Origin: Hyphomonas polymorpha PS728
GTDB lineage: Bacteria > Pseudomonadota > Alphaproteobacteria > Caulobacterales > Hyphomonadaceae
Length of the DNA stretch: 64,000 nt
Assembly (NCBI RefSeq): GCF_000685315.1
Contig: NZ_ARYM01000001.1
Coordinates: 62,001-126,000, forward strand
Direction: 5' to 3'
The notes below the pieces were generated by a model, which saw nothing but the letters and a program-made list of their open reading frames with translations, was not told the DNA's origin and did not search any database. Position 1 is the first letter of the stretch. Each line of letters begins with the position of its first letter. Position numbers and translations under genes: made by a program. Of this stretch, positions 1 through 64,000 are shown piece after piece.

Positions 1-43
1 ATATCGCAGCGGCGGGGAAGCCGGGGCTGAAAGAACGCCGCGC

Positions 44-640
44 GTGCGCACAATAGATGATGTTCTGGAAGACATCTCTCACGAGCTAAAGCTCATCGAC
101 ATAAAGCGGCGCATGATCGCGGAAACCACGGCTCGCCTGCCATGGCTCTATATAGCCACTGCGGTCCTCGGCTTTTTTCTCTTGGGCTCCATTCTTTCTC
201 TGAGCATTTTCTTCATCTTCATTTTCGGTTCCTTGTTCTCCGGCGCGCTCGCCAACATCGTTGGCCCCTTGGGCGCCCTCACGGCGCGCAAGCGGGCCTA
301 TCGCGAGGTGGCTGATATCAAGGAGCGGCTCTTTCCGAAGCTTCTAGGCCTGACACCTGAGGTGTCGCCCGTGCTTGTCGGCATATCCCATGTCGGCAAG
401 GACGGCGTGCGGTTCACCGAAAGAAAGGTAAGTGTCGCGGCGCTTCGGGAAGAAGACATCGACGTGCGCGGTGCCATGGCTTTTGGATACTACAAATATC
501 TCGCTTTCCTGTTCAGGACGCCTGCAGGAACTATCGATCTGAAGCATCCTGCAATCCGCCAGCAATACTGGTTGGCTGAGGCAAGGCGGCGCGGTCTCGG
601 GCCGGATGCGCTGTCGCGTGCCGTCGCAGAGGTGGTTTGA
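44..640 (+). CDS. Unrecognised membrane protein, possibly 5'-truncated by the window edge
   Basis: I do not recognise this family. The 198-residue product has a charged N-terminal segment, then two close hydrophobic stretches at about residues 33-52 and 54-75 that should form a membrane hairpin, then a soluble C-terminal domain of about 120 residues. The start used is a GTG with no clear Shine-Dalgarno sequence. The frame stays open back to base 2, so the real start may lie outside the window. It faces the oppositely oriented gene ending at 674, leaving about 33 bp between the stops. Confidence 0.6.
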   Translation: MRTIDDVLEDISHELKLIDIKRRMIAETTARLPWLYIATAVLGFFLLGSILSLSIFFIFIFGSLFSGALANIVGPLGALTARKRAYREVADIKERLFPKLLGLTPEVSPVLVGISHVGKDGVRFTERKVSVAALREEDIDVRGAMAFGYYKYLAFLFRTPAGTIDLKHPAIRQQYWLAEARRRGLGPDALSRAVAEVV

Positions 641-673
641 TCGCGCCGGCTTCCGGCATGGCCACCGGGTGGG

Positions 674-1297
674 TCAGGGCGTTGCATGGGTGCCCGGCCA
701 GTCCGGCCGGCGCGCGCCCCACAGCGTCAGGAAGCCGCCGTCTCCCCGGGCTTTCTCAAGCTGGCGCACCGGCACGCCGGCCGCCTTCGCCAGCGCGTCC
801 GCGGCGTCTCTCATAAGCTTGGTGTAGCTGCTGGTCTTCGGGATCGGCCGGTCTTCGCCCAGAAGGATCACGCGCCCATCCTTGAGCCGCACACCGTAGA
901 CGCGGTTGATGGTCGTCAGCCCCAGGCTGGAAGTGACTTCCTCGCGCCATTCGATCTGCCGGATGGCGGCAGAGCTCAGCGTCTCCATCACGGCCGGGAC
1001 CGGGCCGAACAGCAAACGTCCGGGCGGCAGAAGCAGCGCTGCCTGCGCGTCGCCGAGCAGGATCCGCCAGCGCCACCGCATCAGGCAGTCCCGCAGGATG
1101 ATGTTGCCCAGCAGCAAGAACAGGAGGGCGGCCCCGCCGAGCGCCAGCGCTGCCGCTCCTTCGCCGCTGAGCAGGAGGACAGTTGCCGCCCACGCCATGC
1201 CCACCAGCATCAGCCAGATCAGTGCCGTGGCAAGGGCAATGCCCAGCCGGTCGGCCAGGCTGAAGCGGAAGTCTGTCCTGGAAGGGGAAGAGTGCAT
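674..1297 (-). CDS. Unrecognised membrane protein, about 207 aa
   Basis: The product carries two hydrophobic segments near residues 18-40 and 45-67, followed by a soluble domain with a run of short strand-like stretches. That layout resembles small PH-like or DUF3592-like membrane proteins, but I cannot assign a family. A GTG at 1387, directly after the stop of the upstream gene, would add 30 residues. Those residues look non-coding, so I prefer the ATG at 1297, whose Shine-Dalgarno is weak. It lies downstream of the AsmA-like gene on the same strand and may be cotranscribed with it. Confidence 0.6.
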   Translation of the reverse strand: MHSSPSRTDFRFSLADRLGIALATALIWLMLVGMAWAATVLLLSGEGAAALALGGAALLFLLLGNIILRDCLMRWRWRILLGDAQAALLLPPGRLLFGPVPAVMETLSSAAIRQIEWREEVTSSLGLTTINRVYGVRLKDGRVILLGEDRPIPKTSSYTKLMRDAADALAKAAGVPVRQLEKARGDGGFLTLWGARRPDWPGTHATP

Positions 1298-1387
1298 GGC
1301 GCCGCCCGGGTGTGTTACCTCTACAGGCGTCACAATCGCCGCAAACAGGTCAATTCCCCCGAACGAGGGGGCGGGCAAACGGAACAC

Positions 1388-3175
1388 TTACTCCCGTGTC
1401 TGTTCTGCGCGGGCGACAATATCCGCGCACGGCGCATCCGAGGCTTCGCCCAGTTCGATGAAGGGCAGGGCGGCGAGGCCACCGGTAATACTGCCGAGCA
1501 CGGCCGCCGCCCCGATCTGCAGAACCGTTTCCGGGCCGAGAGCAGACAGCTCCGGCGACCGGAACGTGCCCCCCACCTTAACGTCCACTGCAAGCGTCGC
1601 GAAGGACGGATCCTTGGAGTCAGACTGAACGCTGAGATCGATGGTTTCATTGCCGAGATTTACGTCCCCCGTCACCACCACCAGCCGCTTCTCGGTATCA
1701 AAGAGAACGGGATCGGCCCGCCCTACACCCTCCTGAAGCGCGAGGGAGGCGACCGCGCAGCTTGTCGGCGCATAGGTCTGCTCGCCTTCGTTTTCGTCCA
1801 GCAGCGCAAGCGTGTTGGGAATGTCGAGCGCGGAGGCCTCGGCCACCAGCGCCAGCAACTGCGCGTTCTGCGACCAGAGTGAGACCCGTCCGTCCAGGGT
1901 GGCCGCCGTATCACGGAAGCCATCGCCGCGCCCCTCCAGCTTGAACTCCCCATAGGCGGTGCCGCGCACATAGGGATCGGCGGCAAGATTGTTGAACGGC
2001 ACGCCGGTAAGCTCGCCCTCGGCGGTCGTCATGGCCGGCGATTGCGACCCGTCCAGCGTCACATAGGCGGCCAGCTGCCCTTCGGCGAAACTCAGCTCCA
2101 GAACCGGCGCGCGCACCACCCGGCCTTCGATCTCGAATTCGAGCTTCAGGCCCCGGATATCAAAGATCGCATCGCTCACCTCATCGGCTGCGAAACGGAT
2201 CGTGCCATCAACGGCATCCAACCGCGTGAAATCGATGGTTGCGTCGGGGATCAGCCGCCCGCTGGCGTCGAGTGCGGCGCGGGCTTCGGCCTGTTCTTCA
2301 TTGGCGGTTTCATCTGCCCCCACGCCGATCGGGATGCCGAAGAGGATGCCCAGATCGTCAAAGTCGAGATTGGCTGAGCGCAGGTCCGCCTCGATCATCG
2401 GCGTGTCTTGGCCCGTGCGTATGGTCAGTGGCCCGGCAAGGTCGCTATCCCCGATCCTCGTGTCCGGCTGGAAATCGATGGTCCAGAGGTTCCGCTCAAT
2501 TCGGATGTCGGCCACCGCGTCATAAGGCGGCGTGTTCGGCGCAGCAAAGCCGGCCACCCAGGCGAAATCGGCAAAATTCTCGCCGCGCAGGCGCAACTGG
2601 CCAGCCAGAGCGTTCAGGGTGGAGGCCTCGGCGCTGCCTGCAAACTCCAGTTCCGAGCGCCCACCAGCCGCTTTCAGTTGCACAGAGCCCGCGCGAAGGG
2701 AGCCGGACGCCTCACTGATGCTGATCACGTTGGTTTCGCCGCGACGGGTATAACGCACGTCAATATCAGTCAGCGCCACTTCGTCGATCAGCCGCCGCAC
2801 CTGCGGGATCGTGATGCCTTCATCCCGGTCCTGTCCCCGCTCCACCGCAATGAACCCGTCGCGTGCCTCGGCGCGGGAAATCCATGCCACACGAGGCAGA
2901 AACCCCAAGAAATTCAGCCGCACGGATCCCGAAGAAATCTCGGCCCGGTCCGCCTCAAGTCCCTGAAAGACAACCGTGTTCAGCGACGAAAATCTTGTAT
3001 GGGCGCGGCTCACGGAGGCCCCGTCAGGTCCGGCAACGCCCAGGGCCATATTGGTCACCGGCGTGCCGATGGGCGGAAAGGTCATCAATGCCAGCAGCAG
3101 CACCAGCGCCCCTATCAGGGTAACGATCACGGAAAACGCAACGGTAACGGCGCGGGGGAGCTTGAGGTCCGGCAT
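1388..3175 (-). CDS. AsmA-like family protein
   Basis: This 595-residue protein has one N-terminal transmembrane anchor at about residues 12-33 and a long periplasmic part. Around residues 240-280 it carries the AsmA hallmark: a DSDLAG-type stretch followed by a segment on reduction of a membrane layer and a DDLGILFG-type ending. A second AsmA-like repeat lies near the C-terminus (GNETIDLSVQSDSKDPS, then a strand-rich end). AsmA-like proteins span or bridge the periplasm and affect outer-membrane lipid or protein assembly. That role is family knowledge, not shown here. The ATG at 3175 faces the helicase gene across a 75-bp divergent spacer. Confidence 0.8.
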   Translation of the reverse strand: MPDLKLPRAVTVAFSVIVTLIGALVLLLALMTFPPIGTPVTNMALGVAGPDGASVSRAHTRFSSLNTVVFQGLEADRAEISSGSVRLNFLGFLPRVAWISRAEARDGFIAVERGQDRDEGITIPQVRRLIDEVALTDIDVRYTRRGETNVISISEASGSLRAGSVQLKAAGGRSELEFAGSAEASTLNALAGQLRLRGENFADFAWVAGFAAPNTPPYDAVADIRIERNLWTIDFQPDTRIGDSDLAGPLTIRTGQDTPMIEADLRSANLDFDDLGILFGIPIGVGADETANEEQAEARAALDASGRLIPDATIDFTRLDAVDGTIRFAADEVSDAIFDIRGLKLEFEIEGRVVRAPVLELSFAEGQLAAYVTLDGSQSPAMTTAEGELTGVPFNNLAADPYVRGTAYGEFKLEGRGDGFRDTAATLDGRVSLWSQNAQLLALVAEASALDIPNTLALLDENEGEQTYAPTSCAVASLALQEGVGRADPVLFDTEKRLVVVTGDVNLGNETIDLSVQSDSKDPSFATLAVDVKVGGTFRSPELSALGPETVLQIGAAAVLGSITGGLAALPFIELGEASDAPCADIVARAEQTRE

Positions 3176-3250
3176 TCTTACCTAACGCATCACATACAAT
3201 CGGGTTCACAAAATGCAGTCTGGCCTGCCCATTATGTCAGGGCCTGCTAT

Positions 3251-5596
3251 ATGTTCCTGATGAGTTCCAATCCGAATCGTCTTTCGATCAGCCAGATGGC
3301 CGCCGCCCGTCCGCCTGCCGCAGCGGGGGAGGGCGCCGCCTATCTCAAGGGGCTGAACCCGGAGCAGCGCGAGGCTGTGCTGCACACCGATGGCCCGCTG
3401 CTCGTGCTCGCAGGCGCGGGCACCGGCAAGACCCGCGTGCTGACCACGCGCCTCGCCCATATCATCGCCACCCGGCTTGCCTTTCCCTCTCAGACACTGA
3501 CGGTGACCTTCACCAACAAGGCCGCCCGCGAAATGCGCGAGCGGGCGCTGCACCTCCTGGGAGACGCCGGCGAGGGGCTGAGATGGCTCGGAACGTTCCA
3601 CTCCATCTCCGCCCAGATACTGCGCAAACATGCCGAGCTCGTGGGTCTCAAATCCAGCTTCACCATCCTCGATACCGACGATCAGATCCGCCTCTGCAAA
3701 CAGATCGTCCAGGCCGAAAACCTTGACCCCAAGCGCTGGACACCGCGCTATCTCGCCGGCCTCATCGATGGCTGGAAAAACCGCGCGCTGACACCGGACC
3801 GTGTGCCGCCGGAAGAGGCGGAGCTCTTCGGCAATGGCAAGGCGATCAAATGCTACGAGATCTACCAGGCGCGCCTGAAAGTGCTGAACGCCTGCGATTT
3901 CGGCGACCTGCTCATCCACAATATCACGATCTTCCAGGAAAATCCGGACATCCTGCGGGAATACCACCAGCGCTTCCGTTACATTCTGGTCGACGAGTAT
4001 CAGGATACCAACGTCGCCCAGTATCTCTGGCTGCGCCTCTTGGCGCAGGGCTCCCGCAACATCTGCTGCGTGGGCGATGACGACCAGTCCATCTATGGCT
4101 GGCGCGGGGCGGAGGTGGATAACATCCTGCGCTTCGAGAAGGATTTTCCCGGCGCCAAGGTGGTCCGGCTGGAACGCAACTACCGCTCCACCCGGCATAT
4201 CCTGGCCGCCGCCTCCAGCATCATCGCCCATAACAAGGGCCGCCTCGGCAAGGCGCTCTATGTCGGCAATGACAGCGCAGTGAACGAGGACGCCGACGCG
4301 CCCAAGGTCAAGGTGCGCGGCCTCTGGGACGGCGAGGCGGAAAGCCGCCTGATCGCGGATGACATTGAAAGCTGGGTCCGCTCGGGCGGCAAGCATGATG
4401 ACTGCGCCGTGCTGGTGCGCGCCTCCTGGCAGATGCGCGCCTTCGAGGAACGCTTCATCCTTCTGGGCATCCCTTACCGCGTGATCGGCGGCCCGCGCTT
4501 CTTCGAGCGCGCCGAGATCCGCGACGCGCTCGCCTATCTGCGCCTCATCCGCTCACCAGACGACGACCTTGCCTTCGAGCGCGTCGTGAACGAACCCAAG
4601 CGCGGGGTGGGGGACGCCAGCCTCGCCAAGCTGCAATCCTATGCCCGCGCCGATGGGCGCAGCCTTTTCGTGCTGACGCCCATGGTCCTGCAGACCGACG
4701 AGATCAAAGGCGCCGCCAAACGCGGCCTCACCCAGTTCATCGACCAGATCAACATGTGGCGCGGCAAGCTCGCCGGCGGCATGCCCCATACCGAACTCGC
4801 CGAGATGATCCTGGAAGAGTCCGGCTATACCGACATGCTGCAGAAAGACCGCAGCCCGCAGGCGCAGGGAAGGCTCGATAACCTCAAGGAACTCGTCCGC
4901 GCCATGGGCGAGTTCGACTCGCTCGCAGGCTTTCTCGAACACATCGAACTGGTGATGGATGCCGCCGCCGGCGGCAGCGGCGAAGATCAGGTGCAGATCC
5001 TCACCCTCCACGGCGCCAAGGGCCTCGAATGGCCGATGGTGTTCCTGCCCGGCTGGGAGGAAGAGGTCTTCCCCTCCCGCCGCAGCCTGGATGAAAGCGG
5101 TCTCAAGGGCCTCGAGGAAGAGCGCCGCCTCGCTTATGTCGGCATCACGCGCGCCCGGCAGCGCTGCTACATCTCCTTCGTCGCCAACCGGCAGATCTAT
5201 GGCCGCTGGCAGGCCGTCATGCCCAGCCGGTTCATTGACGAGCTGCCGCCCGAACATGTCGATGCCGTCTCCGAAACCGGCTATTCCGGCCTCCCGGCAG
5301 GCTCAGATGCCTTCACCGGCACGATCGAGGATCTGGGCGAACGCTCCGATTATCAGAGCCCCGGCTGGAAACGCCTGAAGGAAAACGCCGGCAAACCCAC
5401 AGGCACGCCCCCGCGCGACGCCGCCGGGCTCACTGCCACGGCGTCGGGCACCTCCGGCTTCATCACCGGCGCCCGCGTCTTCCATGACAAGTTCGGCTAT
5501 GGCCGCGTCGCCTTCACCGAGGGCAACAAGCTGACGGTGGATTTTGACAAGACAGGCCGCAAGAAGGTGATCGCTACCTTCGTCACAAAGGCCTGA
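3251..5596 (+). CDS. uvrD: UvrD/PcrA-type ATP-dependent DNA helicase
   Basis: This superfamily 1A helicase acts as a 3'-5' DNA translocase in excision and mismatch repair. All motifs are visible in the 781-residue product: Walker A GAGTGKTR near residue 54, DEYQDTN (motif II) near 247, GDDDQSIYGWRGA (III) near 275, ERNYRSTRHIL (IV), LHGAKGLEW (V) and EERRLAYVGITRARQR (VI) near 623. The C-terminal GYGRV...LTVDFD...GRKKVIATFV stretch matches the Tudor-like tail of PcrA/UvrD, which can bind RNA polymerase. The frame is open far upstream, but homology begins here. ATG 3251 has an AGGG about 9 nt upstream, and ATG 3260 is an alternative. Confidence 0.93.
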   Translation: MFLMSSNPNRLSISQMAAARPPAAAGEGAAYLKGLNPEQREAVLHTDGPLLVLAGAGTGKTRVLTTRLAHIIATRLAFPSQTLTVTFTNKAAREMRERALHLLGDAGEGLRWLGTFHSISAQILRKHAELVGLKSSFTILDTDDQIRLCKQIVQAENLDPKRWTPRYLAGLIDGWKNRALTPDRVPPEEAELFGNGKAIKCYEIYQARLKVLNACDFGDLLIHNITIFQENPDILREYHQRFRYILVDEYQDTNVAQYLWLRLLAQGSRNICCVGDDDQSIYGWRGAEVDNILRFEKDFPGAKVVRLERNYRSTRHILAAASSIIAHNKGRLGKALYVGNDSAVNEDADAPKVKVRGLWDGEAESRLIADDIESWVRSGGKHDDCAVLVRASWQMRAFEERFILLGIPYRVIGGPRFFERAEIRDALAYLRLIRSPDDDLAFERVVNEPKRGVGDASLAKLQSYARADGRSLFVLTPMVLQTDEIKGAAKRGLTQFIDQINMWRGKLAGGMPHTELAEMILEESGYTDMLQKDRSPQAQGRLDNLKELVRAMGEFDSLAGFLEHIELVMDAAAGGSGEDQVQILTLHGAKGLEWPMVFLPGWEEEVFPSRRSLDESGLKGLEEERRLAYVGITRARQRCYISFVANRQIYGRWQAVMPSRFIDELPPEHVDAVSETGYSGLPAGSDAFTGTIEDLGERSDYQSPGWKRLKENAGKPTGTPPRDAAGLTATASGTSGFITGARVFHDKFGYGRVAFTEGNKLTVDFDKTGRKKVIATFVTKA

Positions 5597-7128
<1,532 letters not shown>

Positions 7129-7165
7129 GTCGCGGGCAGCGCGGACGGCGAGGGAGCCAGAATAG

Positions 7166-8161
7166 ATGGCGCGCTTCGGACCATCAGGTCAGAAAACTGC
7201 GGCTCGCGGGGCGCGCCGGCTGACGCTTGGCGTGCTGATGGCGGCCGCGTTTGCGCTGGTGCTCGCCCAGACCGCGCCGCAGATTTCCGCCTTCTTCGTC
7301 CCCGCCCGCACCACGGTCAGCGACCGGCTGCGCGCGCCCAGCGAGATCAGCCTCTGGGCCCGGGTCACCGGCCAGGCCGAGCGCGAGCGCCGCATCCGCG
7401 AGCTTGAAAACGAAGTCCGCGATCTCGCCCGCTACAAGGCCGCCGCCATCTCCATGGCTGATCGCCTCGAAGCCTATGAGCGCATCCTCAACCTGATGGG
7501 CGAGCCCCCGGAGAAGGGGGTCACCGCGCGGGTGACCACCGAAGTCGACGGGCCGTTCTCCCAGACGCTGCTGGCCAATGCCGGGCGCCTTCAGGGGGTT
7601 GAGCCGGGCGCGGTGGCTGTCAATGAAGGCGGGCTGGTCGGCCGCGTCGTGCATCTGGGCGAGCGGTCCTCGCGCATCCTGCTGATCAGCGATTACTCCA
7701 GCCGCCTGCCGGTTCTGGGAGAGGTCTCCGGTGTACGCGCCATCATGTATGGCCAGGACCGGGAAGGCGGCCGCCTCAGCGACCTGCCCGAAGACGCCGA
7801 TTTCGTGGAAGGCGAGCGCATCCTCACCTCCGGGGATGGCGGCGCCTATCCGCGCGGCCTGGTGGTCGGCTCGGCCCGCAACGATACCAGTGGCTGGCGT
7901 GTCCGCCTCGCCATGCGCGATCATGGCGGCACCTATGTCCGCATGATCCAGCCGCCGGTCATCCTGGCGCCCATTACCGAAGCGCCGCCGCCGCAGGAAA
8001 CGCCTGCAGAGCCCTCCGCGGAGGCCGCCCCGGCGCGCGCCCCGCAAACCCAGCCGGCGCCCGCGCCGCAGCCTGAGCCCTCCGCCGCTGCCAGCCCGCC
8101 GGATGACGGCGCCGCCCAGGCCGCGCCTCCCGAGGCCAGCCCCACACCCGGGGGGCAATAG
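7166..8161 (+). CDS. mreC: Rod shape-determining protein MreC
   Basis: MreC is a bitopic inner-membrane protein whose periplasmic part binds and activates PBP2. The 331-residue product shows a transmembrane helix near residues 22-42, a coiled-coil segment (RERRIRELENEVRDLARYK, about 75-93) and the double beta-barrel core with the conserved GLVGRV stretch near residue 153. The last 70 residues are Pro/Ala/Glu-rich and probably disordered, an extension common in alphaproteobacteria. The start has a GGGAG about 10 nt upstream. It follows mreB by 37 bp. Confidence 0.95.
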   Translation: MARFGPSGQKTAARGARRLTLGVLMAAAFALVLAQTAPQISAFFVPARTTVSDRLRAPSEISLWARVTGQAERERRIRELENEVRDLARYKAAAISMADRLEAYERILNLMGEPPEKGVTARVTTEVDGPFSQTLLANAGRLQGVEPGAVAVNEGGLVGRVVHLGERSSRILLISDYSSRLPVLGEVSGVRAIMYGQDREGGRLSDLPEDADFVEGERILTSGDGGAYPRGLVVGSARNDTSGWRVRLAMRDHGGTYVRMIQPPVILAPITEAPPPQETPAEPSAEAAPARAPQTQPAPAPQPEPSAAASPPDDGAAQAAPPEASPTPGGQ

Positions 8162-8163
8162 AC

Positions 8164-8715
8164 ATGGCCAGCGGAAAGCTCAGACGGCGGAAGAAGTCCC
8201 TGTGGAGCCAGACAGCGCCAAGTGCCCGGCTCGCCTTCGGTGCTTTCTTCATCGTGCTGACCGGCGCCATCGGCATGCTGCCGCGTGAAATTTTCGGCAT
8301 TGCCATTGCCTGGCCCTTTGCTGCCCTTTGGGGCGCGATGGGCTGGGGCAAGGTGGGGCTCGCCATTCGCCCGATGATCCTCTTGCTGCTGTTCGGCCTG
8401 ATGCAGGACATCGTATCCAACGCGCCGCTGGGATGCTTTGCGGTCATCAATCTGGCCGTGTACGGACTGAGCGCGGGCTTTACGCAGCAGACAGACGGCA
8501 TGCGCGATGCCTTCGTGGCGGTGCTGGGCCCCGTGGTCATGCTGCTCGTGGCGCTGGTGCTGATCTGGATATTCGCCAGCGTCACAAGCGATCATCTTGT
8601 GCGTTCCACGCCGATCCTGGCTTCCATCATCACGACAGGGCTTGTGTATCTCGTGGGATATCGCATGTTCGATCTCGGGCGCAGGCCAGGTGAACCACCG
8701 GGGCAGACGACATGA
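8164..8715 (+). CDS. mreD: Rod shape-determining membrane protein MreD
   Basis: The 183-residue product is almost wholly hydrophobic, with about five predicted membrane helices and a basic N-terminus. Its position between mreC and mrdA fixes the identity, because MreD diverges strongly in sequence. The GLMQDIVSNAPLG stretch near residues 79-91 is typical of the family. It starts two bases after the mreC stop and overlaps mrdA by 4 nt, so translation is probably coupled. Confidence 0.9.
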   Translation: MASGKLRRRKKSLWSQTAPSARLAFGAFFIVLTGAIGMLPREIFGIAIAWPFAALWGAMGWGKVGLAIRPMILLLLFGLMQDIVSNAPLGCFAVINLAVYGLSAGFTQQTDGMRDAFVAVLGPVVMLLVALVLIWIFASVTSDHLVRSTPILASIITTGLVYLVGYRMFDLGRRPGEPPGQTT

Positions 8716-10655
8716 GCCGCAAGAGCAAGAATGCCGATGAGATGTTCGACCGCCGCATGTTCATGGCGGCCGGGGTCGGAGGAATTGTCTGGGCCACGCT
8801 GGTGGGCCGCCTGTTCCAGCTGCAGTTCCTGGAGGCAGAGCGCTATCAGGATCTGGCCGAGGCCAACCATGTGAAACTGGTGATGGCCCCGCCCGAGCGT
8901 GGCCAGATCCTCGACCGGTTCGGGCGCCCCCTCGCGTCCCAGCGCCAGGCAGGCCGCGTCTCCGTCATTCCCGAGCAGATGAGCGATCCCGAAACGGTCC
9001 TCAATCGCATTTCCAACCTGATTGATCTGCCCGACGCGCGCCGCGAAAGGCTGGTCGAGGAAATCCGCAACGCCCGCCGCCGCAACGCAGCCTTCCTGCC
9101 GGTGATTGTTGCGCAGGAGCTGACCTTCGAGGAATTTTCCCGCATGCAGGTGCATGCCGTGGAGATGGCGGGTGTCGACGTGCAGATGGCGTCCACCCGG
9201 TCCTATCCGCGCGGGCGCGATTTCGGCCATGTGCTGGGCTATGTTGCCCGCGCCAGCGCCGAGGATCTTGAGCGTATGACCGACGGCCTCGTGCCCGAAG
9301 ACCGGCGCATCTATCAGGAAATGTTCCGCCATCCGGACATGCGCACCGGCCGCCAGGGTATGGAACGCTTTGCCGAAGACTGGCTGCGGGGCCGCCCCGG
9401 TCGCCGCCGCGTCGTGGCCAACGCTCATGGCCGCCCGCTCTGGGAACTGGAGCAGGATCCCAAACAGGCCGCTGTTCCGGGTAAGGATCTTTACATCACC
9501 ATCGATGCCGAGCTTCAGCGCACGGCAATTGACCGGTTCGAGGGCGAAAGCGGCGCAGCCGTGGTGATCGACATCGAGAATGGCGATGTCCTCGCCATGG
9601 TCTCCACACCCGCCTTTGATCCCAACAGCTTCGTCAACGGCATCTCCGGCGCCGATTATGCGGTGTTGCGGGATGATCCGCGTTCGCCGCTCTATCCGCG
9701 CGCCCATGGCGGGGTCTATCCGCCGGGGTCGACCTTCAAGATGGTCGTGGCCACCGCCGCGCTCGAAGCCGGTGTGATCAAGCCGGAAGAACGTATCCGC
9801 TGCTCCGGCCATTACCGGTTCGGCAACCGCACCTGGCACTGCTGGAAGCGGGGGGGGCACGGCGCCATGAACATGCACGACGCCATCAAACAGTCGTGCG
9901 ACGTGTATTTCTACGAAATCGCGCGGCGCGCGGGCGTGGAAAAGATCGCCGAAGTCTCCCGCAAGTTCGGCTTCGGCCACACCTGGGTACTCGGCATGAC
10001 GGGCGCGCGGGGCGGCCTTGTGCCCGATCCTGCCTGGAAACAGAAGGCACGGGGTGAGCCCTGGTTTGAAGGCGAAACGCTGAACTTCGGTATCGGGCAG
10101 GGGCAGCTCGGCACCACGCCGCTGCAGCTTGCCCTGATGACGGCCCGGATCGCGGCCACCGGCGCACCGATACGTCCCCGGATGATCGGCCTTGGCCCCA
10201 ATGATGAAGATGATGCCCTGCTGGACGAGCCGCTCGATCCGGCTGTCATGGAGCGGATGAAGGCGGGCATGTATGGCGTCACCTCCGAAGGCGGCGGCAC
10301 GGCCACGCGCTCGGGGGATCTTGGCCTTGGCGGGCCGCGCCTCGCAGGCAAGACGGGCACGGCGCAGGTGCGGCGCATCACGGCTGCAGAACGCGCAAGC
10401 GGGGTCGTGCGGGGCGGCGACGCCATCGCGCGCGAGCTGCGCGACCATGCCCTGTTCGTGGCCTATGCCCCGGCGGACAATCCCAAATACGCCATCTCCG
10501 TCATCGTCGAACATGGCGAGGGCGGCTCGCGCACGGCGGCGCCTGTGGCGCGCGATATCCTCGCCGCCGCCATCCGGATGAATAGCGGGCGCACTCCTAC
10601 CTATGCCCAGCGCGCCTCCACCACGCCGGAACCGGAGCCGGGTGACCCTGCATGA
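8712..10655 (+). CDS. mrdA: Penicillin-binding protein 2 (elongasome transpeptidase)
   Basis: PBP2 crosslinks peptidoglycan during lateral growth together with RodA. The 647-residue product has an N-terminal membrane anchor (about residues 15-35), a dimerisation/pedestal domain and a transpeptidase domain. The active-site motifs are STFK near residue 340 (nucleophile Ser), SCD near 396 and KTGTA near 546. Its start overlaps the mreD stop, and its own stop overlaps the rodA start by 4 nt. The last 25 residues are low complexity. Confidence 0.96.
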   Translation: MSRKSKNADEMFDRRMFMAAGVGGIVWATLVGRLFQLQFLEAERYQDLAEANHVKLVMAPPERGQILDRFGRPLASQRQAGRVSVIPEQMSDPETVLNRISNLIDLPDARRERLVEEIRNARRRNAAFLPVIVAQELTFEEFSRMQVHAVEMAGVDVQMASTRSYPRGRDFGHVLGYVARASAEDLERMTDGLVPEDRRIYQEMFRHPDMRTGRQGMERFAEDWLRGRPGRRRVVANAHGRPLWELEQDPKQAAVPGKDLYITIDAELQRTAIDRFEGESGAAVVIDIENGDVLAMVSTPAFDPNSFVNGISGADYAVLRDDPRSPLYPRAHGGVYPPGSTFKMVVATAALEAGVIKPEERIRCSGHYRFGNRTWHCWKRGGHGAMNMHDAIKQSCDVYFYEIARRAGVEKIAEVSRKFGFGHTWVLGMTGARGGLVPDPAWKQKARGEPWFEGETLNFGIGQGQLGTTPLQLALMTARIAATGAPIRPRMIGLGPNDEDDALLDEPLDPAVMERMKAGMYGVTSEGGGTATRSGDLGLGGPRLAGKTGTAQVRRITAAERASGVVRGGDAIARELRDHALFVAYAPADNPKYAISVIVEHGEGGSRTAAPVARDILAAAIRMNSGRTPTYAQRASTTPEPEPGDPA

Positions 10656-11887
10656 GCCGTGACGGTTTCACCGGTTTTACCAGGGGCGAAGCGCGCGTGC
10701 GCACGGCCGCCTCAACCCTGCAGTTCGCAGAGCTTGGCCCCTTCAGCAAGCTGGCACGGATGCCCTGGGGCATTGTCCTTCTGATTTTCGGCGTCGGCCT
10801 TGTCGGCGTCGCCATGCTGTTTTCGGTCGGCTGGGATCCTGTCGTCCAGGCCCCCTCGGCCAAGGAGGCGGGCCTCTGGCGTGAGCAGCTGACGCGCCTC
10901 TCCATCGGCGGGGTACTGATGGTTCTCCTGGCGCTCTTGCCGCTCGGCGTCTGGGCGCGGCTCTCCTGGCTCGCCTATCTCGGCGTTGTCGTGCTGCTGG
11001 TGCTGGTCGATTTCTTCGGCATCATGGGCGGGGGCGCGGCGCGCTGGCTCAAGGTCGGGCCGATCGTGCTGCAGCCATCAGAGCCGGCAAAGCTCGCCGT
11101 CACCCTGGCGGTCGCCAGCTATTACCAGCGCATGATGCCGCTCAACGGGCGCAGCCTGCCGCTCTGGGTGCATCTGGGCGCCCTCGCCATCATCCTCATT
11201 CCCGCCGCGCTGGTCTTCAAGCAGCCCAACCTCTCCACCGCCCTGGCGCTGACAGCCTCCGGCATGATGATCGTCTTCTTCGCCGGCATCGGCTACCGCT
11301 ATGTGGTCAGCGCCATCCTCGCCGGGATCGCTGCCGTCCCCGCCATCTACGCCTTCGTGCTGGAGCCCTATCAGCGCCAGCGCGTCGATACGCTGATCGC
11401 CGGCATCACCGGCCAGACCACAAACGGTCTGGGGGAAAGCTACCAGATCGAGCAGGCCAAGATCGCCATCGGGGCAGGCGGGGTCAGCGGCAGGGGATAT
11501 CTGCAGGGTATCCAGTCCCAGCAGGAATATGTGCCCGAACAGCATACAGACTTCATCCTCACCGTGATCGCGGAAGAGTTCGGCTTCATCGGCACGGTGG
11601 GCCTGCTCACGGTCTTTGCCTTCCTGTTTGTCTGGTCCTTCCGGGTCGCGGCGCGCAATCGCAGCTGGTTTGGCCGCCTCGCCACCATCGGGGCCACCTC
11701 CACCATCGCCTTTTTCACCATCTTCAACAGCGGCATGGTTCTGGGCCTGTTGCCGGTGCTGGGTATGCCCCTGCCGCTGATCTCTTATGGCGGCACGGCG
11801 CTGATCACGGTCATGGCCTGTTTCGGCCTGATCCTGTCGGCCCATCTTCACCGGGATGAGAAGATGACCACCCACGGCCCCATTTGA
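10652..11887 (+). CDS. rodA: RodA, SEDS-family peptidoglycan glycosyltransferase
   Basis: RodA polymerises glycan strands from lipid II in the elongasome, with PBP2 as its transpeptidase partner. The 411-residue product has about ten hydrophobic segments after a roughly 40-residue cytosolic N-terminus. SEDS hallmarks are seen: GGGAARWLKVGPIVLQPSE near residue 127, KQPNLSTAL near 190, and PEQHTDFI followed by AEEFGF near 295. The C-terminal GMPLPLISYGGTALI is also characteristic. It is the last gene of the mre operon, with a 4-nt overlap with mrdA. Confidence 0.96.
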   Translation: MSRDGFTGFTRGEARVRTAASTLQFAELGPFSKLARMPWGIVLLIFGVGLVGVAMLFSVGWDPVVQAPSAKEAGLWREQLTRLSIGGVLMVLLALLPLGVWARLSWLAYLGVVVLLVLVDFFGIMGGGAARWLKVGPIVLQPSEPAKLAVTLAVASYYQRMMPLNGRSLPLWVHLGALAIILIPAALVFKQPNLSTALALTASGMMIVFFAGIGYRYVVSAILAGIAAVPAIYAFVLEPYQRQRVDTLIAGITGQTTNGLGESYQIEQAKIAIGAGGVSGRGYLQGIQSQQEYVPEQHTDFILTVIAEEFGFIGTVGLLTVFAFLFVWSFRVAARNRSWFGRLATIGATSTIAFFTIFNSGMVLGLLPVLGMPLPLISYGGTALITVMACFGLILSAHLHRDEKMTTHGPI

Positions 11888-11968
11888 CCCCCTGATGCGC
11901 CAATTGCGTTGATTTCTCACCGCTTGACGCTACGGTCCCGCCAAACATTTCCACGGGGAGCGGGATTC

Positions 11969-13390
11969 ATGGCAGATATTGGCCGCAAGTCAGACACTTT
12001 CAGCTCGCGATTCGGCTTCATCATGGCTTCGGTCGGATCTGCCGTCGGGCTGGGGAACTTCTGGCGGTTTCCCTATACGGCCGGCGAGAATGGCGGCGGC
12101 GCCTTCATTCTCATCTATATCCTCTGCGTCCTGCTCATCGCGCTGCCGCTGCTGATGGCGGAATATTCGATGGGCCGGAAGTCCGGCATGTCGGCCATTG
12201 AGGGCGTCCAGTCGCTCGCCCGCGCCGAAAGCCGCAGCCAGAACTGGGGCCTGGTCACCTGGATCGGCTCGCTGACGGCCTTCTTCATCCTCAGCTTCTA
12301 TGTCGTCATTTCTGCCTGGCTTCTGGCCTATCTGATCCAGGCCATCGGCGGAGACCTGCACGGCACCACAGCGGCCGAATCGGGCCAGAACTTCGCCAAC
12401 ACCATCGGGCAGGGCGAAGATCCCATGCCGTCCAAATGGTACATCCTCGCTCTTCTGGGCGTCTTCCTGGCCGCCAACGTGTTCATCGTCGGGCGCGGGG
12501 TGAAGGGCGGCATCGAACGGGCCGCCACTATCCTGATGCCGGCCTTCTTCGTCATGCTCATTGTCGTCGTCGGCTTTGCCGTCGCCACCGGCGACACTGC
12601 CCGCACGGTCGCCTTCATCTTCGAGCCCAAATGGGAGGATGTCGGCTTCAAGACCTTCCTGGCCGCCCTCGGCCAGGCCTTCTTCTCCATCGGTGTCGGC
12701 GTCGGCCTGATGATCACCTATGGCGCCTATCTCGACCGCGAGACCAACATTCCCAAATCCTCCGCCATCGTGGCCGGGTCGGATACGTTTGTGTCGCTGA
12801 TCGCGGGCTTTGCGATTTTCCCCATCGTCTTTGCCGCTGGCCTGCCGGAAAATGCCGGGCCCAGCCTTTTCTTCGTCTCCATGCCGGTGGCGTTCGAGGC
12901 GATCCCCGGCGGGGCGATCTTCGCCATCGTTTTCTTCGCGCTTGCCCTCTTTGCCGCCTTCACCTCGTCCATCTCGCTGATGGAAGTGTCGGTGTCGTGG
13001 CTTGAGGAACGCCAGGGCGTCACCCGTTTCGGCGCGGCCATCGGCGTCGGCTTCGTCCTCTTCATGGTCGGCGCGGCTTACGTCTTCTCGCTGGAATATC
13101 TCGACTTCATGGACTTCATGACCGAGGGCCTGCTGCTGCCGCTCGGCGGCTTCCTCGCGGCCATCTTCGCCGGCTGGATCCTCAGCCGCGACATGCTCAC
13201 CTCGGAACTGGGGGAGGGCACGATCATGAACCTCTGGCGCTTCCTGATGCGCTGGTTCGTGCCGCCCTTCATCGGCCTCGTCCTGGTCTTCGGCTTCCTC
13301 GACAAGATCCAGGACCAGTACCACGTCCAGCTCCCCGGCGCGCTCGAGATGCTCCTCGGCCCGAACTACGATCTGACGCTGCAGGAGTAG
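11969..13390 (+). CDS. Sodium-dependent transporter, NSS/SNF family
   Basis: These LeuT-fold symporters use the sodium gradient to take up amino acids or related amines. The 473-residue product begins with a soluble leader followed by FSSRFGFIMASVGSAVGLGN, the unwound first membrane helix that forms the sodium and substrate sites. About eleven further hydrophobic segments follow. The ATG at 11969 is preceded by GGGGAG at a good distance. In-frame codons continue further upstream but show no family similarity. Substrate cannot be told from the sequence. It lies 81 bp after rodA and may have its own promoter. Confidence 0.88.
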   Translation: MADIGRKSDTFSSRFGFIMASVGSAVGLGNFWRFPYTAGENGGGAFILIYILCVLLIALPLLMAEYSMGRKSGMSAIEGVQSLARAESRSQNWGLVTWIGSLTAFFILSFYVVISAWLLAYLIQAIGGDLHGTTAAESGQNFANTIGQGEDPMPSKWYILALLGVFLAANVFIVGRGVKGGIERAATILMPAFFVMLIVVVGFAVATGDTARTVAFIFEPKWEDVGFKTFLAALGQAFFSIGVGVGLMITYGAYLDRETNIPKSSAIVAGSDTFVSLIAGFAIFPIVFAAGLPENAGPSLFFVSMPVAFEAIPGGAIFAIVFFALALFAAFTSSISLMEVSVSWLEERQGVTRFGAAIGVGFVLFMVGAAYVFSLEYLDFMDFMTEGLLLPLGGFLAAIFAGWILSRDMLTSELGEGTIMNLWRFLMRWFVPPFIGLVLVFGFLDKIQDQYHVQLPGALEMLLGPNYDLTLQE

Positions 13391-13522
13391 GCACGTCGCG
13401 CATTGAGACACGGAGTGACGGCGGGAAATCCACCGGTCATTGCCATTCGGGCGCGGCGAATTCATAAAAAGCGAGTGGCAGTCTCAGCTGCCACATCAGC
13501 TTTTGGCCGCGCCGCTTCAACA

Positions 13523-14368
13523 ATGACTACGCTTTCTGAAGACCAGAACCTCAGGGTCATAGACTATGTGTGCACGGCCTCTTCCGGCGATGCGCCGTTC
13601 GAGGAAGTGCACGAGCGGTATTCGCTGTCTTTTGTCCGCCGGGGGAGTTTCGGTTGCCAGGCCCGGGGACAGCGCCACGAGCTTTTTGCGGGCGGGTTCT
13701 TTGTAGGCGCGCCCGGCGACGTGTTTGCCTGCACTCATGATCACCATCATGGCGGGGACGAATGCTTGTCCTTCCAGTTCTCGGCCGCGCTCGCAGAGGA
13801 AATCGGCGGCGACCGGGCAGTATGGAGCCGGGTTTCGGTGCCCCCCATCTCTGCGCTCAGCACACTTGGCGCGCTGGCGCAGGCGACAGCGGCCCGCACC
13901 ACCGATTTGTCGCTGGCCGAGACGGGCATGCTGCTCGCCGCCCGCTTCGTCGATGTTATGCGCGGCGATGCGCGGGCCCGTCTTTCCCCGTCCAGCCTTG
14001 ACCGGGTCCGCGTCATCAGGGCGACGGAGTGGATAGAGGCCAATCACGAAGGCCAACTCAGCCTGGACGCCGCCGCGCAGCAGGCGGGGCTCAGCCCGTT
14101 TCATTTCCTGCGCATCTTCTCGAAGGTCGTGGGCGCAACGCCCAACCAGTTCTGGGTGAGCTGCCGGCTGCGTCATGCGGCAGAGATGCTCCTTGGCACG
14201 GATCAGTCTGTAACAGAGATCGCGCTCAGTGCCGGTTTCGGAGACCTCTCCAATTTTCAGCGATCCTTCAAGCGTGCGGCCGGCGTAACGCCCGGCGCAT
14301 TCCGAAGGATGTCCGAAGGCGACCGCAAGATTCTCCAAGTCTGGCAGGCAGCGTCAGCGCTAGGGTGA
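13523..14368 (+). CDS. AraC-family transcriptional regulator
   Basis: The 281-residue product has a cupin-like N-terminal sensor domain containing a His-rich DHHHGG stretch, and a C-terminal double helix-turn-helix. The second HTH carries the typical EIALSAGFGDLSNFQRSFKR pattern, followed by GVTPGAFRR. The ATG at 13523 is preferred, because the 40 codons open upstream are Arg/Ala-rich and look non-coding. It precedes a VOC protein and a START-like protein on the same strand, which may be its targets. The effector is unknown. Confidence 0.85.
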   Translation: MTTLSEDQNLRVIDYVCTASSGDAPFEEVHERYSLSFVRRGSFGCQARGQRHELFAGGFFVGAPGDVFACTHDHHHGGDECLSFQFSAALAEEIGGDRAVWSRVSVPPISALSTLGALAQATAARTTDLSLAETGMLLAARFVDVMRGDARARLSPSSLDRVRVIRATEWIEANHEGQLSLDAAAQQAGLSPFHFLRIFSKVVGATPNQFWVSCRLRHAAEMLLGTDQSVTEIALSAGFGDLSNFQRSFKRAAGVTPGAFRRMSEGDRKILQVWQAASALG

Positions 14369-14390
14369 GCCCTTCTGAAAGGGAGTGCTC

Positions 14391-14756
14391 ATGTTTGATC
14401 ATATTGGCCTGAAGGTCAGGGATATTGGTGCAAGTGTCAGGTTCTATTCTGCAGCCCTCGCTCCGCTGGGCGTGGAAATCTGTGCGCAGGACGCGTCCAG
14501 CGCGGGTCTCGGCCCACCCGGCAAACCCTGTCTGTGGCTTTCGGCAGGCCCAGGTCAAAGCGCGGCCCATATCGCCCTGAAGAGCGCCAGCCGCGACGCC
14601 GTCAGCGCGTTTTACAAGGCCGGGCTCGACGCCGGTGGCCGCGATAATGGCGCGCCCGGCCTGAGGCCAGACTATGGCTCCGGCTATTTCGCGGCCTTCC
14701 TCATCGATCCGGACGGCAACAATGTCGAAGCCGTATGTATGGGGGAGGGTCGCTGA
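14391..14756 (+). CDS. VOC (glyoxalase/bleomycin-resistance) family protein
   Basis: The 121-residue product opens with FDHIGLKVRDIGASVRFY and ends with AAFLIDPDGNNVEAVC, the two signature stretches of the vicinal oxygen chelate fold. The His near the start and the Glu near the end are the usual metal ligands. The ATG at 14391 has AAGGGAG five bases upstream, while an in-frame GTG at 14385 overlaps that site and is less likely. Its stop overlaps the next start (TGATG). Substrate unknown. Confidence 0.85.
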   Translation: MFDHIGLKVRDIGASVRFYSAALAPLGVEICAQDASSAGLGPPGKPCLWLSAGPGQSAAHIALKSASRDAVSAFYKAGLDAGGRDNGAPGLRPDYGSGYFAAFLIDPDGNNVEAVCMGEGR

Positions 14757-15154
14757 TGGCTTCGGTTCACCTGGATATCGGGATTAACGCGCCGGCTGAT
14801 GCCGTCTGGTCCGCGCTGGCTTCAACTGGAGAGGCGCACAAGATCTTTGCGCCCGTCCTGTCCGGTTGCCGGCTGGAGTCGGCCGATGTGCGCATCGCAA
14901 CTTTTGCCAACGGTATGGTCGTCAAGGAACGGATCATTGACGTCGATGCAGACCGCATGCGGATCGCCTATGCCGTGATTGAGAGCGCGTTTGTCCATCA
15001 CAACGCGTCGATGCAGGTCGTGGCGGCAGATGATGGCACCTGCCGCTTCGTGTGGACGGCCGACCTGTTACCGCACGCCGCCATCGATGACGTCGGCCCC
15101 TTGATGAGGGCAGGGGCGCTTGCCCTGAAACAGAATATGGAAAGCGCCCTCTGA
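14756..15154 (+). CDS. START-like (SRPBCC) family protein
   Basis: This 132-residue protein fits the Bet v1/START fold of polyketide cyclase-like SRPBCC proteins, which bind hydrophobic ligands. The pattern is an initial strand with INAPADAVWSALASTGEAHK, a central beta-rich segment, and a long C-terminal helix ending ALKQNMESAL. It starts within the stop of the VOC gene, so the two are translationally coupled. No catalytic residues can be assigned. Confidence 0.75.
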   Translation: MASVHLDIGINAPADAVWSALASTGEAHKIFAPVLSGCRLESADVRIATFANGMVVKERIIDVDADRMRIAYAVIESAFVHHNASMQVVAADDGTCRFVWTADLLPHAAIDDVGPLMRAGALALKQNMESAL

Positions 15155-15186
15155 TCTGTGGGCCGCTGGAACTCGCCCTTCAGCCC

Positions 15187-16176
15187 CTAAGCCTTCGTTC
15201 GCGCGCTCAGCTTGTCCGCAAAATCATCGGTCGCCTGCACCAGGCGGTCGATGATGCCGGGCTCCATGGAGGAATGCCCGGCATCGGGCACCACATGCAG
15301 CTGCGCCGCCGGCCAGGCCTTGGTCAGCTCCCAGGCGGTTGAGAGCGGGGTGACCACATCATACCGGCCATGCACGATCACGCCGGGCACCCGGCCGAGC
15401 TTCAGCCTCGCCTGTTCCAGCAGCCAGCCATCCTTCTCGAAGAAGCCGCCATTGACGAAATAATGGCATTCGATCCGGGCAAAGGCGTCAACGAAATCAT
15501 CCTCATTGAAGCGCGGTGGCGTCGTCAGCGGGCCCTTGATTGAGAGGGTATGGCCCTCCCATTGTGCCCAGGCGCGGGCCGCATCGATCCGGGCGCGCGG
15601 GTCGCTGCCCGTCAGCCGCTTATGGAACGCATGCAGAAGATCGCCCCGTTCCTCATGCGGGATGGGGGCGACATAAATATCGTAAGCATCCGGGAACAGA
15701 CGGCTCGCCCCGGACTGGTAGAACCAGTCGATCTCGGCCTTGGTCACCAGGAAAATCCCGCGCAGCACGAGGCCCAGCACGCGGCTGGTGTGCGTCACCG
15801 CGTAGGCCAGCGCCAGGGTTGAGCCCCAGGAGCCGCCAAATACCAGCCAGTTTGACACCCCCACATGTTCGCGCAGCGCCTCGATATCGGCCACCAGATC
15901 CCAGGTCGTGTTCTCCCGAAGCTCCGAATGCGGCGTCGAGCGGCCACATCCGCGCTGGTCGAACAGGAAGATGCGGTAGCGGTCCGGATCGAAGAAGCGG
16001 CGCATTTCCGGGCTGGAGCCCCCGCCGGGCCCGCCATGCAGGGCGACCACGGGAATGCCCTTCGGATTCCCTGATTCTTCCCAGTAGATTTCATGCAGAT
16101 CCGAGACGCGAAGCCGTCCGGAGGCATGAGGTTCATGCCGGTGATACAATATACGGCGAGACTGGCGTCTGTTCAT
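15187..16176 (-). CDS. pip: Proline iminopeptidase (alpha/beta hydrolase, S33)
   Basis: The enzyme removes N-terminal proline from peptides. The 329-residue product shows the oxyanion motif HGGPGGG near residue 47, FDQRGCGRSTPH near 72, the nucleophile elbow GGSWGS with Ser116, an aspartate in GRYDVVTPL and a catalytic histidine in DAGHSS near the end. These are the classic family marks. ATG 16176 is preceded by GAAGAG, and an upstream in-frame ATG at 16203 would add nine residues without similarity. It is divergent from the lipoprotein gene at 16289. Confidence 0.92.
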   Translation of the reverse strand: MNRRQSRRILYHRHEPHASGRLRVSDLHEIYWEESGNPKGIPVVALHGGPGGGSSPEMRRFFDPDRYRIFLFDQRGCGRSTPHSELRENTTWDLVADIEALREHVGVSNWLVFGGSWGSTLALAYAVTHTSRVLGLVLRGIFLVTKAEIDWFYQSGASRLFPDAYDIYVAPIPHEERGDLLHAFHKRLTGSDPRARIDAARAWAQWEGHTLSIKGPLTTPPRFNEDDFVDAFARIECHYFVNGGFFEKDGWLLEQARLKLGRVPGVIVHGRYDVVTPLSTAWELTKAWPAAQLHVVPDAGHSSMEPGIIDRLVQATDDFADKLSARTKA

Positions 16177-16288
16177 GCGCTCTTCACTTATGGTCTGCCA
16201 CAATGACGCTCGTGACTGGACTTATCTTATTCACACCCATAGTGTTAACAACACTTGGGGAAACTGGCTTTTGGCGGTTGGCGAATTG

Positions 16289-16903
16289 ATGCGTATCGTT
16301 CTTGTTTGTGTATCCCTAGGGTTTCTGGCGGGATGCGCAACTGTTTCGGTTGTGCCCGGCGAAACCACGGTTGAAACCGCATTAACCAAGAGCCAGTCGC
16401 AGCTGCGCAAATCATCCGATGCCTATTGCGACCATCTTGCCGCCAAGGGCTGGGCAGAGGCCGACAAGGGCCTGGCCGGCTTTGCAGACCTGCTGATCCG
16501 GGGACGGAGCGCTTCGGAGCAGATGCCCCCGGCCTATGCGTCCGATATCGGGGCAGGGACGCGTGCCCCGGTTCTGGTGCTCGCCAAGATTTCCGCTGAC
16601 AGCGAATCAGCCCGCAAGGGTCTGGAAGGCGTCACCCTGGAAGCGCGCGAAGTGCTCGACAATTCGCGCAGCGATGCCTCTAACCGCAATGATGTGATCG
16701 CCTATGAGCGCGCACTCGTCCGTGCGCAGATGGCCCACCGCAATTTCCGTGAGGCGCTGGACATTGTTTCGGCTCGCGCCGATCTGGATGTCAGCCCCAT
16801 CGAGGCCGAGCTTGGAAATTTCTCCGATGCCATCGATGATGCCCGCCGCGTCGCCGATGATCTGGCCGAACGCTATACCGGCTCTTACGGCACAACGTCC
16901 TGA
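16289..16903 (+). CDS. Unrecognised lipoprotein, about 204 aa
   Basis: The product begins with a lipoprotein signal peptide, MRIVLVCVSLGFLAGC, with the lipobox LAGC, so Cys16 should be acylated. The mature part is predicted mainly helical and has no family that I recognise. The second residue after Cys is not Asp, so outer-membrane sorting is likely. A perfect 6-bp inverted repeat (16241-16255) lies in its leader. Its 3' end overlaps the convergent DUF423 gene by 19 bp. Confidence 0.72.
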   Translation: MRIVLVCVSLGFLAGCATVSVVPGETTVETALTKSQSQLRKSSDAYCDHLAAKGWAEADKGLAGFADLLIRGRSASEQMPPAYASDIGAGTRAPVLVLAKISADSESARKGLEGVTLEAREVLDNSRSDASNRNDVIAYERALVRAQMAHRNFREALDIVSARADLDVSPIEAELGNFSDAIDDARRVADDLAERYTGSYGTTS

Positions 16904-17268
16904 GCCGTGCGGGCGGCGCTCAGCCCGCCCAGCCCGATCATCACCCAGCCTGCCAGCAGACTGATCCCGCCTACCGGCGTGACAGCCCCCAGCCAGCGCG
17001 GCGCGTCCAGCGCCATGGCATAGAGCGTCCCGGCAAAGATCACCGCGCCTGCCACGATCATCCATCCGCCTGCGGCAATCTTGCCGCCCCGGCCGGATAG
17101 CCCGGCCGCCAGCGCCGCGCCCGCATGCGTCAGCCCGTAAAGCGTTGCGGTGTGCCACCACTCGGCGCCCTGCGCCGTCAGCCGGCCATCCAGCGCATGG
17201 GCGCCAAACGCGCCCAAGGCGACGGAGAGGAAACCAACAAGCGCCGCAGCAGGGATAAGCCGGTTCAT
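16885..17268 (-). CDS. DUF423 family membrane protein
   Basis: This small inner-membrane protein of about 127 residues has four hydrophobic segments. The start MNRLIPAAALVGFLSVALGA followed by FGAHAL, and the C-terminal TPVGGISLLAGW motif, are characteristic of DUF423 (YgdD-like). The function of the family is unknown. ATG 17268 has GAAGG seven bases upstream. The stop overlaps the convergent lipoprotein gene. Confidence 0.88.
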   Translation of the reverse strand: MNRLIPAAALVGFLSVALGAFGAHALDGRLTAQGAEWWHTATLYGLTHAGAALAAGLSGRGGKIAAGGWMIVAGAVIFAGTLYAMALDAPRWLGAVTPVGGISLLAGWVMIGLGGLSAARTAQDVVP

Positions 17269-17297
17269 CGCAAACCTTCGCACGGGATCAGGAACGG

Positions 17298-17714
17298 TCA
17301 GCCCTTCCGGGGAAGGGCATAGGTCACGATAGCGTGGCTCGCCGGCTTGTCAGCGTGCTCAATCCGCACATCCACCTCAATGATCGCCAGCGCCTGGCCA
17401 ATCTTCATCAGCTTGCCTTCGGCAATCACCACCTTGCCGATGCAGGGGCGCAGGAAGTTGATGTTGAGATTGCTGGTCACGGTCATGGGCTCAAAGCCTG
17501 TCACCGTCATGATCGCCATATAGGCGGCGGTGTCACACAGGCTCATCTGCGTCGGGCCGGAGATATAGCCGCCCGGACGCAGATGCGTCTCGTCCGCTTC
17601 CAGCCGGATCACGGCTCGGCCCGTCTCCATCACCAGCACTTGGTTCTGGTGCCCGCGGCCCGGAAACGCCTGGCTCAGAAATGCATTGGCCTCATCGGCG
17701 GTGAACTTTGTCAT
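17298..17714 (-). CDS. PaaI-family hotdog thioesterase
   Basis: The 138-residue product has the hotdog-fold pattern of acyl-CoA thioesterases: GYISGPTQMSLCDTAAYMAI as the central helix region, then TVTSNLNINFLRPC and a VVIAEGKLMKIGQALAIIEV strand pair. A strong GGGAGGGG lies just before ATG 17714. It lies 29 bp upstream of the DUF423 gene on the same strand and is divergent from the gene at 17818. The acyl-CoA substrate is unknown. Confidence 0.82.
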   Translation of the reverse strand: MTKFTADEANAFLSQAFPGRGHQNQVLVMETGRAVIRLEADETHLRPGGYISGPTQMSLCDTAAYMAIMTVTGFEPMTVTSNLNINFLRPCIGKVVIAEGKLMKIGQALAIIEVDVRIEHADKPASHAIVTYALPRKG

Positions 17715-17817
17715 GGGCCCCTCCCGTCGCGGCACCGCTTGATCCGCGCGCGCCGCCTTGCAAACCTACCCGCTGAGACCCACCCGCCAAGAGGTCACCC
17801 AGAGGAAGGAACGCCCC

Positions 17818-18930
17818 ATGCTGACTGCCGGAGACGAATACCCCATCCACCAGACGCCGGAGCCGGTGGCCTTCTCGGGCTCGGACCGCAACTTCTATGA
17901 CCGGTATTTCTTCAACGGCTACAGCGCCGACGGCAAAACCTTCTTCGCCGCCGCCATGGGGGTCTACCCCCATCTTAACGTCATCGATGGCGCCGTCTCC
18001 GTGCTGCGCGATGGCAAGCAATCCTCGGTCTTCTTCTCCCGCCCGCTCAACATGGAGCGGATGGACACCTATGTCGGCGGCCTCTCGGTCACCGTGCTGG
18101 AGCCGCTGAAACGCATCCGCCTGAAGCTGGAAGAGACCGAAGGCATCGCGCTGGATGTCGAGTTCACCGGCCGCGCTTTCCCGATCGAGGAGCCGCGCTT
18201 CACCCGCCGCATCGGCCCGCGCATGATGATGGACCTCACGCGCATGACGCAGAACGGCACATGGTCGGGCAAGCTGCGCATCGATGGCCAGGAAATCGCC
18301 GTCACGCCGGATAGCTTCACCGGCACGCGGGATCGCAGCTGGGGCGTGCGCCCCATCGGCGCGCCCGATCCCCAGCCGATGCACCCGCCCGTGCCGCCGC
18401 AATTCTATTGGATCTGGGTGCCGACAAACTTCCAGAACCTCTCGATGTTCTACCATGTGAACCATGACGAGCATGGCGAGCCCTGGAACACGCGCACCTC
18501 CATCGTCATGGATGGCGCGCCCCAGGGCGCAGGCATGCATATGGGCGACGTGAACATGGATGTGCGCTACGCCAAGGGCACCCGCCGGATGGCCTCGGCC
18601 ACCCTCACCGCGAAGGATCATGAAGGCCGTCCGCACACGGTGGATTACGAGCCGATGGGCACCTTCCTCATGAAAGGCATCGGCTACAACCACGCCAAAT
18701 ACCGCCACGGCGTCTTCCATGGCGACCAGCTGATGACCGCGCGCGAAGATTATGACGTGGCCAAATCCCCCTGGCACGAGATCGAAAACCTCCACATCCA
18801 GGAAATCGTCCGCGCCACCCATAAGGGCCCCGATGGAAAATCCTCGGTCGGTGTCGCCGCCTATGAGCAGCTTTTCCTCGGCAAGCACGCGCCCAGCGGC
18901 TTCAAGGATATTCTCGACGGCGCTGCCTGA
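17818..18930 (+). CDS. Lipocalin-like two-barrel protein (DUF7064/7065-like)
   Basis: The 370-residue product has the RDRSWGVRP motif near residue 172. That motif also occurs in CrtC (hydroxyneurosporene synthase)/Svf1-type double lipocalin proteins and in the DUF7064/7065 family found in alphaproteobacteria and mycobacteria. A role with hydrophobic ligands is possible but not shown. ATG 17818 is preceded by AGAGGAAGGA. It is divergent from the PaaI thioesterase and convergent with the GNAT gene, with 3 bp between stops. Confidence 0.6.
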   Translation: MLTAGDEYPIHQTPEPVAFSGSDRNFYDRYFFNGYSADGKTFFAAAMGVYPHLNVIDGAVSVLRDGKQSSVFFSRPLNMERMDTYVGGLSVTVLEPLKRIRLKLEETEGIALDVEFTGRAFPIEEPRFTRRIGPRMMMDLTRMTQNGTWSGKLRIDGQEIAVTPDSFTGTRDRSWGVRPIGAPDPQPMHPPVPPQFYWIWVPTNFQNLSMFYHVNHDEHGEPWNTRTSIVMDGAPQGAGMHMGDVNMDVRYAKGTRRMASATLTAKDHEGRPHTVDYEPMGTFLMKGIGYNHAKYRHGVFHGDQLMTAREDYDVAKSPWHEIENLHIQEIVRATHKGPDGKSSVGVAAYEQLFLGKHAPSGFKDILDGAA

Positions 18931-18933
18931 GGC

Positions 18934-19560
18934 TCAGGCGCTCTGATCTGACGGCGCGCGGGCCGGGGCAGGGCGCCTCGGCCCCAGCGCCTCGCGCAGA
19001 TCGGCCAGCGCTTCGGGCGCTACCATCTCGTCCAGGCGCTCTGCGGCCGTTGCCGCATCAAACTCGAACGTCACCACCAGCCCGTCGCGCCCGGCAGCAT
19101 GGCCGCCCATCGCCCGGAACAGCGCGCGCGCCGCATGGTTTTCCGCCAGCGTATCGGCGGCAAAGCGCGTAATGCCCGCCTCGATTGCGTCATGCACCAC
19201 CGCCGCCATAAGCAGCCGGGCAAGCCCCTTGCCATGGTGGGCATCCAGCACTCCCATCGCCAGATCGGCCACATCGCTGCCATCCCGGCGGATCGCGCGC
19301 ACCACGCCCATCAGCGGCGCCCCCGCCGTCTCCAGGTCCAGCGCGCCCCAGGCAATGTGATGATAGCCATCTACATTGACCAGCTGGTCAATCACGGCCT
19401 CCGGAACAGTTTTGGCCCCGGTAAAGAAGCGCAGATACCGCGAATGATCGGAAAATCCGGCAATCAGCGCCACTTCCCGGGCACGGTCACGCGGCCCGAT
19501 GGGCCGCAGATACACCGCATCCCCGGATTTCAGGCGGGTCGAGAAGGTGTGCGTGTTCAT
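18934..19560 (-). CDS. GNAT-family N-acetyltransferase
   Basis: The 208-residue product shows the GNAT pattern: an N-terminal VYLRPIGPRDRAREVALIAG stretch, the acetyl-CoA loop near HHGKGLARLLM (a Gly-x-Gly variant of R/QxxGxG/A), and FAADTLAENHAARALFRAMG for motif B. Acceptor substrate unknown. The ATG at 19560 starts at the recognisable domain, while an in-frame start at 19608 would add a hydrophobic piece without support. The C-terminal 20 residues are Arg/Pro/Ala-rich. Confidence 0.82.
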   Translation of the reverse strand: MNTHTFSTRLKSGDAVYLRPIGPRDRAREVALIAGFSDHSRYLRFFTGAKTVPEAVIDQLVNVDGYHHIAWGALDLETAGAPLMGVVRAIRRDGSDVADLAMGVLDAHHGKGLARLLMAAVVHDAIEAGITRFAADTLAENHAARALFRAMGGHAAGRDGLVVTFEFDAATAAERLDEMVAPEALADLREALGPRRPAPARAPSDQSA

Positions 19561-19678
19561 GAGGGGAATTTGTGCACTGCACAACGAGAAGAAAAGGACG
19601 GAAAACACTTATGCGACGATATGGCTGCGTTGCAAAAACGGGGTGCCTTTTGCGCCGCAGCAGGGTAAAGCCCGCCGC

Positions 19679-21580
19679 ATGCTTGAGATCAGGAACCTTG
19701 ATTACCGGGTTGAGGCCCGCCCGCTGTTTGACGCGGCCTCCGCGCGGATCTCCGCCGGCTGGAAAGTCGGCCTCATCGGCCGCAATGGCACGGGCAAATC
19801 CACGCTCCTGCGCCTCATCCGCGAGGAAATCGCCGCCCCCGCCAGGGACAGCGCCATCCGCCTGCAAAACGGCGCCCGCCTCGGCTGGGTCGCCCAGGAA
19901 GTGGCCCCCACCGATCAGACCATCCTCGATGTCGTCCTCGAAGCTGACGCCGAACGCCACGCGCTGATGCTGGAGTCCGAAACCGCCACCGATCCGGACC
20001 GGATCGGCGACATCCACGCCCGCCTTCTGGACATCGACGCCTGGTCTGCCGAGGCGCGCGCTTCGGAAATCCTGATGGGCCTTGGCTTCACCCATGCCGA
20101 TCTCTCCCGCGCCACGCGCGAGTTTTCGGGCGGCTGGCGCATGCGCGCGGCCATCGCCGGCGCCCTCTTCGCCCAGCCAGACCTGCTGCTGCTGGACGAG
20201 CCGACCAACTATCTTGACCTGGAAGGCGCCGCCTGGCTCGAAGGCTATCTGCGCCGCTACCCCAACACCGTCCTGATCGTCTCCCACGACCGCGAAATGC
20301 TCAACCGCTCGGTCACCCACACGATGGCGCTGGAACACCGTAAGCTGACGATCACGCCGGGCGGATATGATGACTGGCTGAAGCTGCGCGCGGCCAAGCT
20401 TGCCCAGCTTGAAAGCCAGAAAACCAAGCAGGACAAGGACCGCGCCCACCTGCAATCCTTCGTCGACCGGTTCCGCGCCAAGGCGTCCAAGGCCCGTCAG
20501 GCCCAATCCCGCATCAAGATGCTGGAAAAGATGCAGGAGATTTCCATTCCCCTGGAAGAGCGCACCGCGCCCTTCAACTTTCCCGCTTCGGAAACCGTGC
20601 TCGCTCCGCCGCTGCTGGAGATCGAAGACGCCGATATGGGCTATGGTCCGCAGGCGGTCATTCTGCGCGGCGTGCGCCTGCGCATTGATCCGGATGACCG
20701 CGTCGCCATCATCGGCACCAACGGGCAGGGCAAGACCACGCTGGTCAAATCCATCGCCGAACGCCTGCCCCTCTTGGCCGGCAAGCGCCGGATGCCCAAG
20801 AAAGTCGAGATCGGCTACTTCTCGCAGGACCAGCTCGACGAGTTGACCATCGGGGATACCGTCCTCGAACACGTCATGCGCGCGCTGCCCGCAGACACGC
20901 CGGTCGCCAAACAGCGCTCGGTCGCCGCCCAGCTCGGCTTTTCCCATGAGAAGGTCGAAACCAAGGTCGAGAAGCTCTCGGGCGGCGAGAAAGTCCGCCT
21001 CATCCTTGGCCTCATCGGCCTGCAGAAACCGCAGATCCTGATCCTCGACGAGCCGACCTCCCACCTTGATATCGATAGCCGCGAAGCGCTGATCTACGCG
21101 CTCAACGATTTCGCCGGCGCCGTCCTGCTCATCACGCACGATGTCTATCTCGCCGAGGCCACCGCCGATCAACTGTGGCTCGTCAAAGCCGGCAAGGTCG
21201 CCCCCTATGACGGAGACCTCGCCGACTACCGCGTTCTGGTGATGAGTTCAGACCGCGAAAAAGCTGCCCCCGCCAAGGCTGCGGTCATCGAAGAGGCCCC
21301 CGCCGACAAGGCCGAGCAGCGCCGCCGCGCTTCCCAGGCCCGCGAAGCGGCCGCCCCGCTGAAGAAAAAGGCAGACGCCGCCGAAAAAGCCTTCGAGAAG
21401 GCAAACGCCCGTATAAAGACGATCGATGCCGAGCTTTCAAAAACCGGCCTCAGCCCGCAGAAGATGACCGAACTCTCCATCGAGCGCGGCAAACTCGAAG
21501 CCGAGGCCGCCAAAGCCGAAACCGAATGGCTGACCGCGCTGGACGCCTATGAAGCCGCCGTGAAGGAAGCGGTGGGCTGA
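19679..21580 (+). CDS. ABC-F family ATPase (Uup/YheS type)
   Basis: ABC-F proteins are soluble twin-ATPase factors acting on ribosomes or nucleic acid, not transporters. The 633-residue product has two nucleotide-binding domains: GRNGTGKST, EFSGGWRMR and LLLLDEPTNYLD in the first, and GTNGQGKTT, LSGGEKVRL and LILDEPTSHLD in the second. A linker rich in Lys and Arg (about 235-290) separates them. A C-terminal coiled coil (about 560-630) resembles the Uup DNA-binding tail. ATG 19679 is used, and the frame is open further upstream without similarity. Confidence 0.93.
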   Translation: MLEIRNLDYRVEARPLFDAASARISAGWKVGLIGRNGTGKSTLLRLIREEIAAPARDSAIRLQNGARLGWVAQEVAPTDQTILDVVLEADAERHALMLESETATDPDRIGDIHARLLDIDAWSAEARASEILMGLGFTHADLSRATREFSGGWRMRAAIAGALFAQPDLLLLDEPTNYLDLEGAAWLEGYLRRYPNTVLIVSHDREMLNRSVTHTMALEHRKLTITPGGYDDWLKLRAAKLAQLESQKTKQDKDRAHLQSFVDRFRAKASKARQAQSRIKMLEKMQEISIPLEERTAPFNFPASETVLAPPLLEIEDADMGYGPQAVILRGVRLRIDPDDRVAIIGTNGQGKTTLVKSIAERLPLLAGKRRMPKKVEIGYFSQDQLDELTIGDTVLEHVMRALPADTPVAKQRSVAAQLGFSHEKVETKVEKLSGGEKVRLILGLIGLQKPQILILDEPTSHLDIDSREALIYALNDFAGAVLLITHDVYLAEATADQLWLVKAGKVAPYDGDLADYRVLVMSSDREKAAPAKAAVIEEAPADKAEQRRRASQAREAAAPLKKKADAAEKAFEKANARIKTIDAELSKTGLSPQKMTELSIERGKLEAEAAKAETEWLTALDAYEAAVKEAVG

Positions 21581-21603
21581 TGCTCAGCCCACCGGAAAAA
21601 CCC

Positions 21604-22506
21604 TCAAACCGTGCGCTTGGCGCGGTCCTTGGCGTTGGTCGCTTCGATGGCTTCGCGGGCGGCGGACCATTGTTCGTCGCCCCAGGCCGTCAGCATGCTG
21701 AAATTGCCGCCCGAAGCGTTATACATCGCCCCGTCGATGGCAATCGTCTGGCCGTTCACATATTCGGCGCCCGGTGCCATCAGGAATACGGCAAGGTTCA
21801 CCAGTTCGTGCATCTCGCCCACCCGGCCCATCGGATTGGCCACGCCCCGGTCCATCCGCTCGGCGCCCTCAGCGTCGGGTGAAAGGCGTTTCGACATGCC
21901 CTCGGTCGGGAAGGGGCCCGGCGCAATCGCGTTGAAGCGCAGCCCGTAATGGCCCCACTCCACAGCCAGGGATTGCGTCATCACATTGACCCCCGCCTTC
22001 GACATCGCCGAGGGCACCACAAACGGCCCGCCATTCCACACCCAGGTCGTCAGGATGGAGCAGACATTGCCGCGCCTCTTCTCGGCAATCCAGCGCTTGC
22101 CGATGTCATGCGTCATGTAGAAACTGCCGCGGAACACGATGTTCGAAATCGCGTCGAATCCGCGGATCGACAGATCCTCCGTACGCGAAATGAAATTGCC
22201 CGCCGCATTGTTGATCAGGCCGGTCAGCGGCCCATGCTTGGACCAGATCTCGTCATTCATCTCGGTGATTGCTTCGGCCACGCGAATGTCGCACGCATGG
22301 GGCACAACCTTGCCGCCATGCTTGTCCATCAATTCCTTCGCGGTCTCTTCCAGCACGCCGCCCCGGCGCCCGCAGATATGCACTTCAGCGCCGAGTTTCA
22401 GAAAGCCTTCGGCCATTTCCTTGCCAAGGCCGGTGCCGCCGCCGGTGACCAGGATGCGCTCATCCTTCATCAGCCCGTCGCGGAACATCAGTTTCGATAC
22501 GTCCAT
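21604..22506 (-). CDS. SDR oxidoreductase resembling 2,4-dienoyl-CoA reductase
   Basis: This 300-residue short-chain dehydrogenase has the dinucleotide motif TGGGTGLG near residue 21, an Arg pair (CGRR, 47-48) favouring NADPH, and the NNAAGNF motif at 99. In place of YxxxK it carries S166-A-M-S-K170 within FVVPSAMSKAGV. This and the following EWGHYGLRFNAIAPGP closely resemble eukaryotic DECR1. The position of DECR1 Tyr199 is a Trp here (W155). A role in degrading unsaturated fatty acids is plausible and would fit the beta-oxidation genes at 55.9-62.9 kb. Other SDR activities remain possible. Confidence 0.8.
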   Translation of the reverse strand: MDVSKLMFRDGLMKDERILVTGGGTGLGKEMAEGFLKLGAEVHICGRRGGVLEETAKELMDKHGGKVVPHACDIRVAEAITEMNDEIWSKHGPLTGLINNAAGNFISRTEDLSIRGFDAISNIVFRGSFYMTHDIGKRWIAEKRRGNVCSILTTWVWNGGPFVVPSAMSKAGVNVMTQSLAVEWGHYGLRFNAIAPGPFPTEGMSKRLSPDAEGAERMDRGVANPMGRVGEMHELVNLAVFLMAPGAEYVNGQTIAIDGAMYNASGGNFSMLTAWGDEQWSAAREAIEATNAKDRAKRTV

Positions 22507-22590
22507 TTCTGGTCCTCCCTCATATGTCCTTAACGAGCGTACAGGTGCCCTGATCCCGCCGCCAGCCGCTACGTCGCGGAAGCTGCCCCC

Positions 22591-22977
22591 TCATTTCCTC
22601 CAGGGCAGGCTGACGACGCGCCAGATCACCCAGACCGGTAGCACCACCAGCGCCCCGGCCAGCGCCGGCTGCCAGAAATTCGTGATCGCCCAGCCCAGCG
22701 CCGCAAAGGATTGCCGCAGGATCGCGCGCAGCGCTTCGGCCAGGTTGAAGTCCGGATTGCCGGGATCAAAATTCGCCGCCATCACGAAAAAACCGGTGAG
22801 GATACACAGCCCCAGCAGCTTCAGCGCCCCCCAGAGGCTGATGCCGAACAGGCGCTTCAGCAGCGGCCGCTTCTCGGGCGGCGCGACTGGCGCGACCGGC
22901 GGGGGCGGCGGCGCTGCGGTCACCGGCTCGGGTTCCGGCGTGGCGGCGGGGCGCGGGGGATCAGACGGGTCCATCAT
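22591..22977 (-). CDS. Small two-helix membrane protein (DUF6460-like)
   Basis: The 128-residue product has a Pro/Ala-rich cytosolic N-terminus (about residues 5-35), a membrane helix at about 46-67, and a second at about 98-120. The layout suits DUF6460-type alphaproteobacterial proteins, an assignment I hold only loosely. Function unknown. It sits between the SDR gene and the MscS pair on the same strand. Two adjacent ATGs (22977 and 22974) are equally possible starts. Confidence 0.6.
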   Translation of the reverse strand: MMDPSDPPRPAATPEPEPVTAAPPPPPVAPVAPPEKRPLLKRLFGISLWGALKLLGLCILTGFFVMAANFDPGNPDFNLAEALRAILRQSFAALGWAITNFWQPALAGALVVLPVWVIWRVVSLPWRK

Positions 22978-23019
22978 GTTTCCAGTCTAATCCCGCCGCC
23001 CGTTTCCCGGAAGGGCGCC

Positions 23020-23853
23020 TTATTCTGCCGCCACCTTCTGAACCACAGTGCGGTGCGGATACGGAATGGAAATGCCTTCCCGGTCGAACGCCGCCTTCAC
23101 CTTGTGTGTGATGTCGAGGCGCACCGGCCAGTAATCTGCCGAATTCACCCAGCTGCGCGAGGCAATGTCCACCGAACTGTCGCCCAGATTGACCACCCGC
23201 ACAAATGGCTCAGGATCGCGCAGAACACGCGCGTCCGCGTCAATCACCGACTGGATGATGCGGATCGCCTTGTCCATGTCGTCGTCATAATCGATGCCAA
23301 AGGTGACATCCACGCGCCGCCGGTCGAAGCCGGAATAGTTCTTGATCACATCGTCGATGGCCTGGCTGTTGGGCACGATCACCTTGATATTGTCCGGGGT
23401 CGCCAGGATGGTCTGGAAGAGGGAAATATCCTTCACGGTTCCGGCCACGCCGGCCGCCTCGATATAGTCGCCCAGCTTGTAGGGGCGAAACACCATGATC
23501 ATCACGCCCGAAGCGATATTGCCGAGCGCCCCTTGCATCGACAGGCCAATCGCCAGCGTCAGCGCGCCCAGCACCGCCACAAAGCTCGTGGCCTGCACCC
23601 CGAACACCTGCAGCGTGGCAATCCCGACCGCCGCAATGATCGCCCACTGAACCAGCGAGGCAAAGAAGTTCGACAGGGTCGCATCAATCTGCGGGTTGCG
23701 AACCGCCTGCTTTCGCACCAGACCGGCCAGCCAGCCTGCGATCCGCAGCCCCACGATCACCAGAACCAGGGCGCCTATCGCCCTCAATCCAAAGGGCAGC
23801 AGATAGGGGCCTAAATTCTCCCAGATGGCCTGGGGCGTCATTGTGTCTTCCAT
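23020..23853 (-). CDS. Small-conductance mechanosensitive channel, MscS family
   Basis: The 277-residue product has three N-terminal membrane helices. The third is the Gly/Ala-rich pore helix VLGALTLAIGLSMQGALGNIASG, followed by the beta domain (FRPYKLGDYIEAAGVAGTVKDI) and the alpha/beta vestibule. MscS channels release solutes on hypo-osmotic shock. ATG 23853 follows AAAGGAG closely. It is downstream of a longer MscS paralogue on the same strand. Confidence 0.92.
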   Translation of the reverse strand: MEDTMTPQAIWENLGPYLLPFGLRAIGALVLVIVGLRIAGWLAGLVRKQAVRNPQIDATLSNFFASLVQWAIIAAVGIATLQVFGVQATSFVAVLGALTLAIGLSMQGALGNIASGVMIMVFRPYKLGDYIEAAGVAGTVKDISLFQTILATPDNIKVIVPNSQAIDDVIKNYSGFDRRRVDVTFGIDYDDDMDKAIRIIQSVIDADARVLRDPEPFVRVVNLGDSSVDIASRSWVNSADYWPVRLDITHKVKAAFDREGISIPYPHRTVVQKVAAE

Positions 23854-23959
23854 GTCAGTCTCCTTTTGAGGTGAGCCTGCTGTCATTGTTCAGCATACGG
23901 CTGTTCGGGCGGTGGGGTGTTCCTTTTCAGTCTGAAGGGGGTTGGTTCTATGGCGTGGC

Positions 23960-25135
23960 TTATCCGCTCGTGTCGCGTCCGGCCGGCGGTGAGGGCGCGG
24001 TCTCGCTCTCATCTTCAGGCCGTCTTTCGCGCGGCGGTGTTTCCACCTGATACTGCGTCGAGGTCGGGAAGGGGATGGTGATGCCCGCCCGGTCGAGCGC
24101 CTGTTTGACAGTCTTCATCAGGTCGGCGCGCACCTGGAAATTATTGGGCGTGGCCACCCAGGCCCGCAGGGTCAGCGAGACGGACCAGTCATCCAGCGAC
24201 CGCACGCCCGCCCAGATCGGCATATAGCCGATCACCTGCGGATGGTTCTCCGCCGCGCTGCGCAGGATCTGCAGCGCCTTGTCGATGTCATCATCATAGG
24301 AAATGCCGAAGATCAGATCGATCCGGCGGAAGGGCTGGAGCGTGTGGTTGATCAGCGGCGATCCCCACACCTTGTCATTGGTGATGGAGACGATCTTGTT
24401 GTCGATCTGCTTCAGCGAGGTGGTGAAGGGCGTGATATTGGTCACTTCCCCGTCCAGGCCTGCCAGCGTCACGAAATCCCCGATCCGGAACGGGCGGAAC
24501 ACCGCCAGCATCACCCCGGCCGCCACCGATTTCAGCGTGTCCTGCAAGGCGAGGCCAATCGCAAGGCCCGCCGCGCCCAGCACGGCGGCCAGCGAGGCGG
24601 CCGGAAAGCCGAGCTGGATCAGCGCCATCACGATGGCGATGGCGAAGATCACATATTTGATCAGCGAGGCGGAAAACGCGATCAGCGTGTCGTCGGCCCC
24701 GGCATGGGCGTGGGCCTTTTCGCCGAACTTGCGCAGCGAGCGGGCAATCATGTTGGCGCCCATCAGCGCAAAGAACAGGATCGCCACCGCCGCCATCGCG
24801 CCCGGGCCCCGTGTCTCCACCAGCGTCCGCCAGTCATAGCCAGCCAGGCCCAGCGGCAGGGGCGAGAAGAGGATCAGCGCAAACACCCGCGCCACAGAGG
24901 CCATCAGATCCCAGGCGGAGCCTTCAAACTCCTTGTCCTTGGGGGTCAGCCGCTGGCCGGTGAACCGCACGATATGCTTCACCGCCGTCGCCAGCAGCCA
25001 GATCAGCACCACGGAAGCCAGCACGAGGCTCCACTTGACCATATGTGGCCAGGACGCCGCCAGCCAGACAGGCCAGGTGGACGTATCGATGTTCAGCTGC
25101 GCCAGCAGGCGCGTGGTGTCGGCAGGTATCGTCAT
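23960..25135 (-). CDS. MscS-family mechanosensitive channel, longer paralogue
   Basis: The 391-residue product has extra N-terminal membrane helices before the MscS core. The pore helix AAVLGAAGLAIGLALQDTLKSVAAG and the beta domain FRPFRIGDFVTLAGLDGEVT are clear near residues 195-245. The C-terminal 25 residues are charged and probably disordered. Its ATG overlaps the stop of the upstream TspO-like gene by 4 nt, so translation is coupled. Two adjacent channels of different length may respond to different tension thresholds, which is an inference. Confidence 0.9.
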   Translation of the reverse strand: MTIPADTTRLLAQLNIDTSTWPVWLAASWPHMVKWSLVLASVVLIWLLATAVKHIVRFTGQRLTPKDKEFEGSAWDLMASVARVFALILFSPLPLGLAGYDWRTLVETRGPGAMAAVAILFFALMGANMIARSLRKFGEKAHAHAGADDTLIAFSASLIKYVIFAIAIVMALIQLGFPAASLAAVLGAAGLAIGLALQDTLKSVAAGVMLAVFRPFRIGDFVTLAGLDGEVTNITPFTTSLKQIDNKIVSITNDKVWGSPLINHTLQPFRRIDLIFGISYDDDIDKALQILRSAAENHPQVIGYMPIWAGVRSLDDWSVSLTLRAWVATPNNFQVRADLMKTVKQALDRAGITIPFPTSTQYQVETPPRERRPEDESETAPSPPAGRDTSG

Positions 25136-25893
25136 GGCGCCGGTCTAACCGGCTTTGCACCGCGCGTCAGCCTCACCAGCAGCAGCAGAATGAGGCAGCC
25201 AAAGGCGATATGGCCGATAAGGTGCATCCCCGTCTCCACCCAGTTGTGGAAGGCGATGCCCAGGATGCCCCAGCCCAGCGCGGCGAAATACCAGAGGCTG
25301 GCGCTGATGCGGCTGGCAAACAGCCAGGCAAACACCCCGGCGCTGCCCAGCGTCGCCCAGAACATCGGCCAGGGAAAGTCCGTTTCGCCCAGCCCGGTCA
25401 GGTTACGGATTGTCAGCGGGATCGACACCGCCGTCGCCGCAGAAATCCACCCGGCCAGCAGCCCGCTGGCCGTCGCCCCGATATAATAGCTGGCAGAGGC
25501 TGCCCCGCCGCGCAGGTCATGCGCGCTGCGCGCCGCCAGCCAGGCAAACAGGAAGATCGGCCCCAGAAGAATGAAGTTCAGAAGCTGCAGGTTCAACAGC
25601 TGGGCGCTCAGCATCCATATGATGTTGCCCACCCCCGCCAGCAGCAGCGGCAGACCGATCGCCTGCGGCCAGCTCTCCGGCTTGCGCAGCCCGGCCAGGC
25701 CGAAGGCAATGTAAACGGCAAAGATCACGCCCCAGATGGAGAAAAAGAGCGGCATGGGCTGCTCTGGCGCCTGGGCGGCGCGGTTGGCGTCGCCCACAGG
25801 AATCCCGATGCCCGTCAGCGGTGCCAGCGCGCCGGCCAGCGGCTGCAGAATGCCCACGATCAGGACCAGAAGGGGAAGTGTCCGGCTTTGCAT
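25132..25893 (-). CDS. TspO/MBR-like multi-pass membrane protein
   Basis: The 253-residue product has about seven hydrophobic segments and the stretch PLFFSIWGVIFAVYIAFG near residue 47, like tryptophan-rich sensory (TspO/MBR)-related proteins. Classic TspO is about 160 residues with five helices, so this is a longer relative at best. ATG 25893 has AAGGG eight bases upstream. The extra 30 codons open upstream overlap the 3' end of the protease gene and look non-coding. It is coupled by a 4-nt overlap to the MscS gene at 25135. Confidence 0.6.
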   Translation of the reverse strand: MQSRTLPLLVLIVGILQPLAGALAPLTGIGIPVGDANRAAQAPEQPMPLFFSIWGVIFAVYIAFGLAGLRKPESWPQAIGLPLLLAGVGNIIWMLSAQLLNLQLLNFILLGPIFLFAWLAARSAHDLRGGAASASYYIGATASGLLAGWISAATAVSIPLTIRNLTGLGETDFPWPMFWATLGSAGVFAWLFASRISASLWYFAALGWGILGIAFHNWVETGMHLIGHIAFGCLILLLLVRLTRGAKPVRPAP

Positions 25894-25954
25894 GGGGCGG
25901 CCCTTTCGCTGTCTTCCAACTATAGACCGGCCCACCCCTCCGTCCATCCCCGGA

Positions 25955-27163
25955 TCAGCGGCAGGCGCCCTGATCGGCGTCACACAGCGCCATCACTGAG
26001 GTGATCCAGTCGCCATAGCCCTGCAGGTTGGTATAGCGGCCGTTATATTCCCCCTCGCAGAAATGCCCGGTCGTGCGGTTCTGTTCGACAACGGAGAGAA
26101 TCCCCACCGCCGTCTTGCTGCCATCGGCCTCGGTCACATAAAGCGGCCCGCCGCTGTCGCCGATGCACGGGCCCGCGCCATTGTCGCTCGCCACGGTGAT
26201 CGCCGCCGGCCCGGCATGGGTGATCTTCAGCCGCGTGGTCAGAAGGTCGTTGGACAGCTGCCCGTCAAACCGGGTGAGGCCCCAGCCGGCCATCTCGCCG
26301 ATGGGATAATTCGCCGGCGCCAGCGGCCGGCTGGTTGCGCCAAACCGCGCCACCGGCACATTGCCAAGGCCTGCCACCTGATCCTCGCTCAGATGCACCA
26401 GGGCAATATCATTGGCATAGCCATTGTCCGTTCCCTGATAGCCTGCATGGCACACGGCATATTCGGCCGAGGCGCGTTTGGCCTCCGGGCTGCGCAGATT
26501 GGCCGCCTCGCCGATCACCCGGATCTCGTCGAACGGCTCGTCGATGCAATGGGCCGCCGTCACAAACCAGTTGCGCGCCACCCGCACGGCCCCGCAATGG
26601 CCGCTGGCCACCGCGCCCGTCGGCTCGGCCCGGCGGGGCTCGATCTTCACGATGCCGGGAAACGCGCCCAGCGTCGCGGCGAGCGCGTTCACCGCTTCGG
26701 TGCCCGCCATCGGTTCTTCCAGCTCGGTCGCCCCGGCGGCCATCGCTACGGTTGGCGTCGGCGCCGCCCCGGCCGGCAGGCTGCACCGGGTCGCATTGAC
26801 GAGGCCCAGCGTCGCGGCCAGCGCCGTTTCGGGCGCCAGTCTCGCCTCCTCCTCTGAGGGCGCATCCGGGGCAGAGGCTGCGGCCTCGCCCGGCTCGCGG
26901 CTCGCCCCCGCCGCAGGCATCTCTTCTGCCGCGGCCGCTGCCGCTTCTTCGGCCTTGCGTGCCGTCTCGGCGCGTTCGGCCTCAATCTCCGCGGGCGTCG
27001 GCTGCAGGTCGGCTTCGGTATAGCCGCCGCTGGCGCCGTCTGCCTTGCTGGCCGGATCGGGGGAAGCCGGGTTCAGCCCCGGCAGTCTCACCTGGTCACA
27101 GCCCGCCAGGATCAGGCCAAGTGTCAGGGCAGCGCCTGCATAGGCGTAATGGGTGCGTCGCAT
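25955..27163 (-). CDS. Trypsin-like serine protease, lipid-anchored
   Basis: The 402-residue product starts with a lipoprotein signal ending LILAGC, followed by an Ala/Glu-rich spacer of about 90 residues and an S1 (chymotrypsin-fold) protease domain. The catalytic triad is visible: His in VTAAHC near 204, Asp in NDIALVHL near 250, Ser in GDSGGP near 337. It should work in the periplasm or at the outer membrane. The long flexible spacer may let it reach through the envelope. ATG 27163 has GAGGGG about nine bases upstream. Confidence 0.88.
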   Translation of the reverse strand: MRRTHYAYAGAALTLGLILAGCDQVRLPGLNPASPDPASKADGASGGYTEADLQPTPAEIEAERAETARKAEEAAAAAAEEMPAAGASREPGEAAASAPDAPSEEEARLAPETALAATLGLVNATRCSLPAGAAPTPTVAMAAGATELEEPMAGTEAVNALAATLGAFPGIVKIEPRRAEPTGAVASGHCGAVRVARNWFVTAAHCIDEPFDEIRVIGEAANLRSPEAKRASAEYAVCHAGYQGTDNGYANDIALVHLSEDQVAGLGNVPVARFGATSRPLAPANYPIGEMAGWGLTRFDGQLSNDLLTTRLKITHAGPAAITVASDNGAGPCIGDSGGPLYVTEADGSKTAVGILSVVEQNRTTGHFCEGEYNGRYTNLQGYGDWITSVMALCDADQGACR

Positions 27164-27318
27164 TCCAATGGTCCCCTCTGAAAGCATCGCGTTGGTTCAT
27201 AAACGCCCGGCGGGCAGCCCCGGTCAACTGGTGGTGAATACCGCCCGGAAACTGCCGCGCCGGGCTTGCCCGAACCGCCCGCCTGCCTACACTTGCGCCC
27301 AGCCTAGGAGACTCGCCC

Positions 27319-28818
27319 ATGCCCACATTCCGCGCAGCCCTTGCGGCGCTGGCCCTGTCGATCCCGCTCGCCCTTCCGGCTATGGCCCAGGAAGGTGGAA
27401 CCACCGAGGAGACGCAGCGCGCCCTGGCCGCCGGATGGAAGGCCACATTCACCTGTTCGGGCCTCTTCGTCGCCCGCCAGACCCAGCAGGAACTCGACCA
27501 GAACGAGCTTTCCGGCATCTATCCCGATTATGCCCGCTATTTCGACCAGCTGCCCCCGGCGCGGATCGATCAGGCCCGCAAGACCGTCTCGGTCGATTAT
27601 TCCCCGCTGATGCCGCCCCGCATGGCGGCCTACCGTCCCGGTTTCGGCTGCACCCAGCTGCCCGTCGGCGCCACTGAAAAGGCTATCGACTTTCTGCCCC
27701 GCTTTGCCGCCTGGCCCGAATACACCACCCAGGACCGGGGCAGCGCCATCGGCTCGAATGTGAAGCTGGAGCTGCGCCTGGAAGAGGCCGAGCGGCTGGA
27801 AATGCCCGTCATCTCCGCCTTTGATGAAATGACCTATGGCGCCGGCACGCGGACCAGTTCGGTCATCGTCGTGCGCGATGGCCAGGTCGTGGCCGAGCGC
27901 TATGCCCGCGGCGTCGAGCATGAAACGCCCCAGCGCACCTGGTCGGTCGGCAAATCCCTCACCGCCACCCTCATCGGCGCTGCCCGCCGCCAGGGCCTGA
28001 TCGACATTGACTATCCCGCCGTCATCGCCGCCTGGAACAAGGGCGCAGATCCCCGCCGCGAGATCACCCTCCGCCACCTGCTGCATATGGCCAGCGGCCT
28101 CGACAGCGGCGAAAACGGTTCGCGCACGGATCGCCTGTATTTCGGCGGCGGCCGCGTGGTCGATCAGGCCGCCACCGGCATCCTCGAAGTGGAGCCCGGC
28201 TCCCGCTTCAAATACGCCAATAATGATACCGTCATCGCCATGCGCGCCCTGCGTGAGGCGATGGCCGATGACACCCGCTTCCACCGCTTCCCGTATGAAG
28301 CCGTCCTGCACAAGATCGGCGCCGTGCGCACCACGATGGAGATCGACTGGAACGGCGATTTCATCTCCTCCAGCCAGGTTTGGGCCACGGGGCGCGATCT
28401 TGCCCGCATCGGCCAGCTTTACCTGCAGGATGGCATGTGGGCCGGTGAGCGCCTGCTGCCGGAAGGCTGGGTGGAATTCGTCCGTACACCCGCCCCGGCC
28501 CAGCCGGCAGACGCTGCCTCCAGAGGCGGCTATGGCGCCCAGTTCTGGCTGATGAACAATGTGCCCGGCGTGCCCGAAGGCACCTTCTATGCCGCCGGCA
28601 ATCGCGGCCAGTATATCGTCATCATACCCACCCTCAACACGGTCATCGTGCGTCAGGGCTATGACATGATCGGCGGCGCCCGGTTCGAGATTGAGCGCTT
28701 CGTGCTGGATGTCAGCCGCGCAATCCAGGCGGCCGATGCAGACCGCGGCCTGGCCGCCGAGGACCTGCGCCGCGCCGCCGAAGCCGAAAACGCCCCGGCC
28801 CCCCGCCGCCTGCGCTGA
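27319..28818 (+). CDS. Serine hydrolase, class-C beta-lactamase fold
   Basis: The 499-residue product has a Sec signal peptide (cleavage after PAMA near residue 23), an N-terminal region of about 150 residues, and a beta-lactamase/transpeptidase-like domain. The catalytic SxxK is S209-V-G-K212 in TWSVGKS, and the second motif is YAN near residue 298. HLLHMASGLD is also typical of EstB/AmpC-like esterases and D-aminopeptidases. A true beta-lactamase cannot be concluded. AGGAG lies eight bases before the ATG. It is divergent from the protease gene. Confidence 0.85.
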   Translation: MPTFRAALAALALSIPLALPAMAQEGGTTEETQRALAAGWKATFTCSGLFVARQTQQELDQNELSGIYPDYARYFDQLPPARIDQARKTVSVDYSPLMPPRMAAYRPGFGCTQLPVGATEKAIDFLPRFAAWPEYTTQDRGSAIGSNVKLELRLEEAERLEMPVISAFDEMTYGAGTRTSSVIVVRDGQVVAERYARGVEHETPQRTWSVGKSLTATLIGAARRQGLIDIDYPAVIAAWNKGADPRREITLRHLLHMASGLDSGENGSRTDRLYFGGGRVVDQAATGILEVEPGSRFKYANNDTVIAMRALREAMADDTRFHRFPYEAVLHKIGAVRTTMEIDWNGDFISSSQVWATGRDLARIGQLYLQDGMWAGERLLPEGWVEFVRTPAPAQPADAASRGGYGAQFWLMNNVPGVPEGTFYAAGNRGQYIVIIPTLNTVIVRQGYDMIGGARFEIERFVLDVSRAIQAADADRGLAAEDLRRAAEAENAPAPRRLR

Positions 28819-28868
28819 CACCTTCCCGCGCCGGTCTCCGCACGCGCGGAGGCCGGCGTCTGCCGCCC

Positions 28869-29552
28869 TTATGGCGCTCCGTAGCCCGATTGCGGTGCTG
28901 CCCTCAGGTTCGACACCTTGCGTGTTTCGGTCTGGCGGAAGTCCTGCATCATGGCGTTGCCCGCCACCTGCATCGTAAACGTGTCGATATGGCTGCGCCC
29001 GTCCGGCGCGGCCTTGCACGCCACCTTCATGCTGAACGTGTCGATCTTCGCCGCCATCGCCGGCTTGAAGGCTTTCGGCGCGGCCAGTTCAAACGCCAGC
29101 ACATTGCCCGTCGCCTTGTCCAGCACGGCCGTGCCCGTCAGATGTTTCACCATGGCGCGCATGTTCTTGTCGTCGCCGGGCAGGGGGGTGAAGTTGTAGG
29201 TCGCCGTGCTGCCCGTCTCCGAAACGCGCTTGGCCCCTGCCGGAATGCTTTCGGTAAAGCCGCTGCACCAGATGTCGCCCTTGGTTTCGCTTTTCAGCCG
29301 CTCGCCGCGCTTGGCCGCGTCCCCGCTCAGCGAGGCCGGCTCCGGCGTCATCGCAACCACCCGCGCGCCTTCGGGCTGGGCCTGGTCCACCTTGATGGTG
29401 AAGCGCTGCGCCCCGTCATCAAACGCCATGTCAAAGAGATAAGCCGGGCCCTCCTTGGACACCTTGCGCGCCTTTTCCAGCAGCGCGTCCGCGCTAGCGG
29501 GCAGGGCAAGGGGGATGACGCAAAGTCCGGTCAGAAACAGGCGGGTTCGCAT
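28869..29552 (-). CDS. Unrecognised secreted protein, about 227 aa
   Basis: The product has a clear Sec signal peptide with a cleavage site after ASA near residue 21, so it should be periplasmic. The mature part is rich in strands and has two near-repeated stretches near the C-terminus (KIDTFSMKVA and HIDTFTMQVA, about 30 residues apart). I do not recognise a family. It sits between two plus-strand genes and has its own transcription unit. Confidence 0.65.
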   Translation of the reverse strand: MRTRLFLTGLCVIPLALPASADALLEKARKVSKEGPAYLFDMAFDDGAQRFTIKVDQAQPEGARVVAMTPEPASLSGDAAKRGERLKSETKGDIWCSGFTESIPAGAKRVSETGSTATYNFTPLPGDDKNMRAMVKHLTGTAVLDKATGNVLAFELAAPKAFKPAMAAKIDTFSMKVACKAAPDGRSHIDTFTMQVAGNAMMQDFRQTETRKVSNLRAAPQSGYGAP

Positions 29553-29651
29553 CAGTTGGCTCCATCAGGTTGCAGGCGATGTGCAACTTCTGCTTTTCCG
29601 CCGCAAAATGAAAGAGCCAGACGCCGCGCCTTGCCCTAGTTTAATCTTCCC

Positions 29652-32384
29652 ATGGCCGACACCGCCCCGCTTCCCTTCCGCCTGCCGCCCGCCTTCGAGG
29701 CGTGGTTTGCCGCGCGCGGCTGGTCGCCCCGGCCCCACCAGCTTGCCTTGGCAGAGGCGTCGCTGTCCGGCACCAGCGCCCTCCTCATCGCTCCCACAGG
29801 CGGCGGCAAGACGCTGGCAGGCTTCCTCGGCACCCTGATTGAGCTTGCAGAGCGCCCCAAGTCCAACTCTGACATTCCCTCTCTCCACACCCTTTACATC
29901 TCGCCCCTCAAAGCCCTCGCCGCCGACGTTCAGCGCAATCTGATGACGCCGGTGTCGGAGATGGCGCTCCCCATCCGCATCGAGACGCGCACCGGCGACA
30001 CCGCCCCCCATATTCGCCAGCGCCAGCGCAAGACCCCGCCGGACATCCTGCTGACGACGCCCGAACAGCTCGCCCTGCTGATCGCCTCCGATCACGCCGC
30101 CAGCTTCTTCGCTGATCTCAAATGCGTCATCATCGACGAGATCCACGCCATCGTGCCTTCCAAGCGCGGCGATCTCCTCGCCCTCGGTCTCGCCACGCTG
30201 GCCGAATGGTCCCCTACCTGCCGCTTCCTCGGCCTCTCCGCCACCGTCCGAGACCCGGAACACCTCGCCGGCTGGCTCGACGTGCGCAGCCTCGCCGCGC
30301 AACCTTCCACCCCTCCCGCCAAAGGGGTGAGGGGGCTTACAAGCAAAGCGCAGGCGCAGCCGCCCCTCGCCGCGGGCGAGGGAATAGCGGCGAGCAATCC
30401 AGAAAACCGTGTACGGATTATAGAGACCCCCTCCATTCTCACCCCCGACATCTCCATCCTCGTCTCCCGCGAGCGTATCCCCTGGTCGGGCCATTCCGGC
30501 CGCTTCGCCGTGCCGGAAGTCTATGAGGCGATCCGCGACGCCACGATGACGCTGGTGTTCGTCAACACGCGCAGCCAGGCAGAGCTTCTCTTCCAGGAAC
30601 TGTGGGCCGCCAATGAAGACGGCCTCCCCATCGCCCTGCATCACGGCTCGCTCGCCCGTGACCAGCGCGAGCGGGTGGAGGCCGCCATGGCGGCGGGCCA
30701 GTTGAAAGCGGTCGTCTGCACCTCCACCCTCGATCTGGGGATAGACTGGGGCGAGGTTGATCTCGTCCTCCAGATGGGCGCCCCCAAGGGCGCGGCCCGC
30801 CTCATCCAGCGTATCGGCCGCTCCAACCACCGCATGGACGAAGCCAGCCAGGCCATCCTTGTGCCTACAAACCGGTTTGAAGTCCTCGAATGCCGCGCCG
30901 CCGAAGCCGCCGTCGAGGCCGGCGAAATCGACGGGGAGGGGCCACGAAACGGCGCACTCGACATTCTCGCCCAGCATGTGATGGGCCGCGCCTGCGGCGA
31001 AGGCTTCCACCTCGCCGCCCTCTATGACGAAATCCGCCGCGCCCAGCCCTATCGCGATCTCGACTGGGAAACCTTCGAGCGCATCGCCGATTTCGTCGCT
31101 ACCGGCGGCTATGCCCTCAAGACCTATGACCGGTTCCACCGCATCGTCCGCCGCGCAGACGGCCTCTGGGTCGCCCGCACCCCGCGCGACAAACAGGCCC
31201 ACCGTATGAACATCGGCGCCATCGTCGAAGCTCCCATGCTCAGCGTCCGCCTCGCCAGTTTTGCAGGGCAACCTTCTCCTCCCCCGCCTGCGGGGGAGGT
31301 GCCCCGCAGGGGCGGAGGGGGGCAGCCCAGCAATGCCAAGCCAACGGTCGCCACCCCCACAAGCAAAGCGCAGGCGCAGGCGCGCTCCGCCGCAGGCGGA
31401 GCAACAGCGCCGAGCAATAGAATAATACGCCCCGGCCGCAAGCTCGGCGAAATGGAAGAATACTTCCTCAGCCTGCTGACGCCCGGAGACACCTTCCTCT
31501 TCGGCGGTGAAATCCTCCGCCTGCTGGGTATTGACGGCATGGATGCCCTCTGCGCCCGTGCCCAGTCAGACAGCCCCGCCATCCCCACCTATAATGGCGG
31601 CAAGTTTCCGCTCAGCACCTTCCTGGCAGACCGCGTGCGCCACATGATCCACAACCGGGAAGCGTGGAAACACCTGCCAGACCCCGTGCGCGAATGGTTC
31701 GAGATCCAGGAGCTGCGCTCGGTCATTCCGCCGCCGGATCATCTGCTCGTGGAAACTTTCCCCCGCGCAGACCGGCACTATCTCGTCTCCTATCCCTTCG
31801 AGGGGCGCCTCGCCCATCAGACGCTGGGGATGCTCGTCACCCGCCGCCTCGAACGCGCCGGGGCCAAGCCAGTCGGCTTCGTCGCCAGCGAATATGCCAT
31901 GGCCGTCTGGGGCATGGAGGATATGCGCGGCCTGGATATGGACGCGATCTTCCATCCGGACATGCTGGGCGATGATCTGGAAGAATGGCTCGATGAAAGC
32001 GCCCTGATGAAGCGCACCTTCGCCCATTGCGCTCAAATCTCCGGCCTCATCCACCGGAACCTTCCGGGGGCGGAGAAAAGCTCCCGCCAGGTCACCTTTT
32101 CAACCGACCTCATCTTCGATGTCCTGCGCAGCCATGAGCCTGATCACATCCTGCTGCAGGCCACCCGCGCCGACGCCGCCACCGGCCTCCTTGATGTGCG
32201 CCGCCTGTCAGACATGCTGGCCCGCATCCATGGCCACATCGTCCACAAGCCCCTGGCGAAGATCAGCCCCTTCGCCGTGCCCGTCATGCTGGAAGTCGGC
32301 CGCGAGCCCGTCTTCGGCGCCTCCGCCATGGAAGCCATCCTCCGCGAAGCCCAAGAAGACCTCGTCCGCGACGCTATGGGGTAG
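29652..32384 (+). CDS. lhr: Lhr-family DEXH-box DNA repair helicase with two in-frame palindromic inserts
   Basis: This is the ligase-associated DNA damage response helicase, a superfamily 2 enzyme of about 820 residues in relatives. Here it has 910. Motif I APTGGGKT lies near residue 47, DEIH near 161, the motif III SATV near 198, and QRIGRSNHRMDE (motif VI) near 390. The excess comes from two low-complexity inserts at about residues 216-249 and 539-589, encoded by related palindromic DNA elements. The first falls between the two RecA lobes and the second just before GRKLGEMEEYF. Both keep the frame, so the protein is probably made. The 3' end overlaps the convergent gene by 11 bp. Confidence 0.92.
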   Translation: MADTAPLPFRLPPAFEAWFAARGWSPRPHQLALAEASLSGTSALLIAPTGGGKTLAGFLGTLIELAERPKSNSDIPSLHTLYISPLKALAADVQRNLMTPVSEMALPIRIETRTGDTAPHIRQRQRKTPPDILLTTPEQLALLIASDHAASFFADLKCVIIDEIHAIVPSKRGDLLALGLATLAEWSPTCRFLGLSATVRDPEHLAGWLDVRSLAAQPSTPPAKGVRGLTSKAQAQPPLAAGEGIAASNPENRVRIIETPSILTPDISILVSRERIPWSGHSGRFAVPEVYEAIRDATMTLVFVNTRSQAELLFQELWAANEDGLPIALHHGSLARDQRERVEAAMAAGQLKAVVCTSTLDLGIDWGEVDLVLQMGAPKGAARLIQRIGRSNHRMDEASQAILVPTNRFEVLECRAAEAAVEAGEIDGEGPRNGALDILAQHVMGRACGEGFHLAALYDEIRRAQPYRDLDWETFERIADFVATGGYALKTYDRFHRIVRRADGLWVARTPRDKQAHRMNIGAIVEAPMLSVRLASFAGQPSPPPPAGEVPRRGGGGQPSNAKPTVATPTSKAQAQARSAAGGATAPSNRIIRPGRKLGEMEEYFLSLLTPGDTFLFGGEILRLLGIDGMDALCARAQSDSPAIPTYNGGKFPLSTFLADRVRHMIHNREAWKHLPDPVREWFEIQELRSVIPPPDHLLVETFPRADRHYLVSYPFEGRLAHQTLGMLVTRRLERAGAKPVGFVASEYAMAVWGMEDMRGLDMDAIFHPDMLGDDLEEWLDESALMKRTFAHCAQISGLIHRNLPGAEKSSRQVTFSTDLIFDVLRSHEPDHILLQATRADAATGLLDVRRLSDMLARIHGHIVHKPLAKISPFAVPVMLEVGREPVFGASAMEAILREAQEDLVRDAMG
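30299..30398 (+). repeat. Palindromic REP-like element inside lhr, copy 1
   Basis: Runs from a shared GCAACCTTC to a shared CGAGCAAT end. It has a first inverted repeat (ACCCCT 30309-30314 with AGGGGT 30323-30328), a 21-nt core identical to copy 2 (30339-30359), and a perfect 8-bp hairpin with a 3-nt loop (30364-30371 with 30375-30382). All of it is translated in the helicase frame. Confidence 0.75.
31268..31418 (+). repeat. Palindromic REP-like element inside lhr, copy 2 (longer)
   Basis: Has the same 5' GCAACCTTC and 3' CGAGCAAT as copy 1. It contains a 10-bp hairpin (31278-31287 with 31290-31299), a GCCCC/GGGGC hairpin (31301-31313), the 21-nt core shared with copy 1 (31359-31379), and an 8-bp hairpin (31384-31391 with 31395-31402). 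The open hairpin parts resemble the C-rich/G-rich palindromes often found between genes in alphaproteobacteria. Here they code for Pro/Gly/Ala-rich peptide. Confidence 0.75.
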
Positions 32385-32386
32385 GG
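32365..32386. repeat. Direct repeat, left copy (lhr 3' end)
   Basis: A 22-bp sequence holding the last codons and stop of lhr, identical to 34545-34566. On the minus strand it also contains the stop of the DUF4166 gene. Confidence 0.8.
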
Positions 32387-34044
32387 AGCGCAGGCTTCAG
32401 CCATCCGCGATAATGCGCCACGAGGCCAATCATCGGCAGGCGGATCGATACGTCAAACTGGCAGGCTCCGTCCCCTGTCACGCTCTCATATGTCTCGCTC
32501 ACTGGCAGCAGAAAGCGGGGCAGGGGCACGCCAAATACGCGCCCGGAGTGCACGGGAAATGCCAGCCGCGCGCCCTCCAGGGTGAGCGGAATGGCAAACT
32601 CCATTACGCCAAACCGTTCACGGACCATGCCCGCCGGATCGGTCGTCGCCCGGCGTAGGTGAGAGCGGAACTTTCGGGCTCCGAACTGGCGCGTCCAGGT
32701 TTCGCCGGTCCGGGTCCGTTGCATGGTCACCAGCACGGGCACCGCGCGCCCAGCCGGGGGGAATCCGGCCAGCGCGCCGGCCATTCTTGAGAGCAGACCC
32801 CCGCCGCGTGTAATGTCTGCCTCGCCCCGCCAGTGATGTACATGCGCCACGCGGTGTAGCGTCTTGAGGGGCACAGGCAGCGCCCCGAATTCATCCCCCA
32901 TCGCTGCGGCAAACACCATCGGCTGCGCCGCCGCCGTCTGCGCGGTGGTCACGCGCAGCGTCTTCAGGGCCGCCTCCGCTTCCGCCAGCGAAAACGCGCC
33001 AAGGCACGCCCTGGCGCCTGGCAATGTCTCGCCCGCAAGTATCTTCCCGGCCATGATCCGTGCCGGGACGGCCGGAATGTCGGGCCCGTCGCCTGCTTCG
33101 GCAATCAGGGTCCAGCTTCTGCGCTCGCACGTTCCCTGCGCCGTAAAGCCGGTCACCTCCACGCCCATCCCGCCCCGGTCGCTGCCAAACGCAGCGAGGC
33201 GTTCGGCCACCCATTTCAGAAGTCCCGTCCAGCTTTCCAGAGACCGGATCAGTCTCAGCGAGACGAGCTGCCCCAACGCCCACAGCCCGCCATGCATGAG
33301 TTTGAGGTCCAGCCCTGCGCTGAAGCGCACACTGGCTGCGCCATATCGGCCGGGCATCAGGCGCAGGTCTGGCGCGCCGATCGGGCTGGCCCACCTGCCT
33401 TTCAGGGGCGCGGTGCCGGGCGTCTCCAGCGTCACACTCCGGATTGACCCCCATCCGTTTACGGATTTCCACTGATCTCCCTCCCGCTGTTCCAACGGCT
33501 TTCCGGTTTGCGAGAGGATGGACCGGATGACGGATTTCCCCCTCGGCGCCCGGTTGCCCGGCAGGATCACCGTGTCGATCAGCGCAATTTCACTCAGTCC
33601 GGCAGCCAGCGCCTCCACCGCCGCCGAAGACAGGCCCGGCACGCTGGAAACGCCTGACAGGACCGTGAGCCCCCTGGCGGCCGCATCCGCGTCCAGCGTG
33701 GCAATGCCTGCGGTGAATGCGGCATCGTCGGAGAGGTCCAGATAATGCGCCCCGCAGGCGATCGCCGCCTGCGCAATGGCATAAGGCGCGTTGCCATAGG
33801 CCTGCCAAGGGCCCGCCGCATCAATCAGAATGGCGGGCGCCAGCGCGGCCACCTGCGCGGAAAAATCCTCCGTGTCCGTATCCAGTTGCGCGGGCGTGCC
33901 GCCTGCCTCCCGGCAGAACGCTTCGGCTGCCGCAAGATTCCGTCCCGCGACGACAACATCCGTATACCCGGCCCGGACCAGCGCGCGGGCCAGCCTTCCG
34001 CCGAATACGCCATATCCGCCGATGATGAGGATACGCCTATTCAA
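32374..34044 (-). CDS. Saccharopine dehydrogenase-like protein with DUF4166 domain
   Basis: The 556-residue product starts with a Rossmann domain (ILIIGGYGVFGGRLAR at residue 5) of the saccharopine dehydrogenase NAD-binding type, and continues into a C-terminal DUF4166 region from about residue 370. Members are thought to be oxidoreductases, but the substrate is unknown. The start is TTG at 34044, overlapping the stop of the DUF393 gene by 8 nt, so the two are probably coupled. The stop lies inside the direct repeat at 32365-32386 and overlaps lhr by 11 bp. Confidence 0.82.
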   Translation of the reverse strand: MNRRILIIGGYGVFGGRLARALVRAGYTDVVVAGRNLAAAEAFCREAGGTPAQLDTDTEDFSAQVAALAPAILIDAAGPWQAYGNAPYAIAQAAIACGAHYLDLSDDAAFTAGIATLDADAAARGLTVLSGVSSVPGLSSAAVEALAAGLSEIALIDTVILPGNRAPRGKSVIRSILSQTGKPLEQREGDQWKSVNGWGSIRSVTLETPGTAPLKGRWASPIGAPDLRLMPGRYGAASVRFSAGLDLKLMHGGLWALGQLVSLRLIRSLESWTGLLKWVAERLAAFGSDRGGMGVEVTGFTAQGTCERRSWTLIAEAGDGPDIPAVPARIMAGKILAGETLPGARACLGAFSLAEAEAALKTLRVTTAQTAAAQPMVFAAAMGDEFGALPVPLKTLHRVAHVHHWRGEADITRGGGLLSRMAGALAGFPPAGRAVPVLVTMQRTRTGETWTRQFGARKFRSHLRRATTDPAGMVRERFGVMEFAIPLTLEGARLAFPVHSGRVFGVPLPRFLLPVSETYESVTGDGACQFDVSIRLPMIGLVAHYRGWLKPALPTP

Positions 34045-34441
34045 TCAGCCTCGCCCGGATCTCGTCTGAGGGCAGGGGGCATTGCCCGCGCTGCAGCAGC
34101 TTGCGATTGTTCGCCACCCGCCGGTATAGCCAGCCGGCAACCGGCCGGGGCAGCGCGCGCAGAAGGCCCGCCGCCTTCCAGGGCCAGCCGATCGCCACCA
34201 GCGTCTCGGTAAACACATCCAGATTGCGGTAAATCCGCCCGTCAATGCGCAGCAGGGCTGTCTCCATCGCATCGGGATCAAGCCCCTCAGCGCGATAGAT
34301 CGCCCGGCCCGCTTCTGATTGCGCCGTCATCAGCGCAAACCGCCCCTCCAGGTCATGCGCCACCAGAAACCGCACAAAGCGGGAGCAGAGCGCGCATTCG
34401 CCATCATAAACATAAAGATCCGTCGTCAAATGGTCGCGCAT
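34037..34441 (-). CDS. DUF393 thiol-disulfide oxidoreductase-like protein
   Basis: The 134-residue product has the DUF393 hallmark YDGECALCSRFVRF near residue 12. Its D-x-x-C-x-x-C forms a thioredoxin-like redox pair. The C-terminal GWLYRRVANNRK stretch is also typical. It is upstream of and overlaps the DUF4166 gene, and the pair forms a two-gene unit bracketed by copies of the lhr 3' end. Confidence 0.85.
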   Translation of the reverse strand: MRDHLTTDLYVYDGECALCSRFVRFLVAHDLEGRFALMTAQSEAGRAIYRAEGLDPDAMETALLRIDGRIYRNLDVFTETLVAIGWPWKAAGLLRALPRPVAGWLYRRVANNRKLLQRGQCPLPSDEIRARLIE

Positions 34442-34537
34442 GGCCGGTTCCCATTATTGGCAGGATCATCCGGTAATCATCTGGGGTTGAAAATGCGTCA
34501 ATTCCGCGCCGCCCGGGGGCTTATACGCCGCGCATCA

Positions 34538-34566
34538 GCCATCCTCCGCGACGCTATGGGGTAGGG
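34538..34566. repeat. Direct repeat, right copy (lhr 3'-end remnant)
   Basis: These 29 bp equal lhr 32334-32347 joined to 32372-32386, that is, the end of lhr with 24 bp missing between two TCCGCGA heptamers. The last 22 bp are identical to 32365-32386. The minus-strand 2OG-oxygenase gene stops inside it. Confidence 0.75.
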
Positions 34567-35288
34567 GCGGGCGGGGGCCCCTGCCGCAGCCATCCGGTCA
34601 CTGCCTGGCGCGCGCCCTTGGCAAAGGGCGCCACCGCGCTCACCGCATGCTGCTGAGGCACCTTGAAGAAGGAGAGCGTGTTGAACATCGGCGTGAACGC
34701 CTCCTGCACATGCCCGTCCTTTCCGGTAAACATCAGCAGGCCGCCCATATCGGCGTTCCAGTCTGGCGTCAGGTTCACCACGAACGCCGCAATCCGCCGG
34801 AACTCGGGCAGCTCGTCATCATGCGAAGTCAGGAAATGCCCGGCGCGGTAGCGTGTCAGCTGCCCATCGCAGAATGTCTCGCCCGCCACATAGTCTGCGC
34901 CCATGATGTCATGCAGCAGCGCAATGAAGGCTTCCGAGTTCAGCGTCTCGGCCATCTGCCGCAAGGGCCCATCGGGCAGCTTTCCGGCCCGCAGATTGTC
35001 ATACAGCAGATGCCGTTCAAACCGGTACTGGAACCCCGCCCGCGCCTCGGCCGCCACCAGCTCCTCGAACGGCGCCAGCCGCTCGGCCGGCAGCGCCGCC
35101 ATCTGCGCGGCGTCAAACTCCCGGTGCTGCCCCTGAATGCGGGTCACCAGCAGCCAGCCATCATGCTGCTTCGCCGTGTCCAGCACCGATCTGGCAAAAT
35201 CCGGCTCAAAAATCCCCGGCACCAGCACGCGGCTGGTCCGGGCAAAGCGGTCCTTCAGGGCAGACAGATCATTACGGCGCGCGAGCAA
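34554..35288 (-). CDS. 2OG-Fe(II) oxygenase superfamily protein
   Basis: The product (244 residues from TTG 35288) has the jelly-roll dioxygenase motif: iron ligands in the HDDELPEFRR segment (HxD) and in QQHAVSAV, with an arginine for 2-oxoglutarate in GARQAVTGWLR near the end. The family hydroxylates proteins, nucleobases or small molecules. TTG 35288 has GGAGG at ideal spacing. The ATG at 35348 would add 20 residues without similarity. The stop lies inside the duplicated lhr end and gives the same PTP ending as the DUF4166 protein. Confidence 0.8.
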   Translation of the reverse strand: MLARRNDLSALKDRFARTSRVLVPGIFEPDFARSVLDTAKQHDGWLLVTRIQGQHREFDAAQMAALPAERLAPFEELVAAEARAGFQYRFERHLLYDNLRAGKLPDGPLRQMAETLNSEAFIALLHDIMGADYVAGETFCDGQLTRYRAGHFLTSHDDELPEFRRIAAFVVNLTPDWNADMGGLLMFTGKDGHVQEAFTPMFNTLSFFKVPQQHAVSAVAPFAKGARQAVTGWLRQGPPPAPTP

Positions 35289-35466
35289 GGAGGCCTCCGG
35301 GGCAGGGCATTGGCCGCAAGGCCTAGCCAGCCCCCGTCCTTCAGGCAACCCCCGGCCAGCTTATCCCGCAGGTTTGCTCGTGAAAAATCTTTCAAACACA
35401 GGGAGCTGACAGAAAATGGGCCACCCCTTGTCCACCCCCCTCTCGCTCATGCCTATACTTGCACGC

Positions 35467-36171
35467 ATGAGCGAGACAGATCCGCAGACGGAAGATGAAA
35501 CAGGCGTCGCCGCCCTCCTGCGCCGCGCGACCGGGCTGGCGCTGGGGCTCATGGCCATGGCGCGCGCGGCGCTTGCCCAGTTTGGCGCTGCGCCCCCGCC
35601 GGCGGCCTATACGCGGCTCATCCTGCGCCGGTTCGTGGTGCCGGCCGAGGCGACTGTGCGCCGCGCGATCCTCCTGCTGGCCGGCACGCTGCCCCAGCCT
35701 GTCCTGCGCCCGGCCGCTTCTGCGCGCCCTGCGCCGAAAGCTCCGCCCAAGGCGCAGCCGGGCATCCGCTATCCGGTCTTCTGCCTGACAGAGGCAGAGC
35801 CGCGCGCCCGACGCCCGCGCCCGGCGCCGGAGGCCGCGCTGCCCCGCATTCTTTTTCTGGACACGCCCACGCCGTCGCTCCCGGCGCCAAAGCCTCGTCC
35901 GTCAGCGGATGAAATTGAAACTGCCAGCCAGACCCGTCTCCTGCGCCGCCTCTTCGCGCTGGAGCGGGCTTATCTGAACCCCTGGCGCGAGGCACGCCGG
36001 TATCTGCGCCGCTGCGCCCGCGCCGAGGCAGATGGCAGGGCGCCCCACCGCCTCGCCTTCACGCGCATCCCCGGCGACACGCGCCATCTCTATGCGCCCT
36101 TCCGCAATGTCCTTCAGGATATGAACCTCGCCGCCCAGGATTCCCTCCGCTGGCAGACGGATACCTCCTAA
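35467..36171 (+). CDS. Unrecognised Arg/Pro/Ala-rich protein, about 234 aa
   Basis: The product has no signal peptide. A weakly hydrophobic stretch lies at about residues 23-40. A Pro/Ala/Arg-rich middle (about 80-155) looks disordered, and a helical, basic C-terminal part follows. No family is recognised. ATG 35467 is used because upstream codons look non-coding. Codon bias fits the surrounding genes, so I think it is real, though this is less certain than for its neighbours. Confidence 0.5.
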   Translation: MSETDPQTEDETGVAALLRRATGLALGLMAMARAALAQFGAAPPPAAYTRLILRRFVVPAEATVRRAILLLAGTLPQPVLRPAASARPAPKAPPKAQPGIRYPVFCLTEAEPRARRPRPAPEAALPRILFLDTPTPSLPAPKPRPSADEIETASQTRLLRRLFALERAYLNPWREARRYLRRCARAEADGRAPHRLAFTRIPGDTRHLYAPFRNVLQDMNLAAQDSLRWQTDTS

Positions 36172-36178
36172 CCTGTTA

Positions 36179-36217
36179 TCCCGGCCAAAGGCGGCAAAGC
36201 CGCCGATTGAGCCGGGA
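36179..36217. repeat. Nested inverted repeat between genes
   Basis: TCCCGGC (36179-36185) pairs with GCCGGGA (36211-36217), and inside it GGCGGC (36190-36195) pairs with GCCGCC (36199-36204). There is no T-tract, so it may be a dispersed palindrome or a weak terminator after the gene ending at 36171. The rest of 36172-36402 holds nothing recognisable. Confidence 0.45.
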
Positions 36218-36402
36218 CCACCTAACCGCCGAAGCAAAACCCCCCGAAGGCCCCGCCTCTCGGGCCAAAAGCGCTGCGCCTAATGCCCCGGCCCCAGCTT
36301 CGCCAGCGCCTCCCCCCTGTTCCGGGGTGGCATCTTCCTGCCCTGTTCCTCCTGCCGCCGCCCTGTTGACCCGGCCCCCGCGCCGCGCCAATCCTCCTCT
36401 GC

Positions 36403-37137
36403 ATGACGTCCGCCCGCGCCCTTCCCAGTGAAACGCTGCTCCATCTGGCCGGAGAGCTGCTGACGCCGCTGCCGGAGGGCGGCCTCTGGTGGGCCGCGCG
36501 GCGGTTGCTGGTGGTGTCAGACCTGCATCTGGAAAAAGGCTCGAACTACGCGGCCGCCGGCCAGCTTCTGCCCCCTTATGATACCGGCGCCACCCTCACG
36601 CGGCTCGAAGCCCTCTGCGCCGCCCTGCGGCCGGAAACCATCCTTTCCCTGGGCGACAGTTTCCATGATCGCCAGTCGGAACATCGCCTGCCGCCGCCCT
36701 ATGCCCAGCGCATCCGCGCGCTGACGGCCGCGCATGACTGGGTGTGGATCGAGGGCAACCATGATCCCGATCCCCCGGCCCATCTCGGCGGGCGCGCGGC
36801 CAGGGTGCTGCGCCTCGATGGTCTCGTCTTCCGGCACGAGCCGGAAGGGGAGGCGGGCGAGGTTGCCGGCCACCTTCACCCCGTGGCGAAGGTTTCCGGG
36901 CGCGGGCGCTCGGTCCGCCGCCGCTGCTTCGCGTCGGACGGCGCCCGCCTCGTCATGCCCGCCATGGGCGCCTTTGCCGGCGGCCTCAATATTCTGGATA
37001 CGGCCTTTTCTGCCGTCTTCCCCGAAGGCTGCATGGCTTTTGCCATGGGGGAGGGAAGGGTCTATTCGCTGCCCCGCAAACATCTGATCCCGGATGTCCG
37101 CCCCGGCGGCGCGGCCTCTGGCGGCTGGCGGCTCTGA
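36403..37137 (+). CDS. pdeM: Ligase-associated metallophosphoesterase PdeM
   Basis: PdeM is a calcineurin-like nuclease/phosphatase of the ligase-associated DNA damage response set that also includes the Lhr-type helicase at 29652. The 244-residue product shows the metal-binding motifs DLHLEKG near residue 46, LGDSFHD near 82, EGNHDPD near 116 and AGHLHP near 158. The helicase lies 4 kb upstream on the same strand, but the ligase and exonuclease partners are not in the window. Confidence 0.9.
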   Translation: MTSARALPSETLLHLAGELLTPLPEGGLWWAARRLLVVSDLHLEKGSNYAAAGQLLPPYDTGATLTRLEALCAALRPETILSLGDSFHDRQSEHRLPPPYAQRIRALTAAHDWVWIEGNHDPDPPAHLGGRAARVLRLDGLVFRHEPEGEAGEVAGHLHPVAKVSGRGRSVRRRCFASDGARLVMPAMGAFAGGLNILDTAFSAVFPEGCMAFAMGEGRVYSLPRKHLIPDVRPGGAASGGWRL

Positions 37138-37238
37138 CCGTTTCGGTGCGAATAACCGTCACAGTTGCGCGCGCCCCCGGCTTACTTTAGATCTTCCTGA
37201 AGTACGGACGCCCGCAAATCCTCGCGCCCGCCAGCGAT

Positions 37239-38501
37239 GTGACCCCGAAACTCCTTACCACCCTCAAGACCTACACGCCTAAACTCTTCGCGGCAGATGC
37301 CTTCGCCGGTGTCACGGTCGCCATGGTCGCCCTCCCGCTCAGCCTCGCCATCGCCATCGCCTCGGGCGCGGAACCCGGCGTCGGCCTCGTCACGGCGATC
37401 ATCGGCGGCTTCCTCATCTCTGCCCTCGGCGGCAGCCGGGTGCAGATCGGCGGGCCAACCGGGGCGTTCATCGTGGTTGTCTATGGCGTCATCGCCCATC
37501 ACGGCTTTGACGGGCTGGTGCTGGCCACGCTGATGGCCGGACTCATCCTGCTGCTGGCCGGCGCCCTGCGGCTCGGCAACCTCATCCAGTTCATCCCCGA
37601 AGCGGTGGTCAACGGCTTCACCATCGGCATCGCCCTGATCATCGCCACCAGCCAGCTCAAGGATCTCTTCGGGCTGCAGATTGATAATCTGCCCGCAGAT
37701 TTCCTGCACAAGCTGCCCGCCCTCTGGGAGGGCAGGGAAAGCTTCAATCCCGCCGCCCTCGGCATCGGCCTTTCCACCATCCTGCTGATCGTCCTCTTCC
37801 GGCGCCTCGCGCCCCGCTGGCCAGGCCTCATCGCCGCTGTCGGGCTCACCTCGGCAGTCGCCGCCTTCGCCCATCTCCCCGTCGATACCATCGCCAGCCG
37901 CTTCGGCGATCTCCCTTCCAGCCTGCCCATGCCCGGCCTGCCGGAGATCACGCTCGCCCGCCTGCGCGAGCTGCTGCCGTCGGCCTTCATCATCGCCTTC
38001 CTGGCCGGGGTCGAATCGCTCCTTTCTGCCATGGTGGCAGACCGGATGATCGGTGGGCGCCATCGCCCCAATGCGGAACTCATCGCCCAGGGCGCGGCCA
38101 ATCTCGGATCGGGGCTTTTCGGCGGTCTGCCCGCGACCGGCGCGATTGCCCGCACCGCCACGAATGTGAAGGCCGGTGGGCAGACGCCGGTGTCCGGAAT
38201 TGTCCATGCCTTGACCCTGCTGGTCATCATGCTGTCCCTCTCTGGCCTTGCCGGGCAGCTGGTTTTACCCGCCCTGGCCGGGCTTTTGCTGCTCACCGCC
38301 TGGAACATGTCCGAGCCGGACAAATGGCGCGATTATGCAAAACTCCCCCTGGAAGACCGGCTGCTCCTGCTGCTGACACTGGTGCTCACGGTCGCCGCTG
38401 ACCTCACCATCGCCATTGGCGTGGGCGTCGCCCTCGGCCTCGCCATCCGCCTGCGCCGCCGCCATGTGCCGCCGTCCGACTGGACGCCCCCAACCCGTTG
38501 A
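37239..38501 (+). CDS. SulP-family anion transporter lacking a STAS domain
   Basis: The 420-residue product has about eleven membrane segments and the SulP signature near the start: DAFAGVTVAMVALPLSLAIA, then QIGGPTGAF. SulP proteins carry sulfate, bicarbonate or other anions. Most are 500-600 residues with a cytosolic C-terminal STAS domain. Here the protein ends about 20 residues after the last helix. The start is a GTG at 37239 with a weak Shine-Dalgarno. The anion cannot be told from the sequence. Confidence 0.86.
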   Translation: MTPKLLTTLKTYTPKLFAADAFAGVTVAMVALPLSLAIAIASGAEPGVGLVTAIIGGFLISALGGSRVQIGGPTGAFIVVVYGVIAHHGFDGLVLATLMAGLILLLAGALRLGNLIQFIPEAVVNGFTIGIALIIATSQLKDLFGLQIDNLPADFLHKLPALWEGRESFNPAALGIGLSTILLIVLFRRLAPRWPGLIAAVGLTSAVAAFAHLPVDTIASRFGDLPSSLPMPGLPEITLARLRELLPSAFIIAFLAGVESLLSAMVADRMIGGRHRPNAELIAQGAANLGSGLFGGLPATGAIARTATNVKAGGQTPVSGIVHALTLLVIMLSLSGLAGQLVLPALAGLLLLTAWNMSEPDKWRDYAKLPLEDRLLLLLTLVLTVAADLTIAIGVGVALGLAIRLRRRHVPPSDWTPPTR

Positions 38502-38513
38502 CGATAGGGAAAA

Positions 38514-38537
38514 ATTCCTGCAATAGGAATATATTCC
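38514..38537. promoter_or_regulatory. Overlapping palindromes, probable operator of the S24 regulator
   Basis: ATTCCT (38514-38519) and AGGAAT (38525-38530) form one inverted repeat, and the perfect 12-bp palindrome GGAATATATTCC (38526-38537) overlaps it. A TTGACG at 38498-38503 could be a -35 element, with a poor -10 (CAATAG) 17 nt downstream. The site is 25 bp before the repressor start, which suggests self-regulation. Confidence 0.5.
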
Positions 38538-38561
38538 ACCGTTTCAAAATGGCGCATCCTG

Positions 38562-39179
38562 ATGCAGCACAAGGACATCTGGCGGGGGCTTGACCAGCTC
38601 GCCGCCCATCACGGCCTCACCCCCTCGGCCCTGGCCAGGCGGGCGGGGCTCGACCCTACCAGCTTCAACCCGTCCAAGCGCGAAGGCGCCGATGGCCGCC
38701 CCCGCTGGCCCAGCACCGAAAGCCTCGCCCGCGCCCTCGAAGCGGTCGGCGCCGGCTTTGACGATTTCGCTGCCCTGGTCGAAGGCCGCCGGGGGGGCTC
38801 GGCCCCCCTCATCGGCTTCGCCCAGGCCGGCCAGGATGGCTTCTTTGACGATGCCGGCTTCCCCGTCGGCGCCGGCTGGGAGGAAGTCCGCTTCCCCGGC
38901 CTCGGCGCCGAGACGGTCTATGCCCTTGAAATCAGTGGCGATTCGATGGAGCCAGCCTATCGCGCCGGCGACCGGATCATCGTCGCCCCCGGCGCGGAAG
39001 TGAAGATCGGAGACCGGGTCGTCGCCAAAACCACCTCCGGCGAAGTGATGGCCAAGGTGCTGGCCAAGCGCAACGCCCGCACCATCGAACTCGCCTCCCT
39101 CAACCCGGCCTATGACCCGAGGGAATTCAGGCCCTCCGAGATTGCCTGGATTGCGCGCATCCTCTGGGCGAGTCAGTAA
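38562..39179 (+). CDS. LexA-like S24 transcriptional regulator with N-terminal HTH
   Basis: The 205-residue product has an N-terminal helix-turn-helix (about 5-65) and a C-terminal S24/LexA-type domain. The catalytic dyad is Ser128 in SGDSMEP and Lys165 in EVMAKVL, with the same 37-residue spacing as LexA Ser119/Lys156. A89-G90 in FAQAGQDG is a candidate self-cleavage bond. It may be a damage- or stress-responsive repressor. It is divergent in sequence from LexA itself. Overlapping palindromes lie in front of it. Confidence 0.88.
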   Translation: MQHKDIWRGLDQLAAHHGLTPSALARRAGLDPTSFNPSKREGADGRPRWPSTESLARALEAVGAGFDDFAALVEGRRGGSAPLIGFAQAGQDGFFDDAGFPVGAGWEEVRFPGLGAETVYALEISGDSMEPAYRAGDRIIVAPGAEVKIGDRVVAKTTSGEVMAKVLAKRNARTIELASLNPAYDPREFRPSEIAWIARILWASQ

Positions 39180-39208
39180 GCGCCCAGTTTCCAAAGGCCT
39201 GTCCTCCC

Positions 39209-40666
39209 ATGACCGACCCCAAATCACCCGCCCCCGGCCAGGGGCTCGACCCTGCCGACTGGGCCGCCTTCCGCCAGACCGCGCACGAGCTGCTCGACGC
39301 CGCCATCGACAAGATGACCGCCAATCGCGAAGGCCGCGTCTGGACGCCGTTTCCGCCGGAGATGAAGGCCGCCTTCGCGCGCCCGCTCCCGCAGGAAGGG
39401 CAGGGCGAGGCCGAGCTTGCCAGCCAGCTCGCCGCGCTACTCCCCTATGGCGTGGGCAACACCCATCCCCGCTTCTTCGGCTGGGTGCATGGCTCGGGCA
39501 CGCCGCAGAACCTGCTGGCCGAAATCGTGGCCAGCGCCCTCAACGCCAATGCCGGCGGGCGCGATCATGGCGCCATTTATGTCGAGCGGCAGGTCATCGC
39601 CTGGTGCCGCGAGATGTTCGGCTTTCCCGAAACCGCCAGCGGCCTCATCGTTTCGGGCACATCGCTCGCCACGGTCATCGCGGTAAAGACCGCGCGCGAC
39701 GCAGCGCTGGACTTCCGTAGCCGGAAGGAAGGTATCTGCGGCGACAGGCTGGTGGGCTATGCTTCGGCTGAGGCCCATGCCTGCAATCCGCGCGCCTTCG
39801 ATGTTCTGGGCCTGGGCACAGAGGCGCTGCGCCGTATTCCCGTCAACGATGCCTATGAGATGGATACGGGCGCCCTGCGCGCCGCCATTCAGGCAGACCG
39901 GGACGCGGGCCTCACGCCCTTCCTCATCATCGGCACAGCCGGCACCGTCAACACCGGCTCAACCGATCCGCTGGCGGAGCTTTCCGGCATCGCAAAGGCC
40001 GAAGGTCTCTGGTTCCATATTGACGGCGCTTTCGGCGCGCTCGCCCGCCTCTCGCCCGAACATGCCAGCCGCTTTGCCGCCATCAGCCAGGCTGATTCCA
40101 TCGCCTTCGATTTCCATAAATGGCTGCATGTAAACTATGATGCCGGCTGCGTTCTGGTGCGTGAGGAAGCCCATCACCGCCACGCCTTCTCGGATCGGCC
40201 AGACTATTTGAAGGGCACCGAACGCGGCATCGCCGCGGGCAATCCCTGGCCGGTGGAATATGGGCCGGAGCTGTCGCGCGGCTTCCGTGCCCTGAAGGTC
40301 TGGTCCCAGATTGCCGGCTTTGGCACGGAGCGCCTTGGCGCCGCCATTGCGACGAATTGCGCGCAGGCAGCTTATCTTTCAGGCAAGGTCGCGGCTGATC
40401 CGCGCTTCGAACTGCTCGCCCCGGCGCGGCTCAATATCTGTTGCTTCCGTCTGCGCCCGGAAGGGCTGGAGGAAGCCGCGCTGGACGCGCTGAACGAGGA
40501 AATCGTGCTGCGCCTTCAGGAAAGCGGCGTGGCGGCCCCTTCCACCACGCGGCTCAAGGGCCGCCTCGCCATCCGCATCAACCTCACCAATCACCGCACG
40601 CAGGAAAGCGATCTCGATCTTCTGCTCACGGAGATTGTGAGGATTGGGGAAGGGGTGCGCCCTTAG
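39209..40666 (+). CDS. PLP-dependent (aromatic) amino acid decarboxylase family protein
   Basis: The 485-residue product belongs to the group II decarboxylases. The pyridoxal-phosphate lysine is K304 in the DFHKWLHVNYDAG motif, and the cofactor region IGTAGTVNTGSTD lies near residue 233. The length matches tyrosine/DOPA/tryptophan decarboxylases. Which amino acid is used cannot be told. It lies 29 bp after the S24 regulator on the same strand and may be under its control. It overlaps the convergent DUF1330 gene by 4 bp. Confidence 0.88.
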   Translation: MTDPKSPAPGQGLDPADWAAFRQTAHELLDAAIDKMTANREGRVWTPFPPEMKAAFARPLPQEGQGEAELASQLAALLPYGVGNTHPRFFGWVHGSGTPQNLLAEIVASALNANAGGRDHGAIYVERQVIAWCREMFGFPETASGLIVSGTSLATVIAVKTARDAALDFRSRKEGICGDRLVGYASAEAHACNPRAFDVLGLGTEALRRIPVNDAYEMDTGALRAAIQADRDAGLTPFLIIGTAGTVNTGSTDPLAELSGIAKAEGLWFHIDGAFGALARLSPEHASRFAAISQADSIAFDFHKWLHVNYDAGCVLVREEAHHRHAFSDRPDYLKGTERGIAAGNPWPVEYGPELSRGFRALKVWSQIAGFGTERLGAAIATNCAQAAYLSGKVAADPRFELLAPARLNICCFRLRPEGLEEAALDALNEEIVLRLQESGVAAPSTTRLKGRLAIRINLTNHRTQESDLDLLLTEIVRIGEGVRP

Positions 40667-40950
40667 ACGCCTTCGACGAAGATCACGCGATAGTCCGCCG
40701 CCTGATAGCGGTGGCCGCGCGCCTGCGTATAGGCGGGGCTCTCATACCAGGCCTTGGCTTCGGCCATGGTCGGGAAGGAGAGGATCACTACGCCATCGGC
40801 ATCGGCCCCTTCGGTCACTTCATGCTTGCCATAAAAGGCCAGCGGCGTGATCTGGTGATCGCCCCGCGCGTCGGCGGCGGCCTTGCCATAGCGCGCCATC
40901 GCCTCGCCATCGCGCAGTTTCTCGCGGATCAGGATTACATAAGCGGCCAT
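40663..40950 (-). CDS. DUF1330 family protein
   Basis: This 95-residue protein has the ferredoxin-like (dimeric alpha/beta barrel) pattern of DUF1330: AAYVILIREKLRDGEAMARYG, then the DGVVILSFPTMAEAKAWYES signature. Function unknown. ATG 40950 is chosen over 40986, because the extra residues are poor and the domain starts here. Convergent with the decarboxylase gene. Confidence 0.88.
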   Translation of the reverse strand: MAAYVILIREKLRDGEAMARYGKAAADARGDHQITPLAFYGKHEVTEGADADGVVILSFPTMAEAKAWYESPAYTQARGHRYQAADYRVIFVEGV

Positions 40951-41029
40951 GTCGTTTCTCTCCCGTTTTGGTGCAGGCGGCACCATCGGCGGAGAGGGCG
41001 GGGCTTGTAAATCCCTGCCGTTGGGGCGG

Positions 41030-41953
41030 TCAGATCGTCAGGCCCTTCGGCGCGATCTTCTCCAATTCGCCCAGCATCTCGGGCGGGGCGGCCACGGCCT
41101 TGCGCGCGTCGAGGTCCAGCGTGATGGCCACCACCTGGCTCGTCGCCCAGGGGGCGCCGGTGGCCGGGTCCATCACCCAGTGAACAAGGGAATGGGTCTT
41201 GCCCACCACGCCGCCAAAGGAAGAGTGCGCCACAAACAGGTCGCCCGCGCGCGGATAGCGGTGGTAGCGCAGGCGGTATTCCAGAACGGCCGCGCCCATG
41301 CGCTTGCCGCCATTGCTCGTGCCCACGCGCATCCGCCAGTCGTAAAGCAGGTTCGGCACCATGTCAGACAGGCGCCCGATAAACCAGGAAGGTTCCATCC
41401 ATCCGTGTACGCCGCAATGGCCGGGCGGCACGGCGCCCATGCCGATGCGCGGCGCGCCAACGGATTTGGCATAATCCAGCGTGATCTCCGAAACCGGCAT
41501 TCCCGGCGCATCGGGATCAAAACTGCGGGGCAGGGCCTCTTCCGGCGTCTCGCCCTTCAGGGCTTCCATCCGGGCGCGGGTCTTGCGCGTCCAGGGAAAG
41601 GCTTCGCCTTCGGTCGTATCGATATGGCGGATCCGCGTGCGGAAAGAGGCCGCCAGCGCGCCGTCCGAGTGGCGCAGCTCCTGATACACCACCGCGTCGC
41701 TTTCCCCGATTTCCAGGATACAGCCGCGCATCGAAATCGGCTTGCCCGGAAGCACCTCGCGCACAAAGCGGATATGCTGGTCCACGGGAATGATGGTCGA
41801 GGGCGCATTCTGCCGGAAAGCCTCCGGCAGGCCCAGCTCATGGGCCAGGGCCACAAGGCCCTCCAGCTGTTTTTCGACATAGATGCGCACATTCATGTGC
41901 CCCATCTCATCGCAATCCCACTGGTTACAGCTACCCTGCCAGAGTGGGATCAT
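41030..41953 (-). CDS. Acyl thioesterase with two hotdog domains
   Basis: The 307-residue product has an N-terminal hotdog domain with CDEMGHMNVRIYVEK near residue 15, whose aspartate and histidine fit 4HBT/acyl-ACP thioesterases. A second hotdog-like half carries HCGVHGWMEPSW. The likely reaction is hydrolysis of an acyl-CoA or acyl-ACP. ATG 41953 overlaps the stop of the zur-like gene (ATGA), with AGGAG nine bases upstream. In-frame starts at 41962 and 41971 sit too close to that site. Confidence 0.8.
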   Translation of the reverse strand: MIPLWQGSCNQWDCDEMGHMNVRIYVEKQLEGLVALAHELGLPEAFRQNAPSTIIPVDQHIRFVREVLPGKPISMRGCILEIGESDAVVYQELRHSDGALAASFRTRIRHIDTTEGEAFPWTRKTRARMEALKGETPEEALPRSFDPDAPGMPVSEITLDYAKSVGAPRIGMGAVPPGHCGVHGWMEPSWFIGRLSDMVPNLLYDWRMRVGTSNGGKRMGAAVLEYRLRYHRYPRAGDLFVAHSSFGGVVGKTHSLVHWVMDPATGAPWATSQVVAITLDLDARKAVAAPPEMLGELEKIAPKGLTI

Positions 41954-42435
41954 GCGTGACATCTCCTGCACCGCCCGCGCACTTCGATCACGGCGCGGGT
42001 CATCTGGAAGCCGGCGGCTTCGGTTTCTTTTTTGAGCGCCTGGCTGGTGGCCACGGCGTGAAGTTCCTCGGCGTTCTGGCAGATATCGCAGATCAGGAAC
42101 ACCGCCGAATGATTATGGCTCGTATGGCCGCACGCCACATAGGCGTTGAGGCTTTCGATCTTGTGGACGAGGCCCGTCTCCTGAAGGAAGTCCAGCGCCC
42201 GGTAGATGGTCGGCGGCTTGGCCGCGCCTTCCCCGTCCAGATTGGCCAGCAGGTCATAGGCCTTTGCCGGCCCCTCATTCTCCAGCAGCAGGCGCAGCAC
42301 CTTGCGGCGGATGCGTGTCATCCGCTGGCCCTTGCGGACCACCAGTGCTTCGGCCTCGGCCAGGAAGGCGTCCACATCCTGCGGGGCGCAGGGCGTGTTG
42401 GCGGAAGCATGATCATGAGTGTGTGACTGGGCCAT
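41950..42435 (-). CDS. zur: Fur-family regulator, Zur type
   Basis: The 161-residue product has a winged helix with AKPPTIYRALDFLQETGLVHKIESLNAYVAC, whose pattern is typical of Zur, the zinc-sensing repressor. The structural zinc cysteines are in CDICQ and CRRC at the C-terminus, and the N-terminus is His-rich (HTHDH). ATG 42435 starts that His-rich segment, and upstream codons look non-coding. It is coupled to the thioesterase gene and divergent from a MarR gene. No zinc transporter genes are in view. Confidence 0.85.
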   Translation of the reverse strand: MAQSHTHDHASANTPCAPQDVDAFLAEAEALVVRKGQRMTRIRRKVLRLLLENEGPAKAYDLLANLDGEGAAKPPTIYRALDFLQETGLVHKIESLNAYVACGHTSHNHSAVFLICDICQNAEELHAVATSQALKKETEAAGFQMTRAVIEVRGRCRRCHA

Positions 42436-42564
42436 GGCTCTAATGTCTGGTGTTTTGTGCCGAATGTGAAGGGGGAACACCGCAAGAGGCACTGGACGCT
42501 ACCGGCAAATCACCTGAGATTCTGTCTCGTAGCGGAATAATCGTAGCGTGGAGGCATGGCCGGG

Positions 42565-42948
42565 ATGCAATTGTCGGAGCGGGATGGTCTGGAACTCTGG
42601 CGCAAAGCGGTCACGGCCTCCGTCCGGTCGGATGCGCCCGATCTCACCGCGCGCCAGCAGGCGGTCCTGATGACCATCGCGCTCACCCCCGGCCCGCACA
42701 CCGTCCGCGGCCTTGCCGAACATCTCGGCATTGCCAAGCCGGCGGTCACCCGCGCGCTCGATGCGCTGGAGCGCCTCGATTTCATCCGCCGCCTGCCGGA
42801 CGACACAGATCTGCGCTCGATCTTCGTCGAGCGTACGCCTGAGGGCATGGGCTATCTGCGCGCCTTCGCCCGGCTTGTGCTGGCGGCCGCTTCCGGCGAA
42901 GAAACAGGCTCGGGCAAGCCCTCCCGCCGCAATTCTGCGGTGGCCTGA
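42565..42948 (+). CDS. MarR-family transcriptional regulator
   Basis: The 127-residue product is a winged-helix protein with the MarR pattern: QQAVLMTIALTPGPHTVRGLAEHLGIAKPAVTRALDALE as the recognition region, and a wing containing RRLPDDTDLRSIFVERT. GGAGG lies ten bases before ATG 42565. ATG 42556 is also possible but too near that site. TCGTAGCG occurs twice upstream (42527 and 42541), perhaps an operator. Ligand and targets are unknown. Confidence 0.83.
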   Translation: MQLSERDGLELWRKAVTASVRSDAPDLTARQQAVLMTIALTPGPHTVRGLAEHLGIAKPAVTRALDALERLDFIRRLPDDTDLRSIFVERTPEGMGYLRAFARLVLAAASGEETGSGKPSRRNSAVA

Positions 42949-42980
42949 GGCCGGGCTGCCCCTCAGGGAGGCCGCCCGCC

Positions 42981-43820
42981 ATGCCGGTTTTCAGTGACAA
43001 GCGCCTCGCCCGCCCCCAGGGGGAAGGGGCGCCCTTCCAGGTCACCGCCGGCGCGCTCGCCCTCCGCGAAACGCCCGCCCCGGATGGCCTCGTCTCCACC
43101 TTCGCCCTGCATGGGGAAGCCGTTGAGGTGTTCCGGGAAGAGGGCGAGTTCGGCCTCGTCCAGTGCCAGCGGGACAGGTATGTCGGCTGGGCGCTGATGG
43201 AGGCCCTTTCGGCGCCCATCCGCCCGGTCACCCATAAGGTCTCTGCCCTGCGCACCTATGCCTTCTCGCAGGCCGATCTCAAATCCGCCCCGCATTTCAT
43301 GCTCAGCCTCGGCGCCCGGGTCGCCGCCACTGGCCGCCGGGAAGGCCCCTGGGTGGAGTGCGCCCGGGCCGGCTGGGTCCATGAGCGGCATCTTGCCAGT
43401 CCCGGCAGCTTTGAGGATGACCCCGCCGCCGTCGCCCTCCGCTTTCTCGGCGCGCCCTATCTCTGGGGCGGGCGGGAAAGTCTGGGGCTCGATTGTTCGG
43501 GGCTCCTCCAGCAGGCGTTTGAGGCGTGCGGTGTCCTCTTGCCGCGCGATTCTGACATGCAGGGGGCCTGGGTTGGTACCGAAGTGTCCGGAAATGTCCG
43601 GCTCTGTCGCGGCGATGTCGTGTTTTGGGATGGCCATGCCGGTATTCTGATCGCGCCTGACACGCTGCTGCACGCCAACGCCCATCACATGGCCGTTGCT
43701 GAAGAACCCCTGGCCGAGGCCGTTGAGCGAATTGGCAAGATCGCAGGCCCGGTCACCGGCGTGCGGCGGATCGATCTGGCGGCCGAACGCGGCAAACGCC
43801 CGGCCTGGCTCGCAGACTGA
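42981..43820 (+). CDS. NlpC/P60-family cysteine peptidase with SH3-like N-terminus
   Basis: The 279-residue product has an N-terminal region of two SH3b-like segments and a C-terminal NlpC/P60 domain. The catalytic Cys is C172 in GLDCSGLLQQAF, with His in DGHAGILI and a further His in LLHANAHH. These enzymes cleave peptidoglycan peptides such as gamma-D-glutamyl-diamino acid bonds. I see no signal peptide, so it may act on recycled cytosolic muropeptides. GGGAGG precedes the ATG. A terminator hairpin follows. Confidence 0.88.
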   Translation: MPVFSDKRLARPQGEGAPFQVTAGALALRETPAPDGLVSTFALHGEAVEVFREEGEFGLVQCQRDRYVGWALMEALSAPIRPVTHKVSALRTYAFSQADLKSAPHFMLSLGARVAATGRREGPWVECARAGWVHERHLASPGSFEDDPAAVALRFLGAPYLWGGRESLGLDCSGLLQQAFEACGVLLPRDSDMQGAWVGTEVSGNVRLCRGDVVFWDGHAGILIAPDTLLHANAHHMAVAEEPLAEAVERIGKIAGPVTGVRRIDLAAERGKRPAWLAD

Positions 43821-43846
43821 AGTGTATCCCCTTGTTCCCAAACGAA

Positions 43847-43870
43847 AAACCCCGGCCAAGGCCGGGGTTT
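43847..43870. terminator. Bidirectional rho-independent terminator
   Basis: A perfect 11-bp stem (AAACCCCGGCC at 43847-43857 with GGCCGGGGTTT at 43860-43870) and a 2-nt spacer sit between the convergent NlpC/P60 and cytochrome c genes. A-tract on the left and T-tract on the right allow use in both directions. Confidence 0.8.
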
Positions 43871-43899
43871 GACGTTTGATGGGGTATTGGCTGGCCAGA

Positions 43900-44673
43900 T
43901 TACTCGGCCGGGGCTTCTTCCACCGGAGCCGGTTCCACCGGGGCTTCGGCAGGGGCGGCGCCCTCTTCAGCCGGTGCCGCTTCGCCTTCGGCCGGAACAA
44001 CAGCGCCTTCAACAGGAACAGCTTCCCCGTCGATCAGTTCGCCATCGCTCGGAACAGCATCGATGTCTTCATCAGCCACCGGCAGCGGCTCCGGGAAGGC
44101 AGGCGGGTTTGCGGTATTGGCGGCCAGATAGGCAATCACGGCAGCGCGGTCATTGTCACGGCGGATACCGGCAAAGGACATCGACGTACCGCGCAGATAG
44201 GCGGCCGGGTTCTTGATCCACTCGTCGAGGTTCTCATAGGTCCAGGTACCCTCGGCATTGTTCATGGCGCCCGAATAGGCGAAGCCGGGGATGTGGGCCT
44301 TGTCGGCGCCTACAGTGTTGTAAAGATTGGGGCCAGTGCCGTTTGCGCCGCCCTGGTTGATGGTGTGGCAGGTGGAGCACTGGCTGGCGAACAGGCGCTC
44401 GCCGCGCGTCAGGTCCGCGCTGGCTAGGGCCGCGCCCAGGTCGAACACTTCTTCTGCAGCGGCTGCGCCAGCACCGGCGGCTTCGGCCACTTCCACGCAA
44501 TAATGGAACTTCTGGCACATCTGCTCCGAAAGCGAGGCTGCCTCACCGTGCTCATCGCCGTGATGGCCAGCGCCGCTGGCGAACACCACGTTCGGGAGCT
44601 GCATGAGGAACATGATGCCGAGCGCGCTTGCGAGCAGCGCTCCGAAGATCTTGTTTAGACCGAGCTCTCCCAT
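43900..44673 (-). CDS. Membrane-anchored c-type cytochrome (CycM-like)
   Basis: The 257-residue product has an uncleaved signal anchor at about residues 10-30, a linker, and a class I cytochrome c domain. The heme motif is CSTCH near residue 98, and the axial methionine is in TSMSFAGI near 166. It resembles CycM/c552, which carries electrons from the bc1 complex to cytochrome oxidase in alphaproteobacteria. The last 70 residues are a Glu/Pro/Ala-rich repeat tail, probably disordered in the periplasm. AAGGA lies seven bases before the ATG. Confidence 0.92.
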   Translation of the reverse strand: MGELGLNKIFGALLASALGIMFLMQLPNVVFASGAGHHGDEHGEAASLSEQMCQKFHYCVEVAEAAGAGAAAAEEVFDLGAALASADLTRGERLFASQCSTCHTINQGGANGTGPNLYNTVGADKAHIPGFAYSGAMNNAEGTWTYENLDEWIKNPAAYLRGTSMSFAGIRRDNDRAAVIAYLAANTANPPAFPEPLPVADEDIDAVPSDGELIDGEAVPVEGAVVPAEGEAAPAEEGAAPAEAPVEPAPVEEAPAE

Positions 44674-44835
44674 GAGGCATTCCTTCGAATCTGTAGCGTT
44701 ATTCTGTCTTGGCGCGCGCCTTTTGGCACGCTAACCGGGAGCGCACAATATAACGGGTGCCTGTTCGGGGCGCTTCCCCCCGCCGTCGCGGCGATCAGAC
44801 GCATGCCGGGGGTCATTCAGACAGGGATTTCCGGC

Positions 44836-45672
44836 ATGACCAGCAAAATTGCCTATCAGGGCGAACCCGGCGCGAACTCGCATATCGCTTGCAGCGAAGC
44901 GTTCCCGGGCTTCGAGCCGATGGCCTGCCGGACCTTCGAGGACTGTTTCATCGCGGTGGAACGCCGCGATGCGGACCTTGCCATGATCCCGGTGGAAAAC
45001 ACCATCGCCGGCCGGGTGGGCGATATTCACTATCTGCTGCCCACCACCCAGTTGCACATCACCGGGGAATATTACCTGCCCATCCGGTTTCAGCTGATGG
45101 CTCTGCCTGGGACGAAACTGGGTGATGTCCGGAAGGCCCGCTCGCATATCATGGGGCTGGGCCAGTGCCGCAACTTCCTGCGCAAGCATGCCATTGACCC
45201 GGTGACCGCTGCCGACACCGCCGGGGCGGCACGGGAGGTTTCCGAACTCGGCGATCCCAGCATCGCCGCGATTGCCCCCCGCCTGGCTGCGGAAGTCTAC
45301 GGCCTCGAAATCCTGGCGGAGAACATCGAGGACGCGGCCCATAACACGACGCGTTTCGTCATCATGTCGCGCGAGCCTGCCGAAATCGATGCCGGCGACG
45401 GCCCGGCCAAGACCGCCTTCATCTTCGAGGTGCGCAACATCCCGGCGGCGCTCTATAAAGGGCTCGGCGGGTTTGCCACCAATGGCGTCAACATGACGAA
45501 GCTGGAAAGCTATCTCGTCGGCGGCTCGTTCGAGGCTTCGCAATTCTATGCTGAGATTGAAGGGCATCCCGACCAGCGCCCGGTGCAGCTCGCTCTGGAA
45601 GAACTTGGCTTCTTCTCTCAGTCGCTGAAGATCCTCGGCGTCTTCCCGAAGGCGATCAACGCGCGGCTGTAG
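44836..45672 (+). CDS. pheA: Prephenate dehydratase
   Basis: This enzyme converts prephenate to phenylpyruvate in phenylalanine synthesis. The 278-residue product has the periplasmic-binding-like catalytic domain, with MIPVENTIAGRVGDIHYLL near residue 53 and the essential Thr-Arg-Phe in NTTRFVIMSR near 174. A C-terminal ACT domain (NMTKLESYLVGGSFEASQFY) gives feedback control by phenylalanine. ATG 44836 starts at MTSKIAYQGEPGANS. It overlaps the convergent LysR gene by 17 bp. Confidence 0.94.
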   Translation: MTSKIAYQGEPGANSHIACSEAFPGFEPMACRTFEDCFIAVERRDADLAMIPVENTIAGRVGDIHYLLPTTQLHITGEYYLPIRFQLMALPGTKLGDVRKARSHIMGLGQCRNFLRKHAIDPVTAADTAGAAREVSELGDPSIAAIAPRLAAEVYGLEILAENIEDAAHNTTRFVIMSREPAEIDAGDGPAKTAFIFEVRNIPAALYKGLGGFATNGVNMTKLESYLVGGSFEASQFYAEIEGHPDQRPVQLALEELGFFSQSLKILGVFPKAINARL

Positions 45673-46576
45673 CCGCCTCCAGCCGTGCCATCGAGCAGGC
45701 ATGCGCGATGGCCGGTTCAATATGTTCCACGAACAGCCGCGCCTTGCCGCGCAGCTTTCCGGAAGTCCACACTGCATGGATCGGCAGGGAAGGGCCCTGC
45801 CATTCCGGCAGCACACGGACCAGACGCTGATCCCCGAAACATTCAGACGCGAGCCAGGCAGGCGCCAGCAGAATGCCAAGCCCGCCCGCGGCGGCTTCCA
45901 GCAGTGTCTCACCTGAGGATGCGCGGAAAGGGCCATCGACGCGCGCTTCGAAATGTTCCTCGCCGCGCCGCAGATCCCAGACCGTCTGGCGCGTGTGGCG
46001 GAAGACGACGGCATTATGATTGACGACCTCTTCCACCGTCTGCGGCGCGCCGTGGCGGGCAATGTAATCGGGTGACGCCCAGAGTACCTGCGGCGCCTCT
46101 CCGAGTTTCTTTGCCATCAGCCGCGAGTCGCGCAGCTCTCCCAGGCGGAAGGCAATGTCGACCCCTTCGGCAACAAGGTCCGTGAGCGAATCGTCAGAGA
46201 CAAGGTCGAACCGGATGCTGGGATAGGCGGCGAGGAAGACCGGCACGGCAGGCGCGACGACCCGCCGGGCAAAGGAGTGCGAGCAGGACACGCGAAGCAG
46301 CCCGACCGGTGAATGTTCCAGCCCGCGCGCTTCGGCTTCGGCTTCATCAAACTCGGTGAGGATATCGACCGCGCGGCGATAGAAGCGCTCGCCCGCCTCG
46401 GTCAGGCTGAGGGCGCGGGTCGTCCGCTGGAAGAGGGTTGTGCCAAGGCTGGCTTCCAAATCCTGGATCCGCCGCGAGACAGTCGGCTGGCCCAGTTCGA
46501 GATCGGCAGCCGCGCGCGAAAAGCTGCCGGCATCGGCAACCCGCACGAACAGTTGCATGGCTTCAATTCTGTCCAA
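45656..46576 (-). CDS. LysR-family transcriptional regulator
   Basis: The 306-residue product has the N-terminal winged helix (MQLFVRVADAGSFSRAAADL, then LGQPTVSRRIQDLE) and a C-terminal substrate-binding-like domain. The start is a TTG at 46576 with GGAGG six bases upstream, giving the usual MDRIEAMQLF beginning. It is divergent from the DoxX/YHS pair across 124 bp, so those genes are likely targets. Ligand unknown. Confidence 0.9.
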   Translation of the reverse strand: MDRIEAMQLFVRVADAGSFSRAAADLELGQPTVSRRIQDLEASLGTTLFQRTTRALSLTEAGERFYRRAVDILTEFDEAEAEARGLEHSPVGLLRVSCSHSFARRVVAPAVPVFLAAYPSIRFDLVSDDSLTDLVAEGVDIAFRLGELRDSRLMAKKLGEAPQVLWASPDYIARHGAPQTVEEVVNHNAVVFRHTRQTVWDLRRGEEHFEARVDGPFRASSGETLLEAAAGGLGILLAPAWLASECFGDQRLVRVLPEWQGPSLPIHAVWTSGKLRGKARLFVEHIEPAIAHACSMARLEAATAAR

Positions 46577-46700
46577 ACCGGTCCTCCGGAAACTGACGGG
46601 CCGCCATCACGCGGCTGTGTAGAGTATTCACGACTACTTGCTTTGCCGCAAAAACCCAAGCGGGCGCATATGAGGCCACCAGACATATGGGGAGGGGCCC

Positions 46701-47249
46701 TTGGCCATTCATCTTAAAAATCTTGCCGGGCCGGCCTATAGCCTGACCGCCGCAGGCGTGTTTCTCGACAGCCTGCGCTTCAAGTTTACCAACGCGCCGG
46801 AGACGCAGACCATCTTTGGCAAGCTCGATGCTTGGGCGGCAAGCCTGGGCGCGGCGGGCCTCTTCGCGCAGACGGGTCTCTTCAGCCAGTATGTTATCGG
46901 CAGCGCAGAGCTTGTGGCGTCCGCGCTGCTGCTTGCCAGCCTTGCGCCGCGCCTGAAGCGCCTGCGGGTCATCGGCGCGCTGATCGCCGCCGCCATCATG
47001 ACCGGCGCGGTGAGCTTTCATCTCTTCACGCCGCTGGGCGTTGATCCCGACGATGATGGCGGTGGCCTGTTTGTAATGGCAGTTGTGGTGTGGCTCTCCT
47101 CGCTGGGGATGCTCATCGCAGGGCGCGAGACATTGTTCGAAGCCGGACGCGCGCTTTCCCGCGCGCTGGTTCCGGCGCCAGCTTCCCTGCCTTCAGAAGA
47201 ACTGCCTTCAGAAGAACTGGCTTCAAAAGAAAAGGTTCCTCACGGATGA
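46701..47249 (+). CDS. DoxX-like membrane protein
   Basis: The 182-residue product has four hydrophobic segments in the DoxX arrangement, with FTNAPETQTIFGKLDAW near residue 28 and HLFTPLGVD near 112. DoxX-like proteins are linked to quinone or thiol redox stress. The start is a TTG preceded by a strong GGGGAGGGG. The last 20 residues contain a short tandem repeat (LPSEELPSEELASKE). It overlaps the YHS gene by 4 nt. Confidence 0.75.
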   Translation: MAIHLKNLAGPAYSLTAAGVFLDSLRFKFTNAPETQTIFGKLDAWAASLGAAGLFAQTGLFSQYVIGSAELVASALLLASLAPRLKRLRVIGALIAAAIMTGAVSFHLFTPLGVDPDDDGGGLFVMAVVVWLSSLGMLIAGRETLFEAGRALSRALVPAPASLPSEELPSEELASKEKVPHG

Positions 47250-47710
47250 AACCCCGCACGCTTGTTGTTGCCCTTCTGATGGCGGCTTCGCCCATGCTGA
47301 TCCTGCCTGCGCCTGCTGCCGCAGAGCCGCCGGTCTATACCGACCTCTTCTCTGATGTTGCAGTGCAGGGGTATGATCCGGTTGCCTATTTCAAGGACGG
47401 AAAACCCAGCAAGGGGTCAAAGGATTTCACCGCCGAATACAAGGGCGCGATTTTCCGATTTGTCAGCGCGGCCAATCGCGATGCCTTTCTCGGGGATCCG
47501 GAAAAGTACGCCCCTCAATATGGAGGGTATTGCGCCTGGGCTGTCAGCCAAGGCTACCACGCCAAGGGCGATGCGCGCTTCTGGAAGATTGTCGATGGCA
47601 AGCTCTACCTGAACTATAACGGAGCGGTTCAGGAGAAGTGGGAAGGCGACATCCCGGGCTTCATCGCGCAGGCCGACGAGATCTGGCCAGACCTCAACCG
47701 GAAGAGGTGA
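47246..47710 (+). CDS. Periplasmic YHS domain protein
   Basis: The 154-residue product has a Sec signal peptide (cleavage after AAA near residue 27) and a YHS domain: VQGYDPVAYFKDGKPSKGSK, FRFVSAANRDAFLGDPEKYA, then GGYCAWAVSQG. YHS domains probably bind metal through such residues. The ATG overlaps the DoxX stop (ATGA), so the two are coupled. Codons open further upstream belong to a shadow of the DoxX gene. Confidence 0.85.
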   Translation: MKPRTLVVALLMAASPMLILPAPAAAEPPVYTDLFSDVAVQGYDPVAYFKDGKPSKGSKDFTAEYKGAIFRFVSAANRDAFLGDPEKYAPQYGGYCAWAVSQGYHAKGDARFWKIVDGKLYLNYNGAVQEKWEGDIPGFIAQADEIWPDLNRKR

Positions 47711-47887
47711 TCCGGGCACGCAGGGACCGGTTGCGCAGGCATCCGCAGGCCGGGGAAGCCGGGGGCTCTCAGGGTTTGAAGAAGACGCTGCGGCGAAAAG
47801 AGATGCGCGCGGTATGTAAAACATCAGCGGCAGATCAATGATCGGCGGCGCGGGGCGAGCAGTGTCATAATGCCTTGATTTGAATAT

Positions 47888-47918
47888 AAAAAAACGGGCG
47901 AGACCAGCTCGCCCGTTT
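47888..47918 (-). terminator. Rho-independent terminator of the small basic-peptide gene
   Basis: A perfect 11-bp stem (47892-47902 with 47908-47918) and a 5-nt loop, followed on the minus strand by seven T. It lies 22 bp after the stop of the 31-codon gene and points to a short dedicated transcript. Confidence 0.85.
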
Positions 47919-47940
47919 CATGTGAAGATTGTCCGTAGAC

Positions 47941-48036
47941 TTACTTCTTTTTCGCGGCCGGTTTTTTAGCGGCCGGTTTTTTTGCCGGGGCTGCTTTGGT
48001 GGCAGCTTTAGCGGCGGGTTTCTTTGCAACTGCCAT
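47941..48036 (-). CDS. 31-residue Lys/Ala-rich (histone H1-like) basic peptide
   Basis: A short frame codes for a peptide made almost only of Lys, Ala and Pro (AAKKPAAKKPAAKKK at the end). It resembles the C-terminal tails of histone H1-like bacterial proteins and PhaF/AlgP-type repeats. Support for a real gene is strong for its size: AGGAG seven bases before the ATG, a TAA stop, and a perfect terminator right behind. A nucleoid, RNA or polyanion-binding role is an inference from charge. Confidence 0.72.
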   Translation of the reverse strand: MAVAKKPAAKAATKAAPAKKPAAKKPAAKKK

Positions 48037-48064
48037 GTCTGATCTCCTATCATCTGGCCAGCCA

Positions 48065-48091
48065 ATAATATCGTGATTCGGGAGAAATCAA
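48065..48091 (-). promoter_or_regulatory. Weak promoter candidate of the small basic-peptide gene
   Basis: On the minus strand TTGATT (48091-48086) and TATTAT (48070-48065) stand 15 nt apart, a short spacing, about 30 bp before the start. A 6-bp inverted repeat (AAATCA/TGATTT, 48085-48101) overlaps the -35 and could be an operator. Confidence 0.3.
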
Positions 48092-48140
48092 CTCCTGATT
48101 TTCACAAATGAGGAGAATCCGTGTAGCAGTCCGTACACGA

Positions 48141-49058
48141 TCAATCGTTCCGGAAGGCCCAGACCTTCATGATGTGATGGGCAATGGCGGTCGGCGGCGG
48201 GCAGAAGAGTTCGCCATGCGTGCCGTTGAGGATGTCTCGCATCTCTTCGCGCGTGACCCATCGCGCGCTCTCAAGCTCCTTTGAGTCGATGACGATTTCC
48301 TCTGAGTCAGCAGGCAGAATAAAGCCCATCATCAGCGAGGAAGGAAAGGGCCAGGGCTGGCAGGCAACATACTCTGCTCTGGCGGGATCACACTGGATTC
48401 CGGCTTCTTCCATCATCTCGCGCGAGGCAGCCTGCTCGATCGTTTCGCCTGGTTCGCAGAAGCCGGCGAGGCAGGACATGAAGCCGGCAGGCCAGAACTT
48501 CTGACGACCGATCAGCGCACGCTCGCCTCTTACGGCAAGCATGATGGCGACAGGATCGGTACGCGGAAAATGTTCGGCGCCGCACGCGGCGCACTGTGCC
48601 TTCCATCCCGCTTCGACGATGCCATTCTGCCCGCCGCATTTTGCGCAGTACCTGTGGCTCTGGTGCCACAGGAAAAGACTGCGCGCGGTGGACGCGCAGT
48701 TGGCATCCATGTCCGGCATGCGCGCAGACGCCTGGCGGAAATCGAGGAACTCTCCTGCGCCGGCGATCAGGGAGCTGGCCACATCGAACTTTGCCGGAAG
48801 GTCGAGCGCGAAGACCGGCGCGCCGGATTTGTCTTCGCCGAGGAAGAGGCGCGGGCTGCCGGGCGAGATGCGCAGCGCTTCGGGGCCGAACCAGTAGAGC
48901 CCGCCATCACTGGCGACAAAAGGTTCGCCTGCGCGCAGCATGAGGATCAGGGCGTTGTCCTGCTGGATGGCGGTTTCAAGCCAGGCCTCATCATTGCGGC
49001 GGTGGGCGGCGCGGTTGATGGGCTTGGCGGCGAGGGGCATGTCGTTCGAGTTCGTCAT
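48141..49058 (-). CDS. nudC: NAD(+) diphosphatase NudC
   Basis: NudC hydrolyses NADH/NAD+ and removes NAD caps from RNA. The 305-residue product has an N-terminal domain, a zinc ribbon (CAKC near residue 135 and CAAC after it), and a Nudix box (GFCEPGETIEQAASREMMEEAG). The CQPWPFPSS motif behind it is the NudC-specific SQPWPFPxS variant, with Cys in place of the first Ser. ATG 49058 is chosen, because upstream codons show no similarity. It is divergent from the beta-propeller lipoprotein gene. Confidence 0.93.
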   Translation of the reverse strand: MTNSNDMPLAAKPINRAAHRRNDEAWLETAIQQDNALILMLRAGEPFVASDGGLYWFGPEALRISPGSPRLFLGEDKSGAPVFALDLPAKFDVASSLIAGAGEFLDFRQASARMPDMDANCASTARSLFLWHQSHRYCAKCGGQNGIVEAGWKAQCAACGAEHFPRTDPVAIMLAVRGERALIGRQKFWPAGFMSCLAGFCEPGETIEQAASREMMEEAGIQCDPARAEYVACQPWPFPSSLMMGFILPADSEEIVIDSKELESARWVTREEMRDILNGTHGELFCPPPTAIAHHIMKVWAFRND

Positions 49059-49189
49059 GGGCCAGAGGACTAGATCGGTTTTTCGGAGAAGGGAACACCG
49101 GACGCCGCGCCAGCCTTGCCACGGGTCTGCCACTACTCCGCCGCAGTCGCATGCGGTAGTGTGCGCATACGTTTGAGGGGACGCACATC

Positions 49190-51361
49190 ATGAAACGCTA
49201 TCTCGGATTGCCGCTGGTCGCACTTGCCGTCAGCGGCTGCGCTTATTTTTCACCCCGGCAGACCTTCGTGGATCCGCCCGAGCCGCCTGCAGCCGACCAG
49301 AACCGCTATGCGGATTTCAAAGTGCCGGAGCAGGACGAAACGCTCGCCGCGTTTGAAGACCCGGCGCTTGCCGGGCTGCGCGCAACATCGCTTTCGAAGT
49401 TCCGCAGCGAAGAGGAATTCAAGGACTGGATCCGGGCAACGCGCGAGGCCGCTGACGCGCGCGGCATCGGCCGGCCCTATCCGGTGCTTTCCGCGCCGGC
49501 GCCTACGGCGGATATGGCGATGGCGGTTGGCACGCCTGCGCCGGCAGCGGAGGCTGCGCCTTCGCAGGAAGTCACCGTGACCGGCAGCGCCGTTCCGGGG
49601 TCGGCAGACAATCCCGAGATCACCAACAACCAGAAAGCCGGCGTGGATGAAGGCGGCATCATCAAGCAGATCGGCCAGCATCTGGTGATCCTTCAGGATG
49701 GGCGCCTCTTCGTGACCGACCTGATGCCGGGCGGAGAGCCGGGCCTGAAGCTGGCAGACCGCGCGAATGTCTATCGCTCCAGCCATGAAGACACCTGGTA
49801 TGATGAAGTGCTCGTCGCCGGGCGCACGATCTTGGTGACCGGATATTCCTATCGCGAGGAAGCCACCGAATACACGGTGCTGAACCTTGGCGAAGATGGG
49901 AAGGTGACGCGGCAGGCGACCTTCTACATTTCTTCCAACGATTATTATTCCGGCTCCAACTATGCGACGCGGATGATCGACGGAAAGCTGGTCATCCATA
50001 CGCCGATCTATCTGGTGGGCCGGGGATGGTGGGATGAGTTGGAGATCCCGGTGATCCGCGAATGGCGCCAGGAGGAGGGGGACGGGTTCCGTGAGCGTAC
50101 GGAGCTTGAAGATGGCCGCCCGCTGTTCAGCGCCACCGACATCTGGATGCCGGTTCAGCAGACGCTGAAGCCGGTGATCCATACAGTGACGGTGTGCGAT
50201 ATTGCCGGGGTCAGCGATGGCACCGTGCCTGCCTGCAAGGCGACCGCGATTGTCGGAACCGAGACGCATGAGTTCCTGGTGACCAAGGATGCCTTCTGGC
50301 TCTGGATGAGCCCTACCGATGATGAGCGGGAGCGGGATCTCGGTGAGCGTGCGCGCTATCCGGAATGTTCGGAAGGCCCGCGCCCGCAGCTTGCCGATCT
50401 TGCGCCTTCAGCGCTGGTGCGTCTGCCTACTGATGGGGCGAAGCCGGCGGTGCTCGGCGTGCGCGGCGCGCCGCAGAACCAGTTCTCGATGGATATGGAC
50501 GCGGGCACCTTCCGTGCCGTGCTCGACTGGCGCCACCGCGATTGTGATAGCTGGGACAGCAAGGATGAAGCCGATCTCACTTTCTTCGACGTGCCGCTGA
50601 GTGAGCTCGATGACGTGTTCCACGATACCGCTGGCGGACGTTACTTTGACCTGCCGACGCCGGGCGCCTCTGACTATGAAGCCCGCTTCACGGAAAAGCA
50701 TCTGGTCTATGGTGCGCGCGAAGGCTGGGGCAGCTGGCCGCCAGGGGATGGCGAGACACGGGATGCGGGCCGCGCGATCATTGTGCCGGTCGATGCGCCG
50801 GACCAGCCGGTGACGGTGGAGCTGACGCATGACGTGATCCGCGCCGAGCGGGCGGGGCCATACATGGCGCTGACCGGATACCATGACAACAAAGGCCTCA
50901 GCCTGTCGCTGATCGACCTCAGAGCGGAGCCGCGCATCTCCGGAACGATCACGCTGAAGGGGCGCTATGAGAGCGAGAGCCGCAGCCACGCCTTCAACAG
51001 CGGCATTGGCGCCGATGGGGCGGGCCTGATCGGCCTGCCGACTGTTCCGCGGTCAGAGGAGGCGGATCGCTGGTGGTGGTGGTCGGCCAGCTCCGACATG
51101 AGCTATATTGCGGCGGCGCCTGATGGTGGCCTGGCGGAGGCCGGTATGCTGGACGCCACGCGCCGCGATCCGCAGCTGCCTTCGGAGACCGGTTACACCT
51201 GCGAAGTGTCCTGTATCGACTGGTATGGGAATGCCCGCCCGATCTTCACCGGCGGGCGCGTGCTGGCGCTGATCAATTCCGAACTGGTGGAAGGCCGCGT
51301 TGAAGACGGCAAGGTCACCGAGATTGGCCGGATCGACCTCACCGCGCCCTTGGCAGACTAG
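49190..51361 (+). CDS. Beta-propeller domain lipoprotein
   Basis: The 723-residue product has a lipoprotein signal with lipobox VSGC (Cys17), a spacer, and a large domain of the secreted beta-propeller type (PF09826-like). The entry motif is NNQKAGVDEGGIIKQIGQHL near residue 145, followed by many repeated strands with Asp and aromatic residues. Such proteins are exported, but their function is not known. It ends 11 bp before the podJ-like tail, convergently. Confidence 0.78.
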   Translation: MKRYLGLPLVALAVSGCAYFSPRQTFVDPPEPPAADQNRYADFKVPEQDETLAAFEDPALAGLRATSLSKFRSEEEFKDWIRATREAADARGIGRPYPVLSAPAPTADMAMAVGTPAPAAEAAPSQEVTVTGSAVPGSADNPEITNNQKAGVDEGGIIKQIGQHLVILQDGRLFVTDLMPGGEPGLKLADRANVYRSSHEDTWYDEVLVAGRTILVTGYSYREEATEYTVLNLGEDGKVTRQATFYISSNDYYSGSNYATRMIDGKLVIHTPIYLVGRGWWDELEIPVIREWRQEEGDGFRERTELEDGRPLFSATDIWMPVQQTLKPVIHTVTVCDIAGVSDGTVPACKATAIVGTETHEFLVTKDAFWLWMSPTDDERERDLGERARYPECSEGPRPQLADLAPSALVRLPTDGAKPAVLGVRGAPQNQFSMDMDAGTFRAVLDWRHRDCDSWDSKDEADLTFFDVPLSELDDVFHDTAGGRYFDLPTPGASDYEARFTEKHLVYGAREGWGSWPPGDGETRDAGRAIIVPVDAPDQPVTVELTHDVIRAERAGPYMALTGYHDNKGLSLSLIDLRAEPRISGTITLKGRYESESRSHAFNSGIGADGAGLIGLPTVPRSEEADRWWWWSASSDMSYIAAAPDGGLAEAGMLDATRRDPQLPSETGYTCEVSCIDWYGNARPIFTGGRVLALINSELVEGRVEDGKVTEIGRIDLTAPLAD

Positions 51362-51372
51362 GAAAGGGCGCC

Positions 51373-51501
51373 TCAGCCCCGGCCGCGCGACGCGCCGGTG
51401 TTGAGGCGCTCGATCAGCTCGGGCGTCACGGTGCCGGTTACGGCGAGACCTTCGCTGCGCTGATACTCGCGGATGGCATTTGCCGTTTGCGGACCGATCA
51501 C
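51373..51501 (-). pseudogene. Out-of-frame C-terminal tail of the PodJ-like gene
   Basis: Read in the frame one base off, this stretch gives VIGPQTANAIREYQRSEGL and ends after 42 codons. That is the missing second half of a peptidoglycan-binding domain whose first half (LGYLSSQPDG) ends the upstream frame. A single base is missing in the GGG run at 51501-51503 (minus strand). It is either a true frameshift or a homopolymer error. Confidence 0.75.
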
Positions 51502-54500
51502 CCGTCAGGCTGGCTGGAGAGATAGCCAAGCCGGGAGAGCGCCGTCTGCACGGCCTGAACCTGCAGCGGGTTGCCCGTGTTCCAGCGCTGGGCGCCGAAG
51601 CGGCCATTGGCGAGCGCGATGCTTGGCAGCTCGCTCCACACATCGGCGGCTTCCATAACTTCGCGCACGGTTTCCGGCGGCAGACGGCCGGTCAGGTTGC
51701 GGACTTCCAGAGCAGCGGCGCTGTCGCCCTTGCGGGAGGCCAGTTCGAACCAGTAGAGCGCTTCGGCCAGATCCTGCCCGGCGCCGATGCCTTCGGCATA
51801 CATCACGCCGAGATTGTATTGAGCGTCCAGGAAGCCGTGATCGGCGGCCTTGCTGAACCATTCCACGGCGCCGGCTTCATCCAGTTCGCCGCCTTCGCCT
51901 TCGGCCATGAAGAGGGCGAGATCGTACATCGCGCCGACATGGCCTGCCACAGCCGCCTTGGCGATCAGGCTGCGCGCCTCGATCATGTCCTGATCAACGC
52001 CCAGGCCCTGCTCATAGAGTTTGCCGAGGTCATACTGCGCAGGCGCTGCGCCCTTGAGGGCGGCGCGGCGCAGCAGGGGAATGGCCGCGTCCAGATCATT
52101 CTGCGTCAGATAGCTTTGCGCCAGCTGGTATTGGGCAATCGCATTGCCGGCATTGGCTTCAGACTCGACCGTCACCACGGCCGGGATGGCTGGATAGCTG
52201 GCGGTGGGCTGTGGGCTGAGGGAGGCGATGGTCGGCACGTCTGCCGGCGGGGGTGCCTTGGGCGCAGCGGCCGGCGCAGGCGCGGGGGCTGTCTCGGCAG
52301 CCACGGCGCCGGGCAAGCCGAAGATGTCTTCCTCGATGGCGCCTGCGGCGCTGTCGAAGAGTTCGTCTTCTTCGGCAGGGACGCCCTGCAGCGGGAGAGA
52401 GCCCGCGGCCGCGTCGAGCCTCGCCAGTTGCTGGAGGTCGGCCTCGATCGGTGGCGCAGAGGCGAAGATCGGATCAACATAGGTGTCGACCGGCCCGGAG
52501 AGGGAGGGATCATGCGGCTGCTTGCCGCGCAGGTAGAGATAACCGCCGGCGGCCGCGCCGGTCAGCACGGCAGCGGAGGCGGCAATCAGCAGCGGCGCGC
52601 GATTGCTGGAGGGCTTTGTCTGCTTGGCCGGGGAGACCGGCGTGCGGCGGGGCTTGCCCTGCGTGTCGGCCGCGGCCAGCGCGGCGCGGCGCGCGCGGGC
52701 GATGTAGTCGGTTGTTTCCGCGTCACGGTCGGTGGCGGCATTGTCCAGCGTGTCGATCAGGCCGGAGGCATCATCGCGATCAGCATTCGGCAGTGTTTCG
52801 GCGATGAAGGGCGCCCCTTCGATCTCGTCATCGAAGATGTCCGACTCGCGTGCCTCGCTGCGGGCTTCTTCCAGCCCGGCGAGTTCTGCCAACGGATCAT
52901 AGTCTTCTGCCCCGATATCCGGCGGGGCCGTATCGGGAATACCGGCCATGAACTGGCTGTCGTCCAGATCATCTTCAAAGTCGTGCTCGAATGCGTCGTC
53001 AAACACATCTTCGCTGATCGCAGGCGCGGCGAGCTCGGGCGCGCTGTCTTCGGTCTCTTCCAGCGCGGGCGCGGCGGCTTGCGCGCTGACATTGCTCAGG
53101 CGCTCGACGGCGGCGCGAATGGCTTCGAAATCTGAGCCGAAGGGGCTTTCTTCTTCCGGCTGGGCTTCTGCGTCTGTCTCGGCGGGCGCGTCCCAGTCTT
53201 CAAAGCCGGAGCTGAAGTCTGCTTCTTCGGCCTGCGGAGCATCCGGCACCAGGTCTTCAAAGGCGATTTCGGGAAGGCCGGCTTCAAACTCGCCATGCGC
53301 GTCCTCATCGCTATCTTCGGCAGAGGTTTCCGTCTCTGCATAGGGATCGGCGGCGACTTCTTCGGTGAAGCTCGTGGGCGGTTCGGGGGTCAGGGCAGGG
53401 GGCGGCAGCTCGGCGCCGGGCGGCACGGTGAAGGCTTCCAGGCTCTCGAGGCGCGAGGCCAGCGTGGCGATGGCGCGCTGCATCGGGGAGAGGGAGTCGG
53501 TGGACTGATTGTGAATCTCTTCGAGGCGCTCGGACACGCTCGCCAGCGCGTCGGAGAGGCGCGCATCGGCCGATTTGCGGCTGGCTTCGATTTCCTGGGC
53601 AAGCGCGGTGAGGGCTTCGTCCTGACGCTTCTGGAGGCGGACCGCCGCAACCGTGACCTGCTCGCCAACCTGTTCGATGGCTTCGGCGCCGCGGATCTCG
53701 CTTTCTTCCAGGCGGGTCTCGACATGCTCTGCCAGCGCATCGATCCGTTCCGTGACGGTTGTGCCGAGGCGCTCGATTTCTTCGCGCACGCCGGAGGTCA
53801 GTTCTTCGGGATCCCGCGCTTCCACTTCCGCCAGGCGCGCCTTCAGTTCACCGATTTCGGTGCGCAGCTGCGTTTCGGTTTCTGCGTCGTGTTCGGCGGC
53901 GCGGGTGATCTCACCGGCCAGTTCCATCCGCGCATTGTCGACGGTGGAGCGCACAAGCTGGGTGATGTCTTCAAAGCGTGCGTCAAATTCCTTACGCAGA
54001 CGATCGGCCAGTTCCGGGTCAACGGTCTTGGCGACGGCATCGATGCGTTCGTCGAGCGAAGCGAAGGTGGATTCAAGGCCCTTCAGGGCTGCGTCGGTTG
54101 TGGTCTCGGCGCGGTTCAGGCGTTCCTGAACGCGCAGGAGCGTTGCCTCCATCGAGGACAGTGCGCCGGACACGTCATCCTCAACCGCGTTCAGGCGTTC
54201 CTCTGCCTTCTGAGTGTCGGCGGCGCTGGCGGCGGTTTGCAGTTCCAGATCATCAAACCGGCTTTCGAGTTTTGATGCCTGTTCGCGCACTTCCGTTTCC
54301 AGCTGCCCCATCCGTTCGGAGAGGTGGCGGGTGACGCCTTCGGCGCGCTGCTCAGCCTGTTCGACGGCGCGGTCGATGCGGGCGGCAGTTTCCGATAGTG
54401 TGCGCTGAACGCGGGTGTCGATGGTCTCGACGCGCTCGGTGACATCGGCAAAACCGGACTCGACGCGGCCCTTGATGGCGAGCGCTTCGTTCTGGGTCAG

Positions 54501-55064
54501 CTCGGCTTCTTCGTAAACATGATTGGCGAGCTTCCCGAGGGCGGCTTCGAGCGCTTTCAGGGCTTCAATGTTCTGCTTGCCGGTCTCGTCCTGCTCCATC
54601 CGGCGGACTTTGGCCTGCAGCGCCTCATGCGTTTCGCGCATCTCATCGATCAGGCCTTCGACATGGCCGGCCACGGCGGCGCTGGTCTGCTCGGCATTCT
54701 GGATGCGGGCGACGAGACCCAGCACGGTATGGTCGATGCCGGTAATGGCGAGGGTGGAGCGGGCCTCGGTGGCCTCGATGCGGCGGGAAAGGCGCTCAAG
54801 CGCGGTGGCGGCGTCCTGCTGGGGACGGGGCTCGCCGCGATAGTCGCTGCGCGGGGGGCGGGGCGGATTGCGGTAGGACGGATTGCCATAGGACGGCCCC
54901 TCATAAGGAGAGCGCATCTCCTCATAATGAGGTTCGTCAGCCGACATCAGCAGGCGGTTGAGATACTCACCCAGCGTGATTCCCTCAGCCATCGCGGCTT
55001 CGCGCGCGGCTTCCCGGGCACGCTGATCTATCCCTTTTACGCTCCAGGGCCCCGTCTGGCTCAT
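51498..55064 (-). CDS. podJ: PodJ-like polar localisation protein, frameshifted near its end
   Basis: The product (1188 residues as read, about 1230 if the shift is repaired) matches the PodJ layout. It has an N-terminal PWSVKGIDQRAREAAREAA motif, a long coiled coil (about residues 60-560), an acidic region, one membrane helix near 820-840, periplasmic Sel1 repeats (about 965-1150) and a C-terminal peptidoglycan-binding domain. PodJ organises the flagellar/stalk pole in Caulobacter. A one-base loss stops the frame inside the last domain. ATG 55064 has AAGGAG eight bases upstream. A CtrA-type box lies about 100 bp before the gene. Confidence 0.85.
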   Translation of the reverse strand: MSQTGPWSVKGIDQRAREAAREAAMAEGITLGEYLNRLLMSADEPHYEEMRSPYEGPSYGNPSYRNPPRPPRSDYRGEPRPQQDAATALERLSRRIEATEARSTLAITGIDHTVLGLVARIQNAEQTSAAVAGHVEGLIDEMRETHEALQAKVRRMEQDETGKQNIEALKALEAALGKLANHVYEEAELTQNEALAIKGRVESGFADVTERVETIDTRVQRTLSETAARIDRAVEQAEQRAEGVTRHLSERMGQLETEVREQASKLESRFDDLELQTAASAADTQKAEERLNAVEDDVSGALSSMEATLLRVQERLNRAETTTDAALKGLESTFASLDERIDAVAKTVDPELADRLRKEFDARFEDITQLVRSTVDNARMELAGEITRAAEHDAETETQLRTEIGELKARLAEVEARDPEELTSGVREEIERLGTTVTERIDALAEHVETRLEESEIRGAEAIEQVGEQVTVAAVRLQKRQDEALTALAQEIEASRKSADARLSDALASVSERLEEIHNQSTDSLSPMQRAIATLASRLESLEAFTVPPGAELPPPALTPEPPTSFTEEVAADPYAETETSAEDSDEDAHGEFEAGLPEIAFEDLVPDAPQAEEADFSSGFEDWDAPAETDAEAQPEEESPFGSDFEAIRAAVERLSNVSAQAAAPALEETEDSAPELAAPAISEDVFDDAFEHDFEDDLDDSQFMAGIPDTAPPDIGAEDYDPLAELAGLEEARSEARESDIFDDEIEGAPFIAETLPNADRDDASGLIDTLDNAATDRDAETTDYIARARRAALAAADTQGKPRRTPVSPAKQTKPSSNRAPLLIAASAAVLTGAAAGGYLYLRGKQPHDPSLSGPVDTYVDPIFASAPPIEADLQQLARLDAAAGSLPLQGVPAEEDELFDSAAGAIEEDIFGLPGAVAAETAPAPAPAAAPKAPPPADVPTIASLSPQPTASYPAIPAVVTVESEANAGNAIAQYQLAQSYLTQNDLDAAIPLLRRAALKGAAPAQYDLGKLYEQGLGVDQDMIEARSLIAKAAVAGHVGAMYDLALFMAEGEGGELDEAGAVEWFSKAADHGFLDAQYNLGVMYAEGIGAGQDLAEALYWFELASRKGDSAAALEVRNLTGRLPPETVREVMEAADVWSELPSIALANGRFGAQRWNTGNPLQVQAVQTALSRLGYLSSQPDG

Positions 55065-55155
55065 CGCGCCCACTCCTTGCGCACCCGCACCGCTGCGCCG
55101 GGTTAAGGCGAACGGCCGATTTGTTCATACTTCGGGAGAAATGCGGCTTATTCCC

Positions 55156-55170
55156 TTAAGGGCGCGTTAA
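55156..55170. promoter_or_regulatory. CtrA-type box (TTAA-N7-TTAA) between podJ and merR
   Basis: TTAA at 55156-55159, seven bases, TTAA at 55167-55170, followed five bases later by a third TTAA. It lies 92 bp before the podJ-like start and 168 bp before the merR start. Because the motif is nearly symmetric it could serve either gene. Podj-type genes are cell-cycle controlled in Caulobacter. Confidence 0.45.
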
Positions 55171-55252
55171 TTCTGTTAATTCCGGGGACTAGCCTGGCTG
55201 CAGGAAGCTGTCAGAGGGCGTGCCAACACTTTCCGTTCGCGTAAGCGGAAAA

Positions 55253-55268
55253 TTGACGTTGACGTACG
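55253..55268. promoter_or_regulatory. ACGT-type palindrome before merR (LiuR-like operator)
   Basis: TTGACGTTGACGTACG resembles the palindromic ACGT..ACGT operators known for LiuR-type MerR regulators, and closely matches the site at 57770-57785. The TTGACG at 55259-55264 can double as a -35, with TAGTCT 16 nt further as -10. Confidence 0.5.
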
Positions 55269-55337
55269 CGGAAAGCTGGATAGTCTGCGCTGACTAATAA
55301 TAAGAACAATAAAAATTGCACTTCAAGGGAGACAGCC

Positions 55338-55817
55338 ATGCACAAGCCAACTTCATCCATTTCTGCTGCAGAATCACGTACTTACACGATCTCCGAACTC
55401 GCCCGCGAGTTTGGCGTTACGCCCCGCGCCCTGCGCTTCTATGAAGACAAGGACATGCTGCATCCGGCCCGCGACGGCATGATGCGCCTTTATTCCAACC
55501 GCGACCGCGCGCGCCTCACCATCATCGTCCGCCTGAAGCGTCTTGGCCTGCCGCTGGCCGACATTCGTGAAATTCTCGACCTCTATGCGCTGAATGACGG
55601 CAAACGTGCCCAGACGCGCATGATGCTGGAGAAATTCCGCAAGCAGGCCCGCGAACTGGAAGTCCAGCGCCAGGATATCGATACCGCCCTGACTGAACTT
55701 TATAAGGGCATCGACTGGCTGCAGGGCATCGTCGAAAATCCTGGCCCGTCGGAAGAGACCAAGCGCCAGGCAGCCGCTTATGAACAGGTTGCCCGCAAGC
55801 AGCTCGACGAAGTCTGA
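55338..55817 (+). CDS. MerR-family regulator, LiuR-like
   Basis: The 159-residue product has an N-terminal MerR winged helix (YTISELAREFGVTPRALRFYEDKDML), the RLYSNRDRARLTIIVRLKRLG stretch, and a C-terminal dimerisation coiled coil. There is no metal-binding cysteine set. It stands directly before beta-oxidation genes, as LiuR-type regulators of acyl-CoA and branched-chain catabolism do. An ACGT-type palindrome in its leader and another before the second acyl-CoA dehydrogenase are its likely sites. GGGAG lies about nine bases before the ATG. Confidence 0.85.
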   Translation: MHKPTSSISAAESRTYTISELAREFGVTPRALRFYEDKDMLHPARDGMMRLYSNRDRARLTIIVRLKRLGLPLADIREILDLYALNDGKRAQTRMMLEKFRKQARELEVQRQDIDTALTELYKGIDWLQGIVENPGPSEETKRQAAAYEQVARKQLDEV

Positions 55818-55848
55818 TTGACCGTTACTGACATTTTTGAAGATAATG

Positions 55849-55880
55849 AAGCGCGTTGGAATGACTTTTCCAACGCGCTT
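55849..55880. terminator. Inverted repeat after merR, terminator-like
   Basis: A perfect 13-bp stem (AAGCGCGTTGGAA at 55849-55861 with TTCCAACGCGCTT at 55868-55880) and a 6-nt loop. The T-tract is short, so it may only attenuate read-through from merR into the dehydrogenase gene. Confidence 0.6.
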
Positions 55881-55927
55881 TGGCATTGAAGGCGCCAAAC
55901 TTACTCATTCCAAGGAGTCGTCTGAAG

Positions 55928-57712
<1,785 letters not shown>

Positions 57713-57769
57713 CGCGGTATCCCTGACGTGGCGGCACGGCTGGAGAATCCGGGCCGCCACGCTTACATG

Positions 57770-57785
57770 CTGACGTGAACGTAAG
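57770..57785. promoter_or_regulatory. ACGT-type palindrome before the second acyl-CoA dehydrogenase
   Basis: CTGACGTGAACGTAAG (CTTACGTTCACGTCAG on the other strand) shares the TGACGT..ACGTA.G pattern with the site before merR. It lies 38 bp before the gene at 57823, so it may mark an internal promoter under the same regulator. Confidence 0.5.
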
Positions 57786-57822
57786 CGGCAACTTTACGCT
57801 ACGACAAGATGTGGAGATACCG

Positions 57823-58998
57823 ATGCATGAGAGCCCTCTGAACGTCCCCAAGGCTGCCTGGCGCCAGGATGAAGAGCTCGACATTTTCGCCGATGCTGTG
57901 GGCCAGTTCTTCGAGAAGGAATGCGCCCCGCATGTGCCCGCCTGGCGCAAGGCCGGTATCGTGCCGCGCGAGATCTGGAAGAAGGCCGGCGAGATGGGCC
58001 TGCTCGGCGCGTCGGTTCCGGAAGAATATGGCGGCGCAGGCGGGGACTTCCGCCATGAGGCCATCATCATTGAGCAGCAGCAATGGAAGGGCATCGACGG
58101 CTTTGGCATCACGCTGCACAATGCCATCATCGCCCCCTACATCACCGCCTATGGCACCGAAGAGCAGAAGCAGCGCTGGCTGCCGAAAATCTGCTCCGGC
58201 GACCTCGTCACCGCCATCGCGATGACCGAGCCGGGCGCAGGATCTGACCTTCAAGGCATGAAGACGACGGCGAAGCTGGACGGCGATCACTATGTCATCA
58301 ATGGCTCGAAGACCTTCATCTCAAACGGCCAGACAGCTGACCTGATTCTCCTCTGCGTGAAGACAGACCCGAGCAAGGGCGCCAAGGGCATCTCGATCAT
58401 CTGTGTCGAGACAGACGCGGTTGAAGGCGCAGGCGGCTTCCGCCGTGGCCGCAACCTCGACAAGGTGGGCCAGCACGCCGCCGACACCTCCGAGCTGTTC
58501 TTCGACGACGTGCGTGTGCCGGCCGCTCACCTGCTGGGCGGGGAAGAGGGTAAGGGCTTCATCCAGCTGATGCAGAAACTCCCGCAGGAGCGCCATATCA
58601 TCGGCCTTCAGGGCGTCGGCATGATCGAGCGCGCCATCCACGAGACCGTGAACTATGTCAAAGGCCGCAAGGCGTTTGGCCAGACGATCTTCGATTTCCA
58701 GAACACCCAGTTCAAGCTCGCTGAATGCAAGACCGAGGCAACTGTCGCAAAAGTGTTCGCTGATCACTGTACAGAGCTTCTCCTGAAGGAGGAGCTGGAT
58801 GCGTCCACGGCCTCGATGTCGAAATACTGGATCTCGGATCTTCAGTGCAAGATCATCGACGAATGCCTCCAGCTGCATGGCGGCTTTGGCTATATGGATG
58901 AATATCCCATCGCCCAGATGTATGCCGATGCCCGCGTCCAGCGCATCTATGGCGGCGCCAACGAAGTGATGAAAATGCTGATCGCGAGGACGCTCTGA
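57823..58998 (+). CDS. Acyl-CoA dehydrogenase, short form
   Basis: The 391-residue product is a standard-length acyl-CoA dehydrogenase. AIAMTEPGAGSDLQGMKTTA near residue 135 and NGSKTFISNG near 160 bind FAD and substrate. The LHGGFGYMDEYPIAQMYADA motif and IYGGANEVMKMLIAR near the end are also typical, the Glu in GGANEVM being the likely base. It resembles long-chain or isovaleryl-type enzymes, but chain length is unknown. ATG 57823 is used. Confidence 0.92.
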   Translation: MHESPLNVPKAAWRQDEELDIFADAVGQFFEKECAPHVPAWRKAGIVPREIWKKAGEMGLLGASVPEEYGGAGGDFRHEAIIIEQQQWKGIDGFGITLHNAIIAPYITAYGTEEQKQRWLPKICSGDLVTAIAMTEPGAGSDLQGMKTTAKLDGDHYVINGSKTFISNGQTADLILLCVKTDPSKGAKGISIICVETDAVEGAGGFRRGRNLDKVGQHAADTSELFFDDVRVPAAHLLGGEEGKGFIQLMQKLPQERHIIGLQGVGMIERAIHETVNYVKGRKAFGQTIFDFQNTQFKLAECKTEATVAKVFADHCTELLLKEELDASTASMSKYWISDLQCKIIDECLQLHGGFGYMDEYPIAQMYADARVQRIYGGANEVMKMLIARTL

Positions 58999-59004
58999 GG
59001 TATC

Positions 59005-59445
59005 ATGCCTGACCGGCACCTGCTCCGCGAAGTCTTCCCAAACCCCGCGCGCAGCTCGGTGTCCCTCGGCTTTGAGCTTGTTGAGCTGGACGCGAAGGCG
59101 ATGACCACGCGCGTCCGGTTCAATGGCAGCCCGGAATTCACAAATCCCGCCGGCTATATCCAGGGTGGTTATCTCGTGGCGATGATGGATGATGCCATCG
59201 GCATGCTGACGACCATCAAGGCCGGCACATCGAAATATCCTTCCACGGTGGATCTGCACACGCATTTCCTCCGCCCCGTCCGCGTTGGCCCCATCGAGGT
59301 GGCCGCGCGGCTTCGCAATGTCGGCCGGGCGATGGTGTTCGCCGAGGCCGACCTTTTCGACTCCCGCGGCAAGGAAGCCGCGAGAGCCACCGCTTCGCTT
59401 ACGCTCAACCCGGTGAAGGCACCGGCCGAAACCCCAAGATCCTGA
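59005..59445 (+). CDS. PaaI-family acyl-CoA thioesterase
   Basis: The 146-residue hotdog protein has the PaaI signature ([19 protein letters not shown], with Gln/Asn and Asp for catalysis, then [20 protein letters not shown]). It lies six bases after the dehydrogenase stop and 19 before the thiolase start, so it belongs to the beta-oxidation operon. A job in freeing CoA from stalled intermediates is likely but inferred. Confidence 0.87.
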
Positions 59446-59464
59446 CTTCCAAAGGAGCCACCCC

Positions 59465-60670
59465 ATGCCCGAAGCCTATATCTACGACGCCGTGCGCACG
59501 CCCCGCGGCAAAGGCAAATCCTCCGGCGCGCTGCACGAGATCACCGCGCTCAGCCTCGGCACGCAGGTGCTGCAGGCCATCCGTGACCGGAACAATCTCG
59601 ACACCTCCAAGGTCGACGACGTCGTCTTCGGTTGCGTCTCGCCCGTGGGCGAGCAGGGCGGCGACATCGCGCGCATCGCGGTGCTGAATGCCGAGTATGC
59701 CGAAACCACGGCCGGGGTTCAGGTTGACCGTTTCTGCGCCTCCGGCCTGGAAGCTTGCAACATGGCCGCCTCGAAAGTCATGACCGGCGAGGCCGACATG
59801 GCCATCGGCGGGGGCGTGGAAAGCATGAGCCGCGTGCCCATGGGCGCGGCTGGCGGCGCCTGGTCCACCGACCCGCAGATTGCGCTCAAATCCTACTTCA
59901 CGCCCCAGGGTATCGGCGCCGATACGATTGCGACGAAGTATGGCTTCAGCCGCGATGACGTGGACGCCTTCGCGCTGGAAAGCCAGCGCCGCGCCGCGCA
60001 GGCCTGGAAGGAAGGCCGCTTTGGCAAGTCCATCGTTCCGGTGCGCGACCAGATGGGCGGCATCCGCCTTGCCCATGACGAGCATATGCGCCCTGACACC
60101 ACCATGCAGAGCCTCGCCGCGCTGGACCCATCCTTTGCGGGCATGGGCGCCATGGGCTTCGATGAAGTCATCAAGCAGCGCTATCCGGAGCTGGAAAAGA
60201 TCAATCACGTTCACCATGCCGGTAACTCCTCGGGCATCGTGGACGGCGCGTCTGCCGTTCTCTTCGGCTCGAAGGAAATGGGCGAGGCGATGGGCCTGAA
60301 ACCCCGCGCCCGCGTTCGCGCCATGGCCTCCATCGGTTCGGAGCCGGGCATCATGCTGACCGGCCCGACCTATGTGACGCAGAAGGTGCTGAAGAAAGCC
60401 GGCATGAATGTTGGCGACATCGACATCTATGAGCTCAACGAAGCTTTCGCATCCGTCGTCATGCTGATGATGAAGCTGCTCGACATTCCGCACGAGAAAA
60501 TGAACGTCAATGGCGGCGCCATCGCCATGGGCCACCCGCTGGGCGCCACCGGCGGCATGATCCTCGGAACGGTGCTCGATGAGCTTGAGCGCTCCGACAA
60601 GGAAACTGGCCTCATCACGCTCTGCGTCGGCGCCGGCATGGGCACCGCCACGATCATCGAGCGCGTCTAA
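59465..60670 (+). CDS. Acetyl-CoA acyltransferase (thiolase, FadA-like)
   Basis: Thiolase cleaves 3-ketoacyl-CoA in the last step of beta-oxidation. The 401-residue product has the nucleophile Cys91 in [14 protein letters not shown], His in [16 protein letters not shown] near residue 354, and the second Cys in [13 protein letters not shown] near 387. AAAGGAG lies close before the ATG. It pairs with the FadB-like gene that follows. Confidence 0.95.
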
Positions 60671-60699
60671 TCACGATACGGAATATTGAGAACAAGATC

Positions 60700-62931
60700 A
60701 TGAAACTCGAGACATTCAAATTCGACATCGATGCCGATGGCATCGCTCACGCCATCTTCGACGTGCCCGGTCGCAGCATGAATACGCTGACCGGCAAGGC
60801 GGTGGCGGACATCATCGCCATTGCCAATGAGGTTGCGTCCAACGCGGACATCAAGGGCCTGGTCATTTCTTCCGGCAAGGAAACCGGCTTCTGCGCCGGG
60901 GCAGACCTTGGCGAGATGGGCGACCGCGCCGGCAGCGGCGGCGGCGAGAAGAAAAAGTCTGCCGACGAACTGAAGAAAGAACAGTTCGAAGCTGGCTTTG
61001 CCCTCAACGGCACGCTGCGCAAGCTGGAAACCTGCGGCAAGCCGGTGGCGGTTGCCCTCAACGGCCTGGCCCTTGGCGGCGGCCTCGAAGTGGCGCTCGC
61101 CTGCCATTACCGCGTTGCGGCCAGCGATAATCCGCGCATCCAGTTCGGCCTGCCCGAAGCCAAGATCGGCCTTCTGCCGGGCGCTGGCGGCACGCAGCGC
61201 CTGCCGCGCCTCGTCGGCGTGCAGGCCGCGCTTCCGCTGATCCTTCAGGGCGAAAGCTTCAATGCCGAGAAGGCCCATGCCATGGGCGTGGTTCAGGAGC
61301 TTGCTCCGGGAGCGGAGACTGTTGCCCGCGCCAAGGCCTGGGTGAAGGCTAACCCGAAGGCGAAAGCGCCTTGGGACGAAAAAGGCTTCAAGGTTCCCGG
61401 CGGCGTGCCGCACAAATCGCCTGGCGCTGGCCAGGTGGCCACCATGTCCAACATGATGCTGGCGGCGAAGACCTACGGGAACTACCCGGCCCAGAAGAAC
61501 ATCCTCTCCTGCATCTATGAAGGCATCCAGGTGCCGATCGATGCCGGCCTGCGGATCGAGACGCGCTACTTCATCAACACCCAGCAGCGCCCGGAAGCCA
61601 AGGCGATGATCCGCTCGCTGTTCCTCTCCACCCAGGCCCTGTCGAAAGGTGCAAACCGCCCTTCAGGCTTTGAGAAGGCAGAGATCAAGAAAGTCGGCAT
61701 CATCGGCGCTGGCCTGATGGGCGCTGGTATAGCTTACGAGCAGGCCCGCGCGGGCATCCGCACGGTGCTGGTCGATGTGAAGCAGGAAGCGGCTGACAAG
61801 GGCAAGCAATACTCCGTCCGCCTCGTGGAGAAGGATATCTCGCGCGGCAAGAGCACGAAGGAGAAGGGCGATGCGCTGCTCTCCCTCATCACGCCGACCA
61901 CGGACTATAAGCTTCTGGAAGACTGCGACCTGATCGTTGAAGCCGTTTATGAAGACATCGATCTGAAGCACAAGGTGCTCTCCGATGCGGAAGCCGCCCT
62001 TGGCGAGAACGCCATCGTTGGCTCCAACACCTCGACCCTGCCGATCACCCAGCTGTCCACGCCACTGAAGCGCAAGGACAAGTTCATCGGCATCCACTTC
62101 TTCTCGCCGGTCGAGCGGATGGGCCTGGTCGAGATCATCATGGGCAAGGAAACCAGCCAGGAAACCCTCGCCAAGACGATCGACTATGTGCTGAAGATCC
62201 GGAAGACGCCGATTGTCGTCAATGACAGCCGCGGCTTCTACACCTCGCGCTGCTTTGGCACCTACACCCAGGAAGGCCTGGAGATGCTGTCGGAAGGCAT
62301 CAAGCCGGCGATCATCGAAAACGTTGGCCGTCAGGCCGGCATGCCGATGGGCCCGCTGGAAGTGTCTGACTCTGTTGGCCTCGACACCGCCCTCAAGGTT
62401 GGTCGGGCAACCGCCAAGGCGACCGGCTTTGACTATAATGAAGCCCCGCTGGGTCGCATGATGGCCTGGATTGTCGAAGACAAGGGCCGCGTGGGCCGCA
62501 AGGCCGGCAAGGGCTTCTACGACTATAACGAGCAGGGCAAGCCCGACCGCATCTGGCCGGACCTCAATGAGCAGGTCGAAGTCAAGATCGATGAATGCCC
62601 GCCGGCGCTGAAGAAAGAGCTGACCAATCGCCTCCTGATCCGTCAGGCGATCGAAGTGGCCCGCTGCTTTGAGGAAGGCGTGATCCAGGACGCGCGTGAT
62701 GGCGACATCGGCTCGATCCTCGCTTGGGGCTTCGCGCCCTATACCGGCGGCTGCGTCAGCTACATGGATCTCATCTGGGGCGTGCCCGCTTTCGTCGCCG
62801 AGGCAGACCGCCTTGCCGACAAGTATGGCGAGCGGTTCCGCCCCGGCAAACTCCTGCGCGAAATGGCGGAGAAGGGCCAATCCTTCTACGACCGTTTCCC
62901 GCCGGCTGGAGAGAAGAAGGCGGCTGCGTAA
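60700..62931 (+). CDS. fadB: Bifunctional enoyl-CoA hydratase/3-hydroxyacyl-CoA dehydrogenase (FadB-like)
   Basis: The 743-residue product combines a crotonase domain (oxyanion motif [11 protein letters not shown] near residue 65, [16 protein letters not shown] with one catalytic Glu, [11 protein letters not shown] with the other) and a 3-hydroxyacyl-CoA dehydrogenase domain (NAD motif [10 protein letters not shown] near 336, FFSPVERM near 467). It carries out the second and third steps of beta-oxidation, with the thiolase as partner. It is the last gene of the run and is followed by a strong terminator. Confidence 0.95.
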
Positions 62932-62964
62932 AGCAGCCGCGACCTTTCGGTCGTCACAATGCAA

Positions 62965-62990
62965 AAGGCCGGAGCAACTGCTCCGGCCTT
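62965..62990. terminator. Bidirectional rho-independent terminator
   Basis: AAGGCCGGAGC (62965-62975) pairs with GCTCCGGCCTT (62980-62990), followed by a T-tract. It ends the fad operon and, read on the other strand, the RNase E gene. Confidence 0.88.
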
Positions 62991-63024
62991 TTTTGTTTTG
63001 TCCGTAACCTGATGGATCAGGTGA

Positions 63025-64000
63025 TTACTTTTTCCCGCGGTTCCACCAGCCGCTGCGTTTCGGGCCGGTGGGCTCGGCTGGGGCAGGGGCGGCCGGTGCC
63101 GGCGCAGGTTCCGGCTCAGCCGCTACAGGCGTGGCCTCGGCTTGCGCCATGGCAGGCTCCGGCTCCGGCGCGGCTTGCGGCGCGGGCGCTTCCACGGGGG
63201 CGGGCTCCACATGAACGGGTTCTGCTTCTGCAACAGGCTCCGGCGTTTCGGGCGCAGCTTCCACAGCAGGGGCGGCCTCTGCAGCGGGCGTTTCCTCCGG
63301 CGTAGACTTGCTGCCCCGACCACGGCGCGAGCGGGACCGGCCCGTGCGCGGCTCGTCAGCGGCGGGCGCAGGCGCGTCCTCCGCCTCAACCGTCTCACCT
63401 TGAGTCTCAGCCGCAACCGGCTCTTCGGCCGTTTCGGCTTCGACCTGCGGCGCTTCAACGGGCGCGGGCAGGCCAATCGCAGGTTCTTCTTCCGACAGCA
63501 TCACATCGGCGCTGACCGAGAGGCCATCGAGGAAAGCCCCGCCATCGGCAATGGCGGCAATCTCGCCGCCCTCGCCACGGCCTTCGCCCCCTCTGCGGCG
63601 GCGGCGGCCACCCCGGCGGCCCCGGCGGCGGCGCTTGCGCGCAGCATCGCTGTCGTCAGAGCCCGCCTCGGCAGTGCCAGCGGTCTCGTCACCGTCTTCG
63701 TCGTCATCGTCTTCGTCGCCGGTGTCCGCATCTGCCTCTGCATCGGCAGGGCGTTCGGCATCCACCACTTCCAGACCGGTTTCGCGGGTTTCCCCACGGC
63801 TGCGGCCACCCCGGCGGCGGCGCCGGCGGCGCCGGCCGCCCCCCTGTTTCTCGTCAGAGGCTTCGGAGCTGCGGGGCTCGCCCGCCTCGTCCTCATCGCC
63901 GGCTTCGTCATCGGCCTCGATCAGGTCTTCGTCCTCGATGTCCTCGTCATCCTCATCGCGGACAGACGGCGGCGTCGGCTTCATCAGCGAGCGCGGCGTC
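63025..64000 (-). CDS. rne: Probable RNase E, C-terminal part (gene continues beyond window)
   Basis: Only the end of the gene is visible. The 320 or so residues are disordered. They comprise an acidic block, two Arg-rich blocks (RRRRRRRRGGRSRG and RKRRRRGRRGGRRRRR), a Pro/Ala/Glu-rich stretch, and the ending PKRSGWWNRGKK. This matches the C-terminal scaffold of alphaproteobacterial RNase E, where Arg-rich blocks bind RNA and other parts bind degradosome partners. The frame is open to the window edge, so the ATG at 63984 is probably internal. The catalytic domain is not seen, so the call rests on composition and ending. Confidence 0.6.
   Translation of the reverse strand, partial: TPRSLMKPTPPSVRDEDDEDIEDEDLIEADDEAGDEDEAGEPRSSEASDEKQGGGRRRRRRRRGGRSRGETRETGLEVVDAERPADAEADADTGDEDDDDEDGDETAGTAEAGSDDSDAARKRRRRGRRGGRRRRRGGEGRGEGGEIAAIADGGAFLDGLSVSADVMLSEEEPAIGLPAPVEAPQVEAETAEEPVAAETQGETVEAEDAPAPAADEPRTGRSRSRRGRGSKSTPEETPAAEAAPAVEAAPETPEPVAEAEPVHVEPAPVEAPAPQAAPEPEPAMAQAEATPVAAEPEPAPAPAAPAPAEPTGPKRSGWWNRGKK

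Follow-up and report, generated by a model that had tools for sequence, protein, structure and literature searches.

Palindromic REP-like repeats in frame within loops of the helicase gene lhr in Hyphomonas

The lhr helicase gene of Hyphomonas polymorpha PS728 contains two in-frame inserts. Their best explanation, to which we give a probability of about 0.85, is that dispersed and normally intergenic hairpin repeats of three REP-like families (fam1, fam2 and fam3) have entered permissive loops of the gene and are translated as flexible linkers. In sequence comparisons, this reading draws on the dispersal of the repeats, the empty sites of relatives, the filling of the same loops in separate lineages, the replacement of native residues and a recurring reading frame.

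Two composite inserts in the helicase gene

The window analysed is a stretch of 64,000 nt from the forward strand of contig NZ_ARYM01000001.1 (positions 62,001 to 126,000), part of a genome assembly of 4.05 Mb in 71 contigs (GCF_000685315.1). The lhr reading frame runs without interruption through both inserts and encodes 910 aa. With 1059.5 bits against NCBIfam TIGR04121 (cut-off 850), the product belongs to this family of ligase-associated helicases, the match falling into two stretches (best 251-903) divided at insert B. The Pfam domains DEAD, Helicase_C, WH_Lhr and DEAD_assoc are present, and the product matches M. smegmatis Lhr (5v9x) with an E value of 6.5e-70. Passages of PMC7437997 and PMC10953399 describe Lhr as a DNA-repair helicase. 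The initial annotation put the protein about 90 residues above its relatives, a fair estimate: insert-free Lhr of the same genus (837 aa) is shorter by about 73 aa, and the family profile, with its 804 positions, by about 106. That the three sites of interest, A, B and C, lie in surface loops is suggested by length variation and homology; a model predicted for the window Lhr alone had a pLDDT of 37.5, and its result was not used. The features, in window coordinates, are:

29652-32384, forward strand: lhr, ligase-associated DEXH-box helicase (TIGR04121), host of the inserts; 910 aa; NCBIfam, Pfam and 5v9x matches
29847-29876, forward strand: loop at site A, residues 66-75, without an insert here; from the genus alignment, filled in G008, G015, G019, G023 and G061 (locus L348)
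30299-30398, forward strand: site B insert, residues about 217-249, composite of two elements; from insert-free relatives, the repeat and a fold z of -3.15
30308-30336, forward strand: opening half of insert B, a short hairpin rich in C and G, fam2 REP type; fuzzy match with 3 substitutions
30339-30398, forward strand: fam3 copy 1, 60 nt, read TSKAQAQPPLAAGEGIAASN; covariance model R1, 82.8 bits
31268-31418, forward strand: site C insert, residues about 540-589, composite of two elements; from insert-free relatives and a fold z of -2.19
31278-31322, forward strand: fam1 REP in insert C, hairpin CCTCCCCCGCCTGCGGGGGAGG then a second stem, read PPPPAGEVPRRGGGG; exact fam1 match, with dispersed intergenic copies
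31359-31418, forward strand: fam3 copy 2, 60 nt, read TSKAQAQARSAAGGATAPSN; covariance model R1, 82.0 bits

Two in-frame palindromic inserts had been proposed for lhr, and both are found, at 30299-30398 and 31268-31418. They have the common start (GCAACCTTC, at 30299 and 31268) and the common end (CGAGCAAT, finishing at 30398 and 31418) ascribed to them. The 21-nt core is indeed identical (30339-30359 and 31359-31379) and has two occurrences in the window where 0.01 are expected. The final 60 nt of the inserts share 83% identity and fold into the same double hairpin, and the strong hairpins claimed for both agree with the z scores above, obtained for single-stranded DNA. When the window was scanned with model R1, the match next to the two insert copies reached 13.7 bits. 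The idea of one element per insert needs revision: the palindromic, REP-like nature stands, but each insert joins two different elements rather than being a single unit. Fuller copies of the fam2 type lie at site B in G016, G021 and G023. The shared leader GCAACCTTC was dropped as a part of the mobile element, as it is found ahead of few dispersed copies, and probably lies outside it. Elsewhere in the window, at 36309-36330, there is a palindrome like fam1 with two substitutions (CCTCCCCCCTGTTCCGGGGTGG).

Three families of dispersed repeats

The 60-nt fam3 element is a well-delimited small repeat family, whose head (ACAAGCAAAGCGCAGGCGCA) and tail (GAGCAA) are constant and enclose a double hairpin with covarying arms. 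Over 11 copies, 87.9% of the cells are paired and both sides have changed in 10 of 13 pairs; the covariation score is 0.649 against 0.185 in shuffles, none of the 500 shuffles reaching it. A covariance model built from these copies finds 99 in 30 of 42 same-genus genomes, and further copies are present in records of Ponticaulis and other Hyphomonadaceae. Copies of fam3 often stand in divergent pairs 16 nt apart (G007:C1:524707-524841, G019:C1:911643-911777, G033:C1:513019-513153 and others), and in G008 and G061 in tandem pairs. Across the genus, fam1 has 0-23 matches per genome, the reversed fam1 pattern used as a control having none, and fam2 has about 50 matches in 16 genomes. The window genome itself has two further fam3 copies beyond lhr (contigs C13 and C2), four fam1 matches, three of them outside lhr, and four fam2 matches. 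Other genomic copies, whose lack the initial annotation would have counted against it, are thus present for all three families and dispersed throughout the genus. Nearly all of those sampled are intergenic, as had been said of such elements.

This dispersal bears on the simplest alternative, that slippage or drift produced the inserts as ordinary Pro/Gly/Ala linkers of low complexity, with a resemblance to REPs due to GC bias. Loop B can be lengthened in other ways: G100 has a QDPGGQ tandem there, and G187 a stretch that is not palindromic. However, copies of the 60-nt unit, with their constant ends and covarying double hairpin, lie elsewhere in 30 genomes, the window copies stand at 82.8 and 82.0 bits against 13.7 for the next match, and the reversed fam1 control is blank. 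For the window inserts this alternative is already refuted by the dispersed copies, and we regard it as scarcely credible.

All three families are REP-like in being short palindromes, dispersed and mostly intergenic, with a copy number per genome that is low for a REP. On inspection against PMC3733652, fam1 and fam3 fall outside the GTAG REP super-family, the terminal unpaired GTAG being absent from the ends of their copies. REPs of the CGTC super-family have, in the description given there, a CGTC (or TGTC/CCTC) tag, an 8-9 bp stem starting with A-T pairs and a CCA tail. By the same inspection these are also different, as fam1 starts with CCTC but has a stem of G/C only and fam3 has no such tag. 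A profile search for the Y1 transposase PF01797 gave no match in the window genome, although control genomes gave matches; those in the genus are few and all weak. With no RAYT (Y1 tyrosine transposase) gene in the window genome, the repeats are not placed in a REPIN/RAYT system.

Filled and empty loops among relatives

Alignment of Lhr from close species, proposed as a check, does uncover insert-free versions: in most of 37 same-genus genomes the protein has no insert and a length of about 837 aa. Inserts are present in at least 14 same-genus species and are confined to loops A, B and C, with differing element families. Loop A is filled in the genomes listed above (by fam1 plus fam3 in G061), loop B in G000, G002, G005, G008, G016, G020, G021, G023, G025 and G031, and loop C in G000, G002, G008, G020, G021, G023, G030, G031 and G061. 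At each loop the content differs between species, being fam1 pairs, fam2, fam3 or others. Close relatives therefore do not all carry the same inserts, the outcome that would have spoken against the original proposal; most are insert-free, and in others these loops hold different palindromes. The same-genus lhr frames listed have no stops, and the elements are in-frame palindromic insertions with insert-free orthologues. In G002, lhr is split over contigs at the fam1 REP of site A (G002:C1:130999-131232 and G002:C2:1-72; L130, L094), the cause being either assembly joining across the repeat or a rearrangement.

In sister pairs the site is empty in one partner, and the other has its insert in place of native loop residues; no target-site duplication or clean duplicating insertion is visible in the pairs compared. 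Because native residues are replaced, a hairpin copy may have been inserted by template switching in replication or repair, or else by some enzyme. Disruptive or out-of-frame insertions would be lost, and an occupied loop could gain further copies by exchange with other repeats.

Site B is also used outside the genus. In a second family of the same order (f2), 51 of 60 sampled genomes match a site-B query, and about a dozen, from several genera, have inserts there, most of them palindromic and with sequences unlike those of the genus. The aligned genomes of this family have no inserts at sites A and C, apart from one at C in G303, and all three sites are empty in the aligned genomes of families f3, f4 and f5. 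A class-wide sample, searched at site B, comprised 72 genomes with a match, of which only the window genome, G100 and G187 are split there. The lengthening is without a palindrome in G100 (L328), which has the short QDPGGQ tandem repeat, and in G187 (L329), where the stretch is unrelated. In G261 the lhr frame near site B appears broken, with one TGA and two overlapping matches (L333, G261:C1:1623110-1623546), and the gene is perhaps a pseudogene or carries a sequencing error. Some genomes of the order have no lhr match.

The number of events was approached through a FastTree phylogeny of 88 Lhr core sequences, with parsimony on the state of each site and gains and losses counted together. The minimum is 5 changes for 5 filled species at A, 15 for 24 at B and 6 for 10 at C. 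As shuffling of labels gives means of 4.9, 20.9 and 9.6 changes, respectively, filled sites are clustered on the gene tree at B and C and not at A. That differing elements are found at one site speaks for repeated entry. Shared occupancy in the clade of G000, G008, G016, G023, G031 and G061 may represent old inserts exchanged later, so the counts of changes are not counts of insertions. Could one insertion in an ancestor, or a few, with losses and exchanges afterwards, account for the whole pattern, the loops being remodelled by ectopic exchange with other repeats? The clade around the window species shares filled loops B and C, G000 and G061 have a near-identical composite at C, and in the window clade forward fam1 at the three loops comes after a CAACC leader, which 5 of 21 lhr copies have, compared with 1 of 70 intergenic ones. 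This is nevertheless an unlikely history, though one of some weight, as G015, G019, G020/G025, G005/G002 and G021 lie apart on the gene tree beside empty sisters, with differing elements and boundaries, and no site is filled in three other families of the order.

The reading frame recurs. Forward fam1 units at A, B and C share one frame (PPPPAGEV..EGG), as do the fam3 units at A, B, C and in thiC (TSKAQAQ.. or TSNAQAQ..), while reverse-oriented fam1 units use two. Dispersed copies commonly have all six frames open. The used frame is open in 90 of 128 fam1 copies, against 111 and 101 for the other forward frames, and in 28 of 30 fam3 copies, against 29; on these counts it is not the one most often open, so stops alone do not account for the choice. 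The frames kept avoid Arg-rich, Cys-containing or hydrophobic readings.

The core of insert-bearing lhr is under purifying selection, with pN of 0.02-0.11 and pS of 0.11-0.41 in eight species pairs. In homologous inserts, where site numbers are small, pN is comparable with pS, and insert pS is below core pS in several pairs (0.021 against 0.272 at A in G008/G023; 0.073 against 0.296 at B in G016/G023). This pattern fits young or exchanged DNA without constraint on the peptide. Insert-bearing lhr could instead be a decaying gene in which inserts only mark loss of function, a reading that would suit the lack of clear protein-level constraint on the inserts and the genomes of the order without an lhr match. 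It is very improbable given the constrained core and the stop-free frames listed for the genus. The intact frame and the constrained flanks suggest that the inserts are translated.

A preferred host, and comparison with known systems

Over 13 genomes (G000, G002, G005, G008, G015, G016, G019, G020, G021, G023, G025, G030 and G061), lhr, spanning about 2.7 kb of about 3.8 Mb, contains 26 of 121 fam1 matches; certain palindromic places are matched on both strands in this count, and the lhr share may be somewhat inflated, as the fam1 pattern was derived from lhr. Coding context at about 115 sites outside lhr (about 62 fam1 clusters, 26 fam3 loci outside lhr and thiC, and 27 fam2 loci) was surveyed by a codon log-odds score trained on lhr rather than by gene calling. 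None of the fam1 clusters is convincingly coding on both sides. Four loci flagged as coding on both sides (L221, L396, L405 and L413) were judged by eye to be antisense or composition artefacts and rejected. The sampled coding hosts are lhr and thiC for fam3 and lhr only for fam2, the thiC gene (phosphomethylpyrimidine synthase) of G020 having an in-frame fam3 copy (L361, G020:C1:981492-981551, read TSNAQAQRPGAEGDGTAASK). An ability to enter genes, suggested from the window alone, thus holds for loops A, B and C of lhr and, in one species, for thiC. lhr is a strongly preferred host and not one among many.

The likeliest reason for the preference is that the cell can mostly do without the gene, whose loops are also unusually easy to replace, although tolerance alone does not readily account for one gene holding a fifth of the copies. 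Selection might act to keep the inserts if the linkers, or hairpins in mRNA or DNA, altered helicase activity or expression, along the lines of a speculation in PMC3733652. The strong preference for one repair gene, the filling of the same loop in two families and published reports of repair genes as the sole REP-tagged genes in many species would agree with this. We consider it improbable, because the peptides are not conserved and have pN comparable with pS, most same-genus species lack inserts, and unrelated peptides swap at one loop. A bolder and rather doubtful suggestion is that lhr is a true attractor, some property of gene or product (a helicase acting on hairpins of its own gene, or selection for tuning linkers) lodging palindromes in the same loops across lineages. 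If true, it would bear on the reported REP excess in other DNA-repair genes.

REPINs are short paired palindromes dispersed in the genome and mobilised by RAYT transposases. The repeats described here are likewise dispersed short palindromes, but the window genome yielded no Y1 transposase and copy numbers are low. A published study counts REPs in H. jannaschiana, and a term search of its text found no passage on intragenic copies; a literature search on Lhr with insertions gave nothing relevant.

By description, the inserts also resemble the Rickettsia palindromic elements (RPEs), which in the accounts within the reviews PMC2229807 and PMC3733652 lie both between genes and in frame in conserved genes. 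RPEs occupy many genes, 19 reading frames being cited in PMC2229807, whereas nearly all sampled coding copies here are in lhr, in three loops of one gene and from several unrelated element families. Sections of PMC3733652, a survey from 2013, also describe REPs that lie in frame within genes of several species, frequently as dimers; many of them fall in repair genes (uvrA, uvrB, UvrD, recB, dnaE2), and those of recB are at about the same site in two Xanthomonas species. Repair genes are there the sole tagged genes in many species, chance hits are doubted and the excess is unexplained. Neither Lhr nor Hyphomonas is named in the text of that survey.

The lhr inserts resemble these GTAG and CGTC REPs in lying in frame in a repair gene, but fam1 and fam3 have neither GTAG nor the layout of CGTC plus an AT stem. 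In-frame palindromic repeats are thus already known as a kind, from Rickettsia and from PMC3733652; new here are lhr as a recurrent acceptor, its three loops, the convergence of two families and the 60-nt element. Unrelated repeats in the same loop of two families make lhr a natural test case for the colonisation of proteins by repeats. Going beyond the GTAG/CGTC survey, filled and empty loops are traced here across 88 Lhr sequences, and their presence across dozens of relatives makes the puzzle of REPs in repair genes testable, through the copying route, the constant frame and any change to the helicase.
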